From Moorella humiferrea (GTDB taxonomy: Bacteria; Bacillota; DSM-521; Neomoorellales; Neomoorellaceae), in NCBI RefSeq assembly GCF_039233145.1, contig NZ_CP136419.1, positions 2,516,001 to 2,580,000 of the forward strand: a stretch of DNA of 64,000 bases, in the 5' to 3' direction. The translations under genes and the position numbers were made by a program. This document shows positions 1 through 64,000 of this stretch, in pieces (positions within the stretch are counted from its first letter, which is position 1; each line of letters opens with the position of its first letter). A model generated the notes under the pieces. The model was not told the origin of the DNA, searched no databases, and worked only from the letters and a program-made list of their open reading frames with translations.

Positions 1-732
1 CATCCTGCCTTTTTCGTGCCAGCTAGTAGTAATCTGCATGATCTTATCGGCCTCCTCCCTGTCAATCTTATCCAATTCCCGATAAAATTCCTCTTCTTCT
101 TTCTGATTTAGTTTTAAGTAGCTCTCAAAAAAACCGCCCAGCAATTCCATGCGGGCAGGGTCGATTTGAAGGCGCGTAAGCATCCGCATGAATTCTACCT
201 TTACTTTTACTCTTTCTTCCGGCTTAAAGCCCATCTTGCTTAACAGGGCAGCCGCTACTGGATTATCACTGTTAATATAATCCCGCCAGTAAAGCTTTTT
301 TAGTTCCAGCTTGTAGAAACGGAACTTTAGCACTTCCAAAAAAGAAAAATCTACGGTAAAATTATCCGGTTCGTCCCGTATCTGGTCGTAGCTGAATATG
401 GCTATGGGCAAGATTTTAAGCCGGTACTTTTCATAAAGCCGGCTAAAATAAATAAACATTCTTTCGTTAAAGTCTTGTTGCACGTAGCTTTGCGGTTCTA
501 TATGGACCAAGATTAAGCCCGGCTCATCTCTAAGTCGTGTTTCCACCAGGAGATCAACGATATGTCTTTCCCCGGCGGTTACGTCGGTAAAGACCTCCTG
601 TTGCAGAAATTTTACGTGTTCAAAGTCAATAACCCTACTGGCCAGCGGGATAAATAGCTGCATGAACTCGGCGAAGAAGTTTTCTAGCAGTTCTTTAAAT
701 AACCTGTCGTGGTCGATATGATTATGCAGCAT
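1..732 (-). CDS. Rpn/PD-(D/E)XK nuclease-family protein (transposase-like), 3' end cut by window edge
   Basis: The minus frame stays open from the left edge to an ATG at 732. The protein begins MLHNHIDHDRLFKELL, the usual opening of the Rpn (recombination-promoting nuclease) / transposase-like family related to PD-(D/E)XK endonucleases. It continues with a block resembling EVFTDVTAGERHIVDLLVETR and then LILVHIEPQSYVQQDFNERM; the D, E and Q of these blocks fit the nuclease core of the family. An acid-rich tail (KEEEEFYRELDKIDREE) follows near the edge. The frame is open a little upstream of the ATG without another start, so this ATG is preferred. It is unlike the second Rpn-like gene at 15.4-18.9 kb in sequence. 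The stop codon lies outside the window. The role in the cell is not known; these proteins promote RecA-independent recombination in E. coli. Confidence 0.75.
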   Translation of the reverse strand, partial: MLHNHIDHDRLFKELLENFFAEFMQLFIPLASRVIDFEHVKFLQQEVFTDVTAGERHIVDLLVETRLRDEPGLILVHIEPQSYVQQDFNERMFIYFSRLYEKYRLKILPIAIFSYDQIRDEPDNFTVDFSFLEVLKFRFYKLELKKLYWRDYINSDNPVAAALLSKMGFKPEERVKVKVEFMRMLTRLQIDPARMELLGGFFESYLKLNQKEEEEFYRELDKIDREEADKIMQITTSWHEKGRM

Positions 733-782
733 CTGCTTCAGCCGCTCCCGTAACTCCTGTTCCCATTTATCTTTACTTAAAG

Positions 783-939
783 TTTACACCGGAAAAAGCC
801 GGCTAGCAAGGGTTTACCTGTGAATGAAGACCTTACCTGCCCGTGATGCTGTAAATTTGTAAAACCCTGCTTCAAGCCTTTAGAGGGAAGGAATTGGTAA
901 ACAAGGTAGATCGTTGGTCCAGGGCAGTATTTTTCGTGT
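783..939. other. Intergenic region between the Rpn gene and the export operon
   Basis: These bases lie between two divergent genes. I see no open frame, RNA gene or clear terminator here. The promoter and operator of the rightward operon begin at 940. Confidence 0.5.
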
Positions 940-968
940 TTGACACCGCATACGTCAGGCTATATAGA
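940..968 (+). promoter_or_regulatory. Sigma-A type promoter of the HlyD/ABC export operon
   Basis: TTGACA at 940-945 and TATAGA at 963-968 are separated by 17 bases. The transcript would start just before the palindrome at 985-998 and run into the operon starting at 1055. Confidence 0.65.
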
Positions 969-984
969 TAATAGTAGATAAGTA

Positions 985-998
985 ACTAACTAGTTAGT
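985..998. promoter_or_regulatory. Perfect palindrome, probable TetR-type operator
   Basis: ACTAACTAGTTAGT is a perfect 14-base palindrome immediately downstream of the promoter -10 box, in the position where a repressor would block transcription. The best candidate to bind it is the TetR-family protein encoded at 5379-5990, the last gene of the same cluster. This is inferred from position and symmetry only. Confidence 0.55.
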
Positions 999-1054
999 AT
1001 ACAGCCATGTTCCGGCAGTCCCAAGCATTTAAGCAATACAAAGGGGTGACCACT

Positions 1055-2251
1055 GTGGACGTTTTAACCCGCATCAAACTCAAAAAAACGGCAGTAACCT
1101 TCCTGCTGGCAGGCATAGTCGCCGCAGCCGTCTTTATCTTTCACAACTACTTTTATAAGCAGCAGGTAGCAATCGCCGAAGAGCGCGACAGCCTCATCGC
1201 CACCGGGACCATAGAAGCCAGGACCGCCGTGGCGGCCTTTAAAATACCCGGCAGGATCGAAACCATTCTCGTCGACGAGGGCGCCAGGGTGGAGCAGGGC
1301 CAGGAGCTGGCCCGCCTGGACAGCAGCGAGCTCAATGCCAAGCTGGCCCAGGCCGAAGGGGCCTATGCCGCCGCCCAGGGGCAGGTTAACCAGGCCAGCC
1401 ATAACGTGACCTTACAGAGCCAGCAAATTGAAGCCAAGATCAAGCAGGCCGAGGCAGGCGTCGCCGCAGCCGAGGTGGGCGTTAAGGACGCTCAAGATCA
1501 GGTAAACGCAGCCGAGGTAGGCGTTAAAGATGCAAAAGATCAGCTAAACAATGCCCAAGACCTCTACGAACGCCTCCGTCTCCTGCATGACCAGGGGGCC
1601 ATAGATGACCGCAAACTGGAAGAAGCCAGAATCGGCTACGAGCGGGCCCAGAACGCCTACAACGCAGCCCAGATCAGCTATGAGCGAGCCCGGAACGCCT
1701 ACGAGGCAGCGCAAAAGAAGCTGCAGGAGGCCCGCGCCCTTCTCGACCAGGCTATTTCGGCCCGGACAGGCGTGGCGGTGGCCCAGGCCCAGCAAGAAGC
1801 CGCCACCGGCCAGGCCAAGCAGGCCGGCGGTGCGCTAGAGGAAGCAAAGGCCTACCTGGCCGACGCCGTTTTAAAAGCCCCCATAACCGGCTTCATCACC
1901 CAGAAATACCTCGAGCAGGGCGAAATGGTCAACGCCGGGACGCCCGTCTTTGAAATCACCGATTTGCTCCATACCTACGTCAAAGTTTACATAAGCGAAA
2001 AGAAGATCGGCCGCGTCCGCCTCGGCCAGGAAGCGGAGATCACGGTAGACGCCTTCCCGGGCAAAACCTTTAAAGGCAAAGTGGTGTGGATCAACGACGC
2101 CGGCGAGTTTGCCGTCAAAAAGGCGATTAATGATCAGTACGACCATGACATCCGCAGCTTCGAGGTTAAAATTGACGTCCCCAACCCGGATCTGATCTTA
2201 AAAACCGGTATGACGGCCAGGGTAAAGATCCTGGAAGGGGAGCGGCAGTAA
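1055..2251 (+). CDS. HlyD/YbhG-type membrane fusion protein of ABC exporter
   Basis: Adaptor subunit of a YbhGFSR-like exporter. A single N-terminal membrane segment (TAVTFLLAGIVAAAVFIF) is followed by a biotinyl-lipoyl-like half motif (GRIETILVDEGARVEQGQELARLD), a long alanine- and glutamine-rich coiled coil, the second lipoyl half (APITGFITQKYLEQGEMVNAGTPVFEI) and a C-terminal beta-barrel domain. The coil contains a 14-residue tandem duplication (bases 1466-1507 and 1508-1549). I chose the GTG at 1055 because AAGGGGTGA lies five bases before it; the in-frame ATG at 1007 has no ribosome site and sits in the promoter region. The stop overlaps the next ATG by one base, so the genes are translationally coupled. 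The exported substrate is unknown. Confidence 0.85.
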   Translation: MDVLTRIKLKKTAVTFLLAGIVAAAVFIFHNYFYKQQVAIAEERDSLIATGTIEARTAVAAFKIPGRIETILVDEGARVEQGQELARLDSSELNAKLAQAEGAYAAAQGQVNQASHNVTLQSQQIEAKIKQAEAGVAAAEVGVKDAQDQVNAAEVGVKDAKDQLNNAQDLYERLRLLHDQGAIDDRKLEEARIGYERAQNAYNAAQISYERARNAYEAAQKKLQEARALLDQAISARTGVAVAQAQQEAATGQAKQAGGALEEAKAYLADAVLKAPITGFITQKYLEQGEMVNAGTPVFEITDLLHTYVKVYISEKKIGRVRLGQEAEITVDAFPGKTFKGKVVWINDAGEFAVKKAINDQYDHDIRSFEVKIDVPNPDLILKTGMTARVKILEGERQ

Positions 2252-2958
2252 TGGAGACAATCGTCGCCGTTAAAGACCTGACGCAAAAAATCGGCCGAAA
2301 AACCGTCCTGGACGGCCTGAACATCGAAGTAAGGGCCGGGGAATGCCTGGGCATCTTCGGCATGAAAGGCAGCGGCAAGACGGCCCTCCTCCACATCCTG
2401 GCCGGCATCGACAGGTTCAATTCCGGAAAAGTAGAGATAGCCGGGATGGATATCCGCAGGACCGAGAAGTTTAAAAGATACCTGGGACTGGTCACCCAGG
2501 AGCGCAGCCTTTTCCAGGATCTGAACGCGGCGGAAAACCTCGACTTTATCGCCGCGCTGAAAAACGCCGGCCGGGATAATATCAACCGGCTGATTGAGCG
2601 GCTGGAACTGGGCGAAGTGTTAAATCAACCCGTAGGCCACATGGAGGCGGGCCCGTACCAGCGCCTGGCCTTGGCCTGCGCCCTCCTCAACAGCCCCCGA
2701 CTGCTCATCGCCGACGAGCTCCTCGGCGCCATCGACCTGGATTCGCGCCGCATTATCTTGCAAGAGTTAAATAACTTTCTTGCCGGGGGCGGGACTTGTA
2801 TCTGGGCTTTCAGCAACGCCGAGTTTATGCACCACGTCCACCGGGTAGGCTGGCTGGAGAAAGGTAAAATCGCCTCCTACCCGCCCGCTGAAGCCCTGAC
2901 GCGGTGGAACGCCCGGCTCCAGGCCATCACCGGGCAGGGCGGTGGCGGCGATGCTTAG
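2251..2958 (+). CDS. ABC transporter ATP-binding protein (YbhF-like, single domain)
   Basis: Nucleotide-binding subunit that powers the two ABC-2 permeases encoded next. Walker A is GMKGSGKTALL (about residues 36-46), the Q-loop is LVTQERSLF, and Walker B is RLLIADELL. The signature motif is degenerate: where LSGGQ is expected the sequence reads MEAGPYQRLALA. The H-loop region is also weak (FSNAEFMHH). At 235 residues it holds one nucleotide-binding domain, whereas E. coli YbhF has two, so it probably works as a homodimer. It starts on the last base of the HlyD stop codon and overlaps the permease gene. Confidence 0.85.
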   Translation: METIVAVKDLTQKIGRKTVLDGLNIEVRAGECLGIFGMKGSGKTALLHILAGIDRFNSGKVEIAGMDIRRTEKFKRYLGLVTQERSLFQDLNAAENLDFIAALKNAGRDNINRLIERLELGEVLNQPVGHMEAGPYQRLALACALLNSPRLLIADELLGAIDLDSRRIILQELNNFLAGGGTCIWAFSNAEFMHHVHRVGWLEKGKIASYPPAEALTRWNARLQAITGQGGGGDA

Positions 2959-4090
2959 ACAGTGCCTGGCCATTATGCGGCGCGAGGTGTTTTACCTCTG
3001 GCGCGACAGGGGCTTGCGCTATATCCTTTTCTGCGGCTCTATATTGGGGCTGCTGCTCTTCTACGCCGTCTACAGCGCCCAGGTATTAAAAGACATCCCC
3101 ACCGCGGTCGTCGACCTGGACAACTCCGCCGCCAGCCGCGAGCTGGTGGACAAGATAGGCAAGGCGGAATATTTAAAGCTAGTCGCCTCGGTCACGAGTT
3201 ACGACGACCTGCAGGAGTTAATCAAGCAGGGGAAAGCCGTCGTGGGCGTCGTCATCCCCGAAAACTACGGCAGGAATCTGGCCCTCGGCCGGCAGGCGCG
3301 GGTGCTGGCAGTTATCGACGGGAGCAACATGATCTATGCCACCAACGCCTCCGCGGCTTTGCTGACCGTCACCCGCACCCTCAGCGCCCAGGCCGGCGTC
3401 AGCGCCCTGGTGGCCCGGGGGGTCCAATTGCAACAAGCCAAAGAAGCCTACCAGGCCATCGACATCAGCGAGGAAGCATGGTTCAACCCGGCCCTCAACT
3501 ACGCCTACTTCCTGGTGCTGGCCCTGGCTTTAAACATCTGGCAGCAGTGCTGCACCCTGGCGGCGTGCCTGAACGTCATCGGCGAAAGGGGCATGAAAAG
3601 CTGGCTGCAGATCAAGGCCTGCGGCATTTCCAAATTTAGATTATTCGCCAGCAAATCGATGGCCCAGATATTTATTTTTATGGCCGTCGTCTTGCCCGTG
3701 TATGTCCTGGCCTTCGGCGTCTTTAGGCTGCCCCTCAACTGCAGCTTACCGGCCCTTCTCCTCTTCACCCTGGCCTTCGCCGTAGCCATCCACAGCATCG
3801 GCACCCTGGCGTCCAGTTTCGCCCGCAACGCCGTCGACGCCGCCAGGTTCGGGATGATTATCGCCCTGCCTTCCTTTGTGCTGTCGGGCTATACATGGCC
3901 CCTGGAACCCATGCCGGTTTACCTGCAGAAGGTTGCCTGGATACTGCCCCAGACGTGGTTCTTCCAGGGGATAAACTACTTTGCCTTCAAAAACGCCGGC
4001 TGGAATTTGATGGCCCATTATATACTAGCCATGCTGGCCGTCGCCGCCGTATGCTATGGCGCAGCGGCCGTCTTTATCGCGCGGAGTTAA
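2951..4090 (+). CDS. ABC-2 type permease (YbhS/YbhR family), first copy
   Basis: Membrane subunit of the exporter, about 379 residues. It has an N-terminal membrane segment (LRYILFCGSILGLLLFYAVY), a large extracytoplasmic loop with the family's TAVVDLDNS and GVVIPENYGRNL motifs, and a cluster of five membrane segments in the C-terminal half ending with a SGYTWPLEPMP block typical of the ABC-2 family. I prefer the ATG at 2951 over the GTG at 2942; both overlap the end of the ATPase gene. The product is paralogous to that of the next gene, and the two most likely form a heterodimer. Confidence 0.85.
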   Translation: MLRQCLAIMRREVFYLWRDRGLRYILFCGSILGLLLFYAVYSAQVLKDIPTAVVDLDNSAASRELVDKIGKAEYLKLVASVTSYDDLQELIKQGKAVVGVVIPENYGRNLALGRQARVLAVIDGSNMIYATNASAALLTVTRTLSAQAGVSALVARGVQLQQAKEAYQAIDISEEAWFNPALNYAYFLVLALALNIWQQCCTLAACLNVIGERGMKSWLQIKACGISKFRLFASKSMAQIFIFMAVVLPVYVLAFGVFRLPLNCSLPALLLFTLAFAVAIHSIGTLASSFARNAVDAARFGMIIALPSFVLSGYTWPLEPMPVYLQKVAWILPQTWFFQGINYFAFKNAGWNLMAHYILAMLAVAAVCYGAAAVFIARS

Positions 4091-4103
4091 GGGGAAAAGG
4101 CTC

Positions 4104-5303
4104 ATGCGGCAGATCCTCAACATCGCCCACTACGAAATGCTCCATATTTTTAAAGAGAAAATCCTTTTTTTAATGGTTTTCCTGGTACCCCTCGGCTACG
4201 CCGCCCTTTTCGGCGCCACCTATGTCAGCGCCATCCTGAACAACGTGCCTGTAGCCATCGTCGACCTGGATGACTCGAAGCTCAGCCGGGAAATAGCCGC
4301 TGCCTTCGCCAACAGCCCCCACTTCAAGGTCGTCGACGACATAAAGACTTATCCAGAGCTTCAGGAGGGGATGAAAAACGGCCAGGTACGGGCCGGCGTG
4401 GTCATCCCGGAACACTTTGAGCAGGATATGGCCCAGCACGCCTTGACGCGGGTACTGACCGTTTACGACGGCTCCAATTTAATCTGGGGGTACAATACCC
4501 GCAAGTACATCCGCGAGGTGTTTAACGATTTCATTGCCGGCAGGGCGGCATCCTACCTGGCGGGGCTGGGTTATACTAAAAACGAGGTCCGCGCCATTAT
4601 GGACACGGTTTCCCTGAACACCGAAGTCTGGTACAACCCTACTTTCAGCTACACCAACTTTTTATACATGGGGTTAATCATGATTATCCTGCACCAGATC
4701 GGCCTCCTCAGCGTCAGCCTGACCGTAACCCGCGAGAAAGAGCGCCGGACCTGGCTGCAGTTCTTGAGCGCACCCGTGCCGGCGTGGAAAATCTTCGCCG
4801 GCAAGGCCCTGCCTTATTTCCTCGCTGGCTTCTTTAATTACGTCCTCCTGCTCTGGTTCGCCGCCCGCTTCGTCCACCTGAAGTTCGGCGGTTCCCTGAC
4901 CCTGCTTATCCTGCTCGGCCTGCTCTACGACTTGATCATCACCGCTGCCGGTTTTTTTATTTCCACCCGTGCACCCAACTCTCTGCAGGTTACCAGGTAC
5001 GTGATGCTTTTGTCCGTCCCCTTGTTCATGATCTCCGGCTTTACCTGGCCCTGGACCCATATACCGGCTTTTATCAATTTCCTGGCCCGGCTGCTGCCTT
5101 CCACCTGGATGATGCTGGGCTTTCGCCAGGTCGCCCTGAAGGAGCTTGAGTTGAGCTATATCCTGCCGCACATCCGGGCCTTGAGCCTGATGGCTTTCCT
5201 GGCGGTGCTGGCCGCCGTCACTTTTCCCAAGCGGCTCAACCCGCCCCCGAACGGCGGGCCGGCGATAAACAACGGCCCCTCGTATCTCTCCCGCTGGAAA
5301 TAA
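4104..5303 (+). CDS. ABC-2 type permease (YbhS/YbhR family), second copy
   Basis: Second membrane subunit, 399 residues. It shares its layout with the preceding gene: first membrane segment (ILFLMVFLVPLGYAALFGA), then VAIVDLDDSKLSREI, AGVVIPEHFEQDM, and a C-terminal membrane bundle with SGFTWPWTHIPAF. The ATG at 4104 is preceded by GGGGAAAAGG at a good distance, whereas upstream in-frame starts fall inside the previous gene. Thirteen bases separate it from the first permease, consistent with one transcript. Confidence 0.85.
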   Translation: MRQILNIAHYEMLHIFKEKILFLMVFLVPLGYAALFGATYVSAILNNVPVAIVDLDDSKLSREIAAAFANSPHFKVVDDIKTYPELQEGMKNGQVRAGVVIPEHFEQDMAQHALTRVLTVYDGSNLIWGYNTRKYIREVFNDFIAGRAASYLAGLGYTKNEVRAIMDTVSLNTEVWYNPTFSYTNFLYMGLIMIILHQIGLLSVSLTVTREKERRTWLQFLSAPVPAWKIFAGKALPYFLAGFFNYVLLLWFAARFVHLKFGGSLTLLILLGLLYDLIITAAGFFISTRAPNSLQVTRYVMLLSVPLFMISGFTWPWTHIPAFINFLARLLPSTWMMLGFRQVALKELELSYILPHIRALSLMAFLAVLAAVTFPKRLNPPPNGGPAINNGPSYLSRWK

Positions 5304-5354
5304 CCCCGGAACCCTGGCTGGACCTGAAAAAATGGGGTAAAATTTAGTCTGTAA

Positions 5355-5365
5355 ACCTGACAGGT
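5355..5365. promoter_or_regulatory. Short inverted repeat upstream of the tetR gene
   Basis: ACCTG-A-CAGGT is a perfect inverted repeat with a one-base centre, 14 bases before the start of the TetR gene. It could be a second operator or part of a local promoter. It differs in sequence from the palindrome at 985-998, so binding of the same protein is uncertain. Confidence 0.3.
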
Positions 5366-5378
5366 AAGGCGTGAGCAA

Positions 5379-5990
5379 ATGATGGAAAGGAGCGCAAAAG
5401 GCAGCCGGGAACGCATCCTGGCTGCCGCCGAAGAAGTCTTCGCCGCCAAAGGCATAGATGGCGCGCGGGTAGATGAAATCGCCGCCCTGGCGCGGGTAAA
5501 TAAACGCATGCTCTATCACTACTTCAACAGCAAAGAAGAACTGTATACTTACGTCCTCAAGGTGAATTTCGAAAAAAGCCTCGCCGCTGGGAAAAAGGCC
5601 TTCCGCGAGAAGGGTGATATCAAGCAGCAGGTCGCGGCGGCCATCCGCAATTACTTTTATTTTCTGGCCGCCAACCCCAACTACCCCCGCCTTATGGCCT
5701 GGGAAGCCCTCCAGGGCGGAAAGTACGCCCGTAAAGTTTTGCCGGAGGTGTGGGAACAGGGGCTGCCCAGCCTCAAGGCCATCCTCGCCGAAGGCATTTC
5801 CCGGGGCGTTTTCCGCCCCGACCTGGACCTCAAACAGGTGCTGGCCAGCATCACCACCCTCTGTTCCGGCTATTTCACCAACAAGGATATTCTGGCCATC
5901 CTCTGGGAAGAGGACCCCTTGAGCCCCGGCAATATGGAAAGGAGACTCAAGCATATTACTGATCTGATTTTAAACCACATCGTCGCGTGA
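5379..5990 (+). CDS. TetR/AcrR-family transcriptional regulator (CecR-like position)
   Basis: 203 residues with an N-terminal helix-turn-helix: RERILAAAEEVFAAKGIDGARVDEIAALARVNKRMLYHYFNSKEELY, the classic TetR_N pattern. The C-terminal half is a helical ligand-binding domain of the type seen in broad TetR families. It follows the two permease genes by 75 bases on the same strand, the same arrangement as CecR beside ybhGFSR in E. coli, although gene order differs. It probably represses the export operon through the palindrome at 985-998. A Shine-Dalgarno-like AAGGCGTGAG precedes tandem ATG codons at 5379 and 5382. Confidence 0.8.
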   Translation: MMERSAKGSRERILAAAEEVFAAKGIDGARVDEIAALARVNKRMLYHYFNSKEELYTYVLKVNFEKSLAAGKKAFREKGDIKQQVAAAIRNYFYFLAANPNYPRLMAWEALQGGKYARKVLPEVWEQGLPSLKAILAEGISRGVFRPDLDLKQVLASITTLCSGYFTNKDILAILWEEDPLSPGNMERRLKHITDLILNHIVA

Positions 5991-6025
5991 CCTGCTCTAA
6001 AGGCTTCTTCCCATCTCCCGGGGCG

Positions 6026-6034
6026 TGATATAAT
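6026..6034 (+). promoter_or_regulatory. Extended -10 promoter for the toxin-antitoxin pair
   Basis: TGATATAAT is a full extended -10 element 46 bases before the antitoxin start. No good -35 box is seen at 16-18 bases upstream, as is common for extended -10 promoters. Confidence 0.5.
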
Positions 6035-6080
6035 ATTTTATATATCTCTGGATGCGGATAAAATAAGCGCCAGTGAGAAA

Positions 6081-6329
6081 ATGGTTAAAAGAGTTGTTCT
6101 GAAAACTTTGATCACTAAGTTAGAAGAAATAAATCGTACTGTTGAAGAACTTAAAAAAAGCCTTGGCTACTTTGAAAGGAAATACGGGATGAGTACCGAA
6201 GCATTTTATCAGGCCTTTGTTCAAGGTAGTCTGGATGATAATATGGATTTTTTTGAGTGGAAAGCAACAAAAGATATGCTAGATGAACTAAAAATAGAAA
6301 AAGAAACCTTGCTTGGGGTATTAAAATGA
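6081..6329 (+). CDS. TumA-like antitoxin, small coiled-coil protein
   Basis: 82 residues, mostly charged helix: LITKLEEINRTVEELKKSLGYFERKYGMSTEAFYQAFVQG, then DNMDFFEWKATKDMLDELKIEKETL. The pattern of a heptad N-terminus followed by SxEAFYxxFxxG and a W-containing helix is that of partners found upstream of TumE/DUF6516-type toxins. Its stop overlaps the toxin ATG as ATGA, typical of toxin-antitoxin operons. Base composition is clearly poorer in GC than the flanking genes, which suggests recent acquisition. I infer the antitoxin role mainly from the downstream gene. Confidence 0.65.
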   Translation: MVKRVVLKTLITKLEEINRTVEELKKSLGYFERKYGMSTEAFYQAFVQGSLDDNMDFFEWKATKDMLDELKIEKETLLGVLK

Positions 6330-6640
6330 TCCAGGAATACTTCGACTTCCTAAAGAAAATCGCCATCACATTTGCTTTAACCCAGGAATTTCGACTTATT
6401 AAGGAAGTGATTGCTCTTAATTGAGGTTTCATCAGGTTTATTATCAAGTTTGTTGATGGATCTGAACTCCATGTTTTTGAGCATGTAGATGCTCGTTTGT
6501 ATAAAATGGATTATTCCTATCACTGGCAGGATGAAAATAAGAAACCGATAAAAAGATGGGATAATGCTCCCCATCATCCAGAGATTAAAACAAGTCCGCA
6601 TCATATTCACGAAGAGGATCAAATTAAACCCTTTATATAA
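6326..6640 (+). pseudogene. TumE-like (DUF6516) toxin gene with in-frame TGA
   Basis: The frame starts at ATG 6326, overlapping the antitoxin stop. It reads MIQEYFDFLKKIAITFALTQEF and so on to a TGA at 6422-6424 (codon 33), then continues in the same frame to a TAA at 6638-6640. After the TGA it encodes FVDGSELHVFEHVD, YSYHWQDENKKPIKRWDNAPHHPE and SPHHIHEEDQIKPF, the conserved core of the TumE/DUF6516 toxin family (F-DGS-L, Y-YHWQD, R-DNAPHHPE, PHH-H). The full frame would give 104 residues, a normal length. No frameshift is present, so the gene is complete apart from one codon. The simplest reading is a nonsense mutation that disarms the toxin. I see no hairpin behind the TGA that would suggest selenocysteine insertion. 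Confidence 0.75.
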
Positions 6641-7005
6641 ACTACGTTAATTGAAATTTTAAAGATAATAGAGAATAACTTCTAGATTCCCTGCTTTTAC
6701 GGACTTTTTACCTCTATAAGGTGAGCGGGCGGTTTATATGACCTTTGCCAGAGGGATAAAAACCTCACTTACTAGTATGACTGTCGTCAGGAACTCTATA
6801 CAATTGTAGTGTACTATCCATTAAGCCCTTTGTTGCCCTGGTCGAAAACCCTGTCTTTTTTCTGCCGGATTAATAATTTAAGATGCAAGGTTGGGGTTAT
6901 TTTTTATTCTTTGGCAAATGGTAGGTTGTATTTGACGTTTACCTACCTCGCCTGTAGTGGACTTTCACCAACAAATTAACGCCCATCTCGGGCGCACCGC
7001 AAATA
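6641..7005. other. AT-rich intergenic region, possible decayed mobile-element end
   Basis: About 365 bases without a supportable gene between the toxin pseudogene and the hairpin at 7006. The left part is AT-rich like the toxin-antitoxin pair. The stretch about 6945-6998 (containing CGCCTGTAGTGGACTTTCACC and the small hairpin GCCC-atctc-GGGC at 6981-6993) has the look of a leftover insertion-sequence end, but no transposase remains and I cannot confirm a family. Confidence 0.3.
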
Positions 7006-7031
7006 GGCCGCAGGATGTCGATCCTGCGGCC
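7006..7031. terminator. Strong hairpin between toxin locus and SLH gene
   Basis: GGCCGCAGGAT (7006-7016) pairs perfectly with ATCCTGCGGCC (7021-7031) around a four-base loop. A T-run (TTTTT at 7034-7038) follows on the plus strand; on the minus strand, where the SLH gene at 7055 ends, the tail is TATTT. It can act in both directions. Confidence 0.6.
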
Positions 7032-7054
7032 AGCTTTTTCCTTATTACCTGGCT

Positions 7055-8617
7055 TTAAAGGGTGGATTTGTCTGCCTCCAGGATATTTAGGACCCGCCGC
7101 AGCATGGCCGTCGCCTCGGCGCGTGTGGCGTACGCTTTGGGCAGGATAAACCCCTCCGGCGTACCCTTAATGATCCCCAGTTGATAGCACAGGGCCATGC
7201 TTTCCCGGGCCCAGGGCGAAAGATCGTCGTAGTCCTTAAATTCTTTCAACTTCTCCAGGGCACCACTCAAATCGGCTGTGGTTTTGTATCCCGTGCCCAG
7301 CCCTCTGGCGATCATCGCCGCCATCTCTTCGCGGGTGATGTTCTGGCCCGGCGCGAAATGGTCCTGGTCGATACCGGCAACCAGCCCGGCCCTGTAAGCG
7401 CCTTCCACCGCGCCGAAATACCGGCTGTCGGGTATCACGTCAACGAAGGTGGGTTTTTCTGGTGTTATTTCCATCCCGCCAAAGGTCCTGAGAACCATGG
7501 CCGCGAACTGCGCCCGGGTGGCGGGGTTGTCGGGTAGGAAGAGGTCATCCAGCAGTCCCTGAACGATCTGCCTGGAAGCCATGTAGACGATATCTTTTTC
7601 CGCCCAGTGGCCGGCAATGTCGGCAAAGGTTTTCTTATACTCAAGGACCGCATATTTTCCAGGGTTGACCAGGGAGATCTCAACCTGGCCAGGCGAGCTA
7701 AAAGATCCCTGGACGATATTCCAATCGCATCCAGCTTCGTTATAGGTGAAGACCCCGAGATAGAGGGGATCAGCAACTTCACCCTGCCGGTAAGGCAGCG
7801 TCAGCATTACCTGGCTGGTCTGTTTATCCACCCGGGAGCCGTCCGGCCGCTGCCAGTAAATATCAATATCGTACACAGCGCTCTTCAAGGCGTTGGGGCC
7901 GGGGATCGACAGCGGCGCCGGCTCTATGGTTTTGTATGAGAAGCTTAAACTGCCGCCCCCTTCCTTGGAACGCAAAATCTTCAAAGGAACTTTGAAAGTG
8001 ACTTCGTTACCTTTTACCAATAGGCTGTAACCTTCAAGACCTTCAAAGTCGTCGACGTTTATCAAAGGCAAAATTACCTGGACGCCTTCCCTAGTGTAAC
8101 CTTCCGGTATGGTCAACCCTATTACGTCTTTGGGCCTGCTTTCCTGCAAAAGCTGGACCATGTCGTCCAACCCGATGGCGGCAAGACGGTCGTAGAGCTT
8201 TTCCGCTTTTAAAATTACGTTGCGGTAATGCTCTGGCAGGGTTTTCTCACCCAGGGAAATGATGACCTTGGTTTTGGTGGTCCTGGCGGATATGCTGCCG
8301 GCAGGAAGGTCGGCCATACCAGCGGCAACCATCCTGACCACCTGGCGGATATCGTCCCGCATGTAGTCCTGGACATCGCTTAAGTTTAGCTTATCCAGGG
8401 CGTCCTGCAGGTGGTCAATCATGGCGCCTACATCAATGTTTCCCTGCTCAAAGGAGTATTTGTAGTACATCAGGTCGTCTATAACCTGCTCATTGTAGCT
8501 CTTATCCTCTTCGTCTCCAGCCAGGGCGGTTCCCGGCTGCAAGAAGACCAGGGCGGCGACTGCCATCAGGATGGCCAGAAGAAACGCTTTATAATGTGCC
8601 AATGAACGGTTTCCCAT
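7055..8617 (-). CDS. Secreted S-layer homology (SLH) domain protein
   Basis: 520 residues. A signal peptide (hydrophobic AFLLAILMAVAALVFL ending near ALAG) is followed by about 300 residues of unrecognised sequence, then three C-terminal SLH repeats. These begin FADIAGHWAEKDIVYMASRQIV, FVDVIPDSRYFGAVEGAYRAGLV and FKDYDDLSPWARESMALCYQLGII, each with the TRAQFAAM/TREEMAAM-type end. SLH triplets bind pyruvylated secondary wall polymer, so the protein should sit on the cell surface. The middle region looks like a beta-rich domain plus helices but I cannot name it. The ATG is preceded by AAGGAGGGGG. It lies downstream of the TolC-like gene, with a terminator between. Confidence 0.85.
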   Translation of the reverse strand: MGNRSLAHYKAFLLAILMAVAALVFLQPGTALAGDEEDKSYNEQVIDDLMYYKYSFEQGNIDVGAMIDHLQDALDKLNLSDVQDYMRDDIRQVVRMVAAGMADLPAGSISARTTKTKVIISLGEKTLPEHYRNVILKAEKLYDRLAAIGLDDMVQLLQESRPKDVIGLTIPEGYTREGVQVILPLINVDDFEGLEGYSLLVKGNEVTFKVPLKILRSKEGGGSLSFSYKTIEPAPLSIPGPNALKSAVYDIDIYWQRPDGSRVDKQTSQVMLTLPYRQGEVADPLYLGVFTYNEAGCDWNIVQGSFSSPGQVEISLVNPGKYAVLEYKKTFADIAGHWAEKDIVYMASRQIVQGLLDDLFLPDNPATRAQFAAMVLRTFGGMEITPEKPTFVDVIPDSRYFGAVEGAYRAGLVAGIDQDHFAPGQNITREEMAAMIARGLGTGYKTTADLSGALEKLKEFKDYDDLSPWARESMALCYQLGIIKGTPEGFILPKAYATRAEATAMLRRVLNILEADKSTL

Positions 8618-8660
8618 TTTCCCCCTCCTTTTACCCTGATATTTTTTAAACTGCGACGGG

Positions 8661-8698
8661 AAAATAAAAACCGTAGGGGAAAGCCTGCCCCTGCGGTT
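8661..8698 (-). terminator. Rho-independent terminator of the TolC-like gene
   Basis: On the minus strand AACCGCAGGGG (8698-8688) pairs with CCCCTACGGTT (8679-8669), allowing one mismatch, and is followed by TTTATTTT. It lies after the stop of the gene at 8743-9864. Confidence 0.75.
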
Positions 8699-8742
8699 CT
8701 TTCCTTAAGTTTTTCAGACCGTTTCTGGGTGGTCCGATCTCC

Positions 8743-9864
8743 CTAAGACATGGCCCAGGGCTTTTCAAAGGCAAGTTTCAAGTAAGCATGGTTTCGCACC
8801 AGCTCGTCAAGGGCTTCCTGGGCTTTGGCGACATCTACTTCCGCAGCGATAACATCGGCTTTGGTGTTCATGCCCACCTGGGCTTTGGCCTGTTCCACCC
8901 GCAGCTTTTCCTGGGCGGCGCTCAACGCTGCCTGGGCGGCGCTGTAGTTCTCTTCCAGGCTTTTAATCTGGTAATAAAGGGACCGGGTTTTCAGGGCCGT
9001 CGCTTCTTTAACTGTTTCCAGGGTATATTCAGCTTGCTGCAGCTCGGCCTGTCGGGCATCATAGGGGGTATAGGATCCTGAGCTGTACATCATCGTTGCG
9101 CTCCAGCGTTTAACGTCAATGTTCTGCTGGGCTTTCCAGACGTTGGGGTCGTTCTCAAGCACCCGCTGCACCTCGTATTCCAGGTTGGCTATATCTAATG
9201 GTGAATAGGCAGGCTCTTCCTGCAGTAACGGCCGGGCGCCGGCGTCAAGGCCCACCAGGTTGTTGAAGGTGGTATAAGCGCTGTCAAGGGTGTGCTTTGC
9301 GGCGGTAAGGCTGTCTTCAGCCTGTTTCCAGGCGCTCTCGGCCGCAGTCAGGGTTGACGCAGCGGCCGTCCCGGCCTGCACGGCAGCGCGCGCGTTCTGA
9401 AGGTTCAACAGGGCCTGTTGCATGACCTTTTCCTGCAGGGCCACCTTTTCCCTGGCTACCTGGACGTCCCAGTAGGCTTTACAGACTTTAAGCGCCAGGG
9501 TGTCCAGGTTGGCTTGATAAGTACGCTGGCTCGCTCGATAGTTTAAATCCGCGCCGAGAAGGCTGAGCCAACTGGCTTCTATTTGCGGGCCGTAGGCGCC
9601 GTTGTACCCGCCCTCGACCGGTGTAAAACTCATATTTTCCTGGGCATTTTCACGCAGTGCCCTGGTGCGGTCAATTTCCGCCAGGGCGCTTTTCAAGGTT
9701 TCATCATTCTTGATCGCCATGTCTACGGCCTGCTGCAGGGAAATAACTTCCCCGGTGCCGTTGCCGTCTTTGCTTGATGCCGCTATGGCCGTTGGAACGG
9801 CAAAAGCTATAATCAACAAAGCTCCAACAAATGCTGTGAGAATCTTGCGAAGTATTTTGCGCAT
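8743..9864 (-). CDS. TolC-like (OEP family) secreted coiled-coil protein
   Basis: 373 residues with a clear signal peptide (ILTAFVGALLIIAFAVPTAIA). It holds two OEP-type repeats: the first opens ISLQQAVDMAIKNDETLKSALAEIDRTR and continues through a long helical pair to FNNLVGLD; the second contains a matching helical pair ending LAF. Such proteins normally form trimeric outer-membrane channels for tripartite exporters. Here the segments that should form the membrane barrel are short, and the total is about 50-100 residues below the usual TolC length. The organism otherwise looks monoderm with an S-layer, so the channel may span or anchor in the wall. A strong AGAGGTG precedes the ATG. Possible partners in the window are the HlyD/ABC system at 1-5 kb and the RND system at 28-33 kb. 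Confidence 0.8.
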   Translation of the reverse strand: MRKILRKILTAFVGALLIIAFAVPTAIAASSKDGNGTGEVISLQQAVDMAIKNDETLKSALAEIDRTRALRENAQENMSFTPVEGGYNGAYGPQIEASWLSLLGADLNYRASQRTYQANLDTLALKVCKAYWDVQVAREKVALQEKVMQQALLNLQNARAAVQAGTAAASTLTAAESAWKQAEDSLTAAKHTLDSAYTTFNNLVGLDAGARPLLQEEPAYSPLDIANLEYEVQRVLENDPNVWKAQQNIDVKRWSATMMYSSGSYTPYDARQAELQQAEYTLETVKEATALKTRSLYYQIKSLEENYSAAQAALSAAQEKLRVEQAKAQVGMNTKADVIAAEVDVAKAQEALDELVRNHAYLKLAFEKPWAMS

Positions 9865-9884
9865 CGTTTTTCACCTCTATAATC

Positions 9885-9914
9885 GGAACCCGGATCCATT
9901 TGGATCCGGGTTCC
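9885..9914. terminator. Hairpin after the S-layer gene
   Basis: GGAACCCGGATCC (9885-9897) pairs perfectly with GGATCCGGGTTCC (9902-9914) around a four-base loop. There is no good T-run on either side, but the 13-bp stem sits between the S-layer gene stop and the TolC-like gene start and should stall or stabilise the abundant transcript end. Confidence 0.55.
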
Positions 9915-9943
9915 CTTTGCCGTCGTTTACAGCAGGATATTTG

Positions 9944-12325
9944 TTAGTTGATGCTCACCGTCTGGGTGGCCTCGTCGTAGTTCACCTGAGCGCCGAAGGC
10001 CTGGGCTACCCAGCGGAAGGGCACCATCACGCGGCCGTTGACCAGGTCAGTGGTCACGTCCATGTTAACGGGCGCGCCGTTGATGGTCAGTATCGAGCTG
10101 CCCGGGGTGAGCTGGACTACGCGACCTTCTCCGATGAAGGTTGCGGTCTTGCCGTCCCAGAGGATGTTCTCCGGAGCGATGCCCAGGGCGTAGGCCACGT
10201 AGCGCACCGGCAGGTAGGTACGGCCATCCTTCGTGTAAGCGGCGACGTCCATGGTGTACTGAACGCCGTTAACAGTGTAGGCGGTGCTGCCGATCACGAA
10301 GGAAGCGGAGTATTTAGCACCACCGGGAGCCGGGGTTACGCAAACGGCGTTGACGACCTTAGCAGCGTAATCGTTGCTCTTGAAGAACGGGTCTTCAGTA
10401 TCCCATTTATCTGTACCGCCATTGTTCGTATCCCAGTATCCCTGATAATTAGTTTCGACTACAGCGCTGCCGCCGATCTTAACTACGACGTCACCTTCGC
10501 CCAGCACGCGGTTGATATCATATTTGATGTTGCTGATCTCAATGGTGCTTGCCTCGTTGCTGTCGTCTTTGAACTTGATCTCCAGCACGTCATTGCGGCC
10601 GGACGCGCTGTCTACTACATTCACGTCGGTGACTTCCAGATCGCCCTTAGTAACTTTTACGTCAGGCGTTCCGTTGAACTCTATATCCTTCGGCAGGGTG
10701 ACGGTCAGAGCACCGTCGCTGTCGATGGCGCCAGCTTCGCTTTCAGTGATAACGATCTTGCCGGCGGCTTGAGCCGCTTTACCGATTTGCACGTTCGTCT
10801 TATCGGCGGTTACGGTGATAGGAGCAACAACTTTGGCAACAGTAATCTCGCCAGTGAGCCCCTGGCTACCGCCAACCGTAACTTTCAGGTCGCCGGTAAC
10901 GCCAGCCTTCAAAGCGACAGTGCAGTTCTCAATCGTCAGTTCAGCTTCATTGTCTCCGCTGGTTGCCTGGCCCGTAATGGTGAATTTGGCAGTCCTGTCA
11001 TCGGTGCCCTGCAGCCCTGAGAAGACAAGATTCAAATTTTGATCGCTGTCAATTATATCGTTTATCTTAAGTTCGGATTTGTTGTCGTCCGGGTTCACGT
11101 ACTGATCGTCAATCTTAACCCAGCGGGCGTTTTCAGGTAAAGTTAACGTTATCGTCCGGCCAGGAATTAAGCTGCCGGAAAGGACTTCTTTAATCTTGAT
11201 GTCGCTGATGTCTTGGTCGTTCATGCCGGCAGTAGCCGTCACATTGGAGTCTTCGGCCTCAATGGTGGCTTCATAATCTCCGTAGGTGCCTACTACCAGC
11301 TCGGTCGGGCTGACGTCGTAGTCGCCTTTAACTTTGGCAACAATGTCGCCAACTTTCGCATCGTCCGGGTCAGTTACCTTAATCGGCGCCCAGAATTCGA
11401 AAGCGGACTTTTGGGTAGATTCATAGTCATTATTTTTATCATTATTAGTATCAGCATAGGCTAGTTTAATCTTCAATGTATCGCCATCAGATGTAATGAT
11501 AATATTGGCAGTGTTATTAGCCGCTATATCGCCCCATAAAATTTTTGCACCAGTCTCCGTAGAATCGTTGATAGTAGTAGTAGAGACATTTCCCCACTCA
11601 AAGCCGTCGGGAAGCTCTAATTTCAGTTGGTCTGTAGCGTTCATTTTGCCTGCAACAGTTTCTTCAACGCGGATCTTTACGTTGCCGCCCGCATCGGAGA
11701 AAGATTCGGTCTTCACGGCGCTGACCTTAAGGGCGCCAGCCCCTACCTGGGCGACAACAACTTTGCCGTTCACAAGCTGACCTTTAATGTAGGAAATTGT
11801 TACCGGAATATCGCCGCTGTAGCCAGCAGGAACTTTTACGCTATCGAAGGAAATAACGAAGCGCATTTTTTGCCCATTAAATGCATTAGCACTAGTTACT
11901 ACATTATTATCATAGCCCACAGAAAGTTTAAATCCATTGCCATCAGCAGTAAAGTCGGAGGCAGTAACTACGGCCCCTGGATTGCTGCCATTATAAGCAT
12001 ATCCTGTTACTGTAGTTGTAGATGTAATACTAGTGGCTTGTGTACCAGCTACAGTCAAGCCTTTAATTTCAAAATCAGAAGGCAGTTCAACCCATGCCAT
12101 ATATTGTTGGAGATCAGGTGTAGTAGTAGTAGTAATATAAGCAGGATCAATCTCAACCTGGAATTTTCCAAGGCTAGTAGTGGTATCATCTTCAACTGTA
12201 GGTACTTCTAAGGCAGTATAGACAGTACCTACGGCCCCTGCCGTCCCGGCGAAGGGTACCATCAGGCCCACCAGCATGGCCAGGGTGAGCAGGATGGAAA
12301 TCCATTTCTTCCTCGTCTTTAGCAA
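9944..12325 (-). CDS. Probable major S-layer protein with C-terminal copper-amine-oxidase-N-like domain
   Basis: 793 residues. A signal peptide (RKKWISILLTLAMLVGLMVPFAGTAGAV) is followed by about 640 residues of Thr/Val/Asp-rich beta sequence built of repeated Ig-like or DUF-type units (TLTLPENARW, LKLELPDGFEWG, LTVTLPKDIEFN share a pattern). The last about 120 residues contain two CuAO_N1-like halves: a YTVNGVQYTMDVAAY ... RTYLPVRYVAYALG block and an LTINGAPVNMDV ... VMVPFRWVAQAFGA block. This domain is common on clostridial surface proteins. Codon use is AT-richer in the first third of the gene (bases about 11400-12300) than in the rest. The start is TTG at 12325, preceded by AAGGAGG. No SLH repeats are present, so attachment to the wall must use another route. 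Major S-layer status is inferred from size, composition and neighbours. Confidence 0.75.
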   Translation of the reverse strand: MLKTRKKWISILLTLAMLVGLMVPFAGTAGAVGTVYTALEVPTVEDDTTTSLGKFQVEIDPAYITTTTTPDLQQYMAWVELPSDFEIKGLTVAGTQATSITSTTTVTGYAYNGSNPGAVVTASDFTADGNGFKLSVGYDNNVVTSANAFNGQKMRFVISFDSVKVPAGYSGDIPVTISYIKGQLVNGKVVVAQVGAGALKVSAVKTESFSDAGGNVKIRVEETVAGKMNATDQLKLELPDGFEWGNVSTTTINDSTETGAKILWGDIAANNTANIIITSDGDTLKIKLAYADTNNDKNNDYESTQKSAFEFWAPIKVTDPDDAKVGDIVAKVKGDYDVSPTELVVGTYGDYEATIEAEDSNVTATAGMNDQDISDIKIKEVLSGSLIPGRTITLTLPENARWVKIDDQYVNPDDNKSELKINDIIDSDQNLNLVFSGLQGTDDRTAKFTITGQATSGDNEAELTIENCTVALKAGVTGDLKVTVGGSQGLTGEITVAKVVAPITVTADKTNVQIGKAAQAAGKIVITESEAGAIDSDGALTVTLPKDIEFNGTPDVKVTKGDLEVTDVNVVDSASGRNDVLEIKFKDDSNEASTIEISNIKYDINRVLGEGDVVVKIGGSAVVETNYQGYWDTNNGGTDKWDTEDPFFKSNDYAAKVVNAVCVTPAPGGAKYSASFVIGSTAYTVNGVQYTMDVAAYTKDGRTYLPVRYVAYALGIAPENILWDGKTATFIGEGRVVQLTPGSSILTINGAPVNMDVTTDLVNGRVMVPFRWVAQAFGAQVNYDEATQTVSIN

Positions 12326-12623
12326 CTATTTTCCCTCCTTGAGATTTTTGCCCGTATGTAGGGCGCTATGTTGCTTCTCTTTCGGCCCGGGCGGCCCCAT
12401 TCACCCGGCCCATCCCTCCTTTCCCGTTGGTTTTGCGACCGTTGCTGCGTCTGGAAGCTGCGATTGATGCTGTGATTGGGGGAAACTCCCCAGGGGAGGA
12501 ATATTCTACACGGCCGTCCAGTTTTCCTGCTGGTTTGGACGGCCTTTCCTCGCCCAACCAGTTAGTTAGACACCCGGTCACGGCAAAAAGTTCCCGCCGC
12601 CGGAAAAATTTCCGGGGAAAATT
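12326..12623. other. Leader/intergenic region upstream of the S-layer gene
   Basis: 298 bases between the SLH gene stop and the S-layer gene start. On the minus strand it holds a hairpin GGCCGTCCA (12545-12537) with TGGACGGCC (12521-12513), a second short hairpin around CTCCCC/GGGGAG (12487-12499), and the ribosome site next to 12325. No T-run follows the first hairpin. I could not match the region to a known riboswitch and could not place a convincing promoter. Confidence 0.45.
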
Positions 12624-14603
12624 TTAGGGCGCCTGCAGGTAAACCTCCAGGGTCTGCGTTCCCACCCGCCAGGCGGCGTCGGTCACCTTAAAGGTGGTGT
12701 CGCCGATCTTGATTTGCGCTCCTATAAGATCGTAGGTCGTGTTGTCGTAGACGAAATGGGAGGGATCGGCAAAGGTGATGAGGTCCAGGGTCCGCCAGTC
12801 CCCGGCGGCGTAAATCGCCACGTCGTCGCCGGCACCGTCGCGGTAGAGGGTGTTGTTGAGATAGAATACATATCTTTGCGGCCGGTTGGTGAGGCCACCG
12901 ATCCAGGTGCCGCTGCTTTCGCTCACTTCCAGGGTGGCCAGGTCAAGATCGGTGTCGTAGTCGACCTCTTCTAGGGCGTAGAACTTCCCGTCAATGCGGC
13001 ATCCCGCCACATCGCTCAGCTTGTACTGGCGGCCGCCGACACGGATCACGTTGCGCTGCACCACCAGGACGTCCTTCAGGTCGTAGGTGTTGCTCCCGAC
13101 GAAGATCTGGATCGCGCCGGCGTCCCGGTACTTGCCGTTCACCTTGGCCCAGACGGCCACGGGACTGGACGTGCAGTAGAAAACAAACTTGCCGTCCATA
13201 TTCCTGGCATCTTTCAGCTTGTAGAAGCTTTTATTCAGGACGACGGTTACCTGATCGGGAGGGTAATTCTTGCCGTCCGCCCTAAAGCTGCCGGAGGCGT
13301 CGACGACAGCTTCCCCGAGATCGTAGGCGGTGCCGTCGATAATGAAGAAGAGGCTGCTGACGTTGTCAAGGCTTATAGACCTATTGTCTATAAAGATGGC
13401 CGAGATGTCCGATAGATCAAGCCCTTTCCGCACCACCGGGGCGGTGGGTACCAGGTCCAGGCCGATGTTGTCACCGTCGTAATAGATCTTGGTGACGGCA
13501 TAGAAATTTTCGCCCAGGGCTACGGCCACGGGGGTTGTGGCGAGGTCGTAGTCGCCGCCCGCGACCCTGATGGTGTGTTCATCGAGCACGGCGGCGTCGG
13601 AGAGGTAGTAGTCGCCGTTTTTGTTGCCTATGTAGAGTTTGACGTAATCGGCGTAGTATTTGCGGCCGTCGTAGGTGAAGCTGTCCACCACAACGGCATC
13701 CGGTTCGGCCGCCACCTCGCCGCCGGCGGCGCTGAGGCGGCAGTTGACATAGCGGACGTTGTTGACAACCAGATCGGGATTGTTCACGGTGGCGCCCAGG
13801 GGATAGGTGTAGGCGTTGTTGATGAAGAGCAGGCCCCCTGCTACGCTCAGGGAGGAGATGGGTATGTTGGTCATGTCCCGCTTGAGGTAGACCGCCGTGT
13901 TCCCCAGGCTGTAACGGTTGCCCTTAATGTTCAGGGTCGTCAGGGAGCCGCCGCTAGAGGGATTGGTCGCCGCGGGCGGGGCGGACGGGGTGCCGAACTT
14001 ACCCAGCAAATTGGTCAGCATGGCGCAGGCTTCACCCCTGGTCACGCCCTGGAAGGGACGGAAAGTCCCGTCCGGGTAGCCGTGCATCAGCCCCTCGTCA
14101 AAGGCCGTCTTGATGTAGCCCTTGTACATGCTCTTCTCTACCTGGGCTTTGTCTTTAAAAGTGGCCGGGGTCGTGGCAGGTTTTTTCCCCAGGGCCCTGA
14201 CCATCATGGCGGCGGCTTCGCTGCGGTAGAGGGGGCCGTCGGGCTTCAATCCGTCGGGATACTCGCCGGGGACGAGGATGCCCCGCAGCACCGCTTCGGC
14301 GATCTGGGCTCGGGCCCAGTGGTTGGCGGTGTCGCTGAAGGCCGAGGTCTTGGCCCCGGGCGCCGGGGTGATCCCCAGGCAATTGAGCAAGATGCAGATG
14401 AATTCCGCCCGGCTGATGGGCCGGTCGGGCCGGAAGCTCCCGTCCTGGTAGCCGTGGACCAGGCCTTTGGCGGCAAAAGCTAGGATGTAATCCCTGGCCC
14501 AATGGCCCTGGATATCGTTGAAGCTGGGCGTTGCGGCCCATGCGGCCGCCGGCAGCAGGGCGAAGAGCAGCGCCAGGCATAATAAACGCTTTGCGTTTTT
14601 CAC
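12624..14603 (-). CDS. Large SLH protein with degenerate short-repeat beta region
   Basis: 659 residues. A signal peptide (LLCLALLFALLPAAAWA) is followed at once by three SLH repeats: FNDIQGHWARDYILAFAAKGLVHGYQDGSFRP, then FSDTANHWARAQIAEAVLRGI, then KDKAQVEKSMYKGYIKTAFDEGLMHGYPDGTFRP. After about residue 215 comes about 440 residues made of a degenerate unit with the consensus hydrophobic-x-G-x-x-Y-x-L-x-D-V: examples are VGSNTYDLKDV, VGGRQYKLSDV, IDGKFYALEEV, IDGTAYDLGEA, YDNTTYDLIGA and IGDTTFKVTDA. At least ten copies can be seen. I do not recognise it as a named family. The start is GTG at 14603 behind GGAGGAAGGGG. It should be displayed on the wall surface through its N-terminal SLH domains. 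Confidence 0.8.
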   Translation of the reverse strand: MKNAKRLLCLALLFALLPAAAWAATPSFNDIQGHWARDYILAFAAKGLVHGYQDGSFRPDRPISRAEFICILLNCLGITPAPGAKTSAFSDTANHWARAQIAEAVLRGILVPGEYPDGLKPDGPLYRSEAAAMMVRALGKKPATTPATFKDKAQVEKSMYKGYIKTAFDEGLMHGYPDGTFRPFQGVTRGEACAMLTNLLGKFGTPSAPPAATNPSSGGSLTTLNIKGNRYSLGNTAVYLKRDMTNIPISSLSVAGGLLFINNAYTYPLGATVNNPDLVVNNVRYVNCRLSAAGGEVAAEPDAVVVDSFTYDGRKYYADYVKLYIGNKNGDYYLSDAAVLDEHTIRVAGGDYDLATTPVAVALGENFYAVTKIYYDGDNIGLDLVPTAPVVRKGLDLSDISAIFIDNRSISLDNVSSLFFIIDGTAYDLGEAVVDASGSFRADGKNYPPDQVTVVLNKSFYKLKDARNMDGKFVFYCTSSPVAVWAKVNGKYRDAGAIQIFVGSNTYDLKDVLVVQRNVIRVGGRQYKLSDVAGCRIDGKFYALEEVDYDTDLDLATLEVSESSGTWIGGLTNRPQRYVFYLNNTLYRDGAGDDVAIYAAGDWRTLDLITFADPSHFVYDNTTYDLIGAQIKIGDTTFKVTDAAWRVGTQTLEVYLQAP

Positions 14604-14675
14604 CGTTTCCCCTTCCTCCGGTTTGTCCTCCGGCCGGGAGAAATCGGTCGTGGCAGAATTATCCCGGCCATGATC

Positions 14676-14705
14676 ATTTTACCATAACGAACTTTTTAAC
14701 GGCAA
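14676..14705 (-). promoter_or_regulatory. Promoter of the large SLH gene
   Basis: On the minus strand TTGCCG (14705-14700) and TAAAAT (14681-14676) are 18 bases apart, about 70 bases before the GTG start at 14603. Confidence 0.5.
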
Positions 14706-14716
14706 TGAAAAAATAA

Positions 14717-15259
14717 GTGCGTTACCAGGCCGCAAGGGAAGTTGAAAACGTCTCCATCCCCCTTGTCCGAGGTGGGTACGTCCATCTCAAGGACATGGCC
14801 GAGGTAAAGGATACTTTCGCCCGCTAGGACAGCTACGCCTTTCTCAACGGCAAGCCTTCCGTAACCCTGGCCGTCTTTAAACAAAGCGACGCCAATACGG
14901 TGGTCATGGCCTACAATGTCAAGGCGGAGCTGGCCAGGATCCAGCAGGAGCTGCCCTATAATCTTTCCGGGTATTACTCCGCCGTTCTGGAGGCCGGGCC
15001 GGTAAGGTTGCGCCCGATCTTAATGACCTCCCTAACTACCATATTTGTCCTTATACCTTTAAGTCTGGCGTTCGAGGAAAGCTCTGAGGCCCAGGCGGCC
15101 ACGGCTGTTGTGGTCATCGGGATCATGACCTTTTTTACCTTCCTCACGCTGGTCGTCGTCCCGGTAGTGTCCACCCTATTTGACGACCCCGATCGGCGCC
15201 TGACAGCCAGGCAGAAAGTCCATACACGTGCCTATACCGGCTCGTCAGTTGGGGTTTAA
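14717..15259 (+). pseudogene. RND (HAE1/AcrB-type) efflux pump remnant with internal deletion
   Basis: One frame from 14717 to the TAA at 15257-15259 encodes two separate parts of an RND pump joined directly. The first (to about 14955) matches the periplasmic docking region of the N-terminal half: VRGGYVHLKDMAEVKDTFAR, stop, DSYAFLNGKPSVTLAVFKQSDANT. The second matches the last two membrane segments: GPVRLRPILMTSLTTIFVLIPL and AVVVIGIMTFFTFLTLVVVPVV. Roughly 600 residues are missing between them, and the 5' end is gone. A TAG at 14825-14827 interrupts the first part. It is not simply a piece of the intact RND gene at 28.5-31.7 kb, as the wording differs. The product cannot function. Confidence 0.8.
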
Positions 15260-15272
15260 AAGATGGCCATGC

Positions 15273-15312
15273 AAAATAGGGTGAAAGCGAAAAGGGTACG
15301 GCGTTGGGCCGG
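15273..15312 (+). repeat. Imperfect 40-bp direct repeat, copy 1
   Basis: Forty bases beginning AAAATAGGGTGAAAGCG and ending GGGCCGG recur with about 80 percent identity by eye at 19128-19167, in the same orientation. The two copies flank the Rpn-like gene and its IS21 insertion. Just downstream here a small hairpin AAGGGA/TCCCTT (about 15328-15346) resembles the ones at 19050 and 21065. Confidence 0.5.
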
Positions 15313-15391
15313 CGGCTGGAGATGCAATAAGGGAGCAAGAGATCCCTTGTTATTTAAGGGTTTCCTGAAAGTATCTTTTGCCCCAAAGATA

Positions 15392-15418
15392 TGGTATAAT
15401 GATAGCCGGAAGAAGGTG
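15392..15418 (+). promoter_or_regulatory. Extended -10 promoter and ribosome site of the split Rpn gene
   Basis: TGGTATAAT (15392-15400) is an extended -10 element, followed by AGAAGGTG (15411-15418) five bases before the ATG at 15424. These would still drive the truncated N-terminal fragment. Confidence 0.6.
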
Positions 15419-15590
15419 TTTCCATGCCGGAAAACGAAGGGCAGGCGGGGCATCCCTATCACCCCCATGACAAAGGTTACAAGCAACTTCTATCCGACAA
15501 AAGGGTGTTCCTGGAACTCATAAAGACCTTCGTCCGGGAAAAATGGGTAGAAACCATTGATGCCGACGACCTCATCCTGGTGAACAAATC

Positions 15591-15597
15591 CTACGTC
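15591..15597 (+). repeat. Target-site duplication of the IS21 element, left copy
   Basis: CTACGTC at 15591-15597 is repeated exactly at 18066-18072, directly outside the two ends of the insertion element. Confidence 0.85.
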
Positions 15598-15716
15598 TGT
15601 TGATTGTCAATAGAATTGACCCACTATGTGCAAATAAAATTGACCCACTTGGGAACAAAAATAATAAGCTTCAAGTCATGCGCCAAAGGGAATGAAGGTA
15701 TAGTCTCGCTGCCGAA

Positions 15717-16475
15717 TTAACGGTCGTTGGCTGCTTTCAGTTTACCTTTGAGCCGGTAGCTAGTGCCGTTAATATAGAAAATGCGGGCGTGATGCACAAG
15801 CCGGTCAATTATGGCCGCAGCCACCACTTGGTCGGAAAATATCTCCCCCCATTCGTTGAAGTTATAGTTGCTGGTCAGGATAATGCTCCCCTTCTCGTAA
15901 CGCATGGAGACCAGGCGGAAGAGGAGGTTGGCCTGTTCTTTAGTTACGGGCATGTAGCCGAGTTCGTCGATGATTAAAAGGTTCAGCCGGGAGTAACTCA
16001 GCAGCTTGTCGAGGAGGCTGCCGTCTTTGGCGCTCAAAAGTAGTTCTTCTAAAAGCTTCTGGGCCGTGATAAATGCTACCCGATATTTAGCCATGCAGGC
16101 CTTGATACCTAAGGCCACTGACAGATGCGTCTTGCCGACCCCAGGGGGACCCAGGAAGATGATATTCTCCTTTTTCTCCACAAAATCCAGGGAGCCTAAA
16201 GCGATAATTTCTTTTTCCCGGATGGATGGTTGAAAGCTAAAGTCAAATTCCTCCAGGGTTTTGATAAAGGGGAAACGTGCTTTATTGATTTTCGTCTTGA
16301 CCGTGCCTTCGTTTTTCCTTTTTAACTCCTCTTCAAAGAGGAGGGAGAGGTATTCGGTATAAGAGAGGTTGTTTTGCGAAGCCTTCTCTGTTACCTCCTG
16401 GTAATGGGCGAGCATCCCCTTTAGTTTTAAGGCCTGCATCTGATTTTCCAGATAACAGGTTAATTTGTTGCTCAT
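15717..16475 (-). CDS. istB: IstB-like ATPase, IS21-family transposition helper
   Basis: 252 residues, AAA+ helper of the IS21 transposase that selects and presents target DNA. Walker A is IIFLGPPGVGKTHLSVALG and Walker B is LLIIDELGYMP; the pattern GSIILTSNYNFNEWGEIF and IIDRLVHHARI following them is standard for IstB and resembles DnaC. The start overlaps the istA stop as ATGA, giving translational coupling. Length is normal for the family. Confidence 0.92.
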   Translation of the reverse strand: MSNKLTCYLENQMQALKLKGMLAHYQEVTEKASQNNLSYTEYLSLLFEEELKRKNEGTVKTKINKARFPFIKTLEEFDFSFQPSIREKEIIALGSLDFVEKKENIIFLGPPGVGKTHLSVALGIKACMAKYRVAFITAQKLLEELLLSAKDGSLLDKLLSYSRLNLLIIDELGYMPVTKEQANLLFRLVSMRYEKGSIILTSNYNFNEWGEIFSDQVVAAAIIDRLVHHARIFYINGTSYRLKGKLKAANDR

Positions 16476-17968
16476 GATACTGCCGCCACCTCGCTCTCCT
16501 TTAGGGCATAACAGGAGAGGTCCCGTTTGATTTTACCTGGCGGCATATTGACACTTGCGGGGTCACAAGTATAAGAAAGCGGGGCGACTGCTTTCTGCTC
16601 TAAGAGCCTTTTTACGCTGTTTTTGTGATAAGAGCCGATTTTCAAGCATTCTTTGATGGCTGCTATGATATCTTCCCGGTTGTATATGTCTTGGTAGCTT
16701 AAGATTTCTGCCAGGTGCCAGTACAGGTTGGCCCCGTTCTTATCACGCAGGCCTTCCAGATACCTTTGGCCGTCTTCGCCGAAGGCGCTGATAAACTTCT
16801 CCACCAGGGCCGAGCGCAGTTTCAGTTTCTTTTCCTGGTATTGACGGTTGATGGTTTCGTGTTCGGGGTGAAGGGGACGGGCGGTTTGTTTTTTAAGGTC
16901 AAGGTCGAACTCCCCTAAAAGCGCACCTGCCTCGTCATATACCTTCAGGCGCCGGCCGTAGATGTTTTCGACCCACACCCTCCTTAAGCAGTAGCGCATA
17001 GGTACGGGGTAGAGATTGCCGTCATGGGATATATAGCCGTCATTGCTCACCTTCCGGGGTTCTTTATGGTGTAAGAAGGCCGGTTCGACAGCAGGTATTT
17101 GGAGAAGGCATCCTTTTTCCTCGGCAAACATCTCCTCCGGCGGTCGGCCTAAGCTGCTGTGGGGCCTCTTGTTGTAGGCTTCCTGGAACTCGGAAAGCTT
17201 TACAGCGAATTCGTTCAAGTCCCCCACCTCCAGGCCCCGTAGCAGGTGTTCCTGGACATAGTAAAAGGGGCGTTCCACCTTTCCCTTGGTCCGGGCACGG
17301 TAGTTGGCGCAAGCCGAAGGCTGGATGCCATATAGCCCGCAGAATTTGAGGAACTCATCATTGTACCGGACGATACCGTCTTTTTGGTGGGTGATGACCA
17401 TTTGCTTGCCGTTGTCTATCACCAACTCCGGGGCATAACCGCCGAAGAAGTCAATGGCCTCAACCAGAACCCGGATCACGTCGGCGGTGGTGATGCTTAA
17501 AGAGAAGGTATAAAATTTCATCCGGCTAAAGGATAAGACCACCTCGTGGAGATATATTTTCAGGGGCTTCCCGTCTACCGGTAACGTCCACACCTTCCAA
17601 TCGTACTGCATCTGCTTACCCGGGCCGGTTTCCACCCGGGTGGTAGCTAATTTAGCTGCATTATCTTCTGCCTTTATGGACCTAAGATAACGGTGGACGC
17701 TGGCTAGGGAGCCTTGATAGCCCTTATCTTTCAGTTCTTTGTAAATCCTTGTGCCGATATATCCCTTGGCAAGCATAATCTTGATTTCTTCCAGAAACTT
17801 GTCCAGTTCTTTAACGTACTCCCTAGCTTTAAACTGGGGCGGGCCGGCTTCTTTCAGGTACTTCCTGACGGTATTCCTGGACACCCCAACATCCCTGGCT
17901 ATTTGCCTGATGCCGACCCCTTGAGCATGCAGTGCCTTGATGCGCTGCCATTTGTACATGCTGACCAC
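16472..17968 (-). CDS. istA: IstA transposase of IS21 family
   Basis: 498 residues. An N-terminal helix-turn-helix (IKALHAQGVGIRQIARDVGVSRNTVRKYLKE) binds the element ends. The retroviral-integrase core follows with the catalytic acids in QYDWKVWTLP (first D), LVIDNGKQMV (second D) and a downstream E in the TKGKVERPFYYVQEHLL block. A beta-barrel C-terminal region (ISHDGNLYPVPMRYCLRRVWV) completes the usual layout. Length fits a full IstA. It is the first gene of the element, reading leftward from the right end. Confidence 0.92.
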   Translation of the reverse strand: MVSMYKWQRIKALHAQGVGIRQIARDVGVSRNTVRKYLKEAGPPQFKAREYVKELDKFLEEIKIMLAKGYIGTRIYKELKDKGYQGSLASVHRYLRSIKAEDNAAKLATTRVETGPGKQMQYDWKVWTLPVDGKPLKIYLHEVVLSFSRMKFYTFSLSITTADVIRVLVEAIDFFGGYAPELVIDNGKQMVITHQKDGIVRYNDEFLKFCGLYGIQPSACANYRARTKGKVERPFYYVQEHLLRGLEVGDLNEFAVKLSEFQEAYNKRPHSSLGRPPEEMFAEEKGCLLQIPAVEPAFLHHKEPRKVSNDGYISHDGNLYPVPMRYCLRRVWVENIYGRRLKVYDEAGALLGEFDLDLKKQTARPLHPEHETINRQYQEKKLKLRSALVEKFISAFGEDGQRYLEGLRDKNGANLYWHLAEILSYQDIYNREDIIAAIKECLKIGSYHKNSVKRLLEQKAVAPLSYTCDPASVNMPPGKIKRDLSCYALKESEVAAVS

Positions 17969-18065
17969 CTCTTGTTCCTCCCCCTCTCAGGGGGGATTTT
18001 ATCACAAGATTAGGTGGGTCAGTTTTATTTGACGATCTAGGGTCAATTCTATTTTACGATCTACA

Positions 18066-18072
18066 CTACGTC
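18066..18072 (+). repeat. Target-site duplication of the IS21 element, right copy
   Basis: CTACGTC, identical to 15591-15597. The host gene resumes at 18073. Confidence 0.85.
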
Positions 18073-18923
18073 CTCCAGGATTTCAGCGAGAAAGAAGCCG
18101 ATGTCGTCTACAGGCTTAAAAAAAGGGATAAAAACGTCATCTTTTACGTCCTGCTGGAGCTGCAGTCAACGGTAGACTACCTGATACCCTTCCGTCTATT
18201 GCTTTACATGGTAGAGATCTGGCGGGAAATCTACAACAACACCCCGCAGGGTGAGCGGGAGAGCAAGACTTTCCGCCTGCCGCCCATCATCCCGGCCGTG
18301 CTTTACAACGGAGCCGGCTCCTGGACGGCGGCGCTCTCCTTCAAAGAAATGCTGGACAGTTACCAGGATTTCAGCGGGCATCTCCTGGACTTCCGCTATC
18401 TTCTCTTTGACGTCAACCGTTACAGCGAAGAAGAACTTATCAGGGCGGCAAACCTGATCGCCGGTGTCTTTCTCCTGGACCAGAAGATGCGCCCGGAAGA
18501 GCTGGTGGGACGGCTGCAGAAGCTGGCGGGTGTTTTAAGGCGGCTAACACCTGATGAATTCCGCCATTTCATTACCTGGCTGAAGAACGTCGTCAAGCCG
18601 AGAATGCCCGGAGATTTCAGCGCCAAAATCGACGGCATCCTGAACGAGAGCAATCCCTGGGAGGTGGAACGGATGATTTACAACCTGGAATTAACCCTGG
18701 CAGAGATGCAGCAGCAGGCTTTATTGAAAGGCAAAATGGAAGGCAAGATTGAGGGTAAGTTGGAGGGCAAGTTGGAAGGCAAGTTGGAAGGCAAGCTGGA
18801 AGCTCAACAGGAAATAGCCAGAAACTTGCTGCTGCTCAACATAGACATTGACACCATTATCAAGGCTACCGGACTTGGCCCGGAAGAGATAAATGCCCTG
18901 AGAAGGCAATTGGAAAATTGAGG

Positions 18924-19072
18924 ATGGCGCAGGTCAAAGCCGTCGACCCGGTGGAAAAGAAAAAGCTCACCGGAGAGATGAAGGCCCTGGATCAGCAACT
19001 GGCCGCGTGGGATGAAGCGGGTCAGAGACAGGTATTGGCTTTAGTCACTATGAGGGACCGCGAGGTCCCTTG
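18924..19072 (+). pseudogene. Decayed copy of the anti-sigma gene tail and its hairpin
   Basis: The frame MAQVKAVDPVEKKKLTGEMK then ALDQQLAAWDEAGQRQV matches the last about 40 residues of the anti-sigma protein at 19981-21063 (VAQVNAATDSVEKEKLTREA then KALEEQLSAWDQETKQ). The similarity goes on past the coding end into a GGGACCGCGAGGTCCC hairpin (about 19052-19067), the counterpart of the hairpin at 21065-21080. Everything upstream of this tail is missing; the Rpn-like gene ends just before it. It is a leftover of a duplicated sigma/anti-sigma region, not a gene. Confidence 0.7.
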
Positions 19073-19127
19073 TTTTTATGGCTGCATAGAACAAAATTAA
19101 ATATAACTTTATGGCTCAATAGTTCAT

Positions 19128-19167
19128 AAAACGGAGTGAAAGCGGAGAGGGTACGGTGTGGGTCCGG
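19128..19167 (+). repeat. Imperfect 40-bp direct repeat, copy 2
   Basis: Second copy of the repeat at 15273-15312, beginning AAAACGGAGTGAAAGCG and ending GGTCCGG. Together the copies flank the Rpn-like gene and the anti-sigma fragment. Confidence 0.5.
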
Positions 19168-19375
19168 ATCAGCAATTAAATTATATTTAACAGGGTAATA
19201 AATACAAAGTATATTAGGAGAAATTTGACGGCATGGCGAAAAGCTAAATACATTGTTTGCCAGATTGCAGGAGGCCCGCGGCTATAATATACTAGAAATG
19301 CAAAATGGGAACTTTTTGTCCTTCAATGTTGTCTAATAAGTGTCCGGGGAATCTGGGCCTCCAGGGGTGTTTTTC

Positions 19376-19969
19376 TTGAACCTTGGGAGCAAAAAAGCGC
19401 CTGGCAAAAAGAATGGCGCCGTTTCCTTCGAAGAACTGGTCCTGACCTATCAGGATAGGGTATATAATTTGAGCTACCAACTGACGGGCAATCACACCGA
19501 TGCCCAGGACCTGGCCCAGGAGGTTTTTGTCCGGGCCTACATGGGGCTGGATAAGTTCCGGTACGAGGCCGACCCGGGCACCTGGCTGCACCGCATCACC
19601 GTAAATTTATTTTTAAACCTGCGCCGGAAAACGGCCCGCCACCCGGCGGTTTCCCTGGACGCCCCCCTGGATACGGGCGAGGGCGAGGTGACCCGCGAGG
19701 TGGCCGCCACGGGGGGCGATCCCCAGGAAGCGGTAGAGGAGCTGGAGTTAAAAGACTACGTCCGCAGGGCCTTAAGGCAACTGCCGGCGGAATACCAGGC
19801 GGTGCTGGTGCTGCGGGAACTCCAGGGTTACAGCTATGAAGAAATCGCGACTATTTTGGGCTGTCCCCCCGGGACGGTGAAGTCGCGCCTCAACCGGGCG
19901 CGGCAGGCCATGAAAGAGAAAGTAATGCAGATGGCTGAGGAGAAGCCGCCTGAGCACAGGCGGCCTTGA
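19376..19969 (+). CDS. ECF-type RNA polymerase sigma factor (SigW/RpoE-like)
   Basis: About 197 residues. Region 2 is FEELVLTYQDRVYNLSYQLTGNHTDAQDLAQEVFVRAYMGLDKF, with the DAQDLAQE core-binding motif, then TWLHRITVNLFLNLRR. Region 4 is LRQLPAEYQAVLVLRELQGYSYEEIATILGCPPGTVKSRLNRAR, a standard DNA-binding helix-turn-helix for the -35 element. I chose TTG at 19376 because AGGGGTG ends six bases before it; the in-frame GTG at 19340 has no ribosome site. A TATAAT at 19283-19288 may belong to its promoter. Twelve bases downstream is its presumed anti-sigma factor. Confidence 0.88.
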   Translation: MNLGSKKAPGKKNGAVSFEELVLTYQDRVYNLSYQLTGNHTDAQDLAQEVFVRAYMGLDKFRYEADPGTWLHRITVNLFLNLRRKTARHPAVSLDAPLDTGEGEVTREVAATGGDPQEAVEELELKDYVRRALRQLPAEYQAVLVLRELQGYSYEEIATILGCPPGTVKSRLNRARQAMKEKVMQMAEEKPPEHRRP

Positions 19970-19980
19970 GGTGAGGGGTT

Positions 19981-21063
19981 ATGTTCTGCAATGAAGCGCG
20001 GGAGCTCTTTTCGCCCTGGCTGGACGGGGAGCTCGCCGCGGGGGAAAGGGAAGCATTACAGCGGCATTTGGCGGAATGCCCGGCCTGCCGCGCGGAGTGG
20101 GAGCGGTGGCAGGAGATCTCCCGCGCCTTACGGGAGATGAAGGCGCCGGTGGCGGCGCCGTCGGGCTTTGCTGCGGCGGTTAATGCCAGGCTGGCGGCGC
20201 GGACAAAGGGGAGGACCTGGCAGGGCGCGCGGCGCCTGGCGGCCGCCGCCGCGGCCGTGGTCCTGCTGGCGGCCGGCTCCCTAAGCTATGCCGCGCGGGG
20301 GTTGTGGCAGCACTTGCCTGTAACCGTAGCCAGCATACAACAAGATGACGGCGGCAAAACAGCCGCCGTCGACCTCCCGCCGGGTACGGGAGCCGATACA
20401 TTCGTGCCGGCGACGCCAGGCGGGGTCACCGGCCCGGCGGTAAAACAGGACGGGACCAAGCCGGACGAGGGGGCAACTCCTGAAAAGGGGACGGCGCCCG
20501 CTGATGCTGTCGGCAATAAAGGCGGGGCCGAACCCCCCGCCGGGGCCGGCACCCCGACGGGCGGCGGCAGCGGCGACCGGCCCACCCGGGTGGCCGGCGC
20601 CGAGCCCTACGTAGCGCGCACCTTTTTGAGCGACCGGCGCCAGGCGACCAGCACCATGCTGAAAATCGCCGTCGAGGATATGGCCGGGGCCAAGAGGAAG
20701 GCCCTGGGCCTGGCGGCCGCCAGCGGCGCAGCGGTCCAGACGATAGCCGACCAGGACGACGGCCGGGATAAGCGGGCCATCTATCTCCTTAAGGTCGCGG
20801 AAGGTAGGGCCGCGTCCCTCCTGTCCGCCCTGGGCCAGGTGGGCCAGGTGACCGCCCAAAATACCAACGTCCAGGACCTCTCCCGGCAGTTCAGCGCCGC
20901 CCTGGAGCAGTATCAGGCCAAGGTGGCCCAGGTGAACGCCGCCACCGATTCGGTGGAAAAGGAAAAGCTCACCCGGGAAGCGAAGGCCCTTGAAGAGCAG
21001 CTAAGCGCCTGGGACCAGGAAACAAAGCAGCACACGATCATATTATGGCTGGAGACGAATTAG
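19981..21063 (+). CDS. Membrane anti-sigma factor with zinc-finger and DUF4349-like domain
   Basis: 360 residues. The N-terminus is a zf-HC2/ZAS anti-sigma domain, CNEARELFSPWLDGE then HLAECPACRAEWERW, with the His-x3-Cys-x2-Cys zinc site. One membrane segment follows (LAAAAAAVVLLAAGSLSYAA), then a Pro/Gly/Thr-rich linker, and an outer domain of the DUF4349 kind (FLSDRRQATSTMLKIAVEDMAGAKRKALGLA) with a long C-terminal helix. The layout is that of a sensor which holds the ECF sigma factor at the membrane until an envelope signal arrives. A degraded copy of its last 40 codons lies upstream at 18924. It is cotranscribed with the sigma gene (12-base gap). Confidence 0.85.
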   Translation: MFCNEARELFSPWLDGELAAGEREALQRHLAECPACRAEWERWQEISRALREMKAPVAAPSGFAAAVNARLAARTKGRTWQGARRLAAAAAAVVLLAAGSLSYAARGLWQHLPVTVASIQQDDGGKTAAVDLPPGTGADTFVPATPGGVTGPAVKQDGTKPDEGATPEKGTAPADAVGNKGGAEPPAGAGTPTGGGSGDRPTRVAGAEPYVARTFLSDRRQATSTMLKIAVEDMAGAKRKALGLAAASGAAVQTIADQDDGRDKRAIYLLKVAEGRAASLLSALGQVGQVTAQNTNVQDLSRQFSAALEQYQAKVAQVNAATDSVEKEKLTREAKALEEQLSAWDQETKQHTIILWLETN

Positions 21064-21064
21064 A

Positions 21065-21080
21065 GGACCCGCGAGGGTCC
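21065..21080 (+). terminator. Short hairpin after the sigma/anti-sigma operon
   Basis: GGACCC-gcga-GGGTCC directly follows the stop codon, then CTTAAATTAT. The stem is short and the T-run poor, so termination may be partial. Confidence 0.45.
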
Positions 21081-21102
21081 CTTAAATTATATACGCCATC
21101 CA

Positions 21103-21477
21103 TTATCTCTTCTCAGGCTTATACCCAATTCCACGAGCTAACTGGTAATTGATGAATTGATTAAGGCTGGTATTTTCCTCTCTAGCCCTCTCAACCAGCG
21201 CCCGGTGTAAAGACCTAGTAGTCCGGATTAATATACGGCCGCTATATTCCTCATCGGATGCTGGCTCTGGAATTGGATCACCATGTTCCAGGGCATCGAT
21301 CAACCAGCAACGTTTTGCATCTTCAATCATTGCCAGGGCTTCTTCTTTTGTCTCCCCCTGGGAAAGGCACCCTGGCAGCTCAGGTATTTCGACCGCATAA
21401 CCACCTTCAGGCGAAGGGTAAAGAACTATTCTATAGGGCAATTGCAAGTAATATTGAAGATCTTTATTCATCTTCAT
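21103..21477 (-). CDS. hicB: HicB family antitoxin
   Basis: 124 residues. The N-terminal half has the partially degraded RNase-H fold of HicB: YRIVLYPSPEGGYAVEIPELPGCLSQGETKEEALAMIEDAK. The C-terminus is a ribbon-helix-helix DNA-binding segment ([32 protein letters not shown]), so the protein both blocks HicA and should repress its own promoter. It overlaps the hicA gene by 14 bases, with toxin first, the usual order. Confidence 0.9.
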   Translation of the reverse strand: MKMNKDLQYYLQLPYRIVLYPSPEGGYAVEIPELPGCLSQGETKEEALAMIEDAKRCWLIDALEHGDPIPEPASDEEYSGRILIRTTRSLHRALVERAREENTSLNQFINYQLARGIGYKPEKR

Positions 21478-21709
21478 CAGCCCCCTCTAAAAGCTTAATA
21501 GCCCTAATTACATAGCTCTGTAATACGTATGGCTGCCGATAAGGTATTACTAACTTATATTTTCCCTTTCTGTATATGTAATGGCTTGATCCTCCACCTG
21601 GCTGAGATCGTATAAAACCAGCTTTTTGCAAAAGCTTATCTATCTCGTCAAAGCGGACCGTTTTGGGGTTTCTTTTAATCTTTTCTAGCAATTTTTCAAG
21701 CTTACCCAT
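21464..21709 (-). CDS. hicA: HicA family mRNA interferase toxin
   Basis: 81 residues with a double-stranded-RNA-binding-like fold. The GGGSSHYIYRKGKYKLVIPYR block carries the active-site histidine of HicA. The N-terminus (KTVRFDEIDKLLQKAGFIRSQPGG) also fits, though it is about 20 residues longer than the shortest HicA proteins. It cleaves mRNA when not bound by HicB. Transcribed first, behind the promoter at 21738-21766 and a GGAGGGATAATGC leader. Confidence 0.9.
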   Translation of the reverse strand: MGKLEKLLEKIKRNPKTVRFDEIDKLLQKAGFIRSQPGGGSSHYIYRKGKYKLVIPYRQPYVLQSYVIRAIKLLEGADEDE

Positions 21710-21737
21710 GAAGCATTATCCCTCCGGTCCTTAAATT

Positions 21738-21766
21738 ATGATAGCATATAAGATAGCATGCTGCAA
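21738..21766 (-). promoter_or_regulatory. hicAB promoter with direct-repeat operator candidate
   Basis: On the minus strand TTGCAG (21766-21761) and TATCAT (21743-21738) are 17 bases apart. Within it the octamer ATGCTATC occurs twice with a 12-base period, overlapping the -10 box; this direct repeat could be bound by the ribbon-helix-helix domain of HicB. Confidence 0.55.
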
Positions 21767-21773
21767 TAAATAT

Positions 21774-24700
21774 TTATTTCACCCGCGCCAGCACAGCCGC
21801 TGCCTGGGCGCGGGTGAGGGGGGAGAGGGGGGCGAAGACGTCCGGCGCCACGCCGCGCATGAGGCCGTATGTCCAGGCGCTGGCCACGGCCTCCCGGCCC
21901 CACGTCGGGATTTCGTTCCAGTCGCGGAAGATATCGGCTACCGCTGGAGTAGAAGAGACGGGCGTACCAAATGTACCCAGTGGAGAAGATCCCGCCTTCC
22001 CGGCCGGGGATGCCGCCGGGAGCGGCGCGCTCGCTCCGGAGGGAGGGGTGGCCGCGTCTGCGGCGCTGCCGTTCCCGGTGCCTTTACTTACTATCTCCAG
22101 GTAACGGGTGAAAAAGGCCGCCGCCTCCACGCGGCTGACGGGCCGCTCCGGACGAAAGGTGCCGTCCTCGTAGCCGGCGACAAGGCCTTTGGCCCCCGCC
22201 GCGGCCACAGCGCCCCGCGCCCAGGACGGGATGGCCGCCGCATCGCTGAAGGTCGGGGCTTCTCCGCCGCCGGACGCCCAGCCCGCCAGCCGGGCCAGCA
22301 TGGCCACCAGCTCCACTCGCCTTACCGGAATGTCCGGCCGGAAGCTGCCGTCCTCGTAGCCCGCCAGGATACCCCGGGCGGTCATTTTTTTGATGTCCGC
22401 TTCCGCCCAGTGGCCAACGGTATCCCAGAAGCCCTCTCCCGCCGCGCTTTGCAGGTCGATTTTCCGTCCCGTCACGCCGCCCGTCGCCCGGTCCAGGGCG
22501 ACCAGGAGAATGCCCTTTTCCCCGGACGGCAGGGGCCGCTGGAAATTCCCCCTAGCGTCCGGGAGGATGATCTCCTGCCCGCCATCGTCATAGTTCAAGT
22601 ACAGGCGGTCGGCGGTGGTGGTCCCTTTCAGGATGATGCCCCCTACTCCTGGCAGGACTGAAACGGCCAGCTGCGGCGGCGCGGCGCCGGGGAGGCTCGT
22701 CGCCGCCACCTGCGCCAGGACGGACCCCTCCAGCCCGTCCAGCAGGGTAAGGTTTACGGGTACCCAGGCCGGCAGGCCGGCGGCGTCCACCCGATAGCCG
22801 TTTATGGTGACCAGGGTGCGCTCGCTTAAAGTGTAGCTGCTGCCGTCGGCGGTGCGCAGGAGGCCCTGCCGCCCGTCGACGCTCGCCAGGACTTTTTCGG
22901 TTTCGGTAACCTGGCTAGCTATATCCACCCGCCAGGCTTTTTCCTGGCCGGGCACCGCCGTCAGGCGCACCCAGTCCCCCGTACTTAAGGTTACGGCGTC
23001 AACCGGCAGGCCCCAGCGGAAGACCTGGGTGCCGTCGTCCAGCTCGAAGAGGCGGAACTGATTGGCGTAATCCATGAGGTAGAGGCGCCGCCGGTCCGGG
23101 CTCACATAAAGGACGCGGCCGTAGGTGACGGTGCTGTAGGCCGTCAGGGCTATAGTCTCCCGGCTGCCGGGCATCAGGTTCAGGACCGCCCAGTCGCCGG
23201 GGCGGACAGCGGCCATCTGCGCCGGCTCGCCGTCGCGCTTTATGGGCGCGCCGGGGAAGAGGGTATAGGTGGCACCGGTGGCCAGGGTAAGGCTATTGCC
23301 GTCTACCCTGGTCACCTGTCCCAGAGCCAGCTCCCTTTTCACGGCGATGTATTCCACCAGGCCCGTTGTCGGGTCGAGAACCAAGCGCACGGCCATACCC
23401 GGCACCAGGGACCCTGGTTCGGCCCGCCCGGCGGCGCCGTAAGGCAGGTCGGCCCTGCCGGCGTCGACCAGTTTGTCGGCAAAGGTAACGGCGACATCGG
23501 GACTGAAGGTATAGGGGGCATCGCGTCCCAGGAGCCAGAGTTCTCGCTTTTCCAGGTCAATGCGGGCGAGAATGCCTTCCTTTTCCTGGTAGCCGACCAG
23601 AACCCGCCAGAGGGTCTGGGTAGCCGGATTGAGGGTGGCGGCCAGGGAAAAGCCAGGCGGCAGGTCCGCGGCTCCGCCGGAACGGTTGTTGACGGAAAGA
23701 CTCCCGGCGGGATTGAAGTAGTAGCCGCCGGTGCGGGCCTGGCTATTAATTTTCAGGAACAGGTTACCCTGGCCGGTCTCCAGGGCCTGGACGCCGGCGG
23801 CCTGCCAGCTCCGGCCTGCTATATACAGGGTTTGCGGCCCCAGGTAGACGTCGGAGCCCGGCAGGATGTGGGCGGCGTCGGCCGGCACCGCTACGCCGTC
23901 GACGCAGTTTTTGATGCCCCCGGGCGGTGCGGTAATGGTGCGACCGTCGCTTAAAGTTACGCTGCTGCCGGCAGCAACGGCGACAACCCCCCGCTCCAGG
24001 GGCTGGCCGAAGGCCAGGGCAAAATCCTGGACCGGTTGTCCGGTGCCGGGCAGGGCGCTTTTGTTGACGGTTACGGCCTGTACTTTAACGATGTAAGTGC
24101 CAGGGGGCGGGTCTTTTATGTAAACTTTCTCCAGATTGTTGCGGCGATCGGCTTTGCCGGCACCGGTGTAATCATTACCGAAAAACTGCCGGCCGTCGGG
24201 CGCAATTACCACCATGTCCAAATCGTTGACCAGGGCGGCCTCGCCGGGTGTTCCGGCCGGATCGGTCCAGGCCAGGGTGGCCCGGAAGGGCGCCGCCGTA
24301 TCAGTCACCGTCACCTGGAAGGTCATCTCCTGCCCCGTTGCCAGGCCGTCGCCGTAGTCGACGAGATGCATGGTCTTTTCTTCCAGGGCCAGGACCGTCC
24401 CGGCCAGATCCAGGATGCCGGGAAAGGCGTCCGTCGGTCCCTCCGGCGGCGTCCAGGCGCAGCCTACCAGGGCGGCCTTCATCAGGGCGGCCGAGGGGTC
24501 CGCGAAACCTATGCTTTTCAAATACTGGCGCAAAACCGCCGCCGCTCCACCGGCCACGGCCGCGGCCTGGCTGGTGCCGTCCTGGACCGTATAGCTTTCG
24601 TTGGCCGGGAAGTTCCCTTCCACCTGGCGGGAGCGGGGGGCGACGATGCCCGTGCCTGGTGCCAGGATGTCGGGTTTAAGGCGCCCGTCGCCGGTGGGAC

Positions 24701-25490
24701 CGCGGCTGGAAAAGTCGGCCTGGCGCCGGGCGTCGTTGGCGTCGGGGCTGAAGGCCGGCCGTACGGATTCGCTCGCCCCCACCACCAGGGCGTTCTTGCT
24801 GTTGGCCTCTGTCGTCAGGGTCCCCTGGACCGGCCCGCTGTTGCCGGCGCCGAAAATAGGCAGGAAATCGGGATGCAGGCGGACAAAGCTGTCAATCTGG
24901 GCAGCAGCGTCGCGGTAGGCGTTGGGGCCGCCGCCCCAGCCGTCGACGTGGATGCGGACGCCGGCATCGTAGGCGGGGCGGAAGAGGCGGGAAAGGTCTT
25001 CAGGGATCGCCATTTCGCCCCTGGAGTTCAACAGGCCCTGGAAATAGATGCTCGCCCCTGGGGCGATGCCGCGGTACTGGCCGTTTGAGGCGGCACCGGT
25101 GCCGGCGATGATGCCGGCCATGTGGGTGCCGTGGCCGACAGGGTCGTCGGCCCTTTCCCGGTCGGCCCAGCTCTTGAGCATGACCACCTTGGGCATCTGG
25201 CCGGGAGCGCCCTGCAGGTCGGGGTGAATGTCGCTGATGCTCCCGGCATCCAGGCCGCTGTCGGCCAGACCGACAATCTCGCCCCGACCGGTAAGGCCGG
25301 CCGGCGCCACCAGACCGGGCGCCGCAAGGGGGCGGGCCCCGATAATATCGGCGGCGCGGTCGGTGAGGAAGCCCCGGCCCTGCCGCCCGGGGGGATGTCC
25401 CAGGAGGACTAAAAGGAGCAAGGATAAAGAAAGGTAAAGGAGAGCGACAACGTTCTTTGTTTTATGTAAACTATAAGATTCTTTGCTCAT
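21774..25490 (-). CDS. Cell-surface subtilisin-like protease (S8) with three SLH repeats
   Basis: 1238 residues. A membrane/signal segment (VVALLYLSLSLLLLVLLG) is followed by a subtilase domain with its triad: Asp in GEIVGLADSGLDAG, His in VGHGTHMAGIIAG and Ser in QDGTSQAAAVAGGAAAV. A P-domain-like beta sandwich comes next (FRATLAWTDPAGTPGEAALVNDLDMVV), then several hundred residues of beta repeats with L-x-D-G-x-x-Y/T-x-L units. The C-terminal 250 residues hold three SLH repeats (FWDTVGHWAEADIKKMTARGIL; FSDAAAIPSWARGAVAAAGAKGL; FRDWNEIPTWGREAVASAWTYGL). I chose the ATG at 25490 because GGGGGAG precedes it and the signal sequence follows at once; the frame is open 70 codons further upstream. 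It probably processes or degrades proteins at the wall. Confidence 0.88.
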   Translation of the reverse strand: MSKESYSLHKTKNVVALLYLSLSLLLLVLLGHPPGRQGRGFLTDRAADIIGARPLAAPGLVAPAGLTGRGEIVGLADSGLDAGSISDIHPDLQGAPGQMPKVVMLKSWADRERADDPVGHGTHMAGIIAGTGAASNGQYRGIAPGASIYFQGLLNSRGEMAIPEDLSRLFRPAYDAGVRIHVDGWGGGPNAYRDAAAQIDSFVRLHPDFLPIFGAGNSGPVQGTLTTEANSKNALVVGASESVRPAFSPDANDARRQADFSSRGPTGDGRLKPDILAPGTGIVAPRSRQVEGNFPANESYTVQDGTSQAAAVAGGAAAVLRQYLKSIGFADPSAALMKAALVGCAWTPPEGPTDAFPGILDLAGTVLALEEKTMHLVDYGDGLATGQEMTFQVTVTDTAAPFRATLAWTDPAGTPGEAALVNDLDMVVIAPDGRQFFGNDYTGAGKADRRNNLEKVYIKDPPPGTYIVKVQAVTVNKSALPGTGQPVQDFALAFGQPLERGVVAVAAGSSVTLSDGRTITAPPGGIKNCVDGVAVPADAAHILPGSDVYLGPQTLYIAGRSWQAAGVQALETGQGNLFLKINSQARTGGYYFNPAGSLSVNNRSGGAADLPPGFSLAATLNPATQTLWRVLVGYQEKEGILARIDLEKRELWLLGRDAPYTFSPDVAVTFADKLVDAGRADLPYGAAGRAEPGSLVPGMAVRLVLDPTTGLVEYIAVKRELALGQVTRVDGNSLTLATGATYTLFPGAPIKRDGEPAQMAAVRPGDWAVLNLMPGSRETIALTAYSTVTYGRVLYVSPDRRRLYLMDYANQFRLFELDDGTQVFRWGLPVDAVTLSTGDWVRLTAVPGQEKAWRVDIASQVTETEKVLASVDGRQGLLRTADGSSYTLSERTLVTINGYRVDAAGLPAWVPVNLTLLDGLEGSVLAQVAATSLPGAAPPQLAVSVLPGVGGIILKGTTTADRLYLNYDDGGQEIILPDARGNFQRPLPSGEKGILLVALDRATGGVTGRKIDLQSAAGEGFWDTVGHWAEADIKKMTARGILAGYEDGSFRPDIPVRRVELVAMLARLAGWASGGGEAPTFSDAAAIPSWARGAVAAAGAKGLVAGYEDGTFRPERPVSRVEAAAFFTRYLEIVSKGTGNGSAADAATPPSGASAPLPAASPAGKAGSSPLGTFGTPVSSTPAVADIFRDWNEIPTWGREAVASAWTYGLMRGVAPDVFAPLSPLTRAQAAAVLARVK

Positions 25491-25600
25491 ATGTATAACT
25501 CCCCCAGGCAAATTGAGCCCTGCGGTAAGGCCGGTGCCCGTTATATAATGGTGCCGAGGACAATTGCCCAAGGGCCCAGGCCCATGACGGGCACGGGCCT

Positions 25601-26329
25601 TTAGCCCCCTTTGGCCTGCCGCATCACCGCCATCATAAACTTCGGCAGGGCCGCAGTCCTTTTGACCCGGGCGGGTTCCCGGAGCACCCGGTACAGCCAC
25701 TCTAAATTCAGCCTCTGCACCCAGGCCGGCGCCCGCTTCGCCCTTCCGGCCAGGACGTCGAAGCTGCCGCCAACGCCTACGGCCACCGGCACGCCGAGCT
25801 CTTTGAGATGCGCGGCGATCCAGTACTCCTGCCGTGGGGCTCCCAGGGCCACAAAGAGGATGTGGGGCCGCGCCGCCTTGATGTCCGCGATAAGGCGGGG
25901 CATCTCATCACGCGACAGGTAGCCGTGGGCGGTGCCGGCAATCACCAGGCCGGGGTTTTCCCTCTGAAGTCTTGCCGCCGCCTCCTTCGCCACGCCCGGA
26001 GCGGCGCCGTAAAGGAAAAAGCGCCAGCCCTGCCGGGCGCCTTCGGCGGCCAGGGCCTGGAGGAGGTCGATGCCCGTTACCCGCTCCGGCAGAGGCGTCC
26101 CGAGCTTCCTTGCCGCCCAGAGGATGCCGGCGCCGTCGGCCGTCACGAGATGGGCGCGGTTGATGACGGCTTGCAGCTCCGGCTCACGGGAGGCCCGGTA
26201 GGCGATTTCGGCGTTCAAAGTGACTATGTGATGGGGGGTACCGGCGGCGATAAACTCCTTCACCCGGTCTACGGCCGCGGCCAGGGTGAGGACGTCGACC
26301 CGGCTGCCCAGAATATAGCAACTTGACAT
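25601..26329 (-). CDS. tagA: WecB/TagA/CpsF family glycosyltransferase
   Basis: 242 residues from the ATG at 26329. Family motifs are LNAEIAYRASREPELQAVINRAHLVTADGAGILWAARKLG (the T-x-D-G-x-G substrate motif), ITGIDLLQALAA-type, FFLYGAAPGVAKEAAARL and LFVALGAPRQEYWIAAHL. TagA adds N-acetylmannosamine to undecaprenyl-linked GlcNAc at the start of wall-polymer linkage-unit synthesis. An LCP ligase gene lies upstream on the same strand and wecB (which makes UDP-ManNAc) is at 45.8 kb. AGAAGGAG lies about 11 bases before the ATG; a TTG eight codons upstream has no ribosome site. Confidence 0.88.
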   Translation of the reverse strand: MSSCYILGSRVDVLTLAAAVDRVKEFIAAGTPHHIVTLNAEIAYRASREPELQAVINRAHLVTADGAGILWAARKLGTPLPERVTGIDLLQALAAEGARQGWRFFLYGAAPGVAKEAAARLQRENPGLVIAGTAHGYLSRDEMPRLIADIKAARPHILFVALGAPRQEYWIAAHLKELGVPVAVGVGGSFDVLAGRAKRAPAWVQRLNLEWLYRVLREPARVKRTAALPKFMMAVMRQAKGG

Positions 26330-26420
26330 AAAACCGAAGGCTCCTTCTGCCAAATAGCAAACTTCATCCCGCCCGCCTGCGCCCGCGCCGAGCGGTGGCG
26401 GTTCCCGGACGACACGGCCT

Positions 26421-27380
26421 TTACCTCAGGTTAGGAATGGCCGCCAGGGTTTCCGCCAACTTCGCCTGATCTACTAGAAAATAGCTGATGCCGTTTAAGT
26501 ACCGCCCCTCGCCAGGCAGGGTGTGGGCGTTGACGGCGCTGCCGTTTAAATCCTTCATGCTGAGGGCCAGGGATAGCATTTCCTTTACGCTCAAATTGGT
26601 GGTGACTTCCTTGCTGATTTCGTTGATCAATTTGGGGATCTTGGGGATGGTGCCAAGCTTTAAAGTCTGGTCGACCAAGGCCTTTAAAAACTTCTGCTGG
26701 CGCCCGATTCTGGTGATGTCCCCTTCAGGATCGAAACGGTAGCGCACATATCCCAGGGCGTCGTGGCCGTTTAAATGCTGGAACCCCGGCCGGAGGTTGA
26801 TGCCTTCCTCCGGATAGTACATGCGCTTGTCCACGTCGATATCGACCCCGCCCAGGATGTCGATGATCCTGGCGAACCCCTGGAAGTCCACTTCCACATA
26901 TTTATCGACGTGGGTGCCGAGGAAATCGTTGATGGTGTCCATCAATAGCTGGGGGCCGCCGTAGGCGTGGGCGGCGTTGATTTTATCATAGCCGTGACCA
27001 GGGATTTTCACCCGGGTGTCCCGGGGAATGGAGAGGAGGTCGACCCCGGGTTTCTGGGGATCGAGGACCGCCAGGATGATGGTGTCGGAGCGAGAGGGCT
27101 CGTTGGCCTGACGGCGATCAACCCCGATGAGGAGGATGGTCTGGGGCCGGTTAGGTGCCGCCTCGGCCACGCCGTCCGTCTTGTCACTCCGTCCCAGGCT
27201 TAAGTCTCCAGTAATCCACAGGGCGGCCAGATGGTAACCGGCGAAGGCGAAGGCGGCAAAGATAAAAAGGGCCAGCACGGTCAGGCTTAAAACCAGGGGG
27301 AAAGTGCGTTTACGGCGCCCCTTGGCCAGGGCCGCCCCTTCACCCCAAAACTCTGTTTGCGGCCTTTCTGACGTTGCCAT
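26421..27380 (-). CDS. LytR-CpsA-Psr (LCP) family wall-polymer ligase
   Basis: 319 residues. A short cytoplasmic tail and one membrane segment (FPLVLSLTVLALFIFAAFAFAGY) precede the LCP domain: TILLIGVDRRQANEPSRSDTIILAVLDPQKPGVDLLSIPRDTRVKI and GGVDIDVDKRMYY, HLNGHDALGYVRYRF with the family's conserved Arg and Asp residues that hold the polyprenyl pyrophosphate. LCP enzymes move anionic or secondary wall polymers from the lipid carrier to peptidoglycan. Here the product may be the SLH-binding polymer, given the many SLH proteins nearby. GGAGG precedes the ATG. TagA follows 91 bases downstream. Confidence 0.9.
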   Translation of the reverse strand: MATSERPQTEFWGEGAALAKGRRKRTFPLVLSLTVLALFIFAAFAFAGYHLAALWITGDLSLGRSDKTDGVAEAAPNRPQTILLIGVDRRQANEPSRSDTIILAVLDPQKPGVDLLSIPRDTRVKIPGHGYDKINAAHAYGGPQLLMDTINDFLGTHVDKYVEVDFQGFARIIDILGGVDIDVDKRMYYPEEGINLRPGFQHLNGHDALGYVRYRFDPEGDITRIGRQQKFLKALVDQTLKLGTIPKIPKLINEISKEVTTNLSVKEMLSLALSMKDLNGSAVNAHTLPGEGRYLNGISYFLVDQAKLAETLAAIPNLR

Positions 27381-27444
27381 GGACTTTCCTCCAGACTTTA
27401 TAGACGTTTTGCGTCCCTGAAAGGTTTCAACGTGGTTGATAAAG

Positions 27445-27468
27445 AAGGGGCGCTGTCATACGCCCCTT
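27445..27468. terminator. Hairpin in the 27.4 kb intergenic region
   Basis: AAGGGGCG (27445-27452) pairs with CGCCCCTT (27461-27468). No long T-run follows, so its role is unclear. It lies upstream of the LCP gene on the minus strand and upstream of the small plus-strand gene at 27709. Confidence 0.35.
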
Positions 27469-27579
27469 TATGCCGTTGCCGCCATAACAGTTTTAAATTC
27501 GACACAAAGGCCGCGATTCCTTTCGTCACTTTTTTGTCCTGACGAGGAGAAATAATTGCAATTTTTTTTCAAGCTATAA

Positions 27580-27609
27580 TTCACAAAGTACCCGGCTTTA
27601 TGCTATAAT
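27580..27609 (+). promoter_or_regulatory. Promoter of the 61-residue gene
   Basis: TTCACA (27580-27585) and TATAAT (27604-27609) are 18 bases apart; TGC before the -10 box makes it an extended type. Transcription would begin at the start of the leader hairpin. Confidence 0.65.
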
Positions 27610-27612
27610 AAA

Positions 27613-27674
27613 AACGGGGGAAACGAGAGATACTATTTAACAAAAGAATATAGTTTTCTGCCATAGCCCCCGTT
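27613..27674 (+). promoter_or_regulatory. Long hairpin forming the 5' leader of the small gene
   Basis: AACGGGGG (27613-27620) pairs perfectly with CCCCCGTT (27667-27674), enclosing 46 bases that contain a weaker inner pairing (ACTATTT with AATATAGT). The hairpin begins almost at the transcript start and ends 34 bases before the ATG. It could stabilise the 5' end or control access to the ribosome site. Confidence 0.45.
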
Positions 27675-27708
27675 TACTTATTTATAACGAAGAAGGGAGG
27701 CACCAGCA

Positions 27709-27894
27709 ATGCTAAAGGACATCCAGCGCAATCTCCTCCGCGAACGCAAGGCGCTCTTGGAGCAGTGGGCCTACGCTTCGGAAAAGGATCGGCCCCACCT
27801 GCTTGTCAGGATCATGGACATTGACGAGCAGCTCGAACTGGGTAAAGTAAAGAGCAGGCCCCGGGCCAGGCTTCCCAAGCGAAATGTGGTCTAG
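27709..27894 (+). CDS. Small charged protein of unknown function
   Basis: 61 residues, MLKDIQRNLLRERKALLEQWAY..., helical and basic, ending in an Arg/Pro-rich tail (KSRPRARLPKRNVV). A strong AGGGAGG site, a good promoter, a structured leader and a terminator on both sides show it is a real, separately transcribed gene. I do not recognise the family. The helical hairpin layout and size recall small regulators such as Spo0E phosphatases, but the SQELD signature is absent. Confidence 0.6.
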   Translation: MLKDIQRNLLRERKALLEQWAYASEKDRPHLLVRIMDIDEQLELGKVKSRPRARLPKRNVV

Positions 27895-27909
27895 GAGGAG
27901 TAAGAAAAG

Positions 27910-27935
27910 GCGCGGTTTTCCACCGCGCTTTTTCG
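27910..27935. terminator. Bidirectional rho-independent terminator
   Basis: GCGCGGT (27910-27916) pairs with ACCGCGC (27922-27928), followed by TTTTTCGCTTTT on the plus strand and by CTTTTCTTA on the minus strand. It separates the small plus-strand gene from the converging tetR gene. Confidence 0.8.
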
Positions 27936-27941
27936 CTTTTA

Positions 27942-28556
27942 TTAACGGCCGATTCCCTTTAAGACCACTGCCGCCGCTTCGGCGGCGACGGCCTCCACAT
28001 TTAAGGTTTCTTTGCCGTAAAAGGCGAGGCGGTGGCCCAGGGACAGTATAAATCCGGTGATAAAGGCGGCCGCAAGCTCCGGAGGCACTGGCCGCATCTC
28101 GCCCCGTTCCGCGGCGCCCTTAAGGTATATTTCCAGGCGGCGGCGCAGTTCCTCGTTGGCGGCCAGGAGCAGCCGGTGGGTGGCGGCGTCGATGGGCGGG
28201 TAGTCGCTTAAGAGAATTCTGGCAATTTCCCGGTTCTCCTGAAAGTAGGCGAGGTTCTCCCGAAAAAAACGCTGCAAAAAATCCGCTAAGGTCGGCTCGC
28301 GCGTGATTTCCTGGAGATGGTCCAGGTGGTCTTTGAGGAGCTGGAGCAGCAGCTGCTGGAAGAGGTCTTTCTTGCTGCGAAAATACTCGTAGACCGTCCC
28401 CTTCCCCACCCCGGCGGCCGCGGCGATGTCGGCTATTTTGGCCTGGTAAAACCCCCGCTCGGCAAAAACGCCGACGGCGGCCGCCATGATCTGCTGGCGT
28501 TTGTCCTCCGCGCCCCGGTTCACGCTCCTCCCCTCCCCTCTGTCCATTGTTGCCAT
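27942..28556 (-). CDS. TetR/AcrR-family repressor of the RND efflux operon
   Basis: 204 residues. The N-terminal helix-turn-helix reads RQQIMAAAVGVFAERGFYQAKIADIAAAAGVGKGTVYEYFRSKKDLFQQ; the rest is a helical ligand domain of the AcrR/FadR type. It is the last gene of the operon (5 bases after the RND pump stop). The likely target is the palindrome at 32902-32917 in the operon promoter. Two starts are possible: ATG 28556 with TAGGAG close by, or a GTG 33 bases downstream right behind a purine-rich GGGGAGG. Confidence 0.85.
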   Translation of the reverse strand: MATMDRGEGRSVNRGAEDKRQQIMAAAVGVFAERGFYQAKIADIAAAAGVGKGTVYEYFRSKKDLFQQLLLQLLKDHLDHLQEITREPTLADFLQRFFRENLAYFQENREIARILLSDYPPIDAATHRLLLAANEELRRRLEIYLKGAAERGEMRPVPPELAAAFITGFILSLGHRLAFYGKETLNVEAVAAEAAAVVLKGIGR

Positions 28557-28561
28557 ATCTC

Positions 28562-31500
28562 CTACACCTCTACCCCCCGCCGGCGCCCCGGGGAACCGAA
28601 AAGATGCTTTAGTCCCCGGCCGAGGTCCTCAAAAATAGTGTAAAGGACCGGCACCAGGATGAGAGTCAGCACCGTTGAAGCGAGCAAACCGCCCACGACG
28701 GCGGTGGCCAGGCCGGCTTCCATTTCCGCCCCTTCGCCGATGCCGGCGGCCAGGGGCAGCATGGCCAGGACAGTGGTCAGGGCCGTCATGAGGATGGGCC
28801 GCAGGCGGGTGCGGCCGGCCGCCAGGATGGCTTCTTCCCGCGGCATTCCTTCCCGCCGCAGGACGTTGATGTAGTCGACGAGGATGATGGCGTTGGAAAG
28901 GACGATGCCGGCCAGCATGATGACGCCGATAAAGGCGACGACGTTAAAGGTCCTGCCCGTAAACATAAGGGCGGCCACCACCCCCGTCAGGGATACGGGA
29001 ATGGAAAACATGATGATGAAGGGATGGAAGAAGGATTCGAACTGGGCCGCCATGACCAGATATACCAGGACCACGGCCATAATGAGGGCCAACCCTAGCT
29101 GGCCGAAGGTTTCGTTCATCATTTCCGTTTGGCCGGTGTAGTCGACGCTGTAGCCGGGCGGCAGCTGGAGCTGGGCCATCTGGGCCTGCACGTCTTTTAA
29201 CACCGCCGCCAGTGGCCGCGTGCCGTTCAAATTGGCTGTGATGCTGGCCACCCGGTCCTGGTTGTAGCGGTAGATGGTGCTGGGGGTGGTGTCCAGCTTC
29301 AAATCGGCAACGGCCTTTATGGGCACCTGTACTCCCAGGGGTGACAGGACCGTCAGGTTTTCCAGATCGGCGATGCTGTGACGCAGGCCTTCTGGCAGGG
29401 AGACGCGGACGTCATACTCTTCACCACCGGTGCGGTAGCGGGTGGCCACCGTGCCGCCGACGGCCGTGGCTACCGCGGCGCCTATCTGTCCGGCCCCCAG
29501 CCGGTACAGGGCGGCCCTTTCCCTGTCGACGATGATTTCCACCTGGGGCCGCCCTTTGCTGATACTGTTTTCCACGCCCGCGGTTCCGGGTACGGCGGCC
29601 ACCAGCTGCTGTCCCTTTTCGGCCAGCTCTTTCAGCCGCTCGAGGTCAGATCCATGAATATCCACCTGGATGGGGGCCCCGCTCATGGAACCGCCGAAGC
29701 TGGAGGTGGCGGTCACGTTTATTTTGGCGCCGGCAATTTTACTGGTCTGAACGCGGATTGCCTCCGCCACCTCGGCGGCACTGCGGCGGCGCTGCTCCAG
29801 GGGCACAAGGTTGATATTAAGGCTGGCCGCCTCCGGCGTCTCGCCGCTCATAAAGGTATGCGTACCTCCGGAGCTACCGATCTGCTGGTAGATGCTCTGA
29901 ACCTCCGGCTGCTGCCGGACGATGTTTGCTACCTCGTCAGCCACCGCGGCGGTGGTTTCCAGGCCGGTGCCCTTCGGCAGTTCAATGGTGACGGTGACTG
30001 TTCCTTCGTCGGTAGCCGGCAGGAATTCCACCCCGACGGCCGGCACCAGGGCCAAGCTGGCGATGAACACAGTCGCCACCGCCGCCACCGTCAGCTTGCG
30101 GTGCCTCAGGGCCCAGCGTAAAAAGCGGCTGTAGGCGCCGCTCAAGCGCACCATCCACAGACCGTTAACCAAGCCGTGCCAGAAGCTGCGGGCCTCCACA
30201 GGTTCGGGGGGTAGATCGCCGGCCAACAGGCGGGCCGCCACCGTGGGCGTAACGGTCATGGAAACGGCCAGGGAGGCCATGAGGGAAAAGGCTACCGTCA
30301 GGGCCAGGGGGCCGAAAATCTGCTTGGCCATGCCTTCGACGAAGGCAATGGGCAGGAAGACGGATACGGTGGTCAGGGTGGAGGCCACCACGGCCGTCAG
30401 GACCTGGCGGGTGCCCGCCACCGCCGCCGTAAAGGGGTCCCTTCCTTCCTGGCGGTGGCGGTAGATGTTGTCGAAGACGACGATGGCGTCGTCGACCATG
30501 CGCCCTATGCCCAGGGAAAGGCCGCCCAGGGTCATCATGTTTAAAGTCATCTTGCCGAAATAGACCAGGACGAAGGTCGTAATTACCGAAATAGGAATGG
30601 TCAGGCCGATGACCAGGGTGGCGCGCAAATGGCGTAAGAAAATGAAAATGATGAGCATGGCTAAGAGACCGCCGAGGAACATATCCCGGTAGACGCCGCC
30701 GATGGCCCTCTCAATATATTGAGATTGGTCGACCACGGGAGTGAGGGTCACCCCCGGGGGCAGTTCCTTCTGCAGCTCCTGGACGGCCTGTTTGACGGCA
30801 TGGGCGATTTGCACCGTGTTGCCGCTGGTCTGCTTCTGGATGGAAATGCCGACGGCCGGGCGGCCGTTGTACAGGGCATATTGCTGCCGCTCGGCATGGT
30901 AGTCACGCACTTCGGCTATATCCCCCAGGCGCACGGGCCCAGAGGGGGTCGAGATGGATATCCGGCGAATCTCTTCCAGGTCCTGAAACTCGCCGTTCAC
31001 GCGGACCAGGACGTCCTTGCCGGCGTCCGCCACCTTGCCGGCGGAAAAGGTGTTGTTTTCGGACTGCAGGGCCTGCACCACCTGGCTGATGGAAAGGCCG
31101 TAAAGTTGCAGCCGGGCCGGATCGACCAGCACCTGGATCTCCCGCTCCAGCCCCCCGGTGATGTTAACGGCGGCCACGCCGTTCAAGCGTTCAAGGCGGC
31201 CTTTAACAGTGTTCTCGGCCAGGTCTTTCAGACGTTCCTCGTCCATGTCACCATAGAGGGCCAGGGTCATCACCGGCATCATGTTGGGGTCGAATTTGAC
31301 GACCGTCGGCTTCTCGGCGGCATCCGGCAGGAAGCGCTCCACCTGGTCCACCTTTTCCCGCATGTTGAGGGCCGCGAAATCCATATCCTGGCCCCATTCG
31401 AACTCCAGGAGGACGATGGAAGTGCCGGACATGCTGTACGACAGTATGTTTTTAACGCCCTGGACCGTGCCCAGTACGTCTTCCAGGGGCCTGGTCACCG

Positions 31501-31684
31501 CCTTTTCAATTTCTTCCGGCCCTGCCCCCTGGTAAGAAGTGATCACCGCGGCATAGGGAAGATTTAAGTTGGGCAAAAGATCGATGCTCAGGCGCGCAAG
31601 GGCCATGCTCCCCAGGAGGAGGGCCACGATGACGGCCACGGTTACGGCCACCGGGCGTTTGACCAGGGCCTCAAGCCAGTTCAT
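28562..31684 (-). CDS. RND-family multidrug efflux pump (HAE1/AcrB type)
   Basis: 1040 residues with 12 membrane segments and two large outer loops. The proton-relay acids are in the fourth membrane segment, LGGLSLGIGRMVDDAIVVFDNIYRH. Other family motifs are GAGPEEIEKAVTRPLEDVL near the N-terminus, MTVTPTVAARLL, and GIVLSNAIILVDYINVLR plus RLRPILMTALTTVLAMLPLA near the C-terminus. The start overlaps the adaptor stop as ATGA. It pumps hydrophobic compounds outward using proton entry. No outer-membrane factor is encoded in this operon; the TolC-like gene at 8.7 kb is the only one in the window. Confidence 0.93.
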   Translation of the reverse strand: MNWLEALVKRPVAVTVAVIVALLLGSMALARLSIDLLPNLNLPYAAVITSYQGAGPEEIEKAVTRPLEDVLGTVQGVKNILSYSMSGTSIVLLEFEWGQDMDFAALNMREKVDQVERFLPDAAEKPTVVKFDPNMMPVMTLALYGDMDEERLKDLAENTVKGRLERLNGVAAVNITGGLEREIQVLVDPARLQLYGLSISQVVQALQSENNTFSAGKVADAGKDVLVRVNGEFQDLEEIRRISISTPSGPVRLGDIAEVRDYHAERQQYALYNGRPAVGISIQKQTSGNTVQIAHAVKQAVQELQKELPPGVTLTPVVDQSQYIERAIGGVYRDMFLGGLLAMLIIFIFLRHLRATLVIGLTIPISVITTFVLVYFGKMTLNMMTLGGLSLGIGRMVDDAIVVFDNIYRHRQEGRDPFTAAVAGTRQVLTAVVASTLTTVSVFLPIAFVEGMAKQIFGPLALTVAFSLMASLAVSMTVTPTVAARLLAGDLPPEPVEARSFWHGLVNGLWMVRLSGAYSRFLRWALRHRKLTVAAVATVFIASLALVPAVGVEFLPATDEGTVTVTIELPKGTGLETTAAVADEVANIVRQQPEVQSIYQQIGSSGGTHTFMSGETPEAASLNINLVPLEQRRRSAAEVAEAIRVQTSKIAGAKINVTATSSFGGSMSGAPIQVDIHGSDLERLKELAEKGQQLVAAVPGTAGVENSISKGRPQVEIIVDRERAALYRLGAGQIGAAVATAVGGTVATRYRTGGEEYDVRVSLPEGLRHSIADLENLTVLSPLGVQVPIKAVADLKLDTTPSTIYRYNQDRVASITANLNGTRPLAAVLKDVQAQMAQLQLPPGYSVDYTGQTEMMNETFGQLGLALIMAVVLVYLVMAAQFESFFHPFIIMFSIPVSLTGVVAALMFTGRTFNVVAFIGVIMLAGIVLSNAIILVDYINVLRREGMPREEAILAAGRTRLRPILMTALTTVLAMLPLAAGIGEGAEMEAGLATAVVGGLLASTVLTLILVPVLYTIFEDLGRGLKHLFGSPGRRRGVEV

Positions 31685-32859
31685 TCCTTGGCACCCCCGT
31701 TCACCACTTCTACCGGCTGGCCTTCGCTGATGAAGTCTTGTCCTTTGACGATAATGCTGTCTCCGGCGGTCAGGCCTTTAACTATCTCCACCTTTTCGTC
31801 GCCGGCAACACCTGTGGTGACGGGACGGCCTACTGCTTTACCGTCAACGACGGTATAGACCACGTCCTGGGTGCCCCTTTTGACGACGGCGTTTTTGGGA
31901 ACGAGAAGGGCATTGTCAACCCGCCTGGTGGTGTAGGTAACCGTGGCGGTCATTCCCGGCTTAACCCCTGCAGGGGGATCGGGAAGATCGATCTTCACTT
32001 TGAAGACGCGCGAAGCTTCTTCGGCCGCCGGACCTACACTTGCCACACGGCCTTGGAGCTTCCCGTCCACCGCCGGGATTTCCACGTTTACTTCCCCGCC
32101 GGGTTTAAGGTAGTTGACGTCTTCTTCGGTGACGCCGATCTCCACCTGCAGACTGCCGGTAGTTACCAGGGTGACCAGGGGCCCCTGGGCCAGGGCCCCA
32201 GGTTCCACCAGACGCGCCGCCACCTCGCCGTCGACGGGCGCCTTCACATATGTATTATCCAGGGCTGTCTGGGCCTGGCGCACCCCCGCCTCGGCGGCGG
32301 CAATCCGGGCACGGGCGGCCTCCATGGAAGCGCGGGCGGCGGCCAGATTCTCCCGGCTGACGGTGGCTGCCAAGTTAGCGGCGTCCAGCTGCTGCCGCGA
32401 AGCGGCCCCCTGATCGTAGAGGGTCTGGATGCGCTGCAGGTTGGCCGCGTCCATGGCCGCCTGGGCTTCGGCCTGCTTCAGGGCGGCCCCGGCCTGCTCC
32501 AGGCCCAGCTGCGCCTGCTCCAGGGTCGCCTGGGCCTGCTCCAGACTCGCCGCTTGGACGGCGTTGTCCAGTTCGGCTATTACCTGGCCCTGGCTTACTT
32601 TATCACCGACGTTTACATAAACGGCCTTTACCTTGCCTGTGGCGGCAGCCATCACCTGGACCGTGGTCCCGGCCCGGACGATGCCCGTTACCCTTACCAT
32701 TTGGGCGATGCTGCCTCGCTTGACCTGCGCCAGCTCCACCGCCACCGGCGGAACTGCCGTCGCGCCGGCCTGCTTTTTGCTGCCGCATCCCCCGAGGATG
32801 GCGGCCAGCATGACGGCCGCGATGATGCAAAAAAACGCCTTTCTCCGTCCCCTGTTCAC
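31681..32859 (-). CDS. RND efflux periplasmic adaptor, lipoprotein
   Basis: 392 residues. The signal sequence ends in a lipobox, MLAAILGGCGSKKQ, so the mature protein is anchored to the membrane through a lipid on Cys. It then has the lipoyl half domain (TGKVKAVYVNVGDKVSQGQVIAELD), an alanine/glutamine-rich coiled hairpin, the second lipoyl half (APVDGEVAARLVEPGALAQG), and the beta-barrel and membrane-proximal domains (PGMTATVTYTT ... VPKNAVVKRGTQDVVYTV). It works as partner of the pump encoded next. First gene of the operon. Confidence 0.92.
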   Translation of the reverse strand: MNRGRRKAFFCIIAAVMLAAILGGCGSKKQAGATAVPPVAVELAQVKRGSIAQMVRVTGIVRAGTTVQVMAAATGKVKAVYVNVGDKVSQGQVIAELDNAVQAASLEQAQATLEQAQLGLEQAGAALKQAEAQAAMDAANLQRIQTLYDQGAASRQQLDAANLAATVSRENLAAARASMEAARARIAAAEAGVRQAQTALDNTYVKAPVDGEVAARLVEPGALAQGPLVTLVTTGSLQVEIGVTEEDVNYLKPGGEVNVEIPAVDGKLQGRVASVGPAAEEASRVFKVKIDLPDPPAGVKPGMTATVTYTTRRVDNALLVPKNAVVKRGTQDVVYTVVDGKAVGRPVTTGVAGDEKVEIVKGLTAGDSIIVKGQDFISEGQPVEVVNGGAKE

Positions 32860-32901
32860 TGCCCTGTTCCCCTCTCCTCTGCAATTTTCTCCTTTTCAAT
32901 T

Positions 32902-32917
32902 CCGACCGGACGGTCGG
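32902..32917. promoter_or_regulatory. Operator palindrome of the RND operon
   Basis: CCGACCG-GA-CGGTCGG is a perfect 7-bp inverted repeat with a two-base centre, about 12 bases downstream of the -10 box. The GACCGnnCGGTC-type pattern is common for AcrR/TetR operators. The TetR-family protein at 27942-28556 is the natural ligand. Confidence 0.7.
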
Positions 32918-32928
32918 TCACTTTTTCC

Positions 32929-32958
32929 ATTATACAGCATCCTCATGGTAGTCGGCAA
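32929..32958 (-). promoter_or_regulatory. Promoter of the RND efflux operon
   Basis: On the minus strand TTGCCG (32958-32953) and a perfect TATAAT (32934-32929) are 18 bases apart. The operator at 32902-32917 lies right at the start of the transcript. Confidence 0.7.
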
Positions 32959-32971
32959 TCTCAGACATCGG

Positions 32972-33007
32972 CAAAAAATTAAGGCAGGTATGAGCCTGTT
33001 ACCTGCC
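32972..33007 (-). terminator. Terminator of the mreB gene
   Basis: On the minus strand GGCAGGT (33007-33001) pairs with ACCTGCC (32989-32983), followed by TTAATTTTTT. It separates mreB from the RND operon promoter. Confidence 0.75.
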
Positions 33008-33029
33008 CCTGTCTTTTTACCCGGCGTTT

Positions 33030-34064
33030 TTAGCCGCGCCGGATCGCCTTTATACCGCCGTCCCGCCCCAGCGCATCGAGCATGGTCAGGGCCTTGCCCG
33101 TTCCCAGTGCCACGCAGGAAACTGGGTCTTCGGCCACGTGAACCGGCAGCCCCGTTTCTTCGCTGATGAGCATGTCTATGCCGTGGAGAAGGCTACCCCC
33201 GCCGGTCATGACAATACCTTTGTTCACCAGATCGGCGGCCAGCTCCGGCGGGGTCTTTTCTAAAACTTCCTTGACCGCACCGACGATCTGCTGCAATGGC
33301 TCCTGGATGGCGGTGTAAATCTCCTCGGCCGTTATTTTTACCGTTTTGGGCAGGCCCGTCACCAAATCGCGACCGCGGACGTCCATGGCCTTTTCCTCCA
33401 CCTTGGAAGCTAGATGGGCCGTGCCGATGCGGATTTTCAGTTCTTCGGCGCTACGCTCGCCGATCATCAAATTGTGTTCGCGGCGTATGTAGCGGACGAT
33501 GGCTTCATCGAACTTGTCACCCGCTACCCTGATGGAGGTGCTGCAGACGATACCCCCCAGGGAAAGGACGGCGATGTCGGTGGTACCGCCGCCGATGTCC
33601 ACCACCATGGAACCGCTGGGTTCGGATATGTCCAGACCGGCGCCCAGGGCCGCCGCCAGGGGCTCTTCGATGACGAAAGCCTGCCTGGCCCCGGCCTGAA
33701 GGGCCGCCTGGCGCACCGCCCGCTCCTCTACGCTGGTAACCCCCGTGGGGATGCAGACCATTACCCGCGGCCGTAATAACCCCTGGCGGCCGCAGGCCTT
33801 TTCAATAAAATAACGCAGCATCTTTTCGGTGCTGTCGTAATCGGCTATCACTCCGTCCCTTAAGGGCCGCAGGGCGACGATGCTGCCCGGGGTGCGTCCC
33901 AGCATGCGCCGGGCTTCTTCACCCACGGCAAATATCTGGCCGCTTTCCCGATTGATGGCCACTACCGACGGCTCCCTGAGGACGATGCCTTTACCGTGCA
34001 CGTACACCAGAACTGTGGCTGTCCCCAAATCGATGCCGATGTCCTGAAAGCTCAGGCGGAACAT
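33030..34064 (-). CDS. mreB: Rod-shape determining protein MreB/Mbl (actin homologue)
   Basis: 344 residues. Actin-type ATP motifs are present: phosphate 1 [14 protein letters not shown], phosphate 2 [21 protein letters not shown], adenosine motif [17 protein letters not shown]. It polymerises under the membrane and guides wall synthesis during elongation. This is a stand-alone copy near spoIIID, like mbl in Bacillus, which lies directly after spoIIID; so mbl is an equally good name. I chose the ATG at 34064 because GGGAG lies seven bases before it, while the ATG at 34088 has no site. Confidence 0.9.
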
Positions 34065-34139
34065 TAAGCTTCTCCCTTCCTCTCCCATGGCAATCGGCTT
34101 AATTATTCTCCAGGAGAGGAAAAGATTCCTTTCGTTTAT

Positions 34140-34397
34140 TTAAGAAACCTGGTTTTCTTTGTATTTTTTTCGCGTAGCTTCCCCGCCCCGCAGGTGCCGC
34201 TCGGCCTTGTTGGCGTTGAGGACTTCTCTGACTTCCCGTGCCAGTTTTTGGTCGAGGCGCGGCAGGCGCTCAGTCACGTCTTTGTGCACGGTGCTTTTAC
34301 TAACATTAAAAACAGTAGCCGCCCTGCGGACGGTACACTTGTACTCCACAATGTAGGCGGCTATTTTCAATACCCTCTCCTGGATGTAGTCCTGCAT
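34140..34397 (-). CDS. spoIIID: Stage III sporulation transcription regulator SpoIIID
   Basis: 85 residues starting MQDYIQERVLKIAAYIVEYKCTVRRAATVFNVSKSTVHKDVTERLPRLD, the helix-turn-helix of SpoIIID, which switches mother-cell genes after SigE acts. The C-terminal basic helix is also typical. I chose the ATG at 34397 (GGGAGG seven bases upstream, size equal to the family) rather than the longer open frame. Between spoIIQ and mreB/mbl, as in other spore formers. Confidence 0.93.
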   Translation of the reverse strand: MQDYIQERVLKIAAYIVEYKCTVRRAATVFNVSKSTVHKDVTERLPRLDQKLAREVREVLNANKAERHLRGGEATRKKYKENQVS

Positions 34398-34458
34398 GGG
34401 GCAGCCTCCCATTTTCAATTCCGCTATAATTTTATTGGCAGGCTGCCGAAAAAAGAAC

Positions 34459-35172
34459 TTACTGCAGGGCGGAAACGGGATCAAGGGCGCTGCCGTTTTT
34501 TAGCAGTTCCAGATGCAGGTGCGGTGGCGTACCCGCTTCGGCCGTACCCGGTTCGCCCACTTCCCCGAGGACGGCGCCGGCCTGGATCTTATCGCCCTTG
34601 GCTACCTTGATGCTGTTCAAATGGGCGTAGACGAGCTGGTAGCCGTTGTCCAGGTCGACCGTCAACCGGTAGCGCCAGGCGTCACTGTGTTCCACCTGCC
34701 TGACCACTCCGGCGGCAGCGGCCCTAACCTCGCTGCCCGCCGGCGCCTCGATATCTACCCCGCTGTGGAAGCGGTAGTCGCCGAAGGCCGGGGCGTAACT
34801 AAAACCGTAACCTTTGGTGAGTTTCCCCGTGACGGGCAAGGCGAGGTCGGGAAGGTCCCGGGATTGATCCCCTTCCGCCGTCGTTGCCGGGGCGGCGTGG
34901 ACCCCCATTTGTCCCTGGAGTTCCGGCGGCACGGTGGTGGAGCCCGCCGGGATTTCTTTAGGAGCCGGCGCCTCCCCCGGAAGCGCCACCTGCCCGCCGG
35001 GGGTAAAGGTTTCCACGGCGTGCTTCTTGAAGACGGCGTCGTTGGTCACCAAGTAGTAGCTGCCGCCGAAGACAAGGGCCAGCAACAAAAGGTAAACGCC
35101 GCGACGCCTTAAAGCCCGCGCCAGCCCCTGCAATGATAATAGTTTTTTCCATGAGGCCAGAATCTTCAGCAT
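34459..35172 (-). CDS. spoIIQ: SpoIIQ-like M23 peptidase
   Basis: 237 residues. One membrane segment (GVYLLLLALVFGGSYYLV), a linker, then a LytM/M23 domain: GYGFSYAPAFGDYRFHSGVDIEAPAGSEVRAAAAGVVRQVEH, LVYAHLNSIKVAKGDKIQAGAVLGEVG, and TPPHLHLELLKNG. The zinc ligands are intact (H-x3-D and H-x-H), as in clostridial SpoIIQ but unlike the Bacillus protein, which lost them. SpoIIQ made in the forespore joins SpoIIIAH to hold the engulfing membranes. It sits between spoIID and spoIIID. Confidence 0.85.
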   Translation of the reverse strand: MLKILASWKKLLSLQGLARALRRRGVYLLLLALVFGGSYYLVTNDAVFKKHAVETFTPGGQVALPGEAPAPKEIPAGSTTVPPELQGQMGVHAAPATTAEGDQSRDLPDLALPVTGKLTKGYGFSYAPAFGDYRFHSGVDIEAPAGSEVRAAAAGVVRQVEHSDAWRYRLTVDLDNGYQLVYAHLNSIKVAKGDKIQAGAVLGEVGEPGTAEAGTPPHLHLELLKNGSALDPVSALQ

Positions 35173-35226
35173 AGGGTTTCATCACCTCAGCTTGGATTCT
35201 GCCCCATTTTTGGTTTTTTATACCTG

Positions 35227-36204
35227 TTATCGGTTTTCAATCCTGGTGCCGCGGTAGTAATAGGCAAGAATCTCGGCAAAGTTTTTGCCTTCCCGGGCCA
35301 TGCCGTTGGCACCGTACTGGCTCATGCCCACGCCGTGGCCGTAGCCGGTTACGGTGAAGATAAGGTTATCACCCTGAACCTGCCAGGTGAAGTCCGTCGA
35401 CGGCAGGCCCAGGAGACGCCGCAGTTCGGTGGCGGCAAAGGTTTTGCCGCCGATTTTTATAGTCTTGACGCGACCGGTTGCCGTCCTTTCCAGAACCTTA
35501 ATGGCGCCGCCGCCAGGCGATAAAGATGCCGCCGGCACGGCGGTTAAGCTTACGCCGAGCCTGCGGTCCAGATCCTCCAAAGTCATGGCCACAGTGGACT
35601 GGTAGCGCGGCGCGTCTTTATCCCAAGGGGAAGGCACGCTCTGGAGGTAGGGCAGGTCCCGGCCCCAGACGTCCGCCGCCCTTTCGGTCCGGCCACCGCC
35701 GTTGGCGTGGTACACGGGATCGATGAGCTTGCCCTGGTAGGTGAGGACCATTCCCTGGGTGGCCCGTACGGCCTCCTGGATTTTATTTTTATAGCGCCAG
35801 TAATTGAAAAGGCCCCAGCGCCGCCTTAGAACGTCATCATCAGCATAGGCCTGGCAGTGGGCGGGATCGGTGCAGATGTCGGCATGGGGATGGAGTTCGT
35901 CGGGTTTAACTCTGGCTTCCTCTATTTTTTTCAGGGTATAGGTCCGCGCGGCCACGGCCTGGGCTTTAAGGGCTTCCACGGCAAATTCGGCCGGCATCTC
36001 CCCGGCCACCACCCCGGCTATATACTGCTCCAGGGGAAGGATCTGTACGGTGCCGGTCTGGTGAAAGTAAACCCTTACCAGCTGCCGTCCTTCCTGGACC
36101 TGCACCGGCGGCCGGAAAAGGCTGAGCCCCTCGATGATGACGGCCGGCAGGATGATCACGGCCGCAAAAATAAAGATGATGAAAATCCCCAGCAGTTTAC
36201 GCAT
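35227..36204 (-). CDS. spoIID: Stage II sporulation protein D (lytic transglycosylase)
   Basis: 325 residues. N-terminal membrane anchor (LGIFIIFIFAAVIILPAVII), then QILPLEQYIAGVVAGEMPAEFAVEALKAQAVAARTYTL with the catalytic Glu in GEMP, and later HANGGGRTERAADVW and GYGHGVGMSQYGANGMA. SpoIID cuts denuded glycan during engulfment. Downstream of murA as in many spore formers, with a strong terminator between. Confidence 0.92.
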   Translation of the reverse strand: MRKLLGIFIIFIFAAVIILPAVIIEGLSLFRPPVQVQEGRQLVRVYFHQTGTVQILPLEQYIAGVVAGEMPAEFAVEALKAQAVAARTYTLKKIEEARVKPDELHPHADICTDPAHCQAYADDDVLRRRWGLFNYWRYKNKIQEAVRATQGMVLTYQGKLIDPVYHANGGGRTERAADVWGRDLPYLQSVPSPWDKDAPRYQSTVAMTLEDLDRRLGVSLTAVPAASLSPGGGAIKVLERTATGRVKTIKIGGKTFAATELRRLLGLPSTDFTWQVQGDNLIFTVTGYGHGVGMSQYGANGMAREGKNFAEILAYYYRGTRIENR

Positions 36205-36271
36205 ATGCTCTCCCTCCGGCGGGTTTACGGGATTTGTCCACCCCTACTGTCCATGTATATGAGGGCTTGAC

Positions 36272-36301
36272 CAAAAAAAGACCGCCCTCTAAAGGGCGGT
36301 C
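36272..36301 (-). terminator. Terminator of murA
   Basis: On the minus strand GACCGCCCT (36301-36293) pairs with AGGGCGGTC (36288-36280) and is followed by TTTTTTT. The hairpin begins five bases after the murA stop. Confidence 0.9.
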
Positions 36302-36305
36302 GGCC

Positions 36306-37562
36306 TCATCTATCTTTCCGTGTTATATCTGCTCCCAGGGCCCGGAGTTTGCCCACCAGATCTTCGTAGCCCCGGTCGATGTGGTGGACGCAGGAAATCG
36401 TCGTCTCCCCTTCGGCTGTGAGGCCGGCAATGACCAGGGCGGCGCCGGCCCGTAAATCGGTAGCCTTAACCGGCGCGCCGGTGAGTTTTTCCTTGCCCTT
36501 GACCACGGCGCAATGGCCCTCAATAATAATGTCGGCCCCCATGCGTTTCAGTTCATTGACGTGCATGAAGCGGTTTTCAAATACCGTCTCGGTCACTACG
36601 CTGCTGCCCCTGGCGGTGGCAAGGAGGGCCATGAACTGGGCCTGCATGTCGGTGGGAAAGCCGGGATAGGGCATGGTCTTAATATCTACCGCCTTTAAGG
36701 GCAGCTGCGACCGCACCCTGATGCCGCCGTCTTCTTCGCAGAGCTCGGCTCCCGCCTCGGCCAGCTTGGCCATGACGGCCTTCAGGTGGGTGGGAATGAC
36801 GTTTTCCAGCAAAACGTCGCCGCCGGTGGCGGCCGCGGCAATCATGAAGGTACCGGCCTCGACGCGGTCGGGGATCACGGCGTGGCGGGCGCCGTGGAGT
36901 TCCCTAACACCCTCGATTTTAATGACCCTGGTGCCGGCGCCGCTGACGCGGCCGCCCATGGCGTTGATAAAGTTGGCCAGGTCGACGATCTCCGGCTCGC
37001 CGGCGGCGTTTTCTATCACCGTGGTCCCCTCGGCCAGGGCGGCGGCCATCATAATATTTTCCGTGGCCCCGACGCTGGGAAAATCCAGATAAATAGAAGC
37101 GCCCTTCAACCGGCCGGCCTCGGCCTCTACATTACCGTTGTTAACCTTAAGGGAGGCGCCCAGGGCGGCCATACCTTTAAGGTGCAGATCGATGGGCCTG
37201 GCGCCTATGGCGCAGCCGCCGGGCAGGGATACCTTCACCCGGCCCAGGCGCGCCAAGAGCGGCCCCATAACCAGAAAAGACGCCCGCATGCGGCGGACGA
37301 ATTCATAGGGCGGTTCCACCCGCTCTAAAGAAGCGGCCTTTATCCTTAAATTTTTTACCCCTTCAGGGTATACTTCGGCGCCCAACTCGCCGATAACCCC
37401 GCACATGGTGTCCACATCGGCTAGGCGGGGAATGTCTTCCAGATAGCATTCATCTTCGGTAAGCAGGCAGGCCGCGATGATGGGCAGTACGGCGTTTTTG
37501 GCGCCGCTGACGACCACCCGGCCTTCCAGGCGCGCACGGCCTTTTATGACGATAGCCTCCAA
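36306..37562 (-). CDS. murA: UDP-N-acetylglucosamine 1-carboxyvinyltransferase MurA
   Basis: 418 residues. Transfers enolpyruvate from PEP to UDP-GlcNAc, the first step of peptidoglycan synthesis. Motifs: [16 protein letters not shown] near the N-terminus with the active Lys, and [15 protein letters not shown] with the active-site Cys at position 117 (the fosfomycin-sensitive form), and [33 protein letters not shown]. It is transcribed from its own extended -10 promoter at 37604-37612. Confidence 0.95.
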
Positions 37563-37603
37563 TTTCCCTTGGCCCCTTTGGCGATAAAGCTTATTTAAAA
37601 TTT

Positions 37604-37612
37604 ATTATAGCA
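37604..37612 (-). promoter_or_regulatory. Extended -10 promoter of murA
   Basis: TGCTATAAT on the minus strand, 42 bases before the murA ATG. No clear -35 box. Confidence 0.6.
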
Positions 37613-37620
37613 TATACAAG

Positions 37621-38442
37621 TTAATACTCGCCACCTAAAAGGGGACATCCTAAATAAATATATGTTTTGCCTTCGACGGCATGATACCTCAGGGCCACGT
37701 TGACGTTTACCTTCCGGCCGGCCACTTCCAGAAAATCGGGTAGCCTGGAGGTGTAGGCGCTTACGGAAAGGAGTTCACCGTCTTCTATCCCCTCCACCTT
37801 CTGCGCCTCCAGGGTTTTGAGGATATTCTCCGCGCGCCGCTCCCTTTCCGTGGACGCGAGCCTGCCGGGAACGAACCCCGTCATGGTGTAAGTCAGACGG
37901 GGCTCGGCCTGCCAGGGGCTGAAGGCCGCCCGCATCTTTGCCAGCCAGGCGTGGATCTCCCGCTCCCCCTCCCGGGGACGTCCGGAAACGTTTATAAGGA
38001 GGTATGTTTCTCCTTCACCCCCCGAACCTGATAGGCTCTGGAGGGAAAAGAACAGGGCCGTCCCCGGCTGCACTTCCCCCTGCCAGTACACGGCGTGAAA
38101 ACCTTCTCCGTCCTGGGCGGTGAAGTTCGTGCCTTTATCACCATCTACTCCCAGGGCGGCCGCCGCCTGCCGGGCCATTTCGTAAAGGGCACCGGCGTCT
38201 ACAAATGCCCCGTTGACTACCGCCCAGGCTTCCAGGGTCACGGTATCCAGTCTGGCCCCGCCCGCCTGGAGGGCGTCGAGTAAAAGGCCGGGCACCCGAT
38301 CTTCTTCAGCCGTAGCGGTAGCTTTTTTCAGGGCTAAATCTTCCCTGTGGGCCGGTCTGGGGAGGCTGCGGGCTGACCCCAGTCCACCGAGGAAACCGAG
38401 GATGAAAATTATGAACAGACCGAGTTTAAAATAAAAGCGCAA
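37621..38442 (-). CDS. ywmB: YwmB-family secreted protein
   Basis: About 273 residues from a TTG at 38442; the frame is open to an ATG at 38502. The N-terminal segment (LGLFIIFILGFLGGLG) is a signal or membrane anchor. The middle and end (TVTLEAWAVVNGAFVDAGALYEMARQAAAALG, RLTYTMTGFVPGRL, LSVSAYTSRLPDFLEVAGRKVNVNVALRYH) fit the YwmB (DUF1779, TATA-box-binding-like fold) family. Its place between atpC and murA is also that of Bacillus ywmB. The TTG is favoured because AAGGGGG lies nine bases upstream and because the ATG would put the atp terminator hairpin inside the coding region, but the start is not settled. Function unknown; in Bacillus it is linked to the envelope. Confidence 0.75.
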   Translation of the reverse strand: MRFYFKLGLFIIFILGFLGGLGSARSLPRPAHREDLALKKATATAEEDRVPGLLLDALQAGGARLDTVTLEAWAVVNGAFVDAGALYEMARQAAAALGVDGDKGTNFTAQDGEGFHAVYWQGEVQPGTALFFSLQSLSGSGGEGETYLLINVSGRPREGEREIHAWLAKMRAAFSPWQAEPRLTYTMTGFVPGRLASTERERRAENILKTLEAQKVEGIEDGELLSVSAYTSRLPDFLEVAGRKVNVNVALRYHAVEGKTYIYLGCPLLGGEY

Positions 38443-38451
38443 AGCAAAAGG

Positions 38452-38492
38452 CCCCCTTGCAAGAATAGGTACATACCTATTCTTGCCGGGGG
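38452..38492 (-). terminator. Terminator of the ATP synthase operon
   Basis: A long stem with 13 perfect base pairs (GCAAGAATAGGTA 38459-38471 with TACCTATTCTTGC 38474-38486) is extended by a CCCCC/GGGGG helix at its base. On the minus strand the tail is CCTTTTGCTTT, and it lies just after the atpC stop. Confidence 0.75.
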
Positions 38493-38513
38493 ACCGTCGC
38501 ATTAAACTATTCT

Positions 38514-38918
38514 TTAAAGGGCGCCGGCGGCCTTGAGGCGCGCCGTGGCCCGCTGCAGGGCGGCTTCGGCCCGGGCCACATCCAGTCCGGGGGGCCGGTT
38601 TTTGAGGCGCTCTTCGGCCCGCTCCCTGGCCCGCCGTGCCCGTTCCACGTCGATCTCCGCCGCCCTTTCCGCCGTGTCGGCCAGGATGACCACGTGCTCC
38701 GGCCCGACTTCCAGGAAGCCGCCCGACACAGCCAGGCGCTCTTCGCCGCCGTCCTGCCGGCGATAGGTCACCACCCCGGGTTTAAGGGGGGTGATGAGAG
38801 GGGCGTGGCCGGGCAGAATGCCCAGGTACCCCAGGATTCCCGGGGCGATGACTTCCGTTGCCTCCGTTTTTACCGTCGGCCTTTCGGGAGTTATAACTTC
38901 CAGCTGCAGGAGGGGCAT
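38514..38918 (-). CDS. atpC: ATP synthase F1 epsilon subunit
   Basis: 134 residues. The N-terminal beta barrel begins MPLLQLEVITPERPTVKTEATEVIAPGILGYLGILPGHAPLITPLKPGV; the C-terminal part is the helical hairpin (ERARRARERAEERLKNRPPGLDVARAEAALQRATARLKAAG) that can inhibit rotation. Part of the central stalk; the start follows atpD directly. Confidence 0.96.
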   Translation of the reverse strand: MPLLQLEVITPERPTVKTEATEVIAPGILGYLGILPGHAPLITPLKPGVVTYRRQDGGEERLAVSGGFLEVGPEHVVILADTAERAAEIDVERARRARERAEERLKNRPPGLDVARAEAALQRATARLKAAGAL

Positions 38919-40322
<1,404 letters not shown>

Positions 40323-41174
40323 TTACTTCAGGGCGTCCGCCCCGGCCACTACCTCGACGATCTCCCGGGTAATGGCCGCCTGGCGAGCGCGGTTGAAGGA
40401 TAGGGTTAATTTGTCGATCATTTCGGCCGCGTTTTCCGTGGCGTTGTCCATAGCCGTCATCCGGGCGCCGTGCTCGCTGGCCTTGGCCTCCAGAAGGGCC
40501 CGGTAGACCTTGATCTCGCAGTAGCGCGGCAACAGACTCTGCAACACCGCTGCGGGAGACGGTTCGTAGATATAATCCTCAACTCCGCCCCCCCTGGCGT
40601 CGTCGGCCGCAATGGGTAACAGGCGGTCGACGCGGGGCACCTGGCGCAGTGCGGAATAAAAACGGGAGTAAATGAGATTTATCTCGTCCAGGGTGCCTGC
40701 AAGATAAAGGTCCACCAGCTGGCGGGCCAGCTCGCGGGCTTGGGTGATGTCGGGTTCGTCGCCGATGTCGGTGAAGGACCGCACGATCTCCACCTGACGG
40801 CGGCGGAAATAGTCCCGACCCTTACGGCCTACGGCCACCAGGGCCGCCGGGCGCGTCTCCGTCTGCAGGCGTTCCTCGGCCAGACGGATGAGGTTGGCGT
40901 TATATCCCCCAGCCAGACCGCGGTCGCCGGTAATCAGCACGTAACCGACCTTTTTGACCTCCCGGGGTGCCGCCAGGGGCTGGCTCATAAGGTCCACACT
41001 TCCCATAAGGCGGCCGACGACTTCTTCCAGTTTCTCGGTGTAGGGCCGGGCTGCCGTGACCTGGGCCTGGGCCTTGCGCAGTTTGGCTGCCGCCACCATC
41101 TTCATGGCCCGGGTGATGTGCTGGGTATTCCTGATGCTGCGGATACGGCGCTTCAGGTCACGCATGCTGGGCAT
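40323..41174 (-). CDS. atpG: ATP synthase F1 gamma subunit
   Basis: 283 residues forming the rotating shaft. N-terminal helix MRDLKRRIRSIRNTQHITRAMKMVAAAKLRKAQ and C-terminal helix SEHGARMTAMDNATENAAEMIDKLTLSFNRARQAAITREIVEVVAGA are both typical, as is the GDRGLAGGYNANLI core. Gaps to atpA and atpD are about 15 bases. Confidence 0.97.
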   Translation of the reverse strand: MPSMRDLKRRIRSIRNTQHITRAMKMVAAAKLRKAQAQVTAARPYTEKLEEVVGRLMGSVDLMSQPLAAPREVKKVGYVLITGDRGLAGGYNANLIRLAEERLQTETRPAALVAVGRKGRDYFRRRQVEIVRSFTDIGDEPDITQARELARQLVDLYLAGTLDEINLIYSRFYSALRQVPRVDRLLPIAADDARGGGVEDYIYEPSPAAVLQSLLPRYCEIKVYRALLEAKASEHGARMTAMDNATENAAEMIDKLTLSFNRARQAAITREIVEVVAGADALK

Positions 41175-41189
41175 GACGCCTCACCACCT

Positions 41190-42713
41190 TTACGCCTTGG
41201 CGGCAGCGGTGAAGCTGCCCTTGAATTCTTCGATGCTCTTCTTTAACTTTTCCTCCAGCTCGCCGTCAAGCTGGCGCTTTTCCCGGATGCCCTGCAAAAC
41301 CTCGGGATGGACGCTGTGGAGGAAGCGCAGGAATTCCCTTTCAAAGGGCCGCACCCTTTCTAAGGGCAGGTCGTCCAGGAAACCGTTGACGGCGGCATAG
41401 AGAACCGCCACCTGCTCCTCCACCGGCATGGGCTGGTACTGGTCCTGTTTTAAAATCTCCATCATACGTTCGCCGCGGGCCAGCCGTGCCTGGGTGGTTT
41501 TATCCAGGTCGGAGCCGAACTGGGCAAAGGCCGCCAGCTCCCGGTACTGGGCCAGGTCAAGGCGCAGGCGGCCGGCCACCTGTTTCATGGCCTTGATCTG
41601 GGCCGCGCCCCCTACCCGGGACACCGACAGGCCCACGTTGACGGCCGGACGCTGGCCGGCGTAGAAAAGGTCGGACTCCAGGTAGATCTGGCCATCGGTG
41701 ATGGAGATGACGTTAGTGGGAATGTAGGCCGAAACATCCCCCGCCTGGGTCTCGATAATGGGGAGGGCCGTCAGGGAGCCTCCCCCCATGGCGTCGCTCA
41801 AACGTGCCGCCCGTTCCAGCAGGCGGGAGTGCAGATAGAAGACGTCGCCCGGATAGGCTTCCCGTCCCGGCGGGCGTCTGAGGAGCAGGGACAGCTCGCG
41901 GTAGGCGGCGGCGTGCTTGGAAAGGTCGTCGTAGACGCAAAGGACGTCCCGGTGCTGCTCATACATGAAATACTCGCCCATGGCGCAGCCGGCATAGGGA
42001 GCAATGTAGAGCATGGGGGCCGGTTCGCTGGCCGTGGCCGAAACGACGATGGTGTATTCCATGGCCCCGGCTTCCTCCAGGCGCTGCACGACGCCAGCTA
42101 CGGTGGAGGCCTTCTGGCCGATGGCCACGTAAATGCAAATGACGTTCTGGCCTTTTTGGTTGATGATGGTGTCCACGGCGATGGCCGTCTTGCCCGTTTG
42201 GCGATCGCCGATGATTAGTTCCCGCTGGCCGCGGCCGATGGGGATCATGGAATCGACGGCTTTAAGGCCCGTCTGCAGGGGAGTATTCACCGGCTGGCGG
42301 TAGACGACGCCGGGGGCCGGCGATTCCACCGGCCGGAATTTGTCTGCCTTGATGGGCCCTTTGCCGTCTATGGGCTGCCCCATGGCGTTGACTACCCGGC
42401 CGATCAGGGCTTCGCCCACCGGGACTTCGACTATGCGCCCCGTACGCTTGACCCGGTCCCCTTCTTTAATGTGGGTGTAGGGACCCAGGACGACGGCGCC
42501 GACGTTGTCTTCTTCCAGATTGAGGACCATGCCGTAGACGTTGCCGGGAAACTCCAGGAGCTCGCCGGCCATGGCCCGCTCAAGGCCATATATACGGGCG
42601 ATGCCGTCGCCGACCTGGGTGATGATGCCCGTGTCGGCCACTTCTACTTCCAGCTGGTACTGCTCGATCTGGTTCTTCAGAATGCTGGTTATTTCATCGG
42701 GCCGGATGCTCAA
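41190..42713 (-). CDS. atpA: ATP synthase F1 alpha subunit
   Basis: 507 residues. Non-catalytic nucleotide-binding subunit with Walker [16 protein letters not shown] and the characteristic [22 protein letters not shown] and [10 protein letters not shown] segments. The start codon is TTG at 42713, preceded by AAGGGGTG. Unlike the other genes of the operon it is separated from the previous gene by 269 bases that hold a structured element (42739-42941), which may alter its expression. Confidence 0.96.
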
Positions 42714-42738
42714 GACTGTTTTTCACCCCTTTGCGCGC

Positions 42739-42941
42739 CTGGGTTGTTTTCGTTCGCTCCGTGACCCTCGCGGAGCGGTCTACGGCTCAGCCTCCGGCTC
42801 GGGCGGGGTTCCCGGCCTATTCGGCATCCTTGCCTCAAAGGCCGGCCTCGGACCTCCTGTCCTCGGCCCCGCCCTCGTCCTTCGGCTTCGCCGCATCCCC
42901 TTGGCCGCTCGGGTCAAGTCGCTCACTCCAAACAACACCAG
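42739..42941 (-). ncRNA. 203-nt nested stem element between atpH and atpA (candidate structured RNA or palindromic insert)
   Basis: GC-rich element with nested pairings, given here in plus coordinates. The outer stem is CTGG+GTTGTTT (42739-42749) with AAACAAC+CCAG (42930-42941, one bulged A). Inside are TGACCC (42762-42767) with GGGTCA (42911-42916), GAGCGG (42773-42778) with CCGCTC (42905-42910), GGGCGGGG (42801-42808) with CCCCGCCC (42867-42874), and CCGGCCT (42812-42818) with AGGCCGG (42839-42845). Local hairpins: GGAC/GTCC (42850-42862), CGGC-ttc-GCCG (42883-42893), GGC/GCC (42784-42792) and GGC/GCC (42823-42834). All fit together without crossing. No open frame explains it. The natural transcript is the minus strand as part of the atp mRNA. 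I do not recognise a named RNA family; it could also be a repeated palindromic insert. Confidence 0.5.
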
Positions 42942-42982
42942 CCTTTAAACATTAAAACAGCGCTATTAAAGAAACTTCTTTC

Positions 42983-43519
42983 TTACGCGCCTTTCAAGTG
43001 TTCGCCCAAAAGTTCCAGCTTTTTCTTCAAGCTGGCGTCGAGGACGCGATCGCCTATGCGGATGACCATCCCGCCGAGGAGGGAAGGTTCTATCCTGGTA
43101 TGCAGGCGGACGTTCTGTCCCGTAACCAGGCTCAATTTTTCCTGCAGGGCGGCAATGAGCTCCGCCGAAGGCGGCGCCGCCACCTGAACTTCCACCGGCA
43201 GCACCTTGTTTTCCCGGTCCACCAGGCGGCGGAACTGGACGGCCATTTCCGGCAAATAACGTTCCCGGCCTTTGGCCAAGACCAGGTGCAAGAAGTTTTT
43301 AAGGATTGGATCGATGTCCGGGAAAAGGGAATCCATTATTTTCTGTTTTTCCCGGACGGGAATGAGCTGGTGATAGAGAACGCGGCGCAGTTCCTGGTTT
43401 TCCCCCAGGGCCCGACCGACTTCTTCCAGTACGACGGCGAAGGCTTCCGTAGCGCCTTTCTGGCGGGCTATCTCGAAAAGGGCGCGGGCGTAACGCCGGG
43501 CTATTGTCTGGCCGCTCAT
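42983..43519 (-). CDS. atpH: ATP synthase F1 delta subunit (OSCP)
   Basis: 178 residues. Peripheral-stalk cap that holds F1 to the b subunits. N-terminal ARRYARALFEIARQKGATEAF and C-terminal LVTGQNVRLHTRIEPSLLGGMVIRIGDRVLDASLKKKLELL are family signatures. The start overlaps the atpF stop by four bases. Confidence 0.96.
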   Translation of the reverse strand: MSGQTIARRYARALFEIARQKGATEAFAVVLEEVGRALGENQELRRVLYHQLIPVREKQKIMDSLFPDIDPILKNFLHLVLAKGRERYLPEMAVQFRRLVDRENKVLPVEVQVAAPPSAELIAALQEKLSLVTGQNVRLHTRIEPSLLGGMVIRIGDRVLDASLKKKLELLGEHLKGA

Positions 43520-44022
43520 TGCAGTCGTTCCACCTCGGCCAGGGCTTCCCGGGCCAGGCGTTCCTGATCGTCAGGGGTCAGGGTGCGCCCCAGCACCTTC
43601 CCCGCCGCCAGCACCGCTAGAGTAGCCGCCTCGCTGCGGATGGCGGCCAGGGCCTTGCTCTTTTCGCCTTCGATTTCGGCCCGGGCCTGTTCCAGAGCCC
43701 GGCCGGCCTCTTCTTTGGCCCTGGCTACAATTTCCGCCCGCGTTTCCTCGGCCATCTTGTTGGCCCGCTCGAGGATCTCCTGGGCCTCCCGACGGGCGTT
43801 GTGGAGCTGCTGTTCATACGCGGTGAGCATCTCCTCCGCCTTTTGTTTGGCCGCAGCCGCTTCCTTCAAGTCGCCTTCGATTTTGGCTTCGCGGTCGGCC
43901 AGGATCTTGCCCAGGGGTTTATAGAGGAGGATATAGAGAACCCCCATAACTACCAGGAGGTTGACGACCTGGAATAAAAATGTCCAACCGTTGAAATTAA
44001 GAGCCTGAAAGATGCCCTGCAC
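43516..44022 (-). CDS. atpF: ATP synthase Fo b subunit
   Basis: 168 residues. One N-terminal membrane helix (WTFLFQVVNLLVVMGVLYILLYKPL) and a long charged coiled-coil helix that forms the outer stalk. Standard length. It overlaps atpH. Confidence 0.95.
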   Translation of the reverse strand: MQGIFQALNFNGWTFLFQVVNLLVVMGVLYILLYKPLGKILADREAKIEGDLKEAAAAKQKAEEMLTAYEQQLHNARREAQEILERANKMAEETRAEIVARAKEEAGRALEQARAEIEGEKSKALAAIRSEAATLAVLAAGKVLGRTLTPDDQERLAREALAEVERLQ

Positions 44023-44059
44023 GTGGCCACCCTCCTTTCGCTGTGCCGATAAACGGCGG

Positions 44060-44092
44060 GGCGGAATAAGGCGTTCGCGCGCCTTACCCGCC
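44060..44092 (-). promoter_or_regulatory. Stem-loop between atpE and atpF
   Basis: GGCGG+TAAGGCG (44060-44073) pairs with CGCCTTA+CCGCC (44080-44092) with a small bulge. It directly follows atpE and has no T-run, so it more likely protects the atpE message end (c subunits are needed in excess) than stops transcription. Confidence 0.5.
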
Positions 44093-44104
44093 CTGCGCTA
44101 TATT

Positions 44105-44329
44105 TTACAGCTTGGTCCACATGAGGATGGCAATAACGAAGGAAAAGAGGGTCAGGGCTTCCATGAAGGCCAGGGCCAAAAGCAGCGTGGTGCGGATGTT
44201 GCCGCTGGCTTCGGGCTGGCGCGCGATACCTTCCATGGCTCCCCGGGAGGCATAACCCTGTCCCAGGGCCGAACCCAGGGCCGCCAGGCCGATGGCCAGT
44301 CCTACGCCGATGAAACCTAATGCCGTCAT
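44105..44329 (-). CDS. atpE: ATP synthase Fo c subunit
   Basis: 74 residues, two membrane helices joined by the RQPE polar loop ([10 protein letters not shown]). The ion-binding carboxylate is the Glu in [15 protein letters not shown] Gln occurs in helix 1 (GSALGQGYA), but the E-S/T pair and Tyr that complete sodium sites are absent (E is followed by A-L-T-L-F), so proton coupling is the better reading. No long insert is seen. Confidence 0.96.
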
Positions 44330-44417
44330 TTTCGATCAATTCCTCCTTTTAAGTATGGCTTCCTCTTCATTCAGGCCGACCGTCACCGCCGGCCGCCTTT
44401 TTATTCTTTAAGCACCA

Positions 44418-45101
44418 TTAGTGCCCGTGGACAAAGCTAGCTATATAGGTTACTGTGAGCAGGGTAAAAACAAAGGCCTGAATCAAGCCCATAAGGACGC
44501 CCAGGATCATAATGGGCGTCGGCAGCAAAAAGGGAAGCATAATAAAGAGGATGGTAACCACCATCTCTTCCCCGAACATGTTGCCGAAGAGACGCAGGGA
44601 CAGGGAAACGGGTTTGACCAGTTCTTCGAGTACGTTCAGGGGAAAGAGAAAGGGCACCGGCTGAAAGAAGTGTTTGATGTAGCCGATCAGGCCTTTTTTA
44701 CGGATGCCTATCAGCTGGACTATGATGATGGTGGTGACGGCAAAGGCCGCCGTGGTGGAAAGGTCCATGGTCGGGGGTTTCATCCCGGGGATGAACCAGG
44801 AAAGGTTGAGGCTTAAAATAAAGATAAAGAGGGTAGCCGCCAGGGGCAAGTAACGACGGCCTTCCTTACCCATGGCCTCCTCCAAAAGGCCGTATAAAAA
44901 TTCCAGAAGCATCTCGAAAAGGTGTTGGACACCCCGGGGGATAAAGGTCAATTTCCTGGTCGCCAGAAAAACCCCCAACAACAGGACGGCCATGATGATC
45001 CACGTATTAACCACCGTGGAATAGACCGGTATCGGCCCCAGGTAAAAAACTTCATGGGGCCGCACGTGGGCCATTATTTCCCCTAAGGCCCGCAGTCCCA
45101 T
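44418..45101 (-). CDS. atpB: ATP synthase Fo a subunit
   Basis: 227 residues, about five membrane helices. The essential Arg is in LVKPVSLSLRLFGNMFGEEMV, and the C-terminus FVFTLLTVTYIASFVHGH is typical. Forms the ion channel next to the c ring. The start touches the stop of the preceding atpI gene. An 88-base gap with a small GGCCG hairpin leads to atpE. Confidence 0.96.
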   Translation of the reverse strand: MGLRALGEIMAHVRPHEVFYLGPIPVYSTVVNTWIIMAVLLLGVFLATRKLTFIPRGVQHLFEMLLEFLYGLLEEAMGKEGRRYLPLAATLFIFILSLNLSWFIPGMKPPTMDLSTTAAFAVTTIIIVQLIGIRKKGLIGYIKHFFQPVPFLFPLNVLEELVKPVSLSLRLFGNMFGEEMVVTILFIMLPFLLPTPIMILGVLMGLIQAFVFTLLTVTYIASFVHGH

Positions 45102-45475
45102 TACTTCATCCCTCCTTTCCGGCAGATGATGAGCACGGCCTCGCCCATATAGACCAGGACCTCAAGGATCAGTCCCGTCAACACCCCAAAAAGAAAGGCG
45201 ATCCCCCCCGCCGCGGCCGCCCCGAGAACGGCTACGGCAAGCAGAGAGCGGGCGAGGGCGCGGCCGAAGAAACGATTAAAGGCCTTACCCGGCGGCAGGT
45301 TGTCCAGATTTTCTACGGCGGCCGCCTGCCAGCGCAGGAGCAACAGGGAGACTGGCAAAGCCATCCCTACGCCGGCGGCATAGGCATAATATCCGCCGCC
45401 CACCCCTGCCACCGCCGCCACGGCGGCCAGCATTAGCATGCCCTTTTCAATCCGGGTCAATCTTATCCTGCCCAT
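45101..45475 (-). CDS. atpI: ATP synthase subunit I (AtpI)
   Basis: 124 residues with four membrane helices and the pattern RWQAAAVENLDNLPPGKAFNRFFGRALARSLLAVAVL of the ATP_synt_I family. AtpI assists assembly of the c ring in many bacteria. It overlaps the upstream gene by 29 bases and is followed at once by atpB. Confidence 0.85.
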   Translation of the reverse strand: MGRIRLTRIEKGMLMLAAVAAVAGVGGGYYAYAAGVGMALPVSLLLLRWQAAAVENLDNLPPGKAFNRFFGRALARSLLAVAVLGAAAAGGIAFLFGVLTGLILEVLVYMGEAVLIICRKGGMK

Positions 45476-45716
45476 GGTTTTTTTGCGGCGGCTCTTTTTC
45501 TAAAATCCACAGCTCGCTTAAAATAGAGCGAAAACCGACACCTACGCCTCCAAGCACGCCCACCACCAGAAAGAGGGGCGACGTGCCCAGGCGCCTGTCC
45601 AGCCACATCCCGCCGTAAAGGCCTAAAAGGATGGCAGCCGTCATGGTGACCCCGAAGGAAAAGGCCAGATTGGCGAAGCGTGCGTAGTCCCAGTATTGAC
45701 GTTTTTTGTCGGTCAT
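45447..45716 (-). CDS. atpZ: AtpZ/AtpI-type small membrane protein
   Basis: 89 residues with two membrane helices: YWDYARFANLAFSFGVTMTAAILLGLYGGMWLD and SPLFLVVGVLGGVGVGFRSILSELW, the double-helix pattern of AtpZ (putative F0F1-ATPase subunit, Mg/Ca channel related). First gene of the atp operon. I could not place its promoter clearly in 45717-45814. Confidence 0.82.
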   Translation of the reverse strand: MTDKKRQYWDYARFANLAFSFGVTMTAAILLGLYGGMWLDRRLGTSPLFLVVGVLGGVGVGFRSILSELWILEKEPPQKNHGQDKIDPD

Positions 45717-45814
45717 TTGATGTTAAAATGCGCCCGCAGGATAAATTTATACCCGGTACCGTAAAATGTATTCTCTTTTCACAAGAGAAATCCTGCCTTA
45801 TAAATGTTTATTTT

Positions 45815-46972
45815 TTATACCGGTGCAAAATCCTGGGGTCTTGCTACGGAAAGGCCGAAATAGTGGCGCAGGGCGCCGCGGATGCGCCGGGAGGCCTGTC
45901 CGTCACCGTAAGGGTTTACGGCGTGGGCCATGCGCTGGTATGCCCGGTGGTCCGTCAGAAGCTCTTCGGCCGCCGCAAGGATGGCATGGTAGGAGGTGCC
46001 CACCAGGCGTACCGTCCCGGCGGCGACGGCTTCCGGGCGCTCGGTGACCTCCCGCAAAACCAGCACGGGCTTGCCCAAGGCCGGGGCCTCTTCTTGCAGG
46101 CCGCCGGAATCCGTCAGCACCAGGTAAGAACGGGCCATAAGGTTGACGAAGGGCTCGTAGTCCAGGGGGTCGATTAAGTAGATACGCTCTTGTTCCCCCA
46201 GAATCTCCCCAGCTAGTTCGCGGACGCGGGGGTTGTAGTGGACGGGAAAGACGACGGCGATGTCATTATGGCGTCGCACCAGTTCTGCCAGGGCGGTGAA
46301 TATTTCTCGCATAGGTTCGCCCCAGTTTTCCCGGCGGTGGGCGGTGACCAGGACGAGGCGCAGCCGTGTCATATCCAATTCCTTCAGGCGGGGATCGGTG
46401 AAGGTATATTCAGGTCGCACGGTGGCTTTCAGGGCGTCGATTACGGTATTGCCGGTAACGTAAATGCGTTCGGCGGCCACGCCCTCCCGCAAAAGGTTGT
46501 CCCGGGCGGTGGCCGTAGGGGCGAAGTGGATGTCAGCCAGCACCCCGGCCAGGCGGCGGTTCATTTCTTCCGGAAAGGGGGCGTAGCGGTCGCCGGTCCT
46601 TAAGCCCGCTTCCACGTGGCCGACGGGAACCTGCCGGTAAAAGGCGGCCAGGGCCGCCACAAAGGTGGTGGTGGTGTCGCCGTGGACCAGGACGATGTCC
46701 GGCCGGGATTCTTCTAAAACCCCGGCCAACCCGTTTAACGCTCTCGTAGTTATTTCTTCCAAGGACTGACGGGGACGCATGATGTCCAGGTCGTAGGCCG
46801 GCCGGATCCGGAACAGGCGCAGGACCTGATCCAGCATCTCGCGGTGCTGGGCCGTGACCGCCACCTGGCAGGAGAATTCTTCAGGAAAGCGATTCAGCTC
46901 TTTTACCACCGGCGCCATTTTGATGGCCTCGGGCCGGGTGCCAAAGACAGTTAAAACCTTTACAGGCGGCAT
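45815..46972 (-). CDS. wecB: UDP-N-acetylglucosamine 2-epimerase (non-hydrolysing)
   Basis: 385 residues. Turns UDP-GlcNAc into UDP-ManNAc, the donor for TagA. Motifs: VFGTRPEAIKMAPVVKEL at the N-terminus, VHGDTTTTFVAALAAFYRQVPVGHVEAGLRTGD, and LTDSGGLQEEAPALGKPVLVLREVTERPEAV. Complete length. The placement before the atp operon is as in Bacillus mnaA. It likely feeds the secondary wall polymer on which SLH proteins are anchored. Confidence 0.95.
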   Translation of the reverse strand: MPPVKVLTVFGTRPEAIKMAPVVKELNRFPEEFSCQVAVTAQHREMLDQVLRLFRIRPAYDLDIMRPRQSLEEITTRALNGLAGVLEESRPDIVLVHGDTTTTFVAALAAFYRQVPVGHVEAGLRTGDRYAPFPEEMNRRLAGVLADIHFAPTATARDNLLREGVAAERIYVTGNTVIDALKATVRPEYTFTDPRLKELDMTRLRLVLVTAHRRENWGEPMREIFTALAELVRRHNDIAVVFPVHYNPRVRELAGEILGEQERIYLIDPLDYEPFVNLMARSYLVLTDSGGLQEEAPALGKPVLVLREVTERPEAVAAGTVRLVGTSYHAILAAAEELLTDHRAYQRMAHAVNPYGDGQASRRIRGALRHYFGLSVARPQDFAPV

Positions 46973-46991
46973 GGATCTTCCTCCGGGGTCT

Positions 46992-47306
46992 TTAACAGTC
47001 TTTAAGGTATTTTTTAGCGCGAAGCTTGTTGATATGTTCTGCCAGGGCCTGCTGGATGTCGACGCCGTACTGGTCTTCCAGGACGAACATGAGGGAAACC
47101 GCCGTCTGGGCCACGTCCAGCAGCTCCCGGGTAATGGCCGCCAGAACGGCCTTCTGGTCCATCATGACCTCTTCCCCGCTCAAGCCCCGGAGCTTACCGA
47201 TGGCCTGGGCCAGTTCCCCGGCTTCTTCCATGAGCTTTAAGGCGGTAGATTCCATGGTGGGCGTCAAATTGTCCAGTTTGGGCAAGGCGATGATCTTTTG
47301 CTGCAA
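46992..47306 (-). CDS. MazG-like nucleotide pyrophosphohydrolase
   Basis: 104 residues. The motif KLMEEAGELAQAI, with further acids in ITRELLDVAQTAVSL, is the EExxE...ExxD magnesium site of the MazG / all-alpha NTP pyrophosphohydrolase fold. The substrate is uncertain; such single-domain proteins may clear damaged nucleotides. It lies 19 bases before wecB on the same strand. Confidence 0.8.
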   Translation of the reverse strand: MQQKIIALPKLDNLTPTMESTALKLMEEAGELAQAIGKLRGLSGEEVMMDQKAVLAAITRELLDVAQTAVSLMFVLEDQYGVDIQQALAEHINKLRAKKYLKDC

Positions 47307-47338
47307 AATTTTCCCCTCCCCGCCGTCTACGCGGAGGT

Positions 47339-47752
47339 TTATTTTTTACAAGGAAGGTGGACTATCTCCACCCCGGCCTCCCGCAGCCAGTCGCGGGCGA
47401 CGGCATAGGGCCGGGCATAAACGACCCTCTTGATGCCGGCCTGGATGATGATCAAGGCGCACCTCTCGCAGGGATAATCGGTAACGTACAGGGTGGCCCC
47501 GGCTCGCTCTTCCGGCGAGCATTCCAGCAGGGCGTTTACTTCCGCGTGGATGGTCCGCTGGCAGTGTTCCCCTTCCAGGAGACAGCCGGCGTCCAGACAG
47601 TGGGGCAAGCCGTGGGGCGCGCCGTTGTAGCCCGTGCCTTTGATGCGCCTGTCCTTGACCACCACGGCGCCTACGGCGCGGCGGTTGCAGGTGCTGCGGC
47701 CAGCCACCTGGAAGGCGATGTCCATAAAGTATTCGTCCCAGCTTTTACGCAT
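47339..47752 (-). CDS. comEB: dCMP deaminase family protein (ComEB-like)
   Basis: 137 residues. Zinc site: HAEVNALLECSPEERAGATLYVTDYPCERCALIIIQAGIKRVVY, with H-A-E and P-C-x2-C. The N-terminal block DEYFMDIAFQVAGRSTCNRRAVGAVVVKDRRIKGTGYNGAPHGLPHC matches dCMP deaminases. The enzyme turns dCMP into dUMP for thymidylate synthesis. Confidence 0.92.
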   Translation of the reverse strand: MRKSWDEYFMDIAFQVAGRSTCNRRAVGAVVVKDRRIKGTGYNGAPHGLPHCLDAGCLLEGEHCQRTIHAEVNALLECSPEERAGATLYVTDYPCERCALIIIQAGIKRVVYARPYAVARDWLREAGVEIVHLPCKK

Positions 47753-47792
47753 GGTCTTCCCCCGGGAGGCGCGGTTAAACGGCTAAAATATT

Positions 47793-47809
47793 GGCGGGTC
47801 ATACCCGCC
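47793..47809 (-). terminator. Hairpin after glyA
   Basis: On the minus strand GGCGGGT pairs with ACCCGCC (47809-47803 with 47799-47793) and is followed by AATATTTTAG. It lies between the glyA stop and the comEB start; the T-run is interrupted. Confidence 0.5.
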
Positions 47810-47892
47810 AGAAATATGGACTGTACCGCGCGTATCCCGCGCCTATTTTAGCATAATTTTTACCGCCCTACTAGCTTTTTTAAGCGGCATCT

Positions 47893-49143
47893 TTAAGGGA
47901 GTTCGGGGTAAAGGGGATAGGTCCGGCAGAGCTCGGCGACGATGCCCCGAGCCGTCGCAAGTTTTTGTTCGTCGGCGCCGTAGGAAAGGGCGAGATCTAT
48001 GGCCCGGGCCACCTCCCGCATGGCGTCGTTGTCCATACCCCTGGTAGTCAGGGCGGCCGTACCCAGGCGGATGCCGCTGGTCACGCTGGGCTTCTCCGGA
48101 TCGAAGGGGATGGCGTTTTTGTTGACGGTAATCTGGACCCGGGCGAGCAGGTCTTCGGCCGCCCGACCGGTAAGGCCTTTATTGCGCAGGTCGACGAGGA
48201 TCAGATGGTTGTCGGTGCCGCCCGACACCAGGTTAAATCCGTAACCCAACAAGGCTTCGGCCAAAGCGCGGGCGTTGGCCACGATCCGTTCCTGATAGCG
48301 CTTGAATTCCGGCTGCATAGCCTCTTTCAAGGCCACGGCCTTGGCGGCAATGACGTGCATCAGGGGGCCGCCCTGGATGCCGGGAAAGACGGCCTTGTCG
48401 ATTTCTTTGGCGTATTCCCGGGTAGTGAAAATAATGCCTCCCCTGGGGCCGCGCATGGTTTTGTGGGTGGTCGTCGTAACAAAATGGGCGTAAGGTATGG
48501 GGCTGGGATGGATGCCGGCGGCCACCAGTCCGGCGATGTGGGCCATGTCCACCATGAGGAGGGCGCCGACCTCATCGGCTATTTCCCTGAAGCGGGCAAA
48601 ATCGATGACCCGCGGGTAGGCGCTGGCGCCGGCGACAATAAGCCTGGGCTTTACTTCCCGGGCGATTCTTAATACTTCATCGTAATCTATCCGCCCCGTA
48701 TCGGGATTGACGCCGTAAAAGGAGAAATTATAGTAGCGGCCGGATATGCTTACCGGGCTGCCGTGGGTGAGATGGCCGCCGTGGGCCAGGTTCATCCCCA
48801 AGGCCCTATCGCCCGGTTTGAGGACGGCGAGGTAGACGGCCGTGTTGGCCTGGCTGCCGGAATGGGGCTGGACGTTGGCATGTTCGGCGCCGAAGAGGAC
48901 CTTGGCCCGCTCCCGGGCCAGCTCTTCCACCACGTCCACCCACTCACAGCCGCCGTAGTAACGGTGGCCCGGGTAGCCCTCGGCGTACTTGTTGGTCAGG
49001 ACCGAAGCATAGGCTTCCATGACCGCCGGACTGACAAAATTTTCCGAAGCAATGAGTTCTAAATGGGTGCGCTGGCGCTGCAACTCGCCCTTTATGGCCT
49101 CCACTATTTCAGGATCCACCTGGGCTACGACCTCTAGGTTCAT
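47893..49143 (-). CDS. glyA: Serine hydroxymethyltransferase
   Basis: 416 residues. PLP enzyme linking serine, glycine and one-carbon folate pools, important for acetogenic carbon metabolism. Motifs: [41 protein letters not shown], the substrate pocket [16 protein letters not shown], and the PLP Lys in [16 protein letters not shown]. Standard length and start. Confidence 0.97.
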
Positions 49144-49202
49144 AAAAATACCTCCTGTTCTTGGCTCGAGAGCTTTCTCCGGCCGCCGTTCTAATATGGT
49201 CC

Positions 49203-49751
49203 CTACAGCCTGTATACGGCACGTTCTCCGCCGATCAAAGGCGGCCGCGTCCGCGCCGCCGTAACAATGGCGTCGCCGACGTATTTGACCTGGAGGCGCA
49301 CGGGAACGACCACCGGCTGCAGGTGCATGCCGATCAGGGTGGCGCCGATGTCCAGGCCGGCATGGGCCTTAATTCCGGTGACGACCACCGGACGGTGCAT
49401 GGCCGCGAAGGCCGCCGTGGCCAGAGAACCGCCGGCTTTTGGCACCGGTACCACGGTTACCACCGGGAGGTTATACAGACGTGCGGCGCCGGCCTCGATA
49501 ACCAGGGCCCGGTTTAAATGCTCACAGCACTGGGCCGCCACATATACCTGGGCCGCTGCAGCAGCTTCAAGGAGGCCCGCCACGACGGCCCGGCCAACCT
49601 CCAGGGAAGAGGCCGTTCCTATCTGTCGCCCGGCGATCTCGCTGGTGCTGCAGCCCACCACCAGTATCTGGCATGGTTTTAAGGCGGCAACGGTAATGAG
49701 TTCCGTGGCGGCCGCTTTAACGGCGGCGGTAATGGCGTTTAAATCGGCCAT
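49203..49751 (-). CDS. ywlG: DUF436 / TIGR01440 family protein (YwlG-like)
   Basis: 182 residues. Contains [47 protein letters not shown] and [22 protein letters not shown], the conserved blocks of the family. Bacillus ywlG also sits beside ywlF (rpiB) and glyA. The function is not established. Confidence 0.9.
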
Positions 49752-49752
49752 T

Positions 49753-50229
49753 TTACCCTTCCTTTCCGCCCTGTCCTTTGCGGCACGAATAGACGTCTTC
49801 TATGGCGCTGATCTTGGCCACCCGGCGGGCGTGACGGCCGCCGCTGAATTCTGCATCCAGCCACGTGGCGACGATTTCCAGGGCCAGACCAGGGCCGACG
49901 ACGCGCCCGCCTAGGGTCAGGATATTGGCGTCGTTATGCTCCCGCGCCGCGCGGGCCGAAAAAGTATCGTGGCAGAGGGCGGCACGGATGCCCGGAACTT
50001 TGTTGGCCGCGATGCAGACGCCGATTCCCGTGCCACAGCAGAGAATGCCCCGATCGTATTCACCCCTGGCCACGGCTTCCGCCACCGCCCGGGCGTAGTC
50101 GGGATAGTCTACGGCCCCGGCGTCGTAGGTGCCGAAATCATGATTAATAATACCCCGGCTATCGAGATATTCTTTAATCGCCTGCTTGAGATGAAAACCG
50201 CCGTGGTCGCTGCCCAGGGCTATGCGCAA
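49753..50229 (-). CDS. rpiB: Ribose 5-phosphate isomerase B
   Basis: 158 residues, starting TTG at 50229 behind GGAGGTG. IALGSDHGGFHLKQAIKEYL and GILCCGTGIGVCIAANKVPGIRAALCHDTFSARAAREHNDANIL carry the active-site Asp, Cys and His residues of RpiB. Interconverts ribose 5-phosphate and ribulose 5-phosphate. Confidence 0.95.
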   Translation of the reverse strand: MRIALGSDHGGFHLKQAIKEYLDSRGIINHDFGTYDAGAVDYPDYARAVAEAVARGEYDRGILCCGTGIGVCIAANKVPGIRAALCHDTFSARAAREHNDANILTLGGRVVGPGLALEIVATWLDAEFSGGRHARRVAKISAIEDVYSCRKGQGGKEG

Positions 50230-50299
50230 TTGGACTTCACCTCCTGCGGCATATATTAAGTACTATTTAATCAATTCGCCATATAAATGCAAATTCCTC

Positions 50300-50788
50300 C
50301 TACGCAGACGTCCCTTTTTGATCCCGCACAAATTTCTCCAAGGCCTGTCCGACGAGTTCGGCGAGGACAGAAGCCGTGGCCCGGTATACTTCAAGGGGGC
50401 CCCCGATAGGATCAGGAATATCATAGTCCTCCCCGTTTTTGCCCCCTTCCAGGCGGACGTACTCCTTCAAAGTATAGGTTTTATCCCGGGCGGCGGGGTA
50501 AAGGTACAGGAGGAGTTCTTTGTGGGCCCTGGTCATAGTTAAAATCAGTTCGGCATCTTCTATCATTTCTTCCGTAACCCGGCGGGCGCGGTGGTCCCCC
50601 AGTTCGATGCCCATTTCCGCAACGGCCTGGACGGCTTCCGCCGTCGCCGGGTCGCCTTCCCGGGCCGCCAGGCCGGCCGAAGCAATGGAGATGTTGAAAC
50701 CCCGCTCCTCGTTCAGGCGGCGGGCAATGGCCGCCGCCATGCTGCTACGGCAGGTGTTGCCGGTACAGATAAAGAGAATGCCCGGCAT
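50300..50788 (-). CDS. ywlE: Low-molecular-weight phosphatase, probable protein-arginine phosphatase (YwlE type)
   Basis: 162 residues. P-loop ILFICTGNTCRSSMAAAIARR; the Thr in CTGNTCRS (where tyrosine phosphatases have I/L) is the residue that gives Bacillus YwlE arginine-phosphate specificity. The general acid lies in DIPDPIGGPLEVYRA. The neighbours rpiB, ywlG, mntP and ywlC match the Bacillus yw operon. Arginine-phosphatase function is inferred from the signature and order. Confidence 0.88.
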   Translation of the reverse strand: MPGILFICTGNTCRSSMAAAIARRLNEERGFNISIASAGLAAREGDPATAEAVQAVAEMGIELGDHRARRVTEEMIEDAELILTMTRAHKELLLYLYPAARDKTYTLKEYVRLEGGKNGEDYDIPDPIGGPLEVYRATASVLAELVGQALEKFVRDQKGTSA

Positions 50789-50793
50789 CAGCC

Positions 50794-51377
50794 CTACACC
50801 CCCAACAACATTTTTAAACCGATGCCGACGAGGATCAGGCCGCCGGCGATTTCGGCACGGCCGCCGAGATAGGCGCCCAGGCGCCGCCCCGTCAAGAGCC
50901 CCAGGGCCGTCATAACCCCGGCAATAATGCCCATGGTCAGCACCGTCAGGGGAATATTGACGCTGATGGCGCCGAGGCCGAACCCGACGCTTAGGGCGTC
51001 CATACTGACGCTCCCGGCCATAAAGAGCATTGCCGCCAGACCTCCAAGTATCCCCCTGCGTCCCGGTACTGCTTTAAGCATCTGCCCGGCCAGTCCGCCC
51101 TCGCCCGGGGAGGCCGCCGCTTCCCAGAGCATCATGCCCCCCATTCCCGCCAGAATCATGGCGCCGACGACGGCCGCCAGTTTTCCCAGAAGCCGCCCCA
51201 GCAACAGGCCTAAATACAGGCCGGTCAGGGGCATTATAATGTGAAAAATTCCTACCGTGCCGGCAAACAGCAGCGCCTGGCGCCCGCGCAGGCCGCCCAG
51301 GGCCAAACCCGTGGCCAGGGAAAAGGCGTCGGTGCCCAGGGCCATGGCCACCAGGATGAGACCTACAGGTTCCATAG
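50794..51377 (-). CDS. mntP: Manganese efflux pump MntP
   Basis: 193 residues, six membrane helices. The paired motifs ILVAMALGTDAFSLATGLALG and LFMAGSVSMDALSVGFGLGA, each with a conserved Asp in the membrane, are MntP signatures. I chose the ATG at 51377 (GGAGG seven bases upstream); the open frame extends eight codons further. Same location as Bacillus ywlD. Confidence 0.9.
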
Positions 51378-51391
51378 GATTACCTCCGGCT

Positions 51392-52462
51392 TTAAGCATG
51401 GATAATGCGGTTGGCCGCCGACTTGCGCAGGCGGTTCATTATGGCCAGGCCCAAACCTTCTTCGGCAATGGCTTCAGCCAGGATGATGTCGGCCTGATGG
51501 CGGTCGCAGTTGCGCAGGGCGGCAAAGAGGTTGGCGGCGATGGTGGCCGGCCGGGAGCGGCTGCCCAGGATTTCCAGGTGGTCCGGCCGGGGTTCCTGCT
51601 CGTAGGCCGGAGCCGTTTCCTGGGTGGCCAGGACGGCCACCCGGTACCCGAGGCGCTGCCAGTCGGCCACTAAAGCCCGAATTTTGGCCGTGACCCGTTC
51701 TATCTCACCGGTGACGACGAAAACCTCTCCCCGGGGGGCGTAATGTTTATATTTCATCCCCGGGGCCCGCGGCTGTTCCGCCTGCTCACCCAGGGCTGCC
51801 GGGTCAATGGCCACTTCACCCAGAACCGAGGCAAGTTCCTCATAAGTAACGCCTCCGGGCCGCAGTATCGTTGGCACCGGAGCAGTCAGATCCAGAACCG
51901 TAGATTCCACGCCTACGGTGGCCGGGCCGCCGTCGACGACGGCATCAATCTTGCCCCGCAGGTCTTTAAGGACGTGAAGCCCCGTGGTCGGGCTGGGCCG
52001 GCCGGAAATATTGGCACTGGGCGCGGCTATGGGCAGGCGGGCGGCACGGATGAGGGCCTGGGCTACCGGATGGGCCGGCATGCGGATACCGACCGTATCC
52101 AGTCCGGCGGTAACGACGTCCGGAATAACCTCACTGCGCGGCAGCACCAGGGTAAGGGGCCCGGGCCAGAAACGCTGCATGAGCAGCGTCGCCCGCGGCG
52201 GCAGGTAAGCCACCAGATCTTGAACGTCCCGGAAGCTGGCGATGTGGACGATCAACGGATTGTCGCTCGGCCTTCCCTTGGCGCGAAATATGCGGCGCAC
52301 GGCCCTGGCGTCCAGGGCGTTGGCCCCCAGGCCGTAGACCGTTTCCGTGGGAAAGGCCACCACGCCGCCGCGGTTTAATATCCGCGCCGCCAGGCGAATT
52401 TTATGCAGTTCCGGTACCCGGGGATCGATTTTCAAGTATTTTGTCCGCTTACCTGCTACCAC
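51392..52462 (-). CDS. tsaC: Threonylcarbamoyl-AMP synthase (Sua5/YwlC type)
   Basis: 356 residues. Makes threonylcarbamoyl-AMP for the t6A37 tRNA modification. The YrdC domain begins GGVVAFPTETVYGLGANALDARAVRRIFRAKGRPSDNPLIVHI; the second part with YKHYAPRGEVFVVTG is the Sua5 domain. I place the start at GTG 52462, with AGAGGTGA six bases before it, because the longer open frame overlaps the prmC gene. Cotranscribed with prmC. Confidence 0.92.
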   Translation of the reverse strand: MVAGKRTKYLKIDPRVPELHKIRLAARILNRGGVVAFPTETVYGLGANALDARAVRRIFRAKGRPSDNPLIVHIASFRDVQDLVAYLPPRATLLMQRFWPGPLTLVLPRSEVIPDVVTAGLDTVGIRMPAHPVAQALIRAARLPIAAPSANISGRPSPTTGLHVLKDLRGKIDAVVDGGPATVGVESTVLDLTAPVPTILRPGGVTYEELASVLGEVAIDPAALGEQAEQPRAPGMKYKHYAPRGEVFVVTGEIERVTAKIRALVADWQRLGYRVAVLATQETAPAYEQEPRPDHLEILGSRSRPATIAANLFAALRNCDRHQADIILAEAIAEEGLGLAIMNRLRKSAANRIIHA

Positions 52463-52493
52463 CCATTTCACCTCTATGTGCAAATGGCATTTA

Positions 52494-53351
52494 TTATTCT
52501 TCCCGGCGATAGGCCAGGAAACAACGATCGCGCCCGGCATAATCGGGCAAAATCGTCATATCCCGGTAGGCACCGGTGGCCGCCGCCAGCTCTAAAACGG
52601 ACCGGCCCTGGTTGTGGCCTATCTCCAGGGCCACCAGCCCGCCGCCCTTTAAAACTGCAACCGCCCCCGGCAACAGACGGCGATAGGCCCCAAGGCCGTC
52701 CGGACCGCCGTCCAGAGCCAGGTGCGGTTCGGCCCTTACTTCCGGCGGAAGCCTGTCCAGTTCGGCAGCAGGTATGTACGGCGGGTTGGCCACCAGGGCG
52801 TCCAGTCTGAGGCCTTTAAGGGGGGTTAAAAAGTCGCCTTGAAGAAAAACAACCCGGCCCTCAAGGCCCAGCGCACGGGCGTTGTACCGGGCCACCTCGA
52901 GGGCTTCCGGGCTTATTTCGGTGGCATAAACTTTTGCATTGGGCAGGTAATGGGCCAGGCTTAAAGCTATGGCCCCGCTTCCCGTGCCGCAGTCGGCTAT
53001 TGTATAATGCCCTACCTTATCAAGGCGCGCCAGGACGGCTTCCACCACTACTTCCGTATCCTGCCGGGGAATCAGGACCGCCGGGGTAACTTTGAATTCC
53101 AGGGCCATGAATTCCTGGCGGCCGGTTATATACTGCAGGGGATATCCCTTTGCCCGGCGTGCCACGGCCGGCCAGAACCTGGCGGCAACGTTTGGATCCA
53201 ATGCCTCATCGAGCCGGGCCAGGAGGCCGGGCCGGCCGTACCCGCCGGCCCAGGAAAGGAGCACCTCTGCTTCCAGGCGAGGGCGGGGCACGCCACCCGC
53301 TTTTAATTGCCGGCTCGCGACCTGCAGGGCTTCCCCGAGAGTCGTCGCCAC
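52494..53351 (-). CDS. prmC: Peptide chain release factor N5-glutamine methyltransferase
   Basis: 285 residues from a GTG at 53351 (GGAGG six bases upstream). S-adenosylmethionine motif YTIADCGTGSGAIALSLAHYL and the substrate motif LVANPPYIPAAEL (NPPY) identify it. It methylates the Gln of the GGQ loop of the release factor encoded directly upstream. Confidence 0.95.
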   Translation of the reverse strand: MATTLGEALQVASRQLKAGGVPRPRLEAEVLLSWAGGYGRPGLLARLDEALDPNVAARFWPAVARRAKGYPLQYITGRQEFMALEFKVTPAVLIPRQDTEVVVEAVLARLDKVGHYTIADCGTGSGAIALSLAHYLPNAKVYATEISPEALEVARYNARALGLEGRVVFLQGDFLTPLKGLRLDALVANPPYIPAAELDRLPPEVRAEPHLALDGGPDGLGAYRRLLPGAVAVLKGGGLVALEIGHNQGRSVLELAAATGAYRDMTILPDYAGRDRCFLAYRREE

Positions 53352-53352
53352 C

Positions 53353-54423
53353 TTAAGCCTCCATGTTTTTCAGCTTTTCGGCCTGATCGTTGGTAACCAG
53401 GGCATCGATGATCTCGTCGAGTTCGCCGTCCAGGACGGCGTCAAGGTTGTGGACCGTCAGCCCGATGCGGTGGTCGGTCACCCGGTTCTGAGGAAAATTG
53501 TAGGTGCGGATGCGCTCGCTGCGGTCGCCGGTACCCACCTGGGAGCGCCGCTCCGCCGCCAGCTCTCCCTCCTGCTCGGCCCTGGCCATATCTAAAAGCC
53601 GCGCCCGCAGGACCTTCAGCGCCTTTTCCTTGTTCTTGAGCTGGGACTTCTCGTCCTGGCAGGAAACGACCAGGCCGGTGGGCAGATGGGTGATCCGCAC
53701 CGCCGAATAGGTGGTGTTCACCGACTGGCCTCCGGGGCCGCTGGAACAAAAGATATCGATCCGCAGGTCCTCGGGTTTAATCTCAACGTCCACCTCTTCG
53801 GCCTCCGGCAATACGGCCACCGTCGCCGTCGAGGTGTGGATACGTCCGCCGGACTCGGTAGCGGGTATGCGCTGCACCCGGTGAACGCCGCTTTCAAACT
53901 TTAAGCGGCTGTAAACCCCCTGGCCTTCAATCATAAAAATTATCTCTTTAAATCCCCCCAGCTCCGTGGGATGGGCATCGATAATTTCCGTACGCCAGCG
54001 CTTCTTTTCGGCATAACGCTGGTACATGCGGAATAGGTCGCCGGCAAAGAGGGCCGCCTCGTCACCGCCGGCCCCGGCCCGGATCTCCATAATAATGTTC
54101 TTTTCGTCATTGGGGTCTTTGGGCAGAAGGAGGATTTTCAAGCGCCGTTCCAGCTCCTCCTTCTCTTCCTCCAAACGCTTAATTTCACCCGATAAAAACT
54201 CACGAAACTCGGAGTCCTTCTCTTCTTCCAGCAAATCGCGGCTTTCTTCCAGGTCGGCCGTCACCCGGCGGTAACGGCGAAAGGTCATCACGATATCTTC
54301 CAGAGCGGCATGGGCCCGCGCGTGTTTCTGCAACTGCTCCGGATCGGATATTACTGCCGGATCCCCCATAAGTCTTCCCAGTTCTTCATACTTTGCTTCG
54401 ATTTGCTCCAATTTATCGAACAT
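53353..54423 (-). CDS. prfA: Peptide chain release factor 1
   Basis: 356 residues from ATG 54423 ([15 protein letters not shown]); a second ATG two codons earlier is too close to the ribosome site. The catalytic loop is [24 protein letters not shown]; the PxT stop-codon loop region precedes it ([22 protein letters not shown]). Ends translation at UAA and UAG. It overlaps the yqhQ stop. Confidence 0.96.
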
Positions 54424-55360
54424 CTGCATTCACCTCCGTCCCCGGCGGCTCTTCCATAACCGCCTTGAGGGCGGCCAGAGCCACCTCCAGCATACCGTCG
54501 TCCGGTTCCCGCGTAGTCAACTTCTGCAGCCAGAGGCCGGGAGCGGCTATGGCTCGCACCAGGGGCACGTTTAAATAACGGCCGGTAAATTTAAGCATTT
54601 CATAAGCCAACCCGGCGATTACCGGGAGCAATACCAGCCGCGAGGCCAGGCGCCAAAGGATCCCGCCCCGGCCGACCACGGAAAAGAAAACAATCGTTAA
54701 TATGAGGACCAACAGGAGAAAACTAGTACCGCAACGGGGATGAAGGGTGGAATAAGGCCGTACCGTTTCTACCCGCAAAGCGGCCCCCGCCTCCAGGGCG
54801 TTGATTGCTTTGTGCTCGGCGCCGTGATACTGGAAAACGCGTTCTATATCTTTAACCCGGCCGATGGCCACCACGTAGCCTAAAAAAAGAAGCATTCTTA
54901 AAAGACCCTCGACCACGTTCTGCCATAATATAGACAGATGGTCGTGGAGGAGAAGGGCGGCTCCGGCCGGCAACAGGACGAAAATTCCTACCGCCGCCGC
55001 CAGGGCCACGATCACCGTTAGGACCAGGTCCCTGGTGCTCAACTCTTCTCCTTCTTCCTCCACTGCCTCGTTGGCCGAGAAGGTCAAATAGCGGATGCCT
55101 AAAATTAAAGATTCAAAAAGCGCTACAACGCCGCGGAGCAAGGGCATTTTAAACAGGGGATGGCGGCCGAAGATGCCGTCGTTTAAATCGGTCCGGACCA
55201 AAATCTCGCCGTTTGCCTTGCGGATGGCCACGGCCGTTTTGCGGGGACCACGCATCATAACCCCTTCAATGACGGCCTGGCCGCCGTACTGCACGTTACT
55301 TGCCGCCGCCAATAGGAAAAAGCAGAGCCCTCGGCTCCGCCTTTTTTTGCTAGCGACCAT
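54413..55360 (-). CDS. yqhQ: DUF1385 membrane protein (YqhQ-like)
   Basis: About 315 residues. The hallmark [29 protein letters not shown] near the N-terminus, then several membrane helices ([27 protein letters not shown] and others) and [18 protein letters not shown] with [15 protein letters not shown]. The family is poorly understood. The start is uncertain: the ATG at 55360 given here overlaps rpmE and would include the rpmE terminator in the coding region; a TTG (55312) or GTG (55294) just before YGGQAVIEG is possible and would avoid that. Confidence 0.8.
55317..55340 (-). terminator. Terminator of rpmE
   Basis: On the minus strand GCGGAGCC-gag-GGCTCTGC (one G-T pair) is followed by TTTTT. 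It begins ten bases after the rpmE stop, and raises doubt about longer starts for yqhQ. Confidence 0.75.
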
Positions 55361-55550
55361 ATTTCTGCCGGAAGCGTTCAATCCGCCCGCCACGCTCAAC
55401 TACCCTCTGCCGGGTGCCGGTGTAGAAGGGATGGCATTGGGAGCAAATTTCCACCCGTATCTCCTTTTTGGTCGAGCGTGTTTCAATGACATTGCCGCAG
55501 GCACAGATGATCCGCGCTTTGTCGTAATTGGGATGGATGTCCGGTTTCAC
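55350..55550 (-). CDS. rpmE: Ribosomal protein L31, zinc-binding form
   Basis: 66 residues: [45 protein letters not shown] and so on. The CACGN and CSQC pairs form the zinc site of the C+ form of L31, which usually indicates normal zinc supply. Own terminator and short leader. Confidence 0.96.
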
Positions 55551-55617
55551 GCCTTTTCACCTCCGCGGGTAAATCAAACTCATTTCAGTATAACATGAAA
55601 GGGCACAAGGTGCAAAG

Positions 55618-55650
55618 AAAAAAATAAAAGGGCCGGCGTCACGACCGGCC
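55618..55650 (-). terminator. Terminator of the M23/LysM gene
   Basis: On the minus strand GGCCGG (55650-55645) pairs with CCGGCC (55636-55631), then CTTTTATTTTTTT follows. It starts just after the gene at 55654. Confidence 0.85.
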
Positions 55651-55653
55651 GTT

Positions 55654-56535
55654 CTATTTTAAAAAGCCTTCCGGATTTACAGCCCTGCCCTTTTCCCGAA
55701 CCTCAAAATGGAGGTGGGGGCCGGTGGCGTTCCCCGTGGCGCCTACTTCGGCGATGACCTCACCCGCCCGGACGTACTCGCCGCTTTTTACCAGATTACG
55801 GGAGTTATGAGCGTAAACCGTCTCGAGACCGTTGCCGTGGTCAATCTTTACCATGTTACCGTAAATGCCGTTCCCCCATCCGGAAAAAGTGACTATCCCC
55901 GACCAGGCGGCGCGAATATAATCTCCCACCCTGCCAGCTATATCGAGGCCGTGGTGAAATTCATTATCCCGCCAGCCAAAGCCGGAAGTAATGGAGCCGA
56001 ACAGGGGCCAGAACAAGGAAACCGGATTAAGGCTCCGGGAAGCCGGACGGGTTGTCGTTACAACGCTTCCCGCAGCGGGAACGGTAAGAACCGTACCGGG
56101 CCGAAGCCTTTTAGCGTCGACAATGCCATTTGATGCGGCTAGGTCTTCGACACTGGTACCGAAACGCCGCGCAATGGCCCACAGGGTGTCTCCGGCGGCC
56201 ACCGTATAGAGCCGTTCCCTTTCATAGGGCAATACCAAGAACTGTCCCGGTTCCAGGGTGGCCTCGGGTTCCATATAATTCATGGCCGCCAGGAGTTCTG
56301 GTTCCGTCTGGTACCGCCGGGCGATGCCCTCGAAGGTGTCCCCCTCTTCCACCCGGTAGATGCGGGTATAGCTGTTTAAGCGCGCGGCAAGCTCCTGATA
56401 AGTTTCCGGCGCCGCAGCCGCCGCCACCTGCCGCAGATCATCGATGACGGCCCCCTGCGCCGGTAGGGCGAAAAGGCTGTTAAATAACAGGACCGACCCC
56501 AGGGCCAGGCATACCGCCACCTTTTTGTAAAACAT
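55654..56535 (-). CDS. Secreted M23 metallopeptidase with two LysM domains
   Basis: 293 residues from ATG 56535 (AGGAGTG five bases upstream). Signal peptide (VAVCLALGSVLLFNSLFALPAQGA), two LysM domains (RIYRVEEGDTFEGIARRYQ and RLYTVAAGDTLWAIARRFG), then an M23 domain with zinc ligands in EFHHGLDIAGRVGDYIRAAWSGIV and TGPHLHFEVREKG. Probably a wall-bound endopeptidase used in growth or separation. It lies between rho and rpmE, each set off by terminators. Confidence 0.93.
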   Translation of the reverse strand: MFYKKVAVCLALGSVLLFNSLFALPAQGAVIDDLRQVAAAAAPETYQELAARLNSYTRIYRVEEGDTFEGIARRYQTEPELLAAMNYMEPEATLEPGQFLVLPYERERLYTVAAGDTLWAIARRFGTSVEDLAASNGIVDAKRLRPGTVLTVPAAGSVVTTTRPASRSLNPVSLFWPLFGSITSGFGWRDNEFHHGLDIAGRVGDYIRAAWSGIVTFSGWGNGIYGNMVKIDHGNGLETVYAHNSRNLVKSGEYVRAGEVIAEVGATGNATGPHLHFEVREKGRAVNPEGFLK

Positions 56536-56607
56536 TTTTTCACTCCTGTTCTTCTCATATATGGTATTAGTTTCCTCTTCTCCCATCCGACTTTTATTTT
56601 AGCCATA

Positions 56608-56640
56608 TAAAAACAAAAATATACCCCGTGGAGAACGGGG
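56608..56640 (-). terminator. Terminator of rho
   Basis: On the minus strand CCCCGT (56640-56635) pairs with ACGGGG (56629-56624), followed by TATATTTTTGTTTTT. Confidence 0.85.
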
Positions 56641-56668
56641 AATGGTTTAGAGGTATCTACCGGAACCG

Positions 56669-57949
56669 TTAGTGCTCCCGGGGGAACATGGCCGGAAGGG
56701 CCCGCAGGAGGTCTTTATTGCTTTTCGTTTTCTTCATGGACTCGATGAGTACCTCGGCTACCTCCACAGGGCCCATGCCGCTAGTGACCCGCCGGAAATG
56801 CCATACCAGTTCCAATTCCTCGGGGCTAAGCAAAAGCTCTTCCCGCCTGGTCCCGGAACGCTTGACGTCTATGGCCGGAAAAATGCGGCGTTCCGCCAGC
56901 CGCCGGTCCAGGATCAGTTCCATATTGCCCGTACCTTTGAATTCTTCAAAGATTACATCATCCATGCGGCTGCCGGTTTCGATCAAAGCCGTGGCTACAA
57001 TGGTGAGGCTCCCCCCCTCTTCCACTTTGCGGGCAGCGCCGAAAAAGCGCTTGGGCTTATACAGGGCGGCCGGATCGACACCGCCGGAAAGGGTGCGGCC
57101 GCTGGGGGGAACGACGAGATTATGGGCCCGGGCCAGCCGGGTTATGCTGTCTAGAAGGACGACTACATCCTTTTTATGTTCTACCAGACGCTTGGCCCGT
57201 TCCAGGACCATGTCGGCCACCTTGACGTGGTTTTCCGGCAGCTCATCAAAGGTGGAACTGACGACCTCGCCGCGCACTGAACGCTCGATGTCGGTGACTT
57301 CTTCGGGCCTTTCGTCAATTAAGAGGATTATCAGTTCAACCTCGGGATAGTTGGTGGTGATGGCATTGGCGATTTTTTTCAGCAGCACGGTTTTGCCGGC
57401 CTTGGGAGGGGAAACGATCAGGGCGCGCTGGCCTTTGCCCAGGGGGGCAATCAAGTCGATAATGCGGGTGGAAGGGTCGCCGTTGTCGGTTTCCAGGGTA
57501 TAACGTTCGTAGGGGTAAATAGGCGTTAAGGCGTCAAAATGGAGGCGTTCCGGTGAGGTTTCCGGGTTTTCTCCGTTGACCTTTTCCACCCGCAGCAGGG
57601 CAAAAAAGCGCTCGTTATCCTTGGGCGGGCGGACCAAACCGGCTACTTTGTCACCGGTACGCAGGTCAAAGCGGCGGATCTGGGAAGGGGATATATAGAT
57701 ATCGTCGCCGCTGGGTATGTAGCCGAAGGGGCGTAAAAACCCGTAACCGTCGGGCAGGATTTCCAGAATGCCCTGGGCCTGAAGCTGCTCTTCCTTTTCC
57801 TGTTCCTGCTGTTCCTTCTGGGCCAGGGCCTTGGCGATTTCAAAGACCAGTTCCTTCTTGCGTAAGCGGTAATAACCGCTTATATTGAGCTCCCGGGCTA
57901 TCCGGTAAAGCTCAACCATGGTCTTGCTTTCTAATTCGGCCGTATTCAA
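56669..57949 (-). CDS. rho: Transcription termination factor Rho
   Basis: 426 residues. N-terminal Rho_N helix domain ([33 protein letters not shown]), cold-shock RNA-binding domain ([45 protein letters not shown]) and the hexameric ATPase: Walker [21 protein letters not shown], Walker [18 protein letters not shown]-loop around [14 protein letters not shown]. Ends RNA synthesis in an RNA-dependent way. Complete. Confidence 0.97.
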
Positions 57950-57968
57950 ATGTATATAACCTCCATAA

Positions 57969-58616
57969 TTACTTATCCTTGACCTTATTCCAATCGGCTA
58001 AAAATCTGGCTAGGCCGGCTTCGGTAAGGGGATGGTTCACCATCTGCATGATGACTTTGTAGGGAACGGTAGCTATGTCGGCACCCAGGCGGGCGGCCTG
58101 CAGGACGTGAAGGGGATGGCGGATGCTGGCGGCAATAACCTCGGTTTCCAGCCCGTGCTGGGCAAAGATGGGGACGATATCGGCGATGACCTGCATACCG
58201 TAATGGTTAATATCGTCCAGGCGTCCCACAAAGGGACTCACGTAAGTAGCCCCGGCCAGGGCGGCAAGCAGCGCCTGGTTGGCCGAAAAAATCAAGGTGA
58301 CATTGGTTTTAACGTTTTTCTCCTTAAGCCTTTTAACGGCTTTCAAGCCTTCGGCCGTCATGGGGATCTTAATGACGATGTTTTCGGCAAGGGCCGCCAG
58401 TTCCAGGGCCTCCGCCACCATGCCACTGGCTTCCGTGCTGATTACCTCGGCACTGACGGGCCCGTCTACAAGGGTGGCTATTTCCTGCACCACCTGGCGA
58501 AAGTTGCGGCCTTCCCTGGCTATCAGGGAAGGATTGGTGGTTACACCTGAAATTATACCCAGATCCCTGGCAGCTTTAATCTCTTCGATATTGGCAGAAT
58601 CGATAAAAATGCGCAC
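57969..58616 (-). CDS. tal: Transaldolase / fructose-6-phosphate aldolase-like protein
   Basis: 215 residues from GTG 58616, the normal size of the short transaldolases (TalC/FSA/YwjH). [32 protein letters not shown], the Schiff-base Lys in [19 protein letters not shown], and [15 protein letters not shown] are family motifs. Longer upstream frame lacks homology and a ribosome site. Works in the pentose phosphate pathway; beside fba as in Bacillus. Confidence 0.92.
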
Positions 58617-58714
58617 CTGTCGCCGGCACCTCCACAACGTGATAGTAAAAAACATTCATCATGCCGTTAGCAAAATCCTGCCAACTGCTCCAAAAAATTT
58701 GGTATTTAGGATAA

Positions 58715-58742
58715 GGGCCCGGCGGTTTAAGGCCCCGGGCCC
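58715..58742 (-). terminator. Hairpin between DUF1540 gene and transaldolase gene
   Basis: GGGCCCGG (58715-58722) pairs with CCGGGCCC (58735-58742); on the minus strand it is followed by TTATCC. A modest stem with weak tail, 20 bases after the small gene stop. Confidence 0.5.
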
Positions 58743-58761
58743 TGCGGTAAAACGGAGAAGC

Positions 58762-58914
58762 CTATTTCTTTTTGGGACGGAAAGTATGGCAGGCCGTCCC
58801 GTCGGATGTGGTGACCTTGCGGTCGCCGCTCGACCGGACCTCAATGGCATCGGCGGTGCAGATCATGTTGTCCCAAAAATGGCATTCTTCTACACCGCAC
58901 TTTATCTGGGCCAT
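58762..58914 (-). CDS. DUF1540-type cysteine miniprotein
   Basis: 50 residues: MAQIKCGVEECHFWDNMICT, then ADAIEVRSSGDRKV and TTSDGTACHTFRPKKK. The spacing C-x4-C and C ... C with the pattern I-C-V-x-x-C-x-Y/F-W-x-x-x-x-C is that of DUF1540 proteins, probably a small zinc or disulphide fold. GGAGG lies seven bases before the ATG. It sits between fba and tal and was probably missed by length cut-offs. Function unknown; DUF1540 genes are frequent in spore formers. Confidence 0.8.
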   Translation of the reverse strand: MAQIKCGVEECHFWDNMICTADAIEVRSSGDRKVTTSDGTACHTFRPKKK

Positions 58915-58947
58915 TTTCCAACCTCCTCGGGGTTTTTTTATAGGTTT

Positions 58948-59820
58948 TCACCCCGGGATAGAATTATGCAGACGGCCGGCAGAGCCAAAGACCCGCATTT
59001 TGTGGCGAATGACGGAAGTTGCAGCGTCCCTGGCCGGCCCCAGCACTTTTCTAGGATCGATCTCTTCCGGGTTATCTGCCAGTGCCCGGCGCATGGCCTC
59101 TACAAAGACGATGCGAATGTCGGTATCGATGTTGATTTTGCGCACACCCAATGCTACAGCCCGGCGTATATCTTCATCGGGAACCCCGGAAGAGCCATGG
59201 AGGACGATGGGGGTGTTTATCAGCCCGTCGATGGCGGCCAGGCGTTCGAAATCCAGCTGCGGTTTACCCTTGTAGCGGCCGTGGGCCGTCCCAATGGCGA
59301 CAGCCAGGGCATCGACGCCCGTTTCCGCGACAAAGCGGGCGGCCTCTTCAGGGACGGTCATGGTGGCCTCACGTTCGGATACGCTGACATGGTCCTCGGT
59401 ACCGCCGATCCTGCCGAGCTCCCCTTCCACCGAGGCACCTATGGCGTGGGCAATCTCCACTACCTGCCTGGTCAAGGCGATGTTTTCTTCCAGGGGGTAT
59501 TTGGAACCATCAATCATAACCGAAGTGAAACCGGCCCGCAGGCAGCGCAGCACCTGCTCGAAGTCGGTGCCGTGATCGAGGTGCAGGACCACCGGCACCC
59601 GAGTACCGGCGGCCGCCGTACGCACCAGGGAAGTTATGTACTGAAGTCCGGCATATTTAATGGCCCCCTGGCTGGCCTGGATAATGACCGGCGCCCCTTC
59701 CGCCTCGGCGGCACCGATGATGGCCTGGACTATCTCCATATTATTACAATTGAAAGCGCCGACGGCATATCCTTTGGCGTCTGCCTCCTGGAGAACTTCA
59801 GCGAGGGTAACTAACGGCAT
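58948..59820 (-). CDS. fba: Class II fructose-1,6-bisphosphate aldolase
   Basis: 290 residues. Zinc-dependent aldolase of glycolysis and gluconeogenesis. VPVVLHLDHGTDFEQVLRCLRAGFTSVMIDGSKYPLEENI, the NIALT segment, GTAHGRYKGKPQLDFERLAAI and TPIVLHGSSGVPDEDIRRAV supply the metal and phosphate ligands. Complete length. Next to spo0F, as in Bacillus, apart from the unknown gene between. Confidence 0.95.
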   Translation of the reverse strand: MPLVTLAEVLQEADAKGYAVGAFNCNNMEIVQAIIGAAEAEGAPVIIQASQGAIKYAGLQYITSLVRTAAAGTRVPVVLHLDHGTDFEQVLRCLRAGFTSVMIDGSKYPLEENIALTRQVVEIAHAIGASVEGELGRIGGTEDHVSVSEREATMTVPEEAARFVAETGVDALAVAIGTAHGRYKGKPQLDFERLAAIDGLINTPIVLHGSSGVPDEDIRRAVALGVRKINIDTDIRIVFVEAMRRALADNPEEIDPRKVLGPARDAATSVIRHKMRVFGSAGRLHNSIPG

Positions 59821-59863
59821 AAGCTCAACTCCTTAAAAAAATTGTTCCTCCCGGCACCTTCTG

Positions 59864-60517
59864 TTATACCCGCGTTTTCTGGCGCCGGCGACGGGTGCGC
59901 TGCCTGGTTCTTCCGGGCAAGCGGATTTCCTGGAGTTCTTCCACCTGCTCCAGATCGGTATAGGTTAGGGCAGGAAGGGTCTTTTCCGCCCGGCAAGCCT
60001 GGCAGCGCAGCTTAAGGTGTCCCGGAAAAATTTCTACTTCGATGTTTTCATTGCCGCAGCCGCACCGTACCCGGCCTTCCTCGGCCTTCTGGTAAATAAG
60101 GGACAGCAATTGATACATGATCTCCGGCTCTTCAAAAAAATCGTCGTAGCCGAGGTCCCGGGCGGCTTCGACCAGACTGCGGTCATGACGCTGGACCGCC
60201 CGCTGCACCTTTTCCCGGGGGCCGATAAAACCGACATCCAGCTCTGTTTCCCTGCACGTCAGGGTTAAAAGCCGCCGCGCCCACAGTTCTCCATGGGTAA
60301 GCCGCATTAAATGAAGGCCGTCGCACATGCCGCAGCGGTACTGGAGGCAGAATGTCCTACCTTTCTTCTTTTCCATCTTCATCAACGGCGTACCGCAACT
60401 GCAGTCGATCTGCCACATTCTATCGCCGCCGAAATCAAAAAGGGAAAAGCCGCGAAACTCCAGGCGGCCACAGGAAGGGCAACGTATTGCTACCACATTG
60501 AAGGTGTGGATGATCAC
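59864..60517 (-). CDS. Unknown protein with several zinc ribbons
   Basis: 217 residues. At least three Cys pairs are visible: RCPSCGRLEF at the N-terminus, IDCSCGTPLMKM and YRCGMCDGLHLM next, and RCGCGNENIEVEIFPGHLKLRCQACRAEK near the end, so two or three zinc ribbons flank a charged helical middle (VQRAVQRHDRSLVEAARDLGYDDFFEEPEIM). The C-terminus is very basic (RTRQRTRRRRQKTRV), which suits nucleic-acid contact. I do not recognise the family. It lies between spo0F and fba, both on the same strand. Confidence 0.7.
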   Translation of the reverse strand: MIIHTFNVVAIRCPSCGRLEFRGFSLFDFGGDRMWQIDCSCGTPLMKMEKKKGRTFCLQYRCGMCDGLHLMRLTHGELWARRLLTLTCRETELDVGFIGPREKVQRAVQRHDRSLVEAARDLGYDDFFEEPEIMYQLLSLIYQKAEEGRVRCGCGNENIEVEIFPGHLKLRCQACRAEKTLPALTYTDLEQVEELQEIRLPGRTRQRTRRRRQKTRV

Positions 60518-60580
60518 TTTTATTTAATCCCCCTCACCCTTCCATAAATTCGCCGCCGCCGGAAAAATTCCTGCACCCGG

Positions 60581-60612
60581 ATAAATTTAAAGGCCCGCCA
60601 GCCGGCAGGCCT
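60581..60612 (-). terminator. Terminator of spo0F
   Basis: On the minus strand AGGCCTGCC (60612-60604) pairs with GGCGGGCCT (60599-60591, one G-T pair), followed by TTTAAATTTA. Confidence 0.7.
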
Positions 60613-60635
60613 GTGCGTTTCCGCGAATTTTTAAA

Positions 60636-61016
60636 CTATATTGGTCCCGCTCCTTGCAAATTATATTTTCCCGTCTGCAGTGCCTCCTCTACCGCCCGGT
60701 ACAGCTGCCGGATGTCGAAGGGCTTCTGCAGGATATAGCGCACGCCGAGTCCTTCAAGCTGGCACCTAAAGTCCAGCTCATTGTAGGCCGTAATCACAAT
60801 TGCCGGCAGGTGGACGGCAAGGCGCCTCACGTTCTTTAAAAACTCCACTCCGCTCATGCCCGGCATTTTAAGATCAAGAATTACCAATACAGGGGTTTCG
60901 TTTTTAATTTTTTCCAGGGCTTCCGCCCCGTCCTTCGCTTCGCAAGGAATATACCCCAGCTGTTTTAAAGCTTCGCAAAGCAAACGACGTACACCCGGCT
61001 GGTCGTCTATTATCAA
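60636..61016 (-). CDS. spo0F: Response regulator Spo0F (sporulation phosphorelay)
   Basis: 126 residues, a single receiver domain with no output domain. IIDDQPGVRRLLCEAL acid pair, VILDLKMPGMSG phospho-acceptor Asp, VITAYNE Thr, and ILQKPFD Lys are complete. The start is TTG at 61016, six bases behind AGGTGAG. Location beside fba matches Bacillus spo0F, where the protein passes phosphate between sensor kinases and Spo0B. Clostridia often lack the full relay, so its partner is uncertain; the receiver alone could also serve another pathway. Confidence 0.8.
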   Translation of the reverse strand: MIIDDQPGVRRLLCEALKQLGYIPCEAKDGAEALEKIKNETPVLVILDLKMPGMSGVEFLKNVRRLAVHLPAIVITAYNELDFRCQLEGLGVRYILQKPFDIRQLYRAVEEALQTGKYNLQGAGPI

Positions 61017-61128
61017 TACTTTCTCACCTATCAGACCAGCTCACCTCCAATCGCGGCCTTGTTAGCCCCCCTTTCATCCCCAAGCTTCGCTCACGGCTTC
61101 GCTAGATAAATTATTTTGCCATTTCTTT

Positions 61129-62367
61129 TTAAATTCCTGCCGCCCACTCGGTTTTACCGGCTGCAGGGGACCCCACCGGCAATAGCTCCCCGCCCGGCAG
61201 GCGCACAAGGTATGGCCGTCCCTCCCGGCAGTATACCCTGGGCAGGCGGGCGCTGGCCGTCGGCCGGCGGAGGACCGCTTCTACTTCATCCCCCACCTTT
61301 ACCTCTCCGAGATGACCGACGTCTACCATGGAAAGCTGCATCCCCACCCGGCCTACCACCGGCGCTTCCCGACCGGCGACGGTTACCGTTGTCCCTTCCC
61401 CGCCGCCGCGCCCCAAGTAGGCCAAAATTGTTTTGACCAGGTAACGGGCTAAATCGCTTAAGTTCTTGGGACGGCCGACGGGTGTTAAGGCAAAGCCGTC
61501 GGCATACCCAACGGGGATAACGGCCAAACGGGTATCCTTCTTAGTTACGTAGTCGCCGCCGTAACCGACGGGCGTCCCGGCCGCCACCTCGTGGATAAAC
61601 AGGATGCGAGTCTTAAAACGCCAGGGCTCCCGCAGGTCGAGGTTTCGCCGGGGAGCGCGGTAAGGGAACTGACCGTATAACAGGGTACCCGCGCGGACCA
61701 TATCGAGGTGCATTTCCGGGTGCTGCAGTATACCGGTGCTGTTACATATATGTTTTAAGGGGGGATGTATCCCCCTCTCAGCCAGAGCGGCGATGACCTT
61801 CTGCAAGAGCTCAAACTGCCTGCGGGCCGCTTCCGGACGGGAGGCTTCGGCCAGATGACTGTAAATCCCTTCTATCTCCACGCCGGTCCAGTCCCGCATT
61901 TCCCCGGCTAGAATCGCCGCTTCCTCCGGGTGCAAGCCAGTACGATGCAGCCCGGTTTCGATTTTTAAATGGACCCTGGCCCGGTACCCTGAAGCAGTTG
62001 CGGCGGCGGCGACGGCCTCGGCCCCGCTGCGGCTGCAGACGGTAACGGTAAGGTCGGCCTTTAAGGCCCCGGGCAGTTCTTCCGGCAACAGGGGACTCAT
62101 TACGAGTACGGGGGCGGTTATACCGGCCCGGCGCAGTTCCACCCCTTCAGCCAGGGTGGTAACCCCCAGGTAATCCGCACCCGCGTTTACAAAAATCCTG
62201 GCCGCTTCCACGGCACCTGCCCCGTAGGCGTCGGCCTTGACCACGGCCATAAGGCGGGTAGTTGGAAGTAGCAGGCCCTTGACGGCGCGCAGGTTGTGGG
62301 CCAGGGCCGTAGCTTCGATCTCAATCCAGCGGGGTCCAACCAGACCGGTCAGTTCTTTTAAGTCCAT
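61129..62367 (-). CDS. alr: Alanine racemase
   Basis: 412 residues from ATG 62367 (AGGAGAT upstream). PLP Lys in LMAVVKADAYGAGAVEAARIF, the catalytic Tyr region in the C-terminal half (VVGRVGMQLSMVDVGHLGEVKVGDEV) and GLHRTGLHPEEAA are family motifs. Supplies D-alanine for peptidoglycan. The open frame extends about 76 codons upstream but that region is unlike Alr and overlaps the neighbour. Confidence 0.93.
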   Translation of the reverse strand: MDLKELTGLVGPRWIEIEATALAHNLRAVKGLLLPTTRLMAVVKADAYGAGAVEAARIFVNAGADYLGVTTLAEGVELRRAGITAPVLVMSPLLPEELPGALKADLTVTVCSRSGAEAVAAAATASGYRARVHLKIETGLHRTGLHPEEAAILAGEMRDWTGVEIEGIYSHLAEASRPEAARRQFELLQKVIAALAERGIHPPLKHICNSTGILQHPEMHLDMVRAGTLLYGQFPYRAPRRNLDLREPWRFKTRILFIHEVAAGTPVGYGGDYVTKKDTRLAVIPVGYADGFALTPVGRPKNLSDLARYLVKTILAYLGRGGGEGTTVTVAGREAPVVGRVGMQLSMVDVGHLGEVKVGDEVEAVLRRPTASARLPRVYCREGRPYLVRLPGGELLPVGSPAAGKTEWAAGI

Positions 62368-62386
62368 ACTCCATCTCCTGCCAATT

Positions 62387-63487
62387 TTATGCCTCGACCG
62401 CCGCACCTTCCCGGGCCTTTTTTCGCCAGAATAAAAGGCGGCGGAAACCACGGGAATAAAGGGGTATGGCCGACTGCCACAACCAGTAATAAAAGGGGGA
62501 GTAGACGCGGTCGTACTCGCCGATGAAGGTGGTAAAGACGCCGCCGAAACCCTTTTTAAAGCGATAGAGACCGTAGAGGGGATTGTCTTCATCAAGCTTC
62601 CCGGGCACGCCGCGGAAATCGTAAAGGGTGCACCCCCGCTCCCGGGCCCACAGAATCATGGCCCACTGGAGGAGATAATTGGGCATGACGTTGCGGTGCC
62701 GGTTGCCGGAGGCGCCGTAAAGGTACCAGGCCTTATCGCCCATAATGAAGGCCAGGGTGCCGGCGATGGCTTCTCCCTGATAGTATGCCAGAAAGAGTTT
62801 GGCGTACCCCCGCTCCACCATTTCCCGCCACATGGTGACAAAATAACTGTAGGACCGCACCAAAAAACGGTCCCGCAGGGTTGTTTCCTTTAACAGTTCG
62901 TAGAAAACCGGCAAATCATCCAGGGTGCAGTCGTCCTTAATGACCACCCCTTTTTTCTGGGCCAGGCGGATGTTGTAGCGGGTTTTACCGTGCATTCTAG
63001 CCAGGAGCTCTTCCGGCTGGGGAGTTATGTCAAGGCGAAACACATGACGCGGCTGCACACCCTCAAAACCCTCTCCCTTGTTGGCCAGGCGAAAACCTTT
63101 AGCGCGCAACATCCCTTTTACAGCTTCATCTTCATCGGGTATGTCGGGGTCGATTTTCAGTAAAATGGCCCCTTCCTGCCGGGCCACCTCGTCGATGGCT
63201 TTCAATAGCTCATCGAAAAGTTCGCCGTTGTGAAAATCCACCACGGGTCCCCTGGGGGCGTAGAGGATGGAGCGACCAATGTAAGGCAGCCGTCTCTTCA
63301 AGAGGCTGGCGGCCGCCACGATGCGGTCCCCTTCTTCCAGGACGAGGCGCAAAGGGCGCCAGCCGGTAGTCGCCTTCACTTCGCCCCAGCCGTAGGACTG
63401 GAGGAAGTGGCCCTTGGGGTGCCCGGCAATAAAGGCGTCGAAACGACTCTCTTCTTCGGGGCCGATGAGCCTTGCCCGGCGATTCAT
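62387..63487 (-). CDS. FemX/FemAB-family aminoacyltransferase (peptidoglycan bridge)
   Basis: 366 residues with the double acetyltransferase-like fold of Fem enzymes: [68 protein letters not shown] and [31 protein letters not shown]. Such enzymes add the first amino acid of a peptide bridge to lipid II using aminoacyl-tRNA. Only one copy is present here. The start overlaps the pyrG stop by four bases. Confidence 0.85.
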
Positions 63488-64000
63488 GACGCTCCCCCTT
63501 GCCCGGCCAGGGCCGCCCCGATAAAGTCGCGAAAGAGGGGATGGGGACGGTTGGGCCGTGATTTAAATTCCGGATGAAACTGGCAGGCGACAAACCATGG
63601 ATGATCGCTGAGCTCGATAATCTCCACCAGGCGGTTGTCGGGGGAAGTGCCGCTGACGATCATACCCCTGGCCGTCAATTCCTCCCGGTAGTTGTTGTTG
63701 AATTCATAGCGATGGCGGTGGCGTTCATAGATCTCTTCCGTACCATAAGCCTGATAGGCCCTGGTACCCGGCCGCAGCCGGCACGGATAGGCCCCCAGGC
63801 GCATGGTGCCGCCCTTTTCCGCTACGTTTTTCTGCTCCGGCAACAGATCGATTACCGGGTGGGGGGTTTCGGGGTTAAATTCCGCGCTGTGAGCCCCTTT
63901 CAGGCCGCAGACATGGCGGGCGAACTCGACCACCGCCAGCTGCATCCCCAGACAGATGCCGAGATAAGGTACCTTCATTTCCCTGGCATAACGGGCCGCC
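63484..64000 (-). CDS. pyrG: CTP synthase, C-terminal glutaminase part (5' end outside window)
   Basis: The frame is open to the right edge with no start inside, so the N-terminal synthase domain lies beyond 64000. The class I glutamine amidotransferase domain is visible: [21 protein letters not shown] with the nucleophile Cys, [25 protein letters not shown] and [19 protein letters not shown] with the catalytic His and Glu. Converts UTP to CTP with glutamine. Last visible gene, coupled to the FemX-like gene by a four-base overlap. Confidence 0.93.

Follow-up and report, generated by a model that had tools for sequence, protein, structure and literature searches.

A dispersed MITE-like element in the atp operon of Moorella humiferrea carries a conserved, TwoAYGGAY-like RNA with putative CsrA-binding hairpins

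Introduction

Bacterial MITEs and palindromic repeats (REP/BIME, ERIC, Correia/NEMIS, BOX, RUP) are short, non-coding, dispersed and intergenic, and they are often cotranscribed with the genes around them; some have terminal inverted repeats (TIRs) and target-site duplications. TwoAYGGAY RNAs (Rfam RF01731, clan CL00106; gathering score 43 bits) were discovered computationally (PMC2864571) and were later predicted to be clostridial CsrA-binding RNAs (PMC4333381); we found no experimental test of TwoAYGGAY as a CsrA RNA in the literature. The consensus for CsrA is RUACARGGAUGU by SELEX, with an ANGGAN hexaloop (PMC7652899). The known RNA antagonists of CsrA come from Gammaproteobacteria, and the established antagonist in Firmicutes is a protein, FliW (PMC4333381, PMC7652899).

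Here we describe an element found in the window, that is, in a stretch of 64,000 nucleotides of the Moorella humiferrea genome (contig NZ_CP136419.1, positions 2,516,001 to 2,580,000), where it lies between atpH and atpA. A literature search on the repeat in Moorella, or on CsrA in connection with MITEs, returned nothing relevant.

Results

The element between atpH and atpA

A first-pass annotation of the window had pointed out that 269 bases separate atpH from atpA. The coordinates of the open reading frames bear this out, and Pfam confirms both genes. The features of the locus are as follows.

41190-42713, minus strand: atpA, the downstream gene (Pfam ATP-synt_ab).
42983-43519, minus strand: atpH (delta/OSCP), the upstream gene (Pfam OSCP).
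42739-42941, minus strand: the whole repeat copy, a long basal stem with an inner three-way junction (fold z -8.9; other copies have the same boundaries).
42802-42873, minus strand: the inner 72-nt three-way junction, with a GGCGGGG/CCCCGCC stem, two hairpins and a CCGGCCU/AGGCCGG stem (match to the covariance model R1, covariation).
42850-42862, minus strand: hairpin 1, GGAC-AGGAG-GUCC, with the CsrA-type loop CAGGA-N-G (loop GGA in 72/78 distinct R1 copies; the stem covaries).
42823-42834, minus strand: hairpin 2, GGC-AAGGAU-GCC, with the loop CAAGGAUG (CsrA/RsmE consensus CANGGANG; loop GGA in 76/78 distinct R1 copies).
42739-42760, no strand assigned: left terminal inverted repeat of the core unit, pairing with 42919-42941 (compensatory changes among copies).
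42919-42941, no strand assigned: right terminal inverted repeat of the core unit, pairing with 42739-42760 (compensatory changes among copies).
42724-42730, minus strand: probable Shine-Dalgarno sequence of atpA, AGGGGTG, just 3' of the element in the mRNA (from the sequence; the same AAAGGGGTG is found in the short gap of element-free relatives).

The plus strand of 42739-42941 folded at -98.6 kcal/mol (z -5.9; none of 200 shuffles reached this energy), and the fold contained the stems named in the first-pass annotation, including the 11-bp outer stem with its bulge. The minus strand, which is that of the atp mRNA, gave the better fold (-118.4 kcal/mol, z -8.9), in which GA faces GA beside both hairpins. 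A count of G-U against A-C cells, made as a strand test on the fold specific to L001, was not decisive for the strand. No terminator-like site (a GC stem followed by a T run) was present in 42600-43100, and no promoter-like site was found in the atpH-atpA interval. The fold of 42739-42941 exceeds chance and is not a terminator, in agreement with the earlier remark that it goes far beyond what a terminator needs.

Copies in the genus and beyond

By BLAST, the genome of M. humiferrea (2.67 Mb) was found to hold nine full and three partial copies, and most genomes of the genus carry further ones. The 65 full copies that we collected and aligned come from six genomes of the genus and represent 41 loci. 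Their common ends, GGCTGGCATTTGTTTTCGCTCGCTCC ... GTCGCTCGCTCCAAACAAATGCCAGCC, form an imperfect inverted repeat, and the end points originally assigned to the window copy, 42739 and 42941, proved to be the boundaries of the repeat shared by many copies.

Copies in the M. humiferrea genome adjoin atpH-atpA, secA-prfB, lepA-hemW, leuA-leuC, two sporulation-type sigma factor genes, and a lon-like gene with valS (genes named by eye from the sequence, only the atp genes by Pfam). According to crude ORF calls, the genes flanking the 65 copies were codirectional in 63 cases, divergent in two and convergent in none, and the Shine-Dalgarno sequence of the next gene begins a few bases beyond the end of many copies. 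At the genus loci, the structured strand coincided with the mRNA strand 30 times and was opposite to it 6 times (binomial p 7e-5). A bias was also seen beyond the genus, with 32 versus 4 copies in G012, G016 and G018, unlike in G020, a genome of another family with about 40 copies (L352-L366), where the count was 7 versus 6.

At three orthologous loci (leuA-leuC, secA-prfB and lepA-hemW), the core was inverted between species while the flanks matched (L006 and L201 versus L145 and L176; L002, L177 and L195 versus L171 and L185; L003, L175 and L188 versus L146 and L194), as if it had been flipped between its terminal repeats. These inversions, and the absence of strand bias in G020, imply that orientation is not essential. 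Some copies were longer (265-356 nt), with extra arms between the core blocks (L162, L169, L171-L173, L178, L180, L201, L203), and in many copies whole arm sequences were swapped; the extra and exchanged arms suggest mosaic exchange among copies.

Insertion sites and mobility

Among the genus members that have this region, the element occurs between atpH and atpA only in G000 and G004; in G001, G002, G003, G005, G006, G008, G009 and G010, the two genes are separated by a short gap only, and the atpA ribosome-binding site is of the same kind. Empty orthologous sites were found in relatives for five other copies (L155, L187, L148, L164, L159). The position of the element within the atp operon had led the first-pass annotation to suggest a device that sets the Fo/F1 subunit ratios. 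Such an atp-specific regulatory or processing element is highly improbable, and indeed largely refuted already, because the site is empty in eight of the nine other genus members and the element is found in many unrelated operons.

In the genus of M. humiferrea, insertion has split or duplicated a GGAG-type sequence, and the identity of the 8-bp flanks (mean 4.86, versus 4.35 when shuffled) is inseparable from the shared Shine-Dalgarno consensus. The window copy has the core TIRs, with no recognisable outer flanks or duplication at atpH-atpA. In G012 and G018, which represent two related genera, the units are about 255 bp long and have 13-bp GRTGCWTCCGAAA inverted repeats at their ends. Across 23 such units, a mean of 6.48 of 8 flank bases were identical, versus 2.42 in shuffled controls (maximum 3.6); about half of the duplications were perfect, with a sharp peak at length 8. 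TIRs and target duplications of fixed length, which characterize MITEs, are thus both present in G012/G018. The dispersed copies, the empty sites and the target duplications in relatives support another early suggestion, that of a mobile palindromic insert, and leave us almost certain that this is a dispersed mobile element.

Short units of about 118 nt were also encountered, with the same basal stem and a GCTCGCTCC loop in place of the core (L112-L118, e.g., L113:2137-2252), one of which was absent from the orthologous place in another species (L115). Similarly, G012 contains TIR pairs about 97 nt apart, consisting of the ends without the core. Since both lineages have short units with the ends but no core, movement does not require the core. 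A search for an autonomous partner, in the form of inward-facing exact TIR pairs 1-3 kb apart in G012/G018, detected none.

The presence of GGAG on both sides of empty sites had prompted us to consider an IS200/IS605-type single-strand transposition with a GGAG target. We dropped this idea because no Y1 transposase was found in several carrier genomes (G000, G003, G004) and because of the 8-bp duplications in G012/G018. A HEARO/IscB guide RNA was also considered and set aside; there was no Rfam match. Elsewhere in the window, two 40-nt inverted repeats (15609-15648 and 18014-18053; 83% complementary, 2.4 kb apart) may mark the two ends of an insertion sequence.

Conservation of the RNA structure

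In 50 genus copies, 16 of the 39 core pairs were compensated, with 65 compensatory cells versus 14.5 after shuffling. Pairwise identity among genus copies was 0.89 in the core versus 0.78 in the arms. For searches across the phylum we used R1, a covariance model of the inner 72 nt made from 11 diverse sequences with seeds from BLAST; in these seeds, which span several families, 11 of 23 pairs were compensated. On the window, R1 gave a sole strong match, at 42802-42873 on the minus strand (100 bits, E 2.4e-20). Of 101 genomes searched in the phylum, 31 gave matches at E 1e-3 (E-values being rough) and the other 70 gave none; G012, G016 and G020 had at least 44-48 copies each.

The 78 distinct R1 copies paired in 96% of cells and showed compensation at 20 of the 23 pairs, with 280 two-sided cells versus 77.7 in shuffled alignments. 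Their covariation score was 0.441, versus 0.115 upon shuffling and at most 0.069 for slid structures. The BLAST and covariance-model searches that had been proposed as a check thus turned up many copies with compensatory changes, and we have hardly any doubt that the RNA structure is under selection. As for the proposal of a regulatory RNA, the strong covariation and the conserved GGA loops uphold the RNA part, while the regulatory role is plausible only.

In the distant genome G024 (L253, L274), the core occurs in pairs of copies about 300 nt apart, whose stems are different (GGGAAAC/GTTTCCC) and whose loops are the same. In G094, a BLAST fragment occurred about 1.1 kb from csrA; R1 did not bear out an element in that stretch.

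The covariation bears on whether we are dealing with a plain MITE or palindromic repeat, whose fold would serve transposition or derive from correction of the DNA palindrome, any effect at the RNA level being incidental. This would accommodate the TIRs with 8-bp duplications in G012/G018, the opposite orientation of the core at three orthologous loci, and the terminal stems of individual copies, L164 for instance, in which the two sides have changed together. We nevertheless consider it unlikely: the core, though dispensable for movement, is the best conserved part of the element, its loops are near-invariant while the stems covary across families, and the structured strand is biased toward the mRNA sense.

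Hairpin loops and co-occurrence with csrA

Both loops keep the pattern C-A-(N)-GGA-N-G in the 78 distinct R1 copies, and the rest of each stem varies with compensation. The loop GGA was found in 72 copies for hairpin 1 and in 76 for hairpin 2, percentages that lean toward GGA because R1 models the loop bases, albeit copies missing one loop were still recovered; the closing C-G pair was present in 73 and 75 of the 78, respectively. Within the genus, CAAGGANG occurs in hairpin 2 of all 50 copies, and hairpin 1 has been swapped for another sequence in 16 of them. In the window copy, hairpin 1 has the shorter, 5-nt form of the loop, CAGGANG. The element accordingly displays paired GGA loops of the ANGGAN type, closed by C-G on short stems, as CsrA-type sites do; judged by its sequence, C-A-(N)-GGA-N-G is the CsrA/RsmE consensus.

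In the M. humiferrea genome, csrA lies at 756918-757070 and adjoins fliW. A csrA gene was detected in 29 of the 31 element-bearing genomes versus 42 of the 70 element-free ones (Fisher p 0.0007); counted by genus, the figures were about 21/23 versus 39/64 (p 0.008). Contrasts within a genus are offered by G014 versus G017 and by G041 versus G084. Two genus members, G008 (58% complete) and G010, are without the element and yet have csrA. In G022, which carries the element, the csrA match was only partial, and in the fragmented assembly of G021, with about 10 copies of the element, csrA was not found.

We consider it likely that, as its loops predict, the element binds CsrA. The GGA loops could instead serve a different role, such as recognition by another protein or an anti-Shine-Dalgarno contact with the ribosome, given that GGA also resembles a Shine-Dalgarno sequence and that G021 has copies with no csrA detected. 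This seems quite improbable to us, since the loop, the closing C-G pair and the variable N positions all fit the CsrA/RsmE consensus (PMC7652899), csrA co-occurs with the element, and CsrA binding has been predicted independently for the related TwoAYGGAY (PMC4333381).

Relationship to TwoAYGGAY

The first-pass annotation had recognised no published family. This holds for the window copy: Rfam yielded no family for it at the gathering threshold, TwoAYGGAY was absent from 42650-43000 even at E<=10, and the genus copies tested stayed below the score of that family. It does not hold for distant copies, as four distant R1 matches scored 42.0-52.9 bits with TwoAYGGAY, three of them at or above 43 (52.9, 46.7 and 43.1); the relatives L277, L289 and L284 reach the gathering score. 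The window copy has the architecture of TwoAYGGAY, namely two hairpins, a junction, a long basal stem and tandem GA by the hairpin stems. Its loops read AGGAG and AAGGAU rather than AYGGAY; loops of the AYGGAY type are seen in distant R1 copies. Sharing the architecture and missing both the score and the loop rule, the window element is in our view a divergent relative of TwoAYGGAY and not a member; that the two are related is very probable.

Discussion

In the explanation that we favour, and regard as fairly likely, the insert is a MITE-like, non-autonomous mobile element whose conserved TwoAYGGAY-like RNA binds a CsrA dimer in operon mRNAs. The evidence for mobility and for the RNA structure is good; the binding of CsrA we infer. 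The element would be transcribed within the operon, and its two hairpins would then bind one CsrA dimer. On the atp mRNA, CsrA would then sit in the atpH-atpA interval, a short way upstream of the ribosome-binding site of atpA, and from there it could either repress the expression of the atpA side or protect it. Jointly, the copies would titrate CsrA. That the element regulates atp expression through CsrA is a tentative and rather doubtful proposal.

On a broader scale, a transposon family may be spreading paired CsrA-binding RNA devices near the Shine-Dalgarno sequences of operons, so that mobile DNA builds and rewires a CsrA regulon and provides Firmicutes with a distributed CsrA sponge replacing CsrB-type sRNAs. 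We see this as possible, if somewhat short of probable. The many-copy, mobile form within operons (atp, secA-prfB, leu) makes the CsrA-RNA proposal directly testable. If binding were shown, this would be a mobile element spreading CsrA sites into bacterial operons and, if the broader view is true, an example of how a transposon can distribute a site of post-transcriptional control across a genome.

With TwoAYGGAY, the element shares a long basal stem, a junction, two hairpins (A-Y-GGA-Y in TwoAYGGAY) and tandem G-A pairs, and both occur in Clostridia. It differs in being GC-rich and in its loops, CAGGANG and CAAGGANG instead of AYGGAY. It is also many-copy, mobile and located inside operons, whereas we found no such description of TwoAYGGAY in the literature. 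The CsrB/CsrC and RsmX/Y/Z sRNAs likewise use GGA hairpins to capture CsrA dimers, but these were identified in Gammaproteobacteria (PMC4333381) and are free sRNAs, each bearing from several to many sites; the element presents two sites on a three-way junction, within many mRNAs, in Firmicutes. Compared with REP/BIME, ERIC, Correia/NEMIS, BOX and RUP, finally, it has a covarying RNA core, conserved protein-type loops and a phylum-wide distribution.
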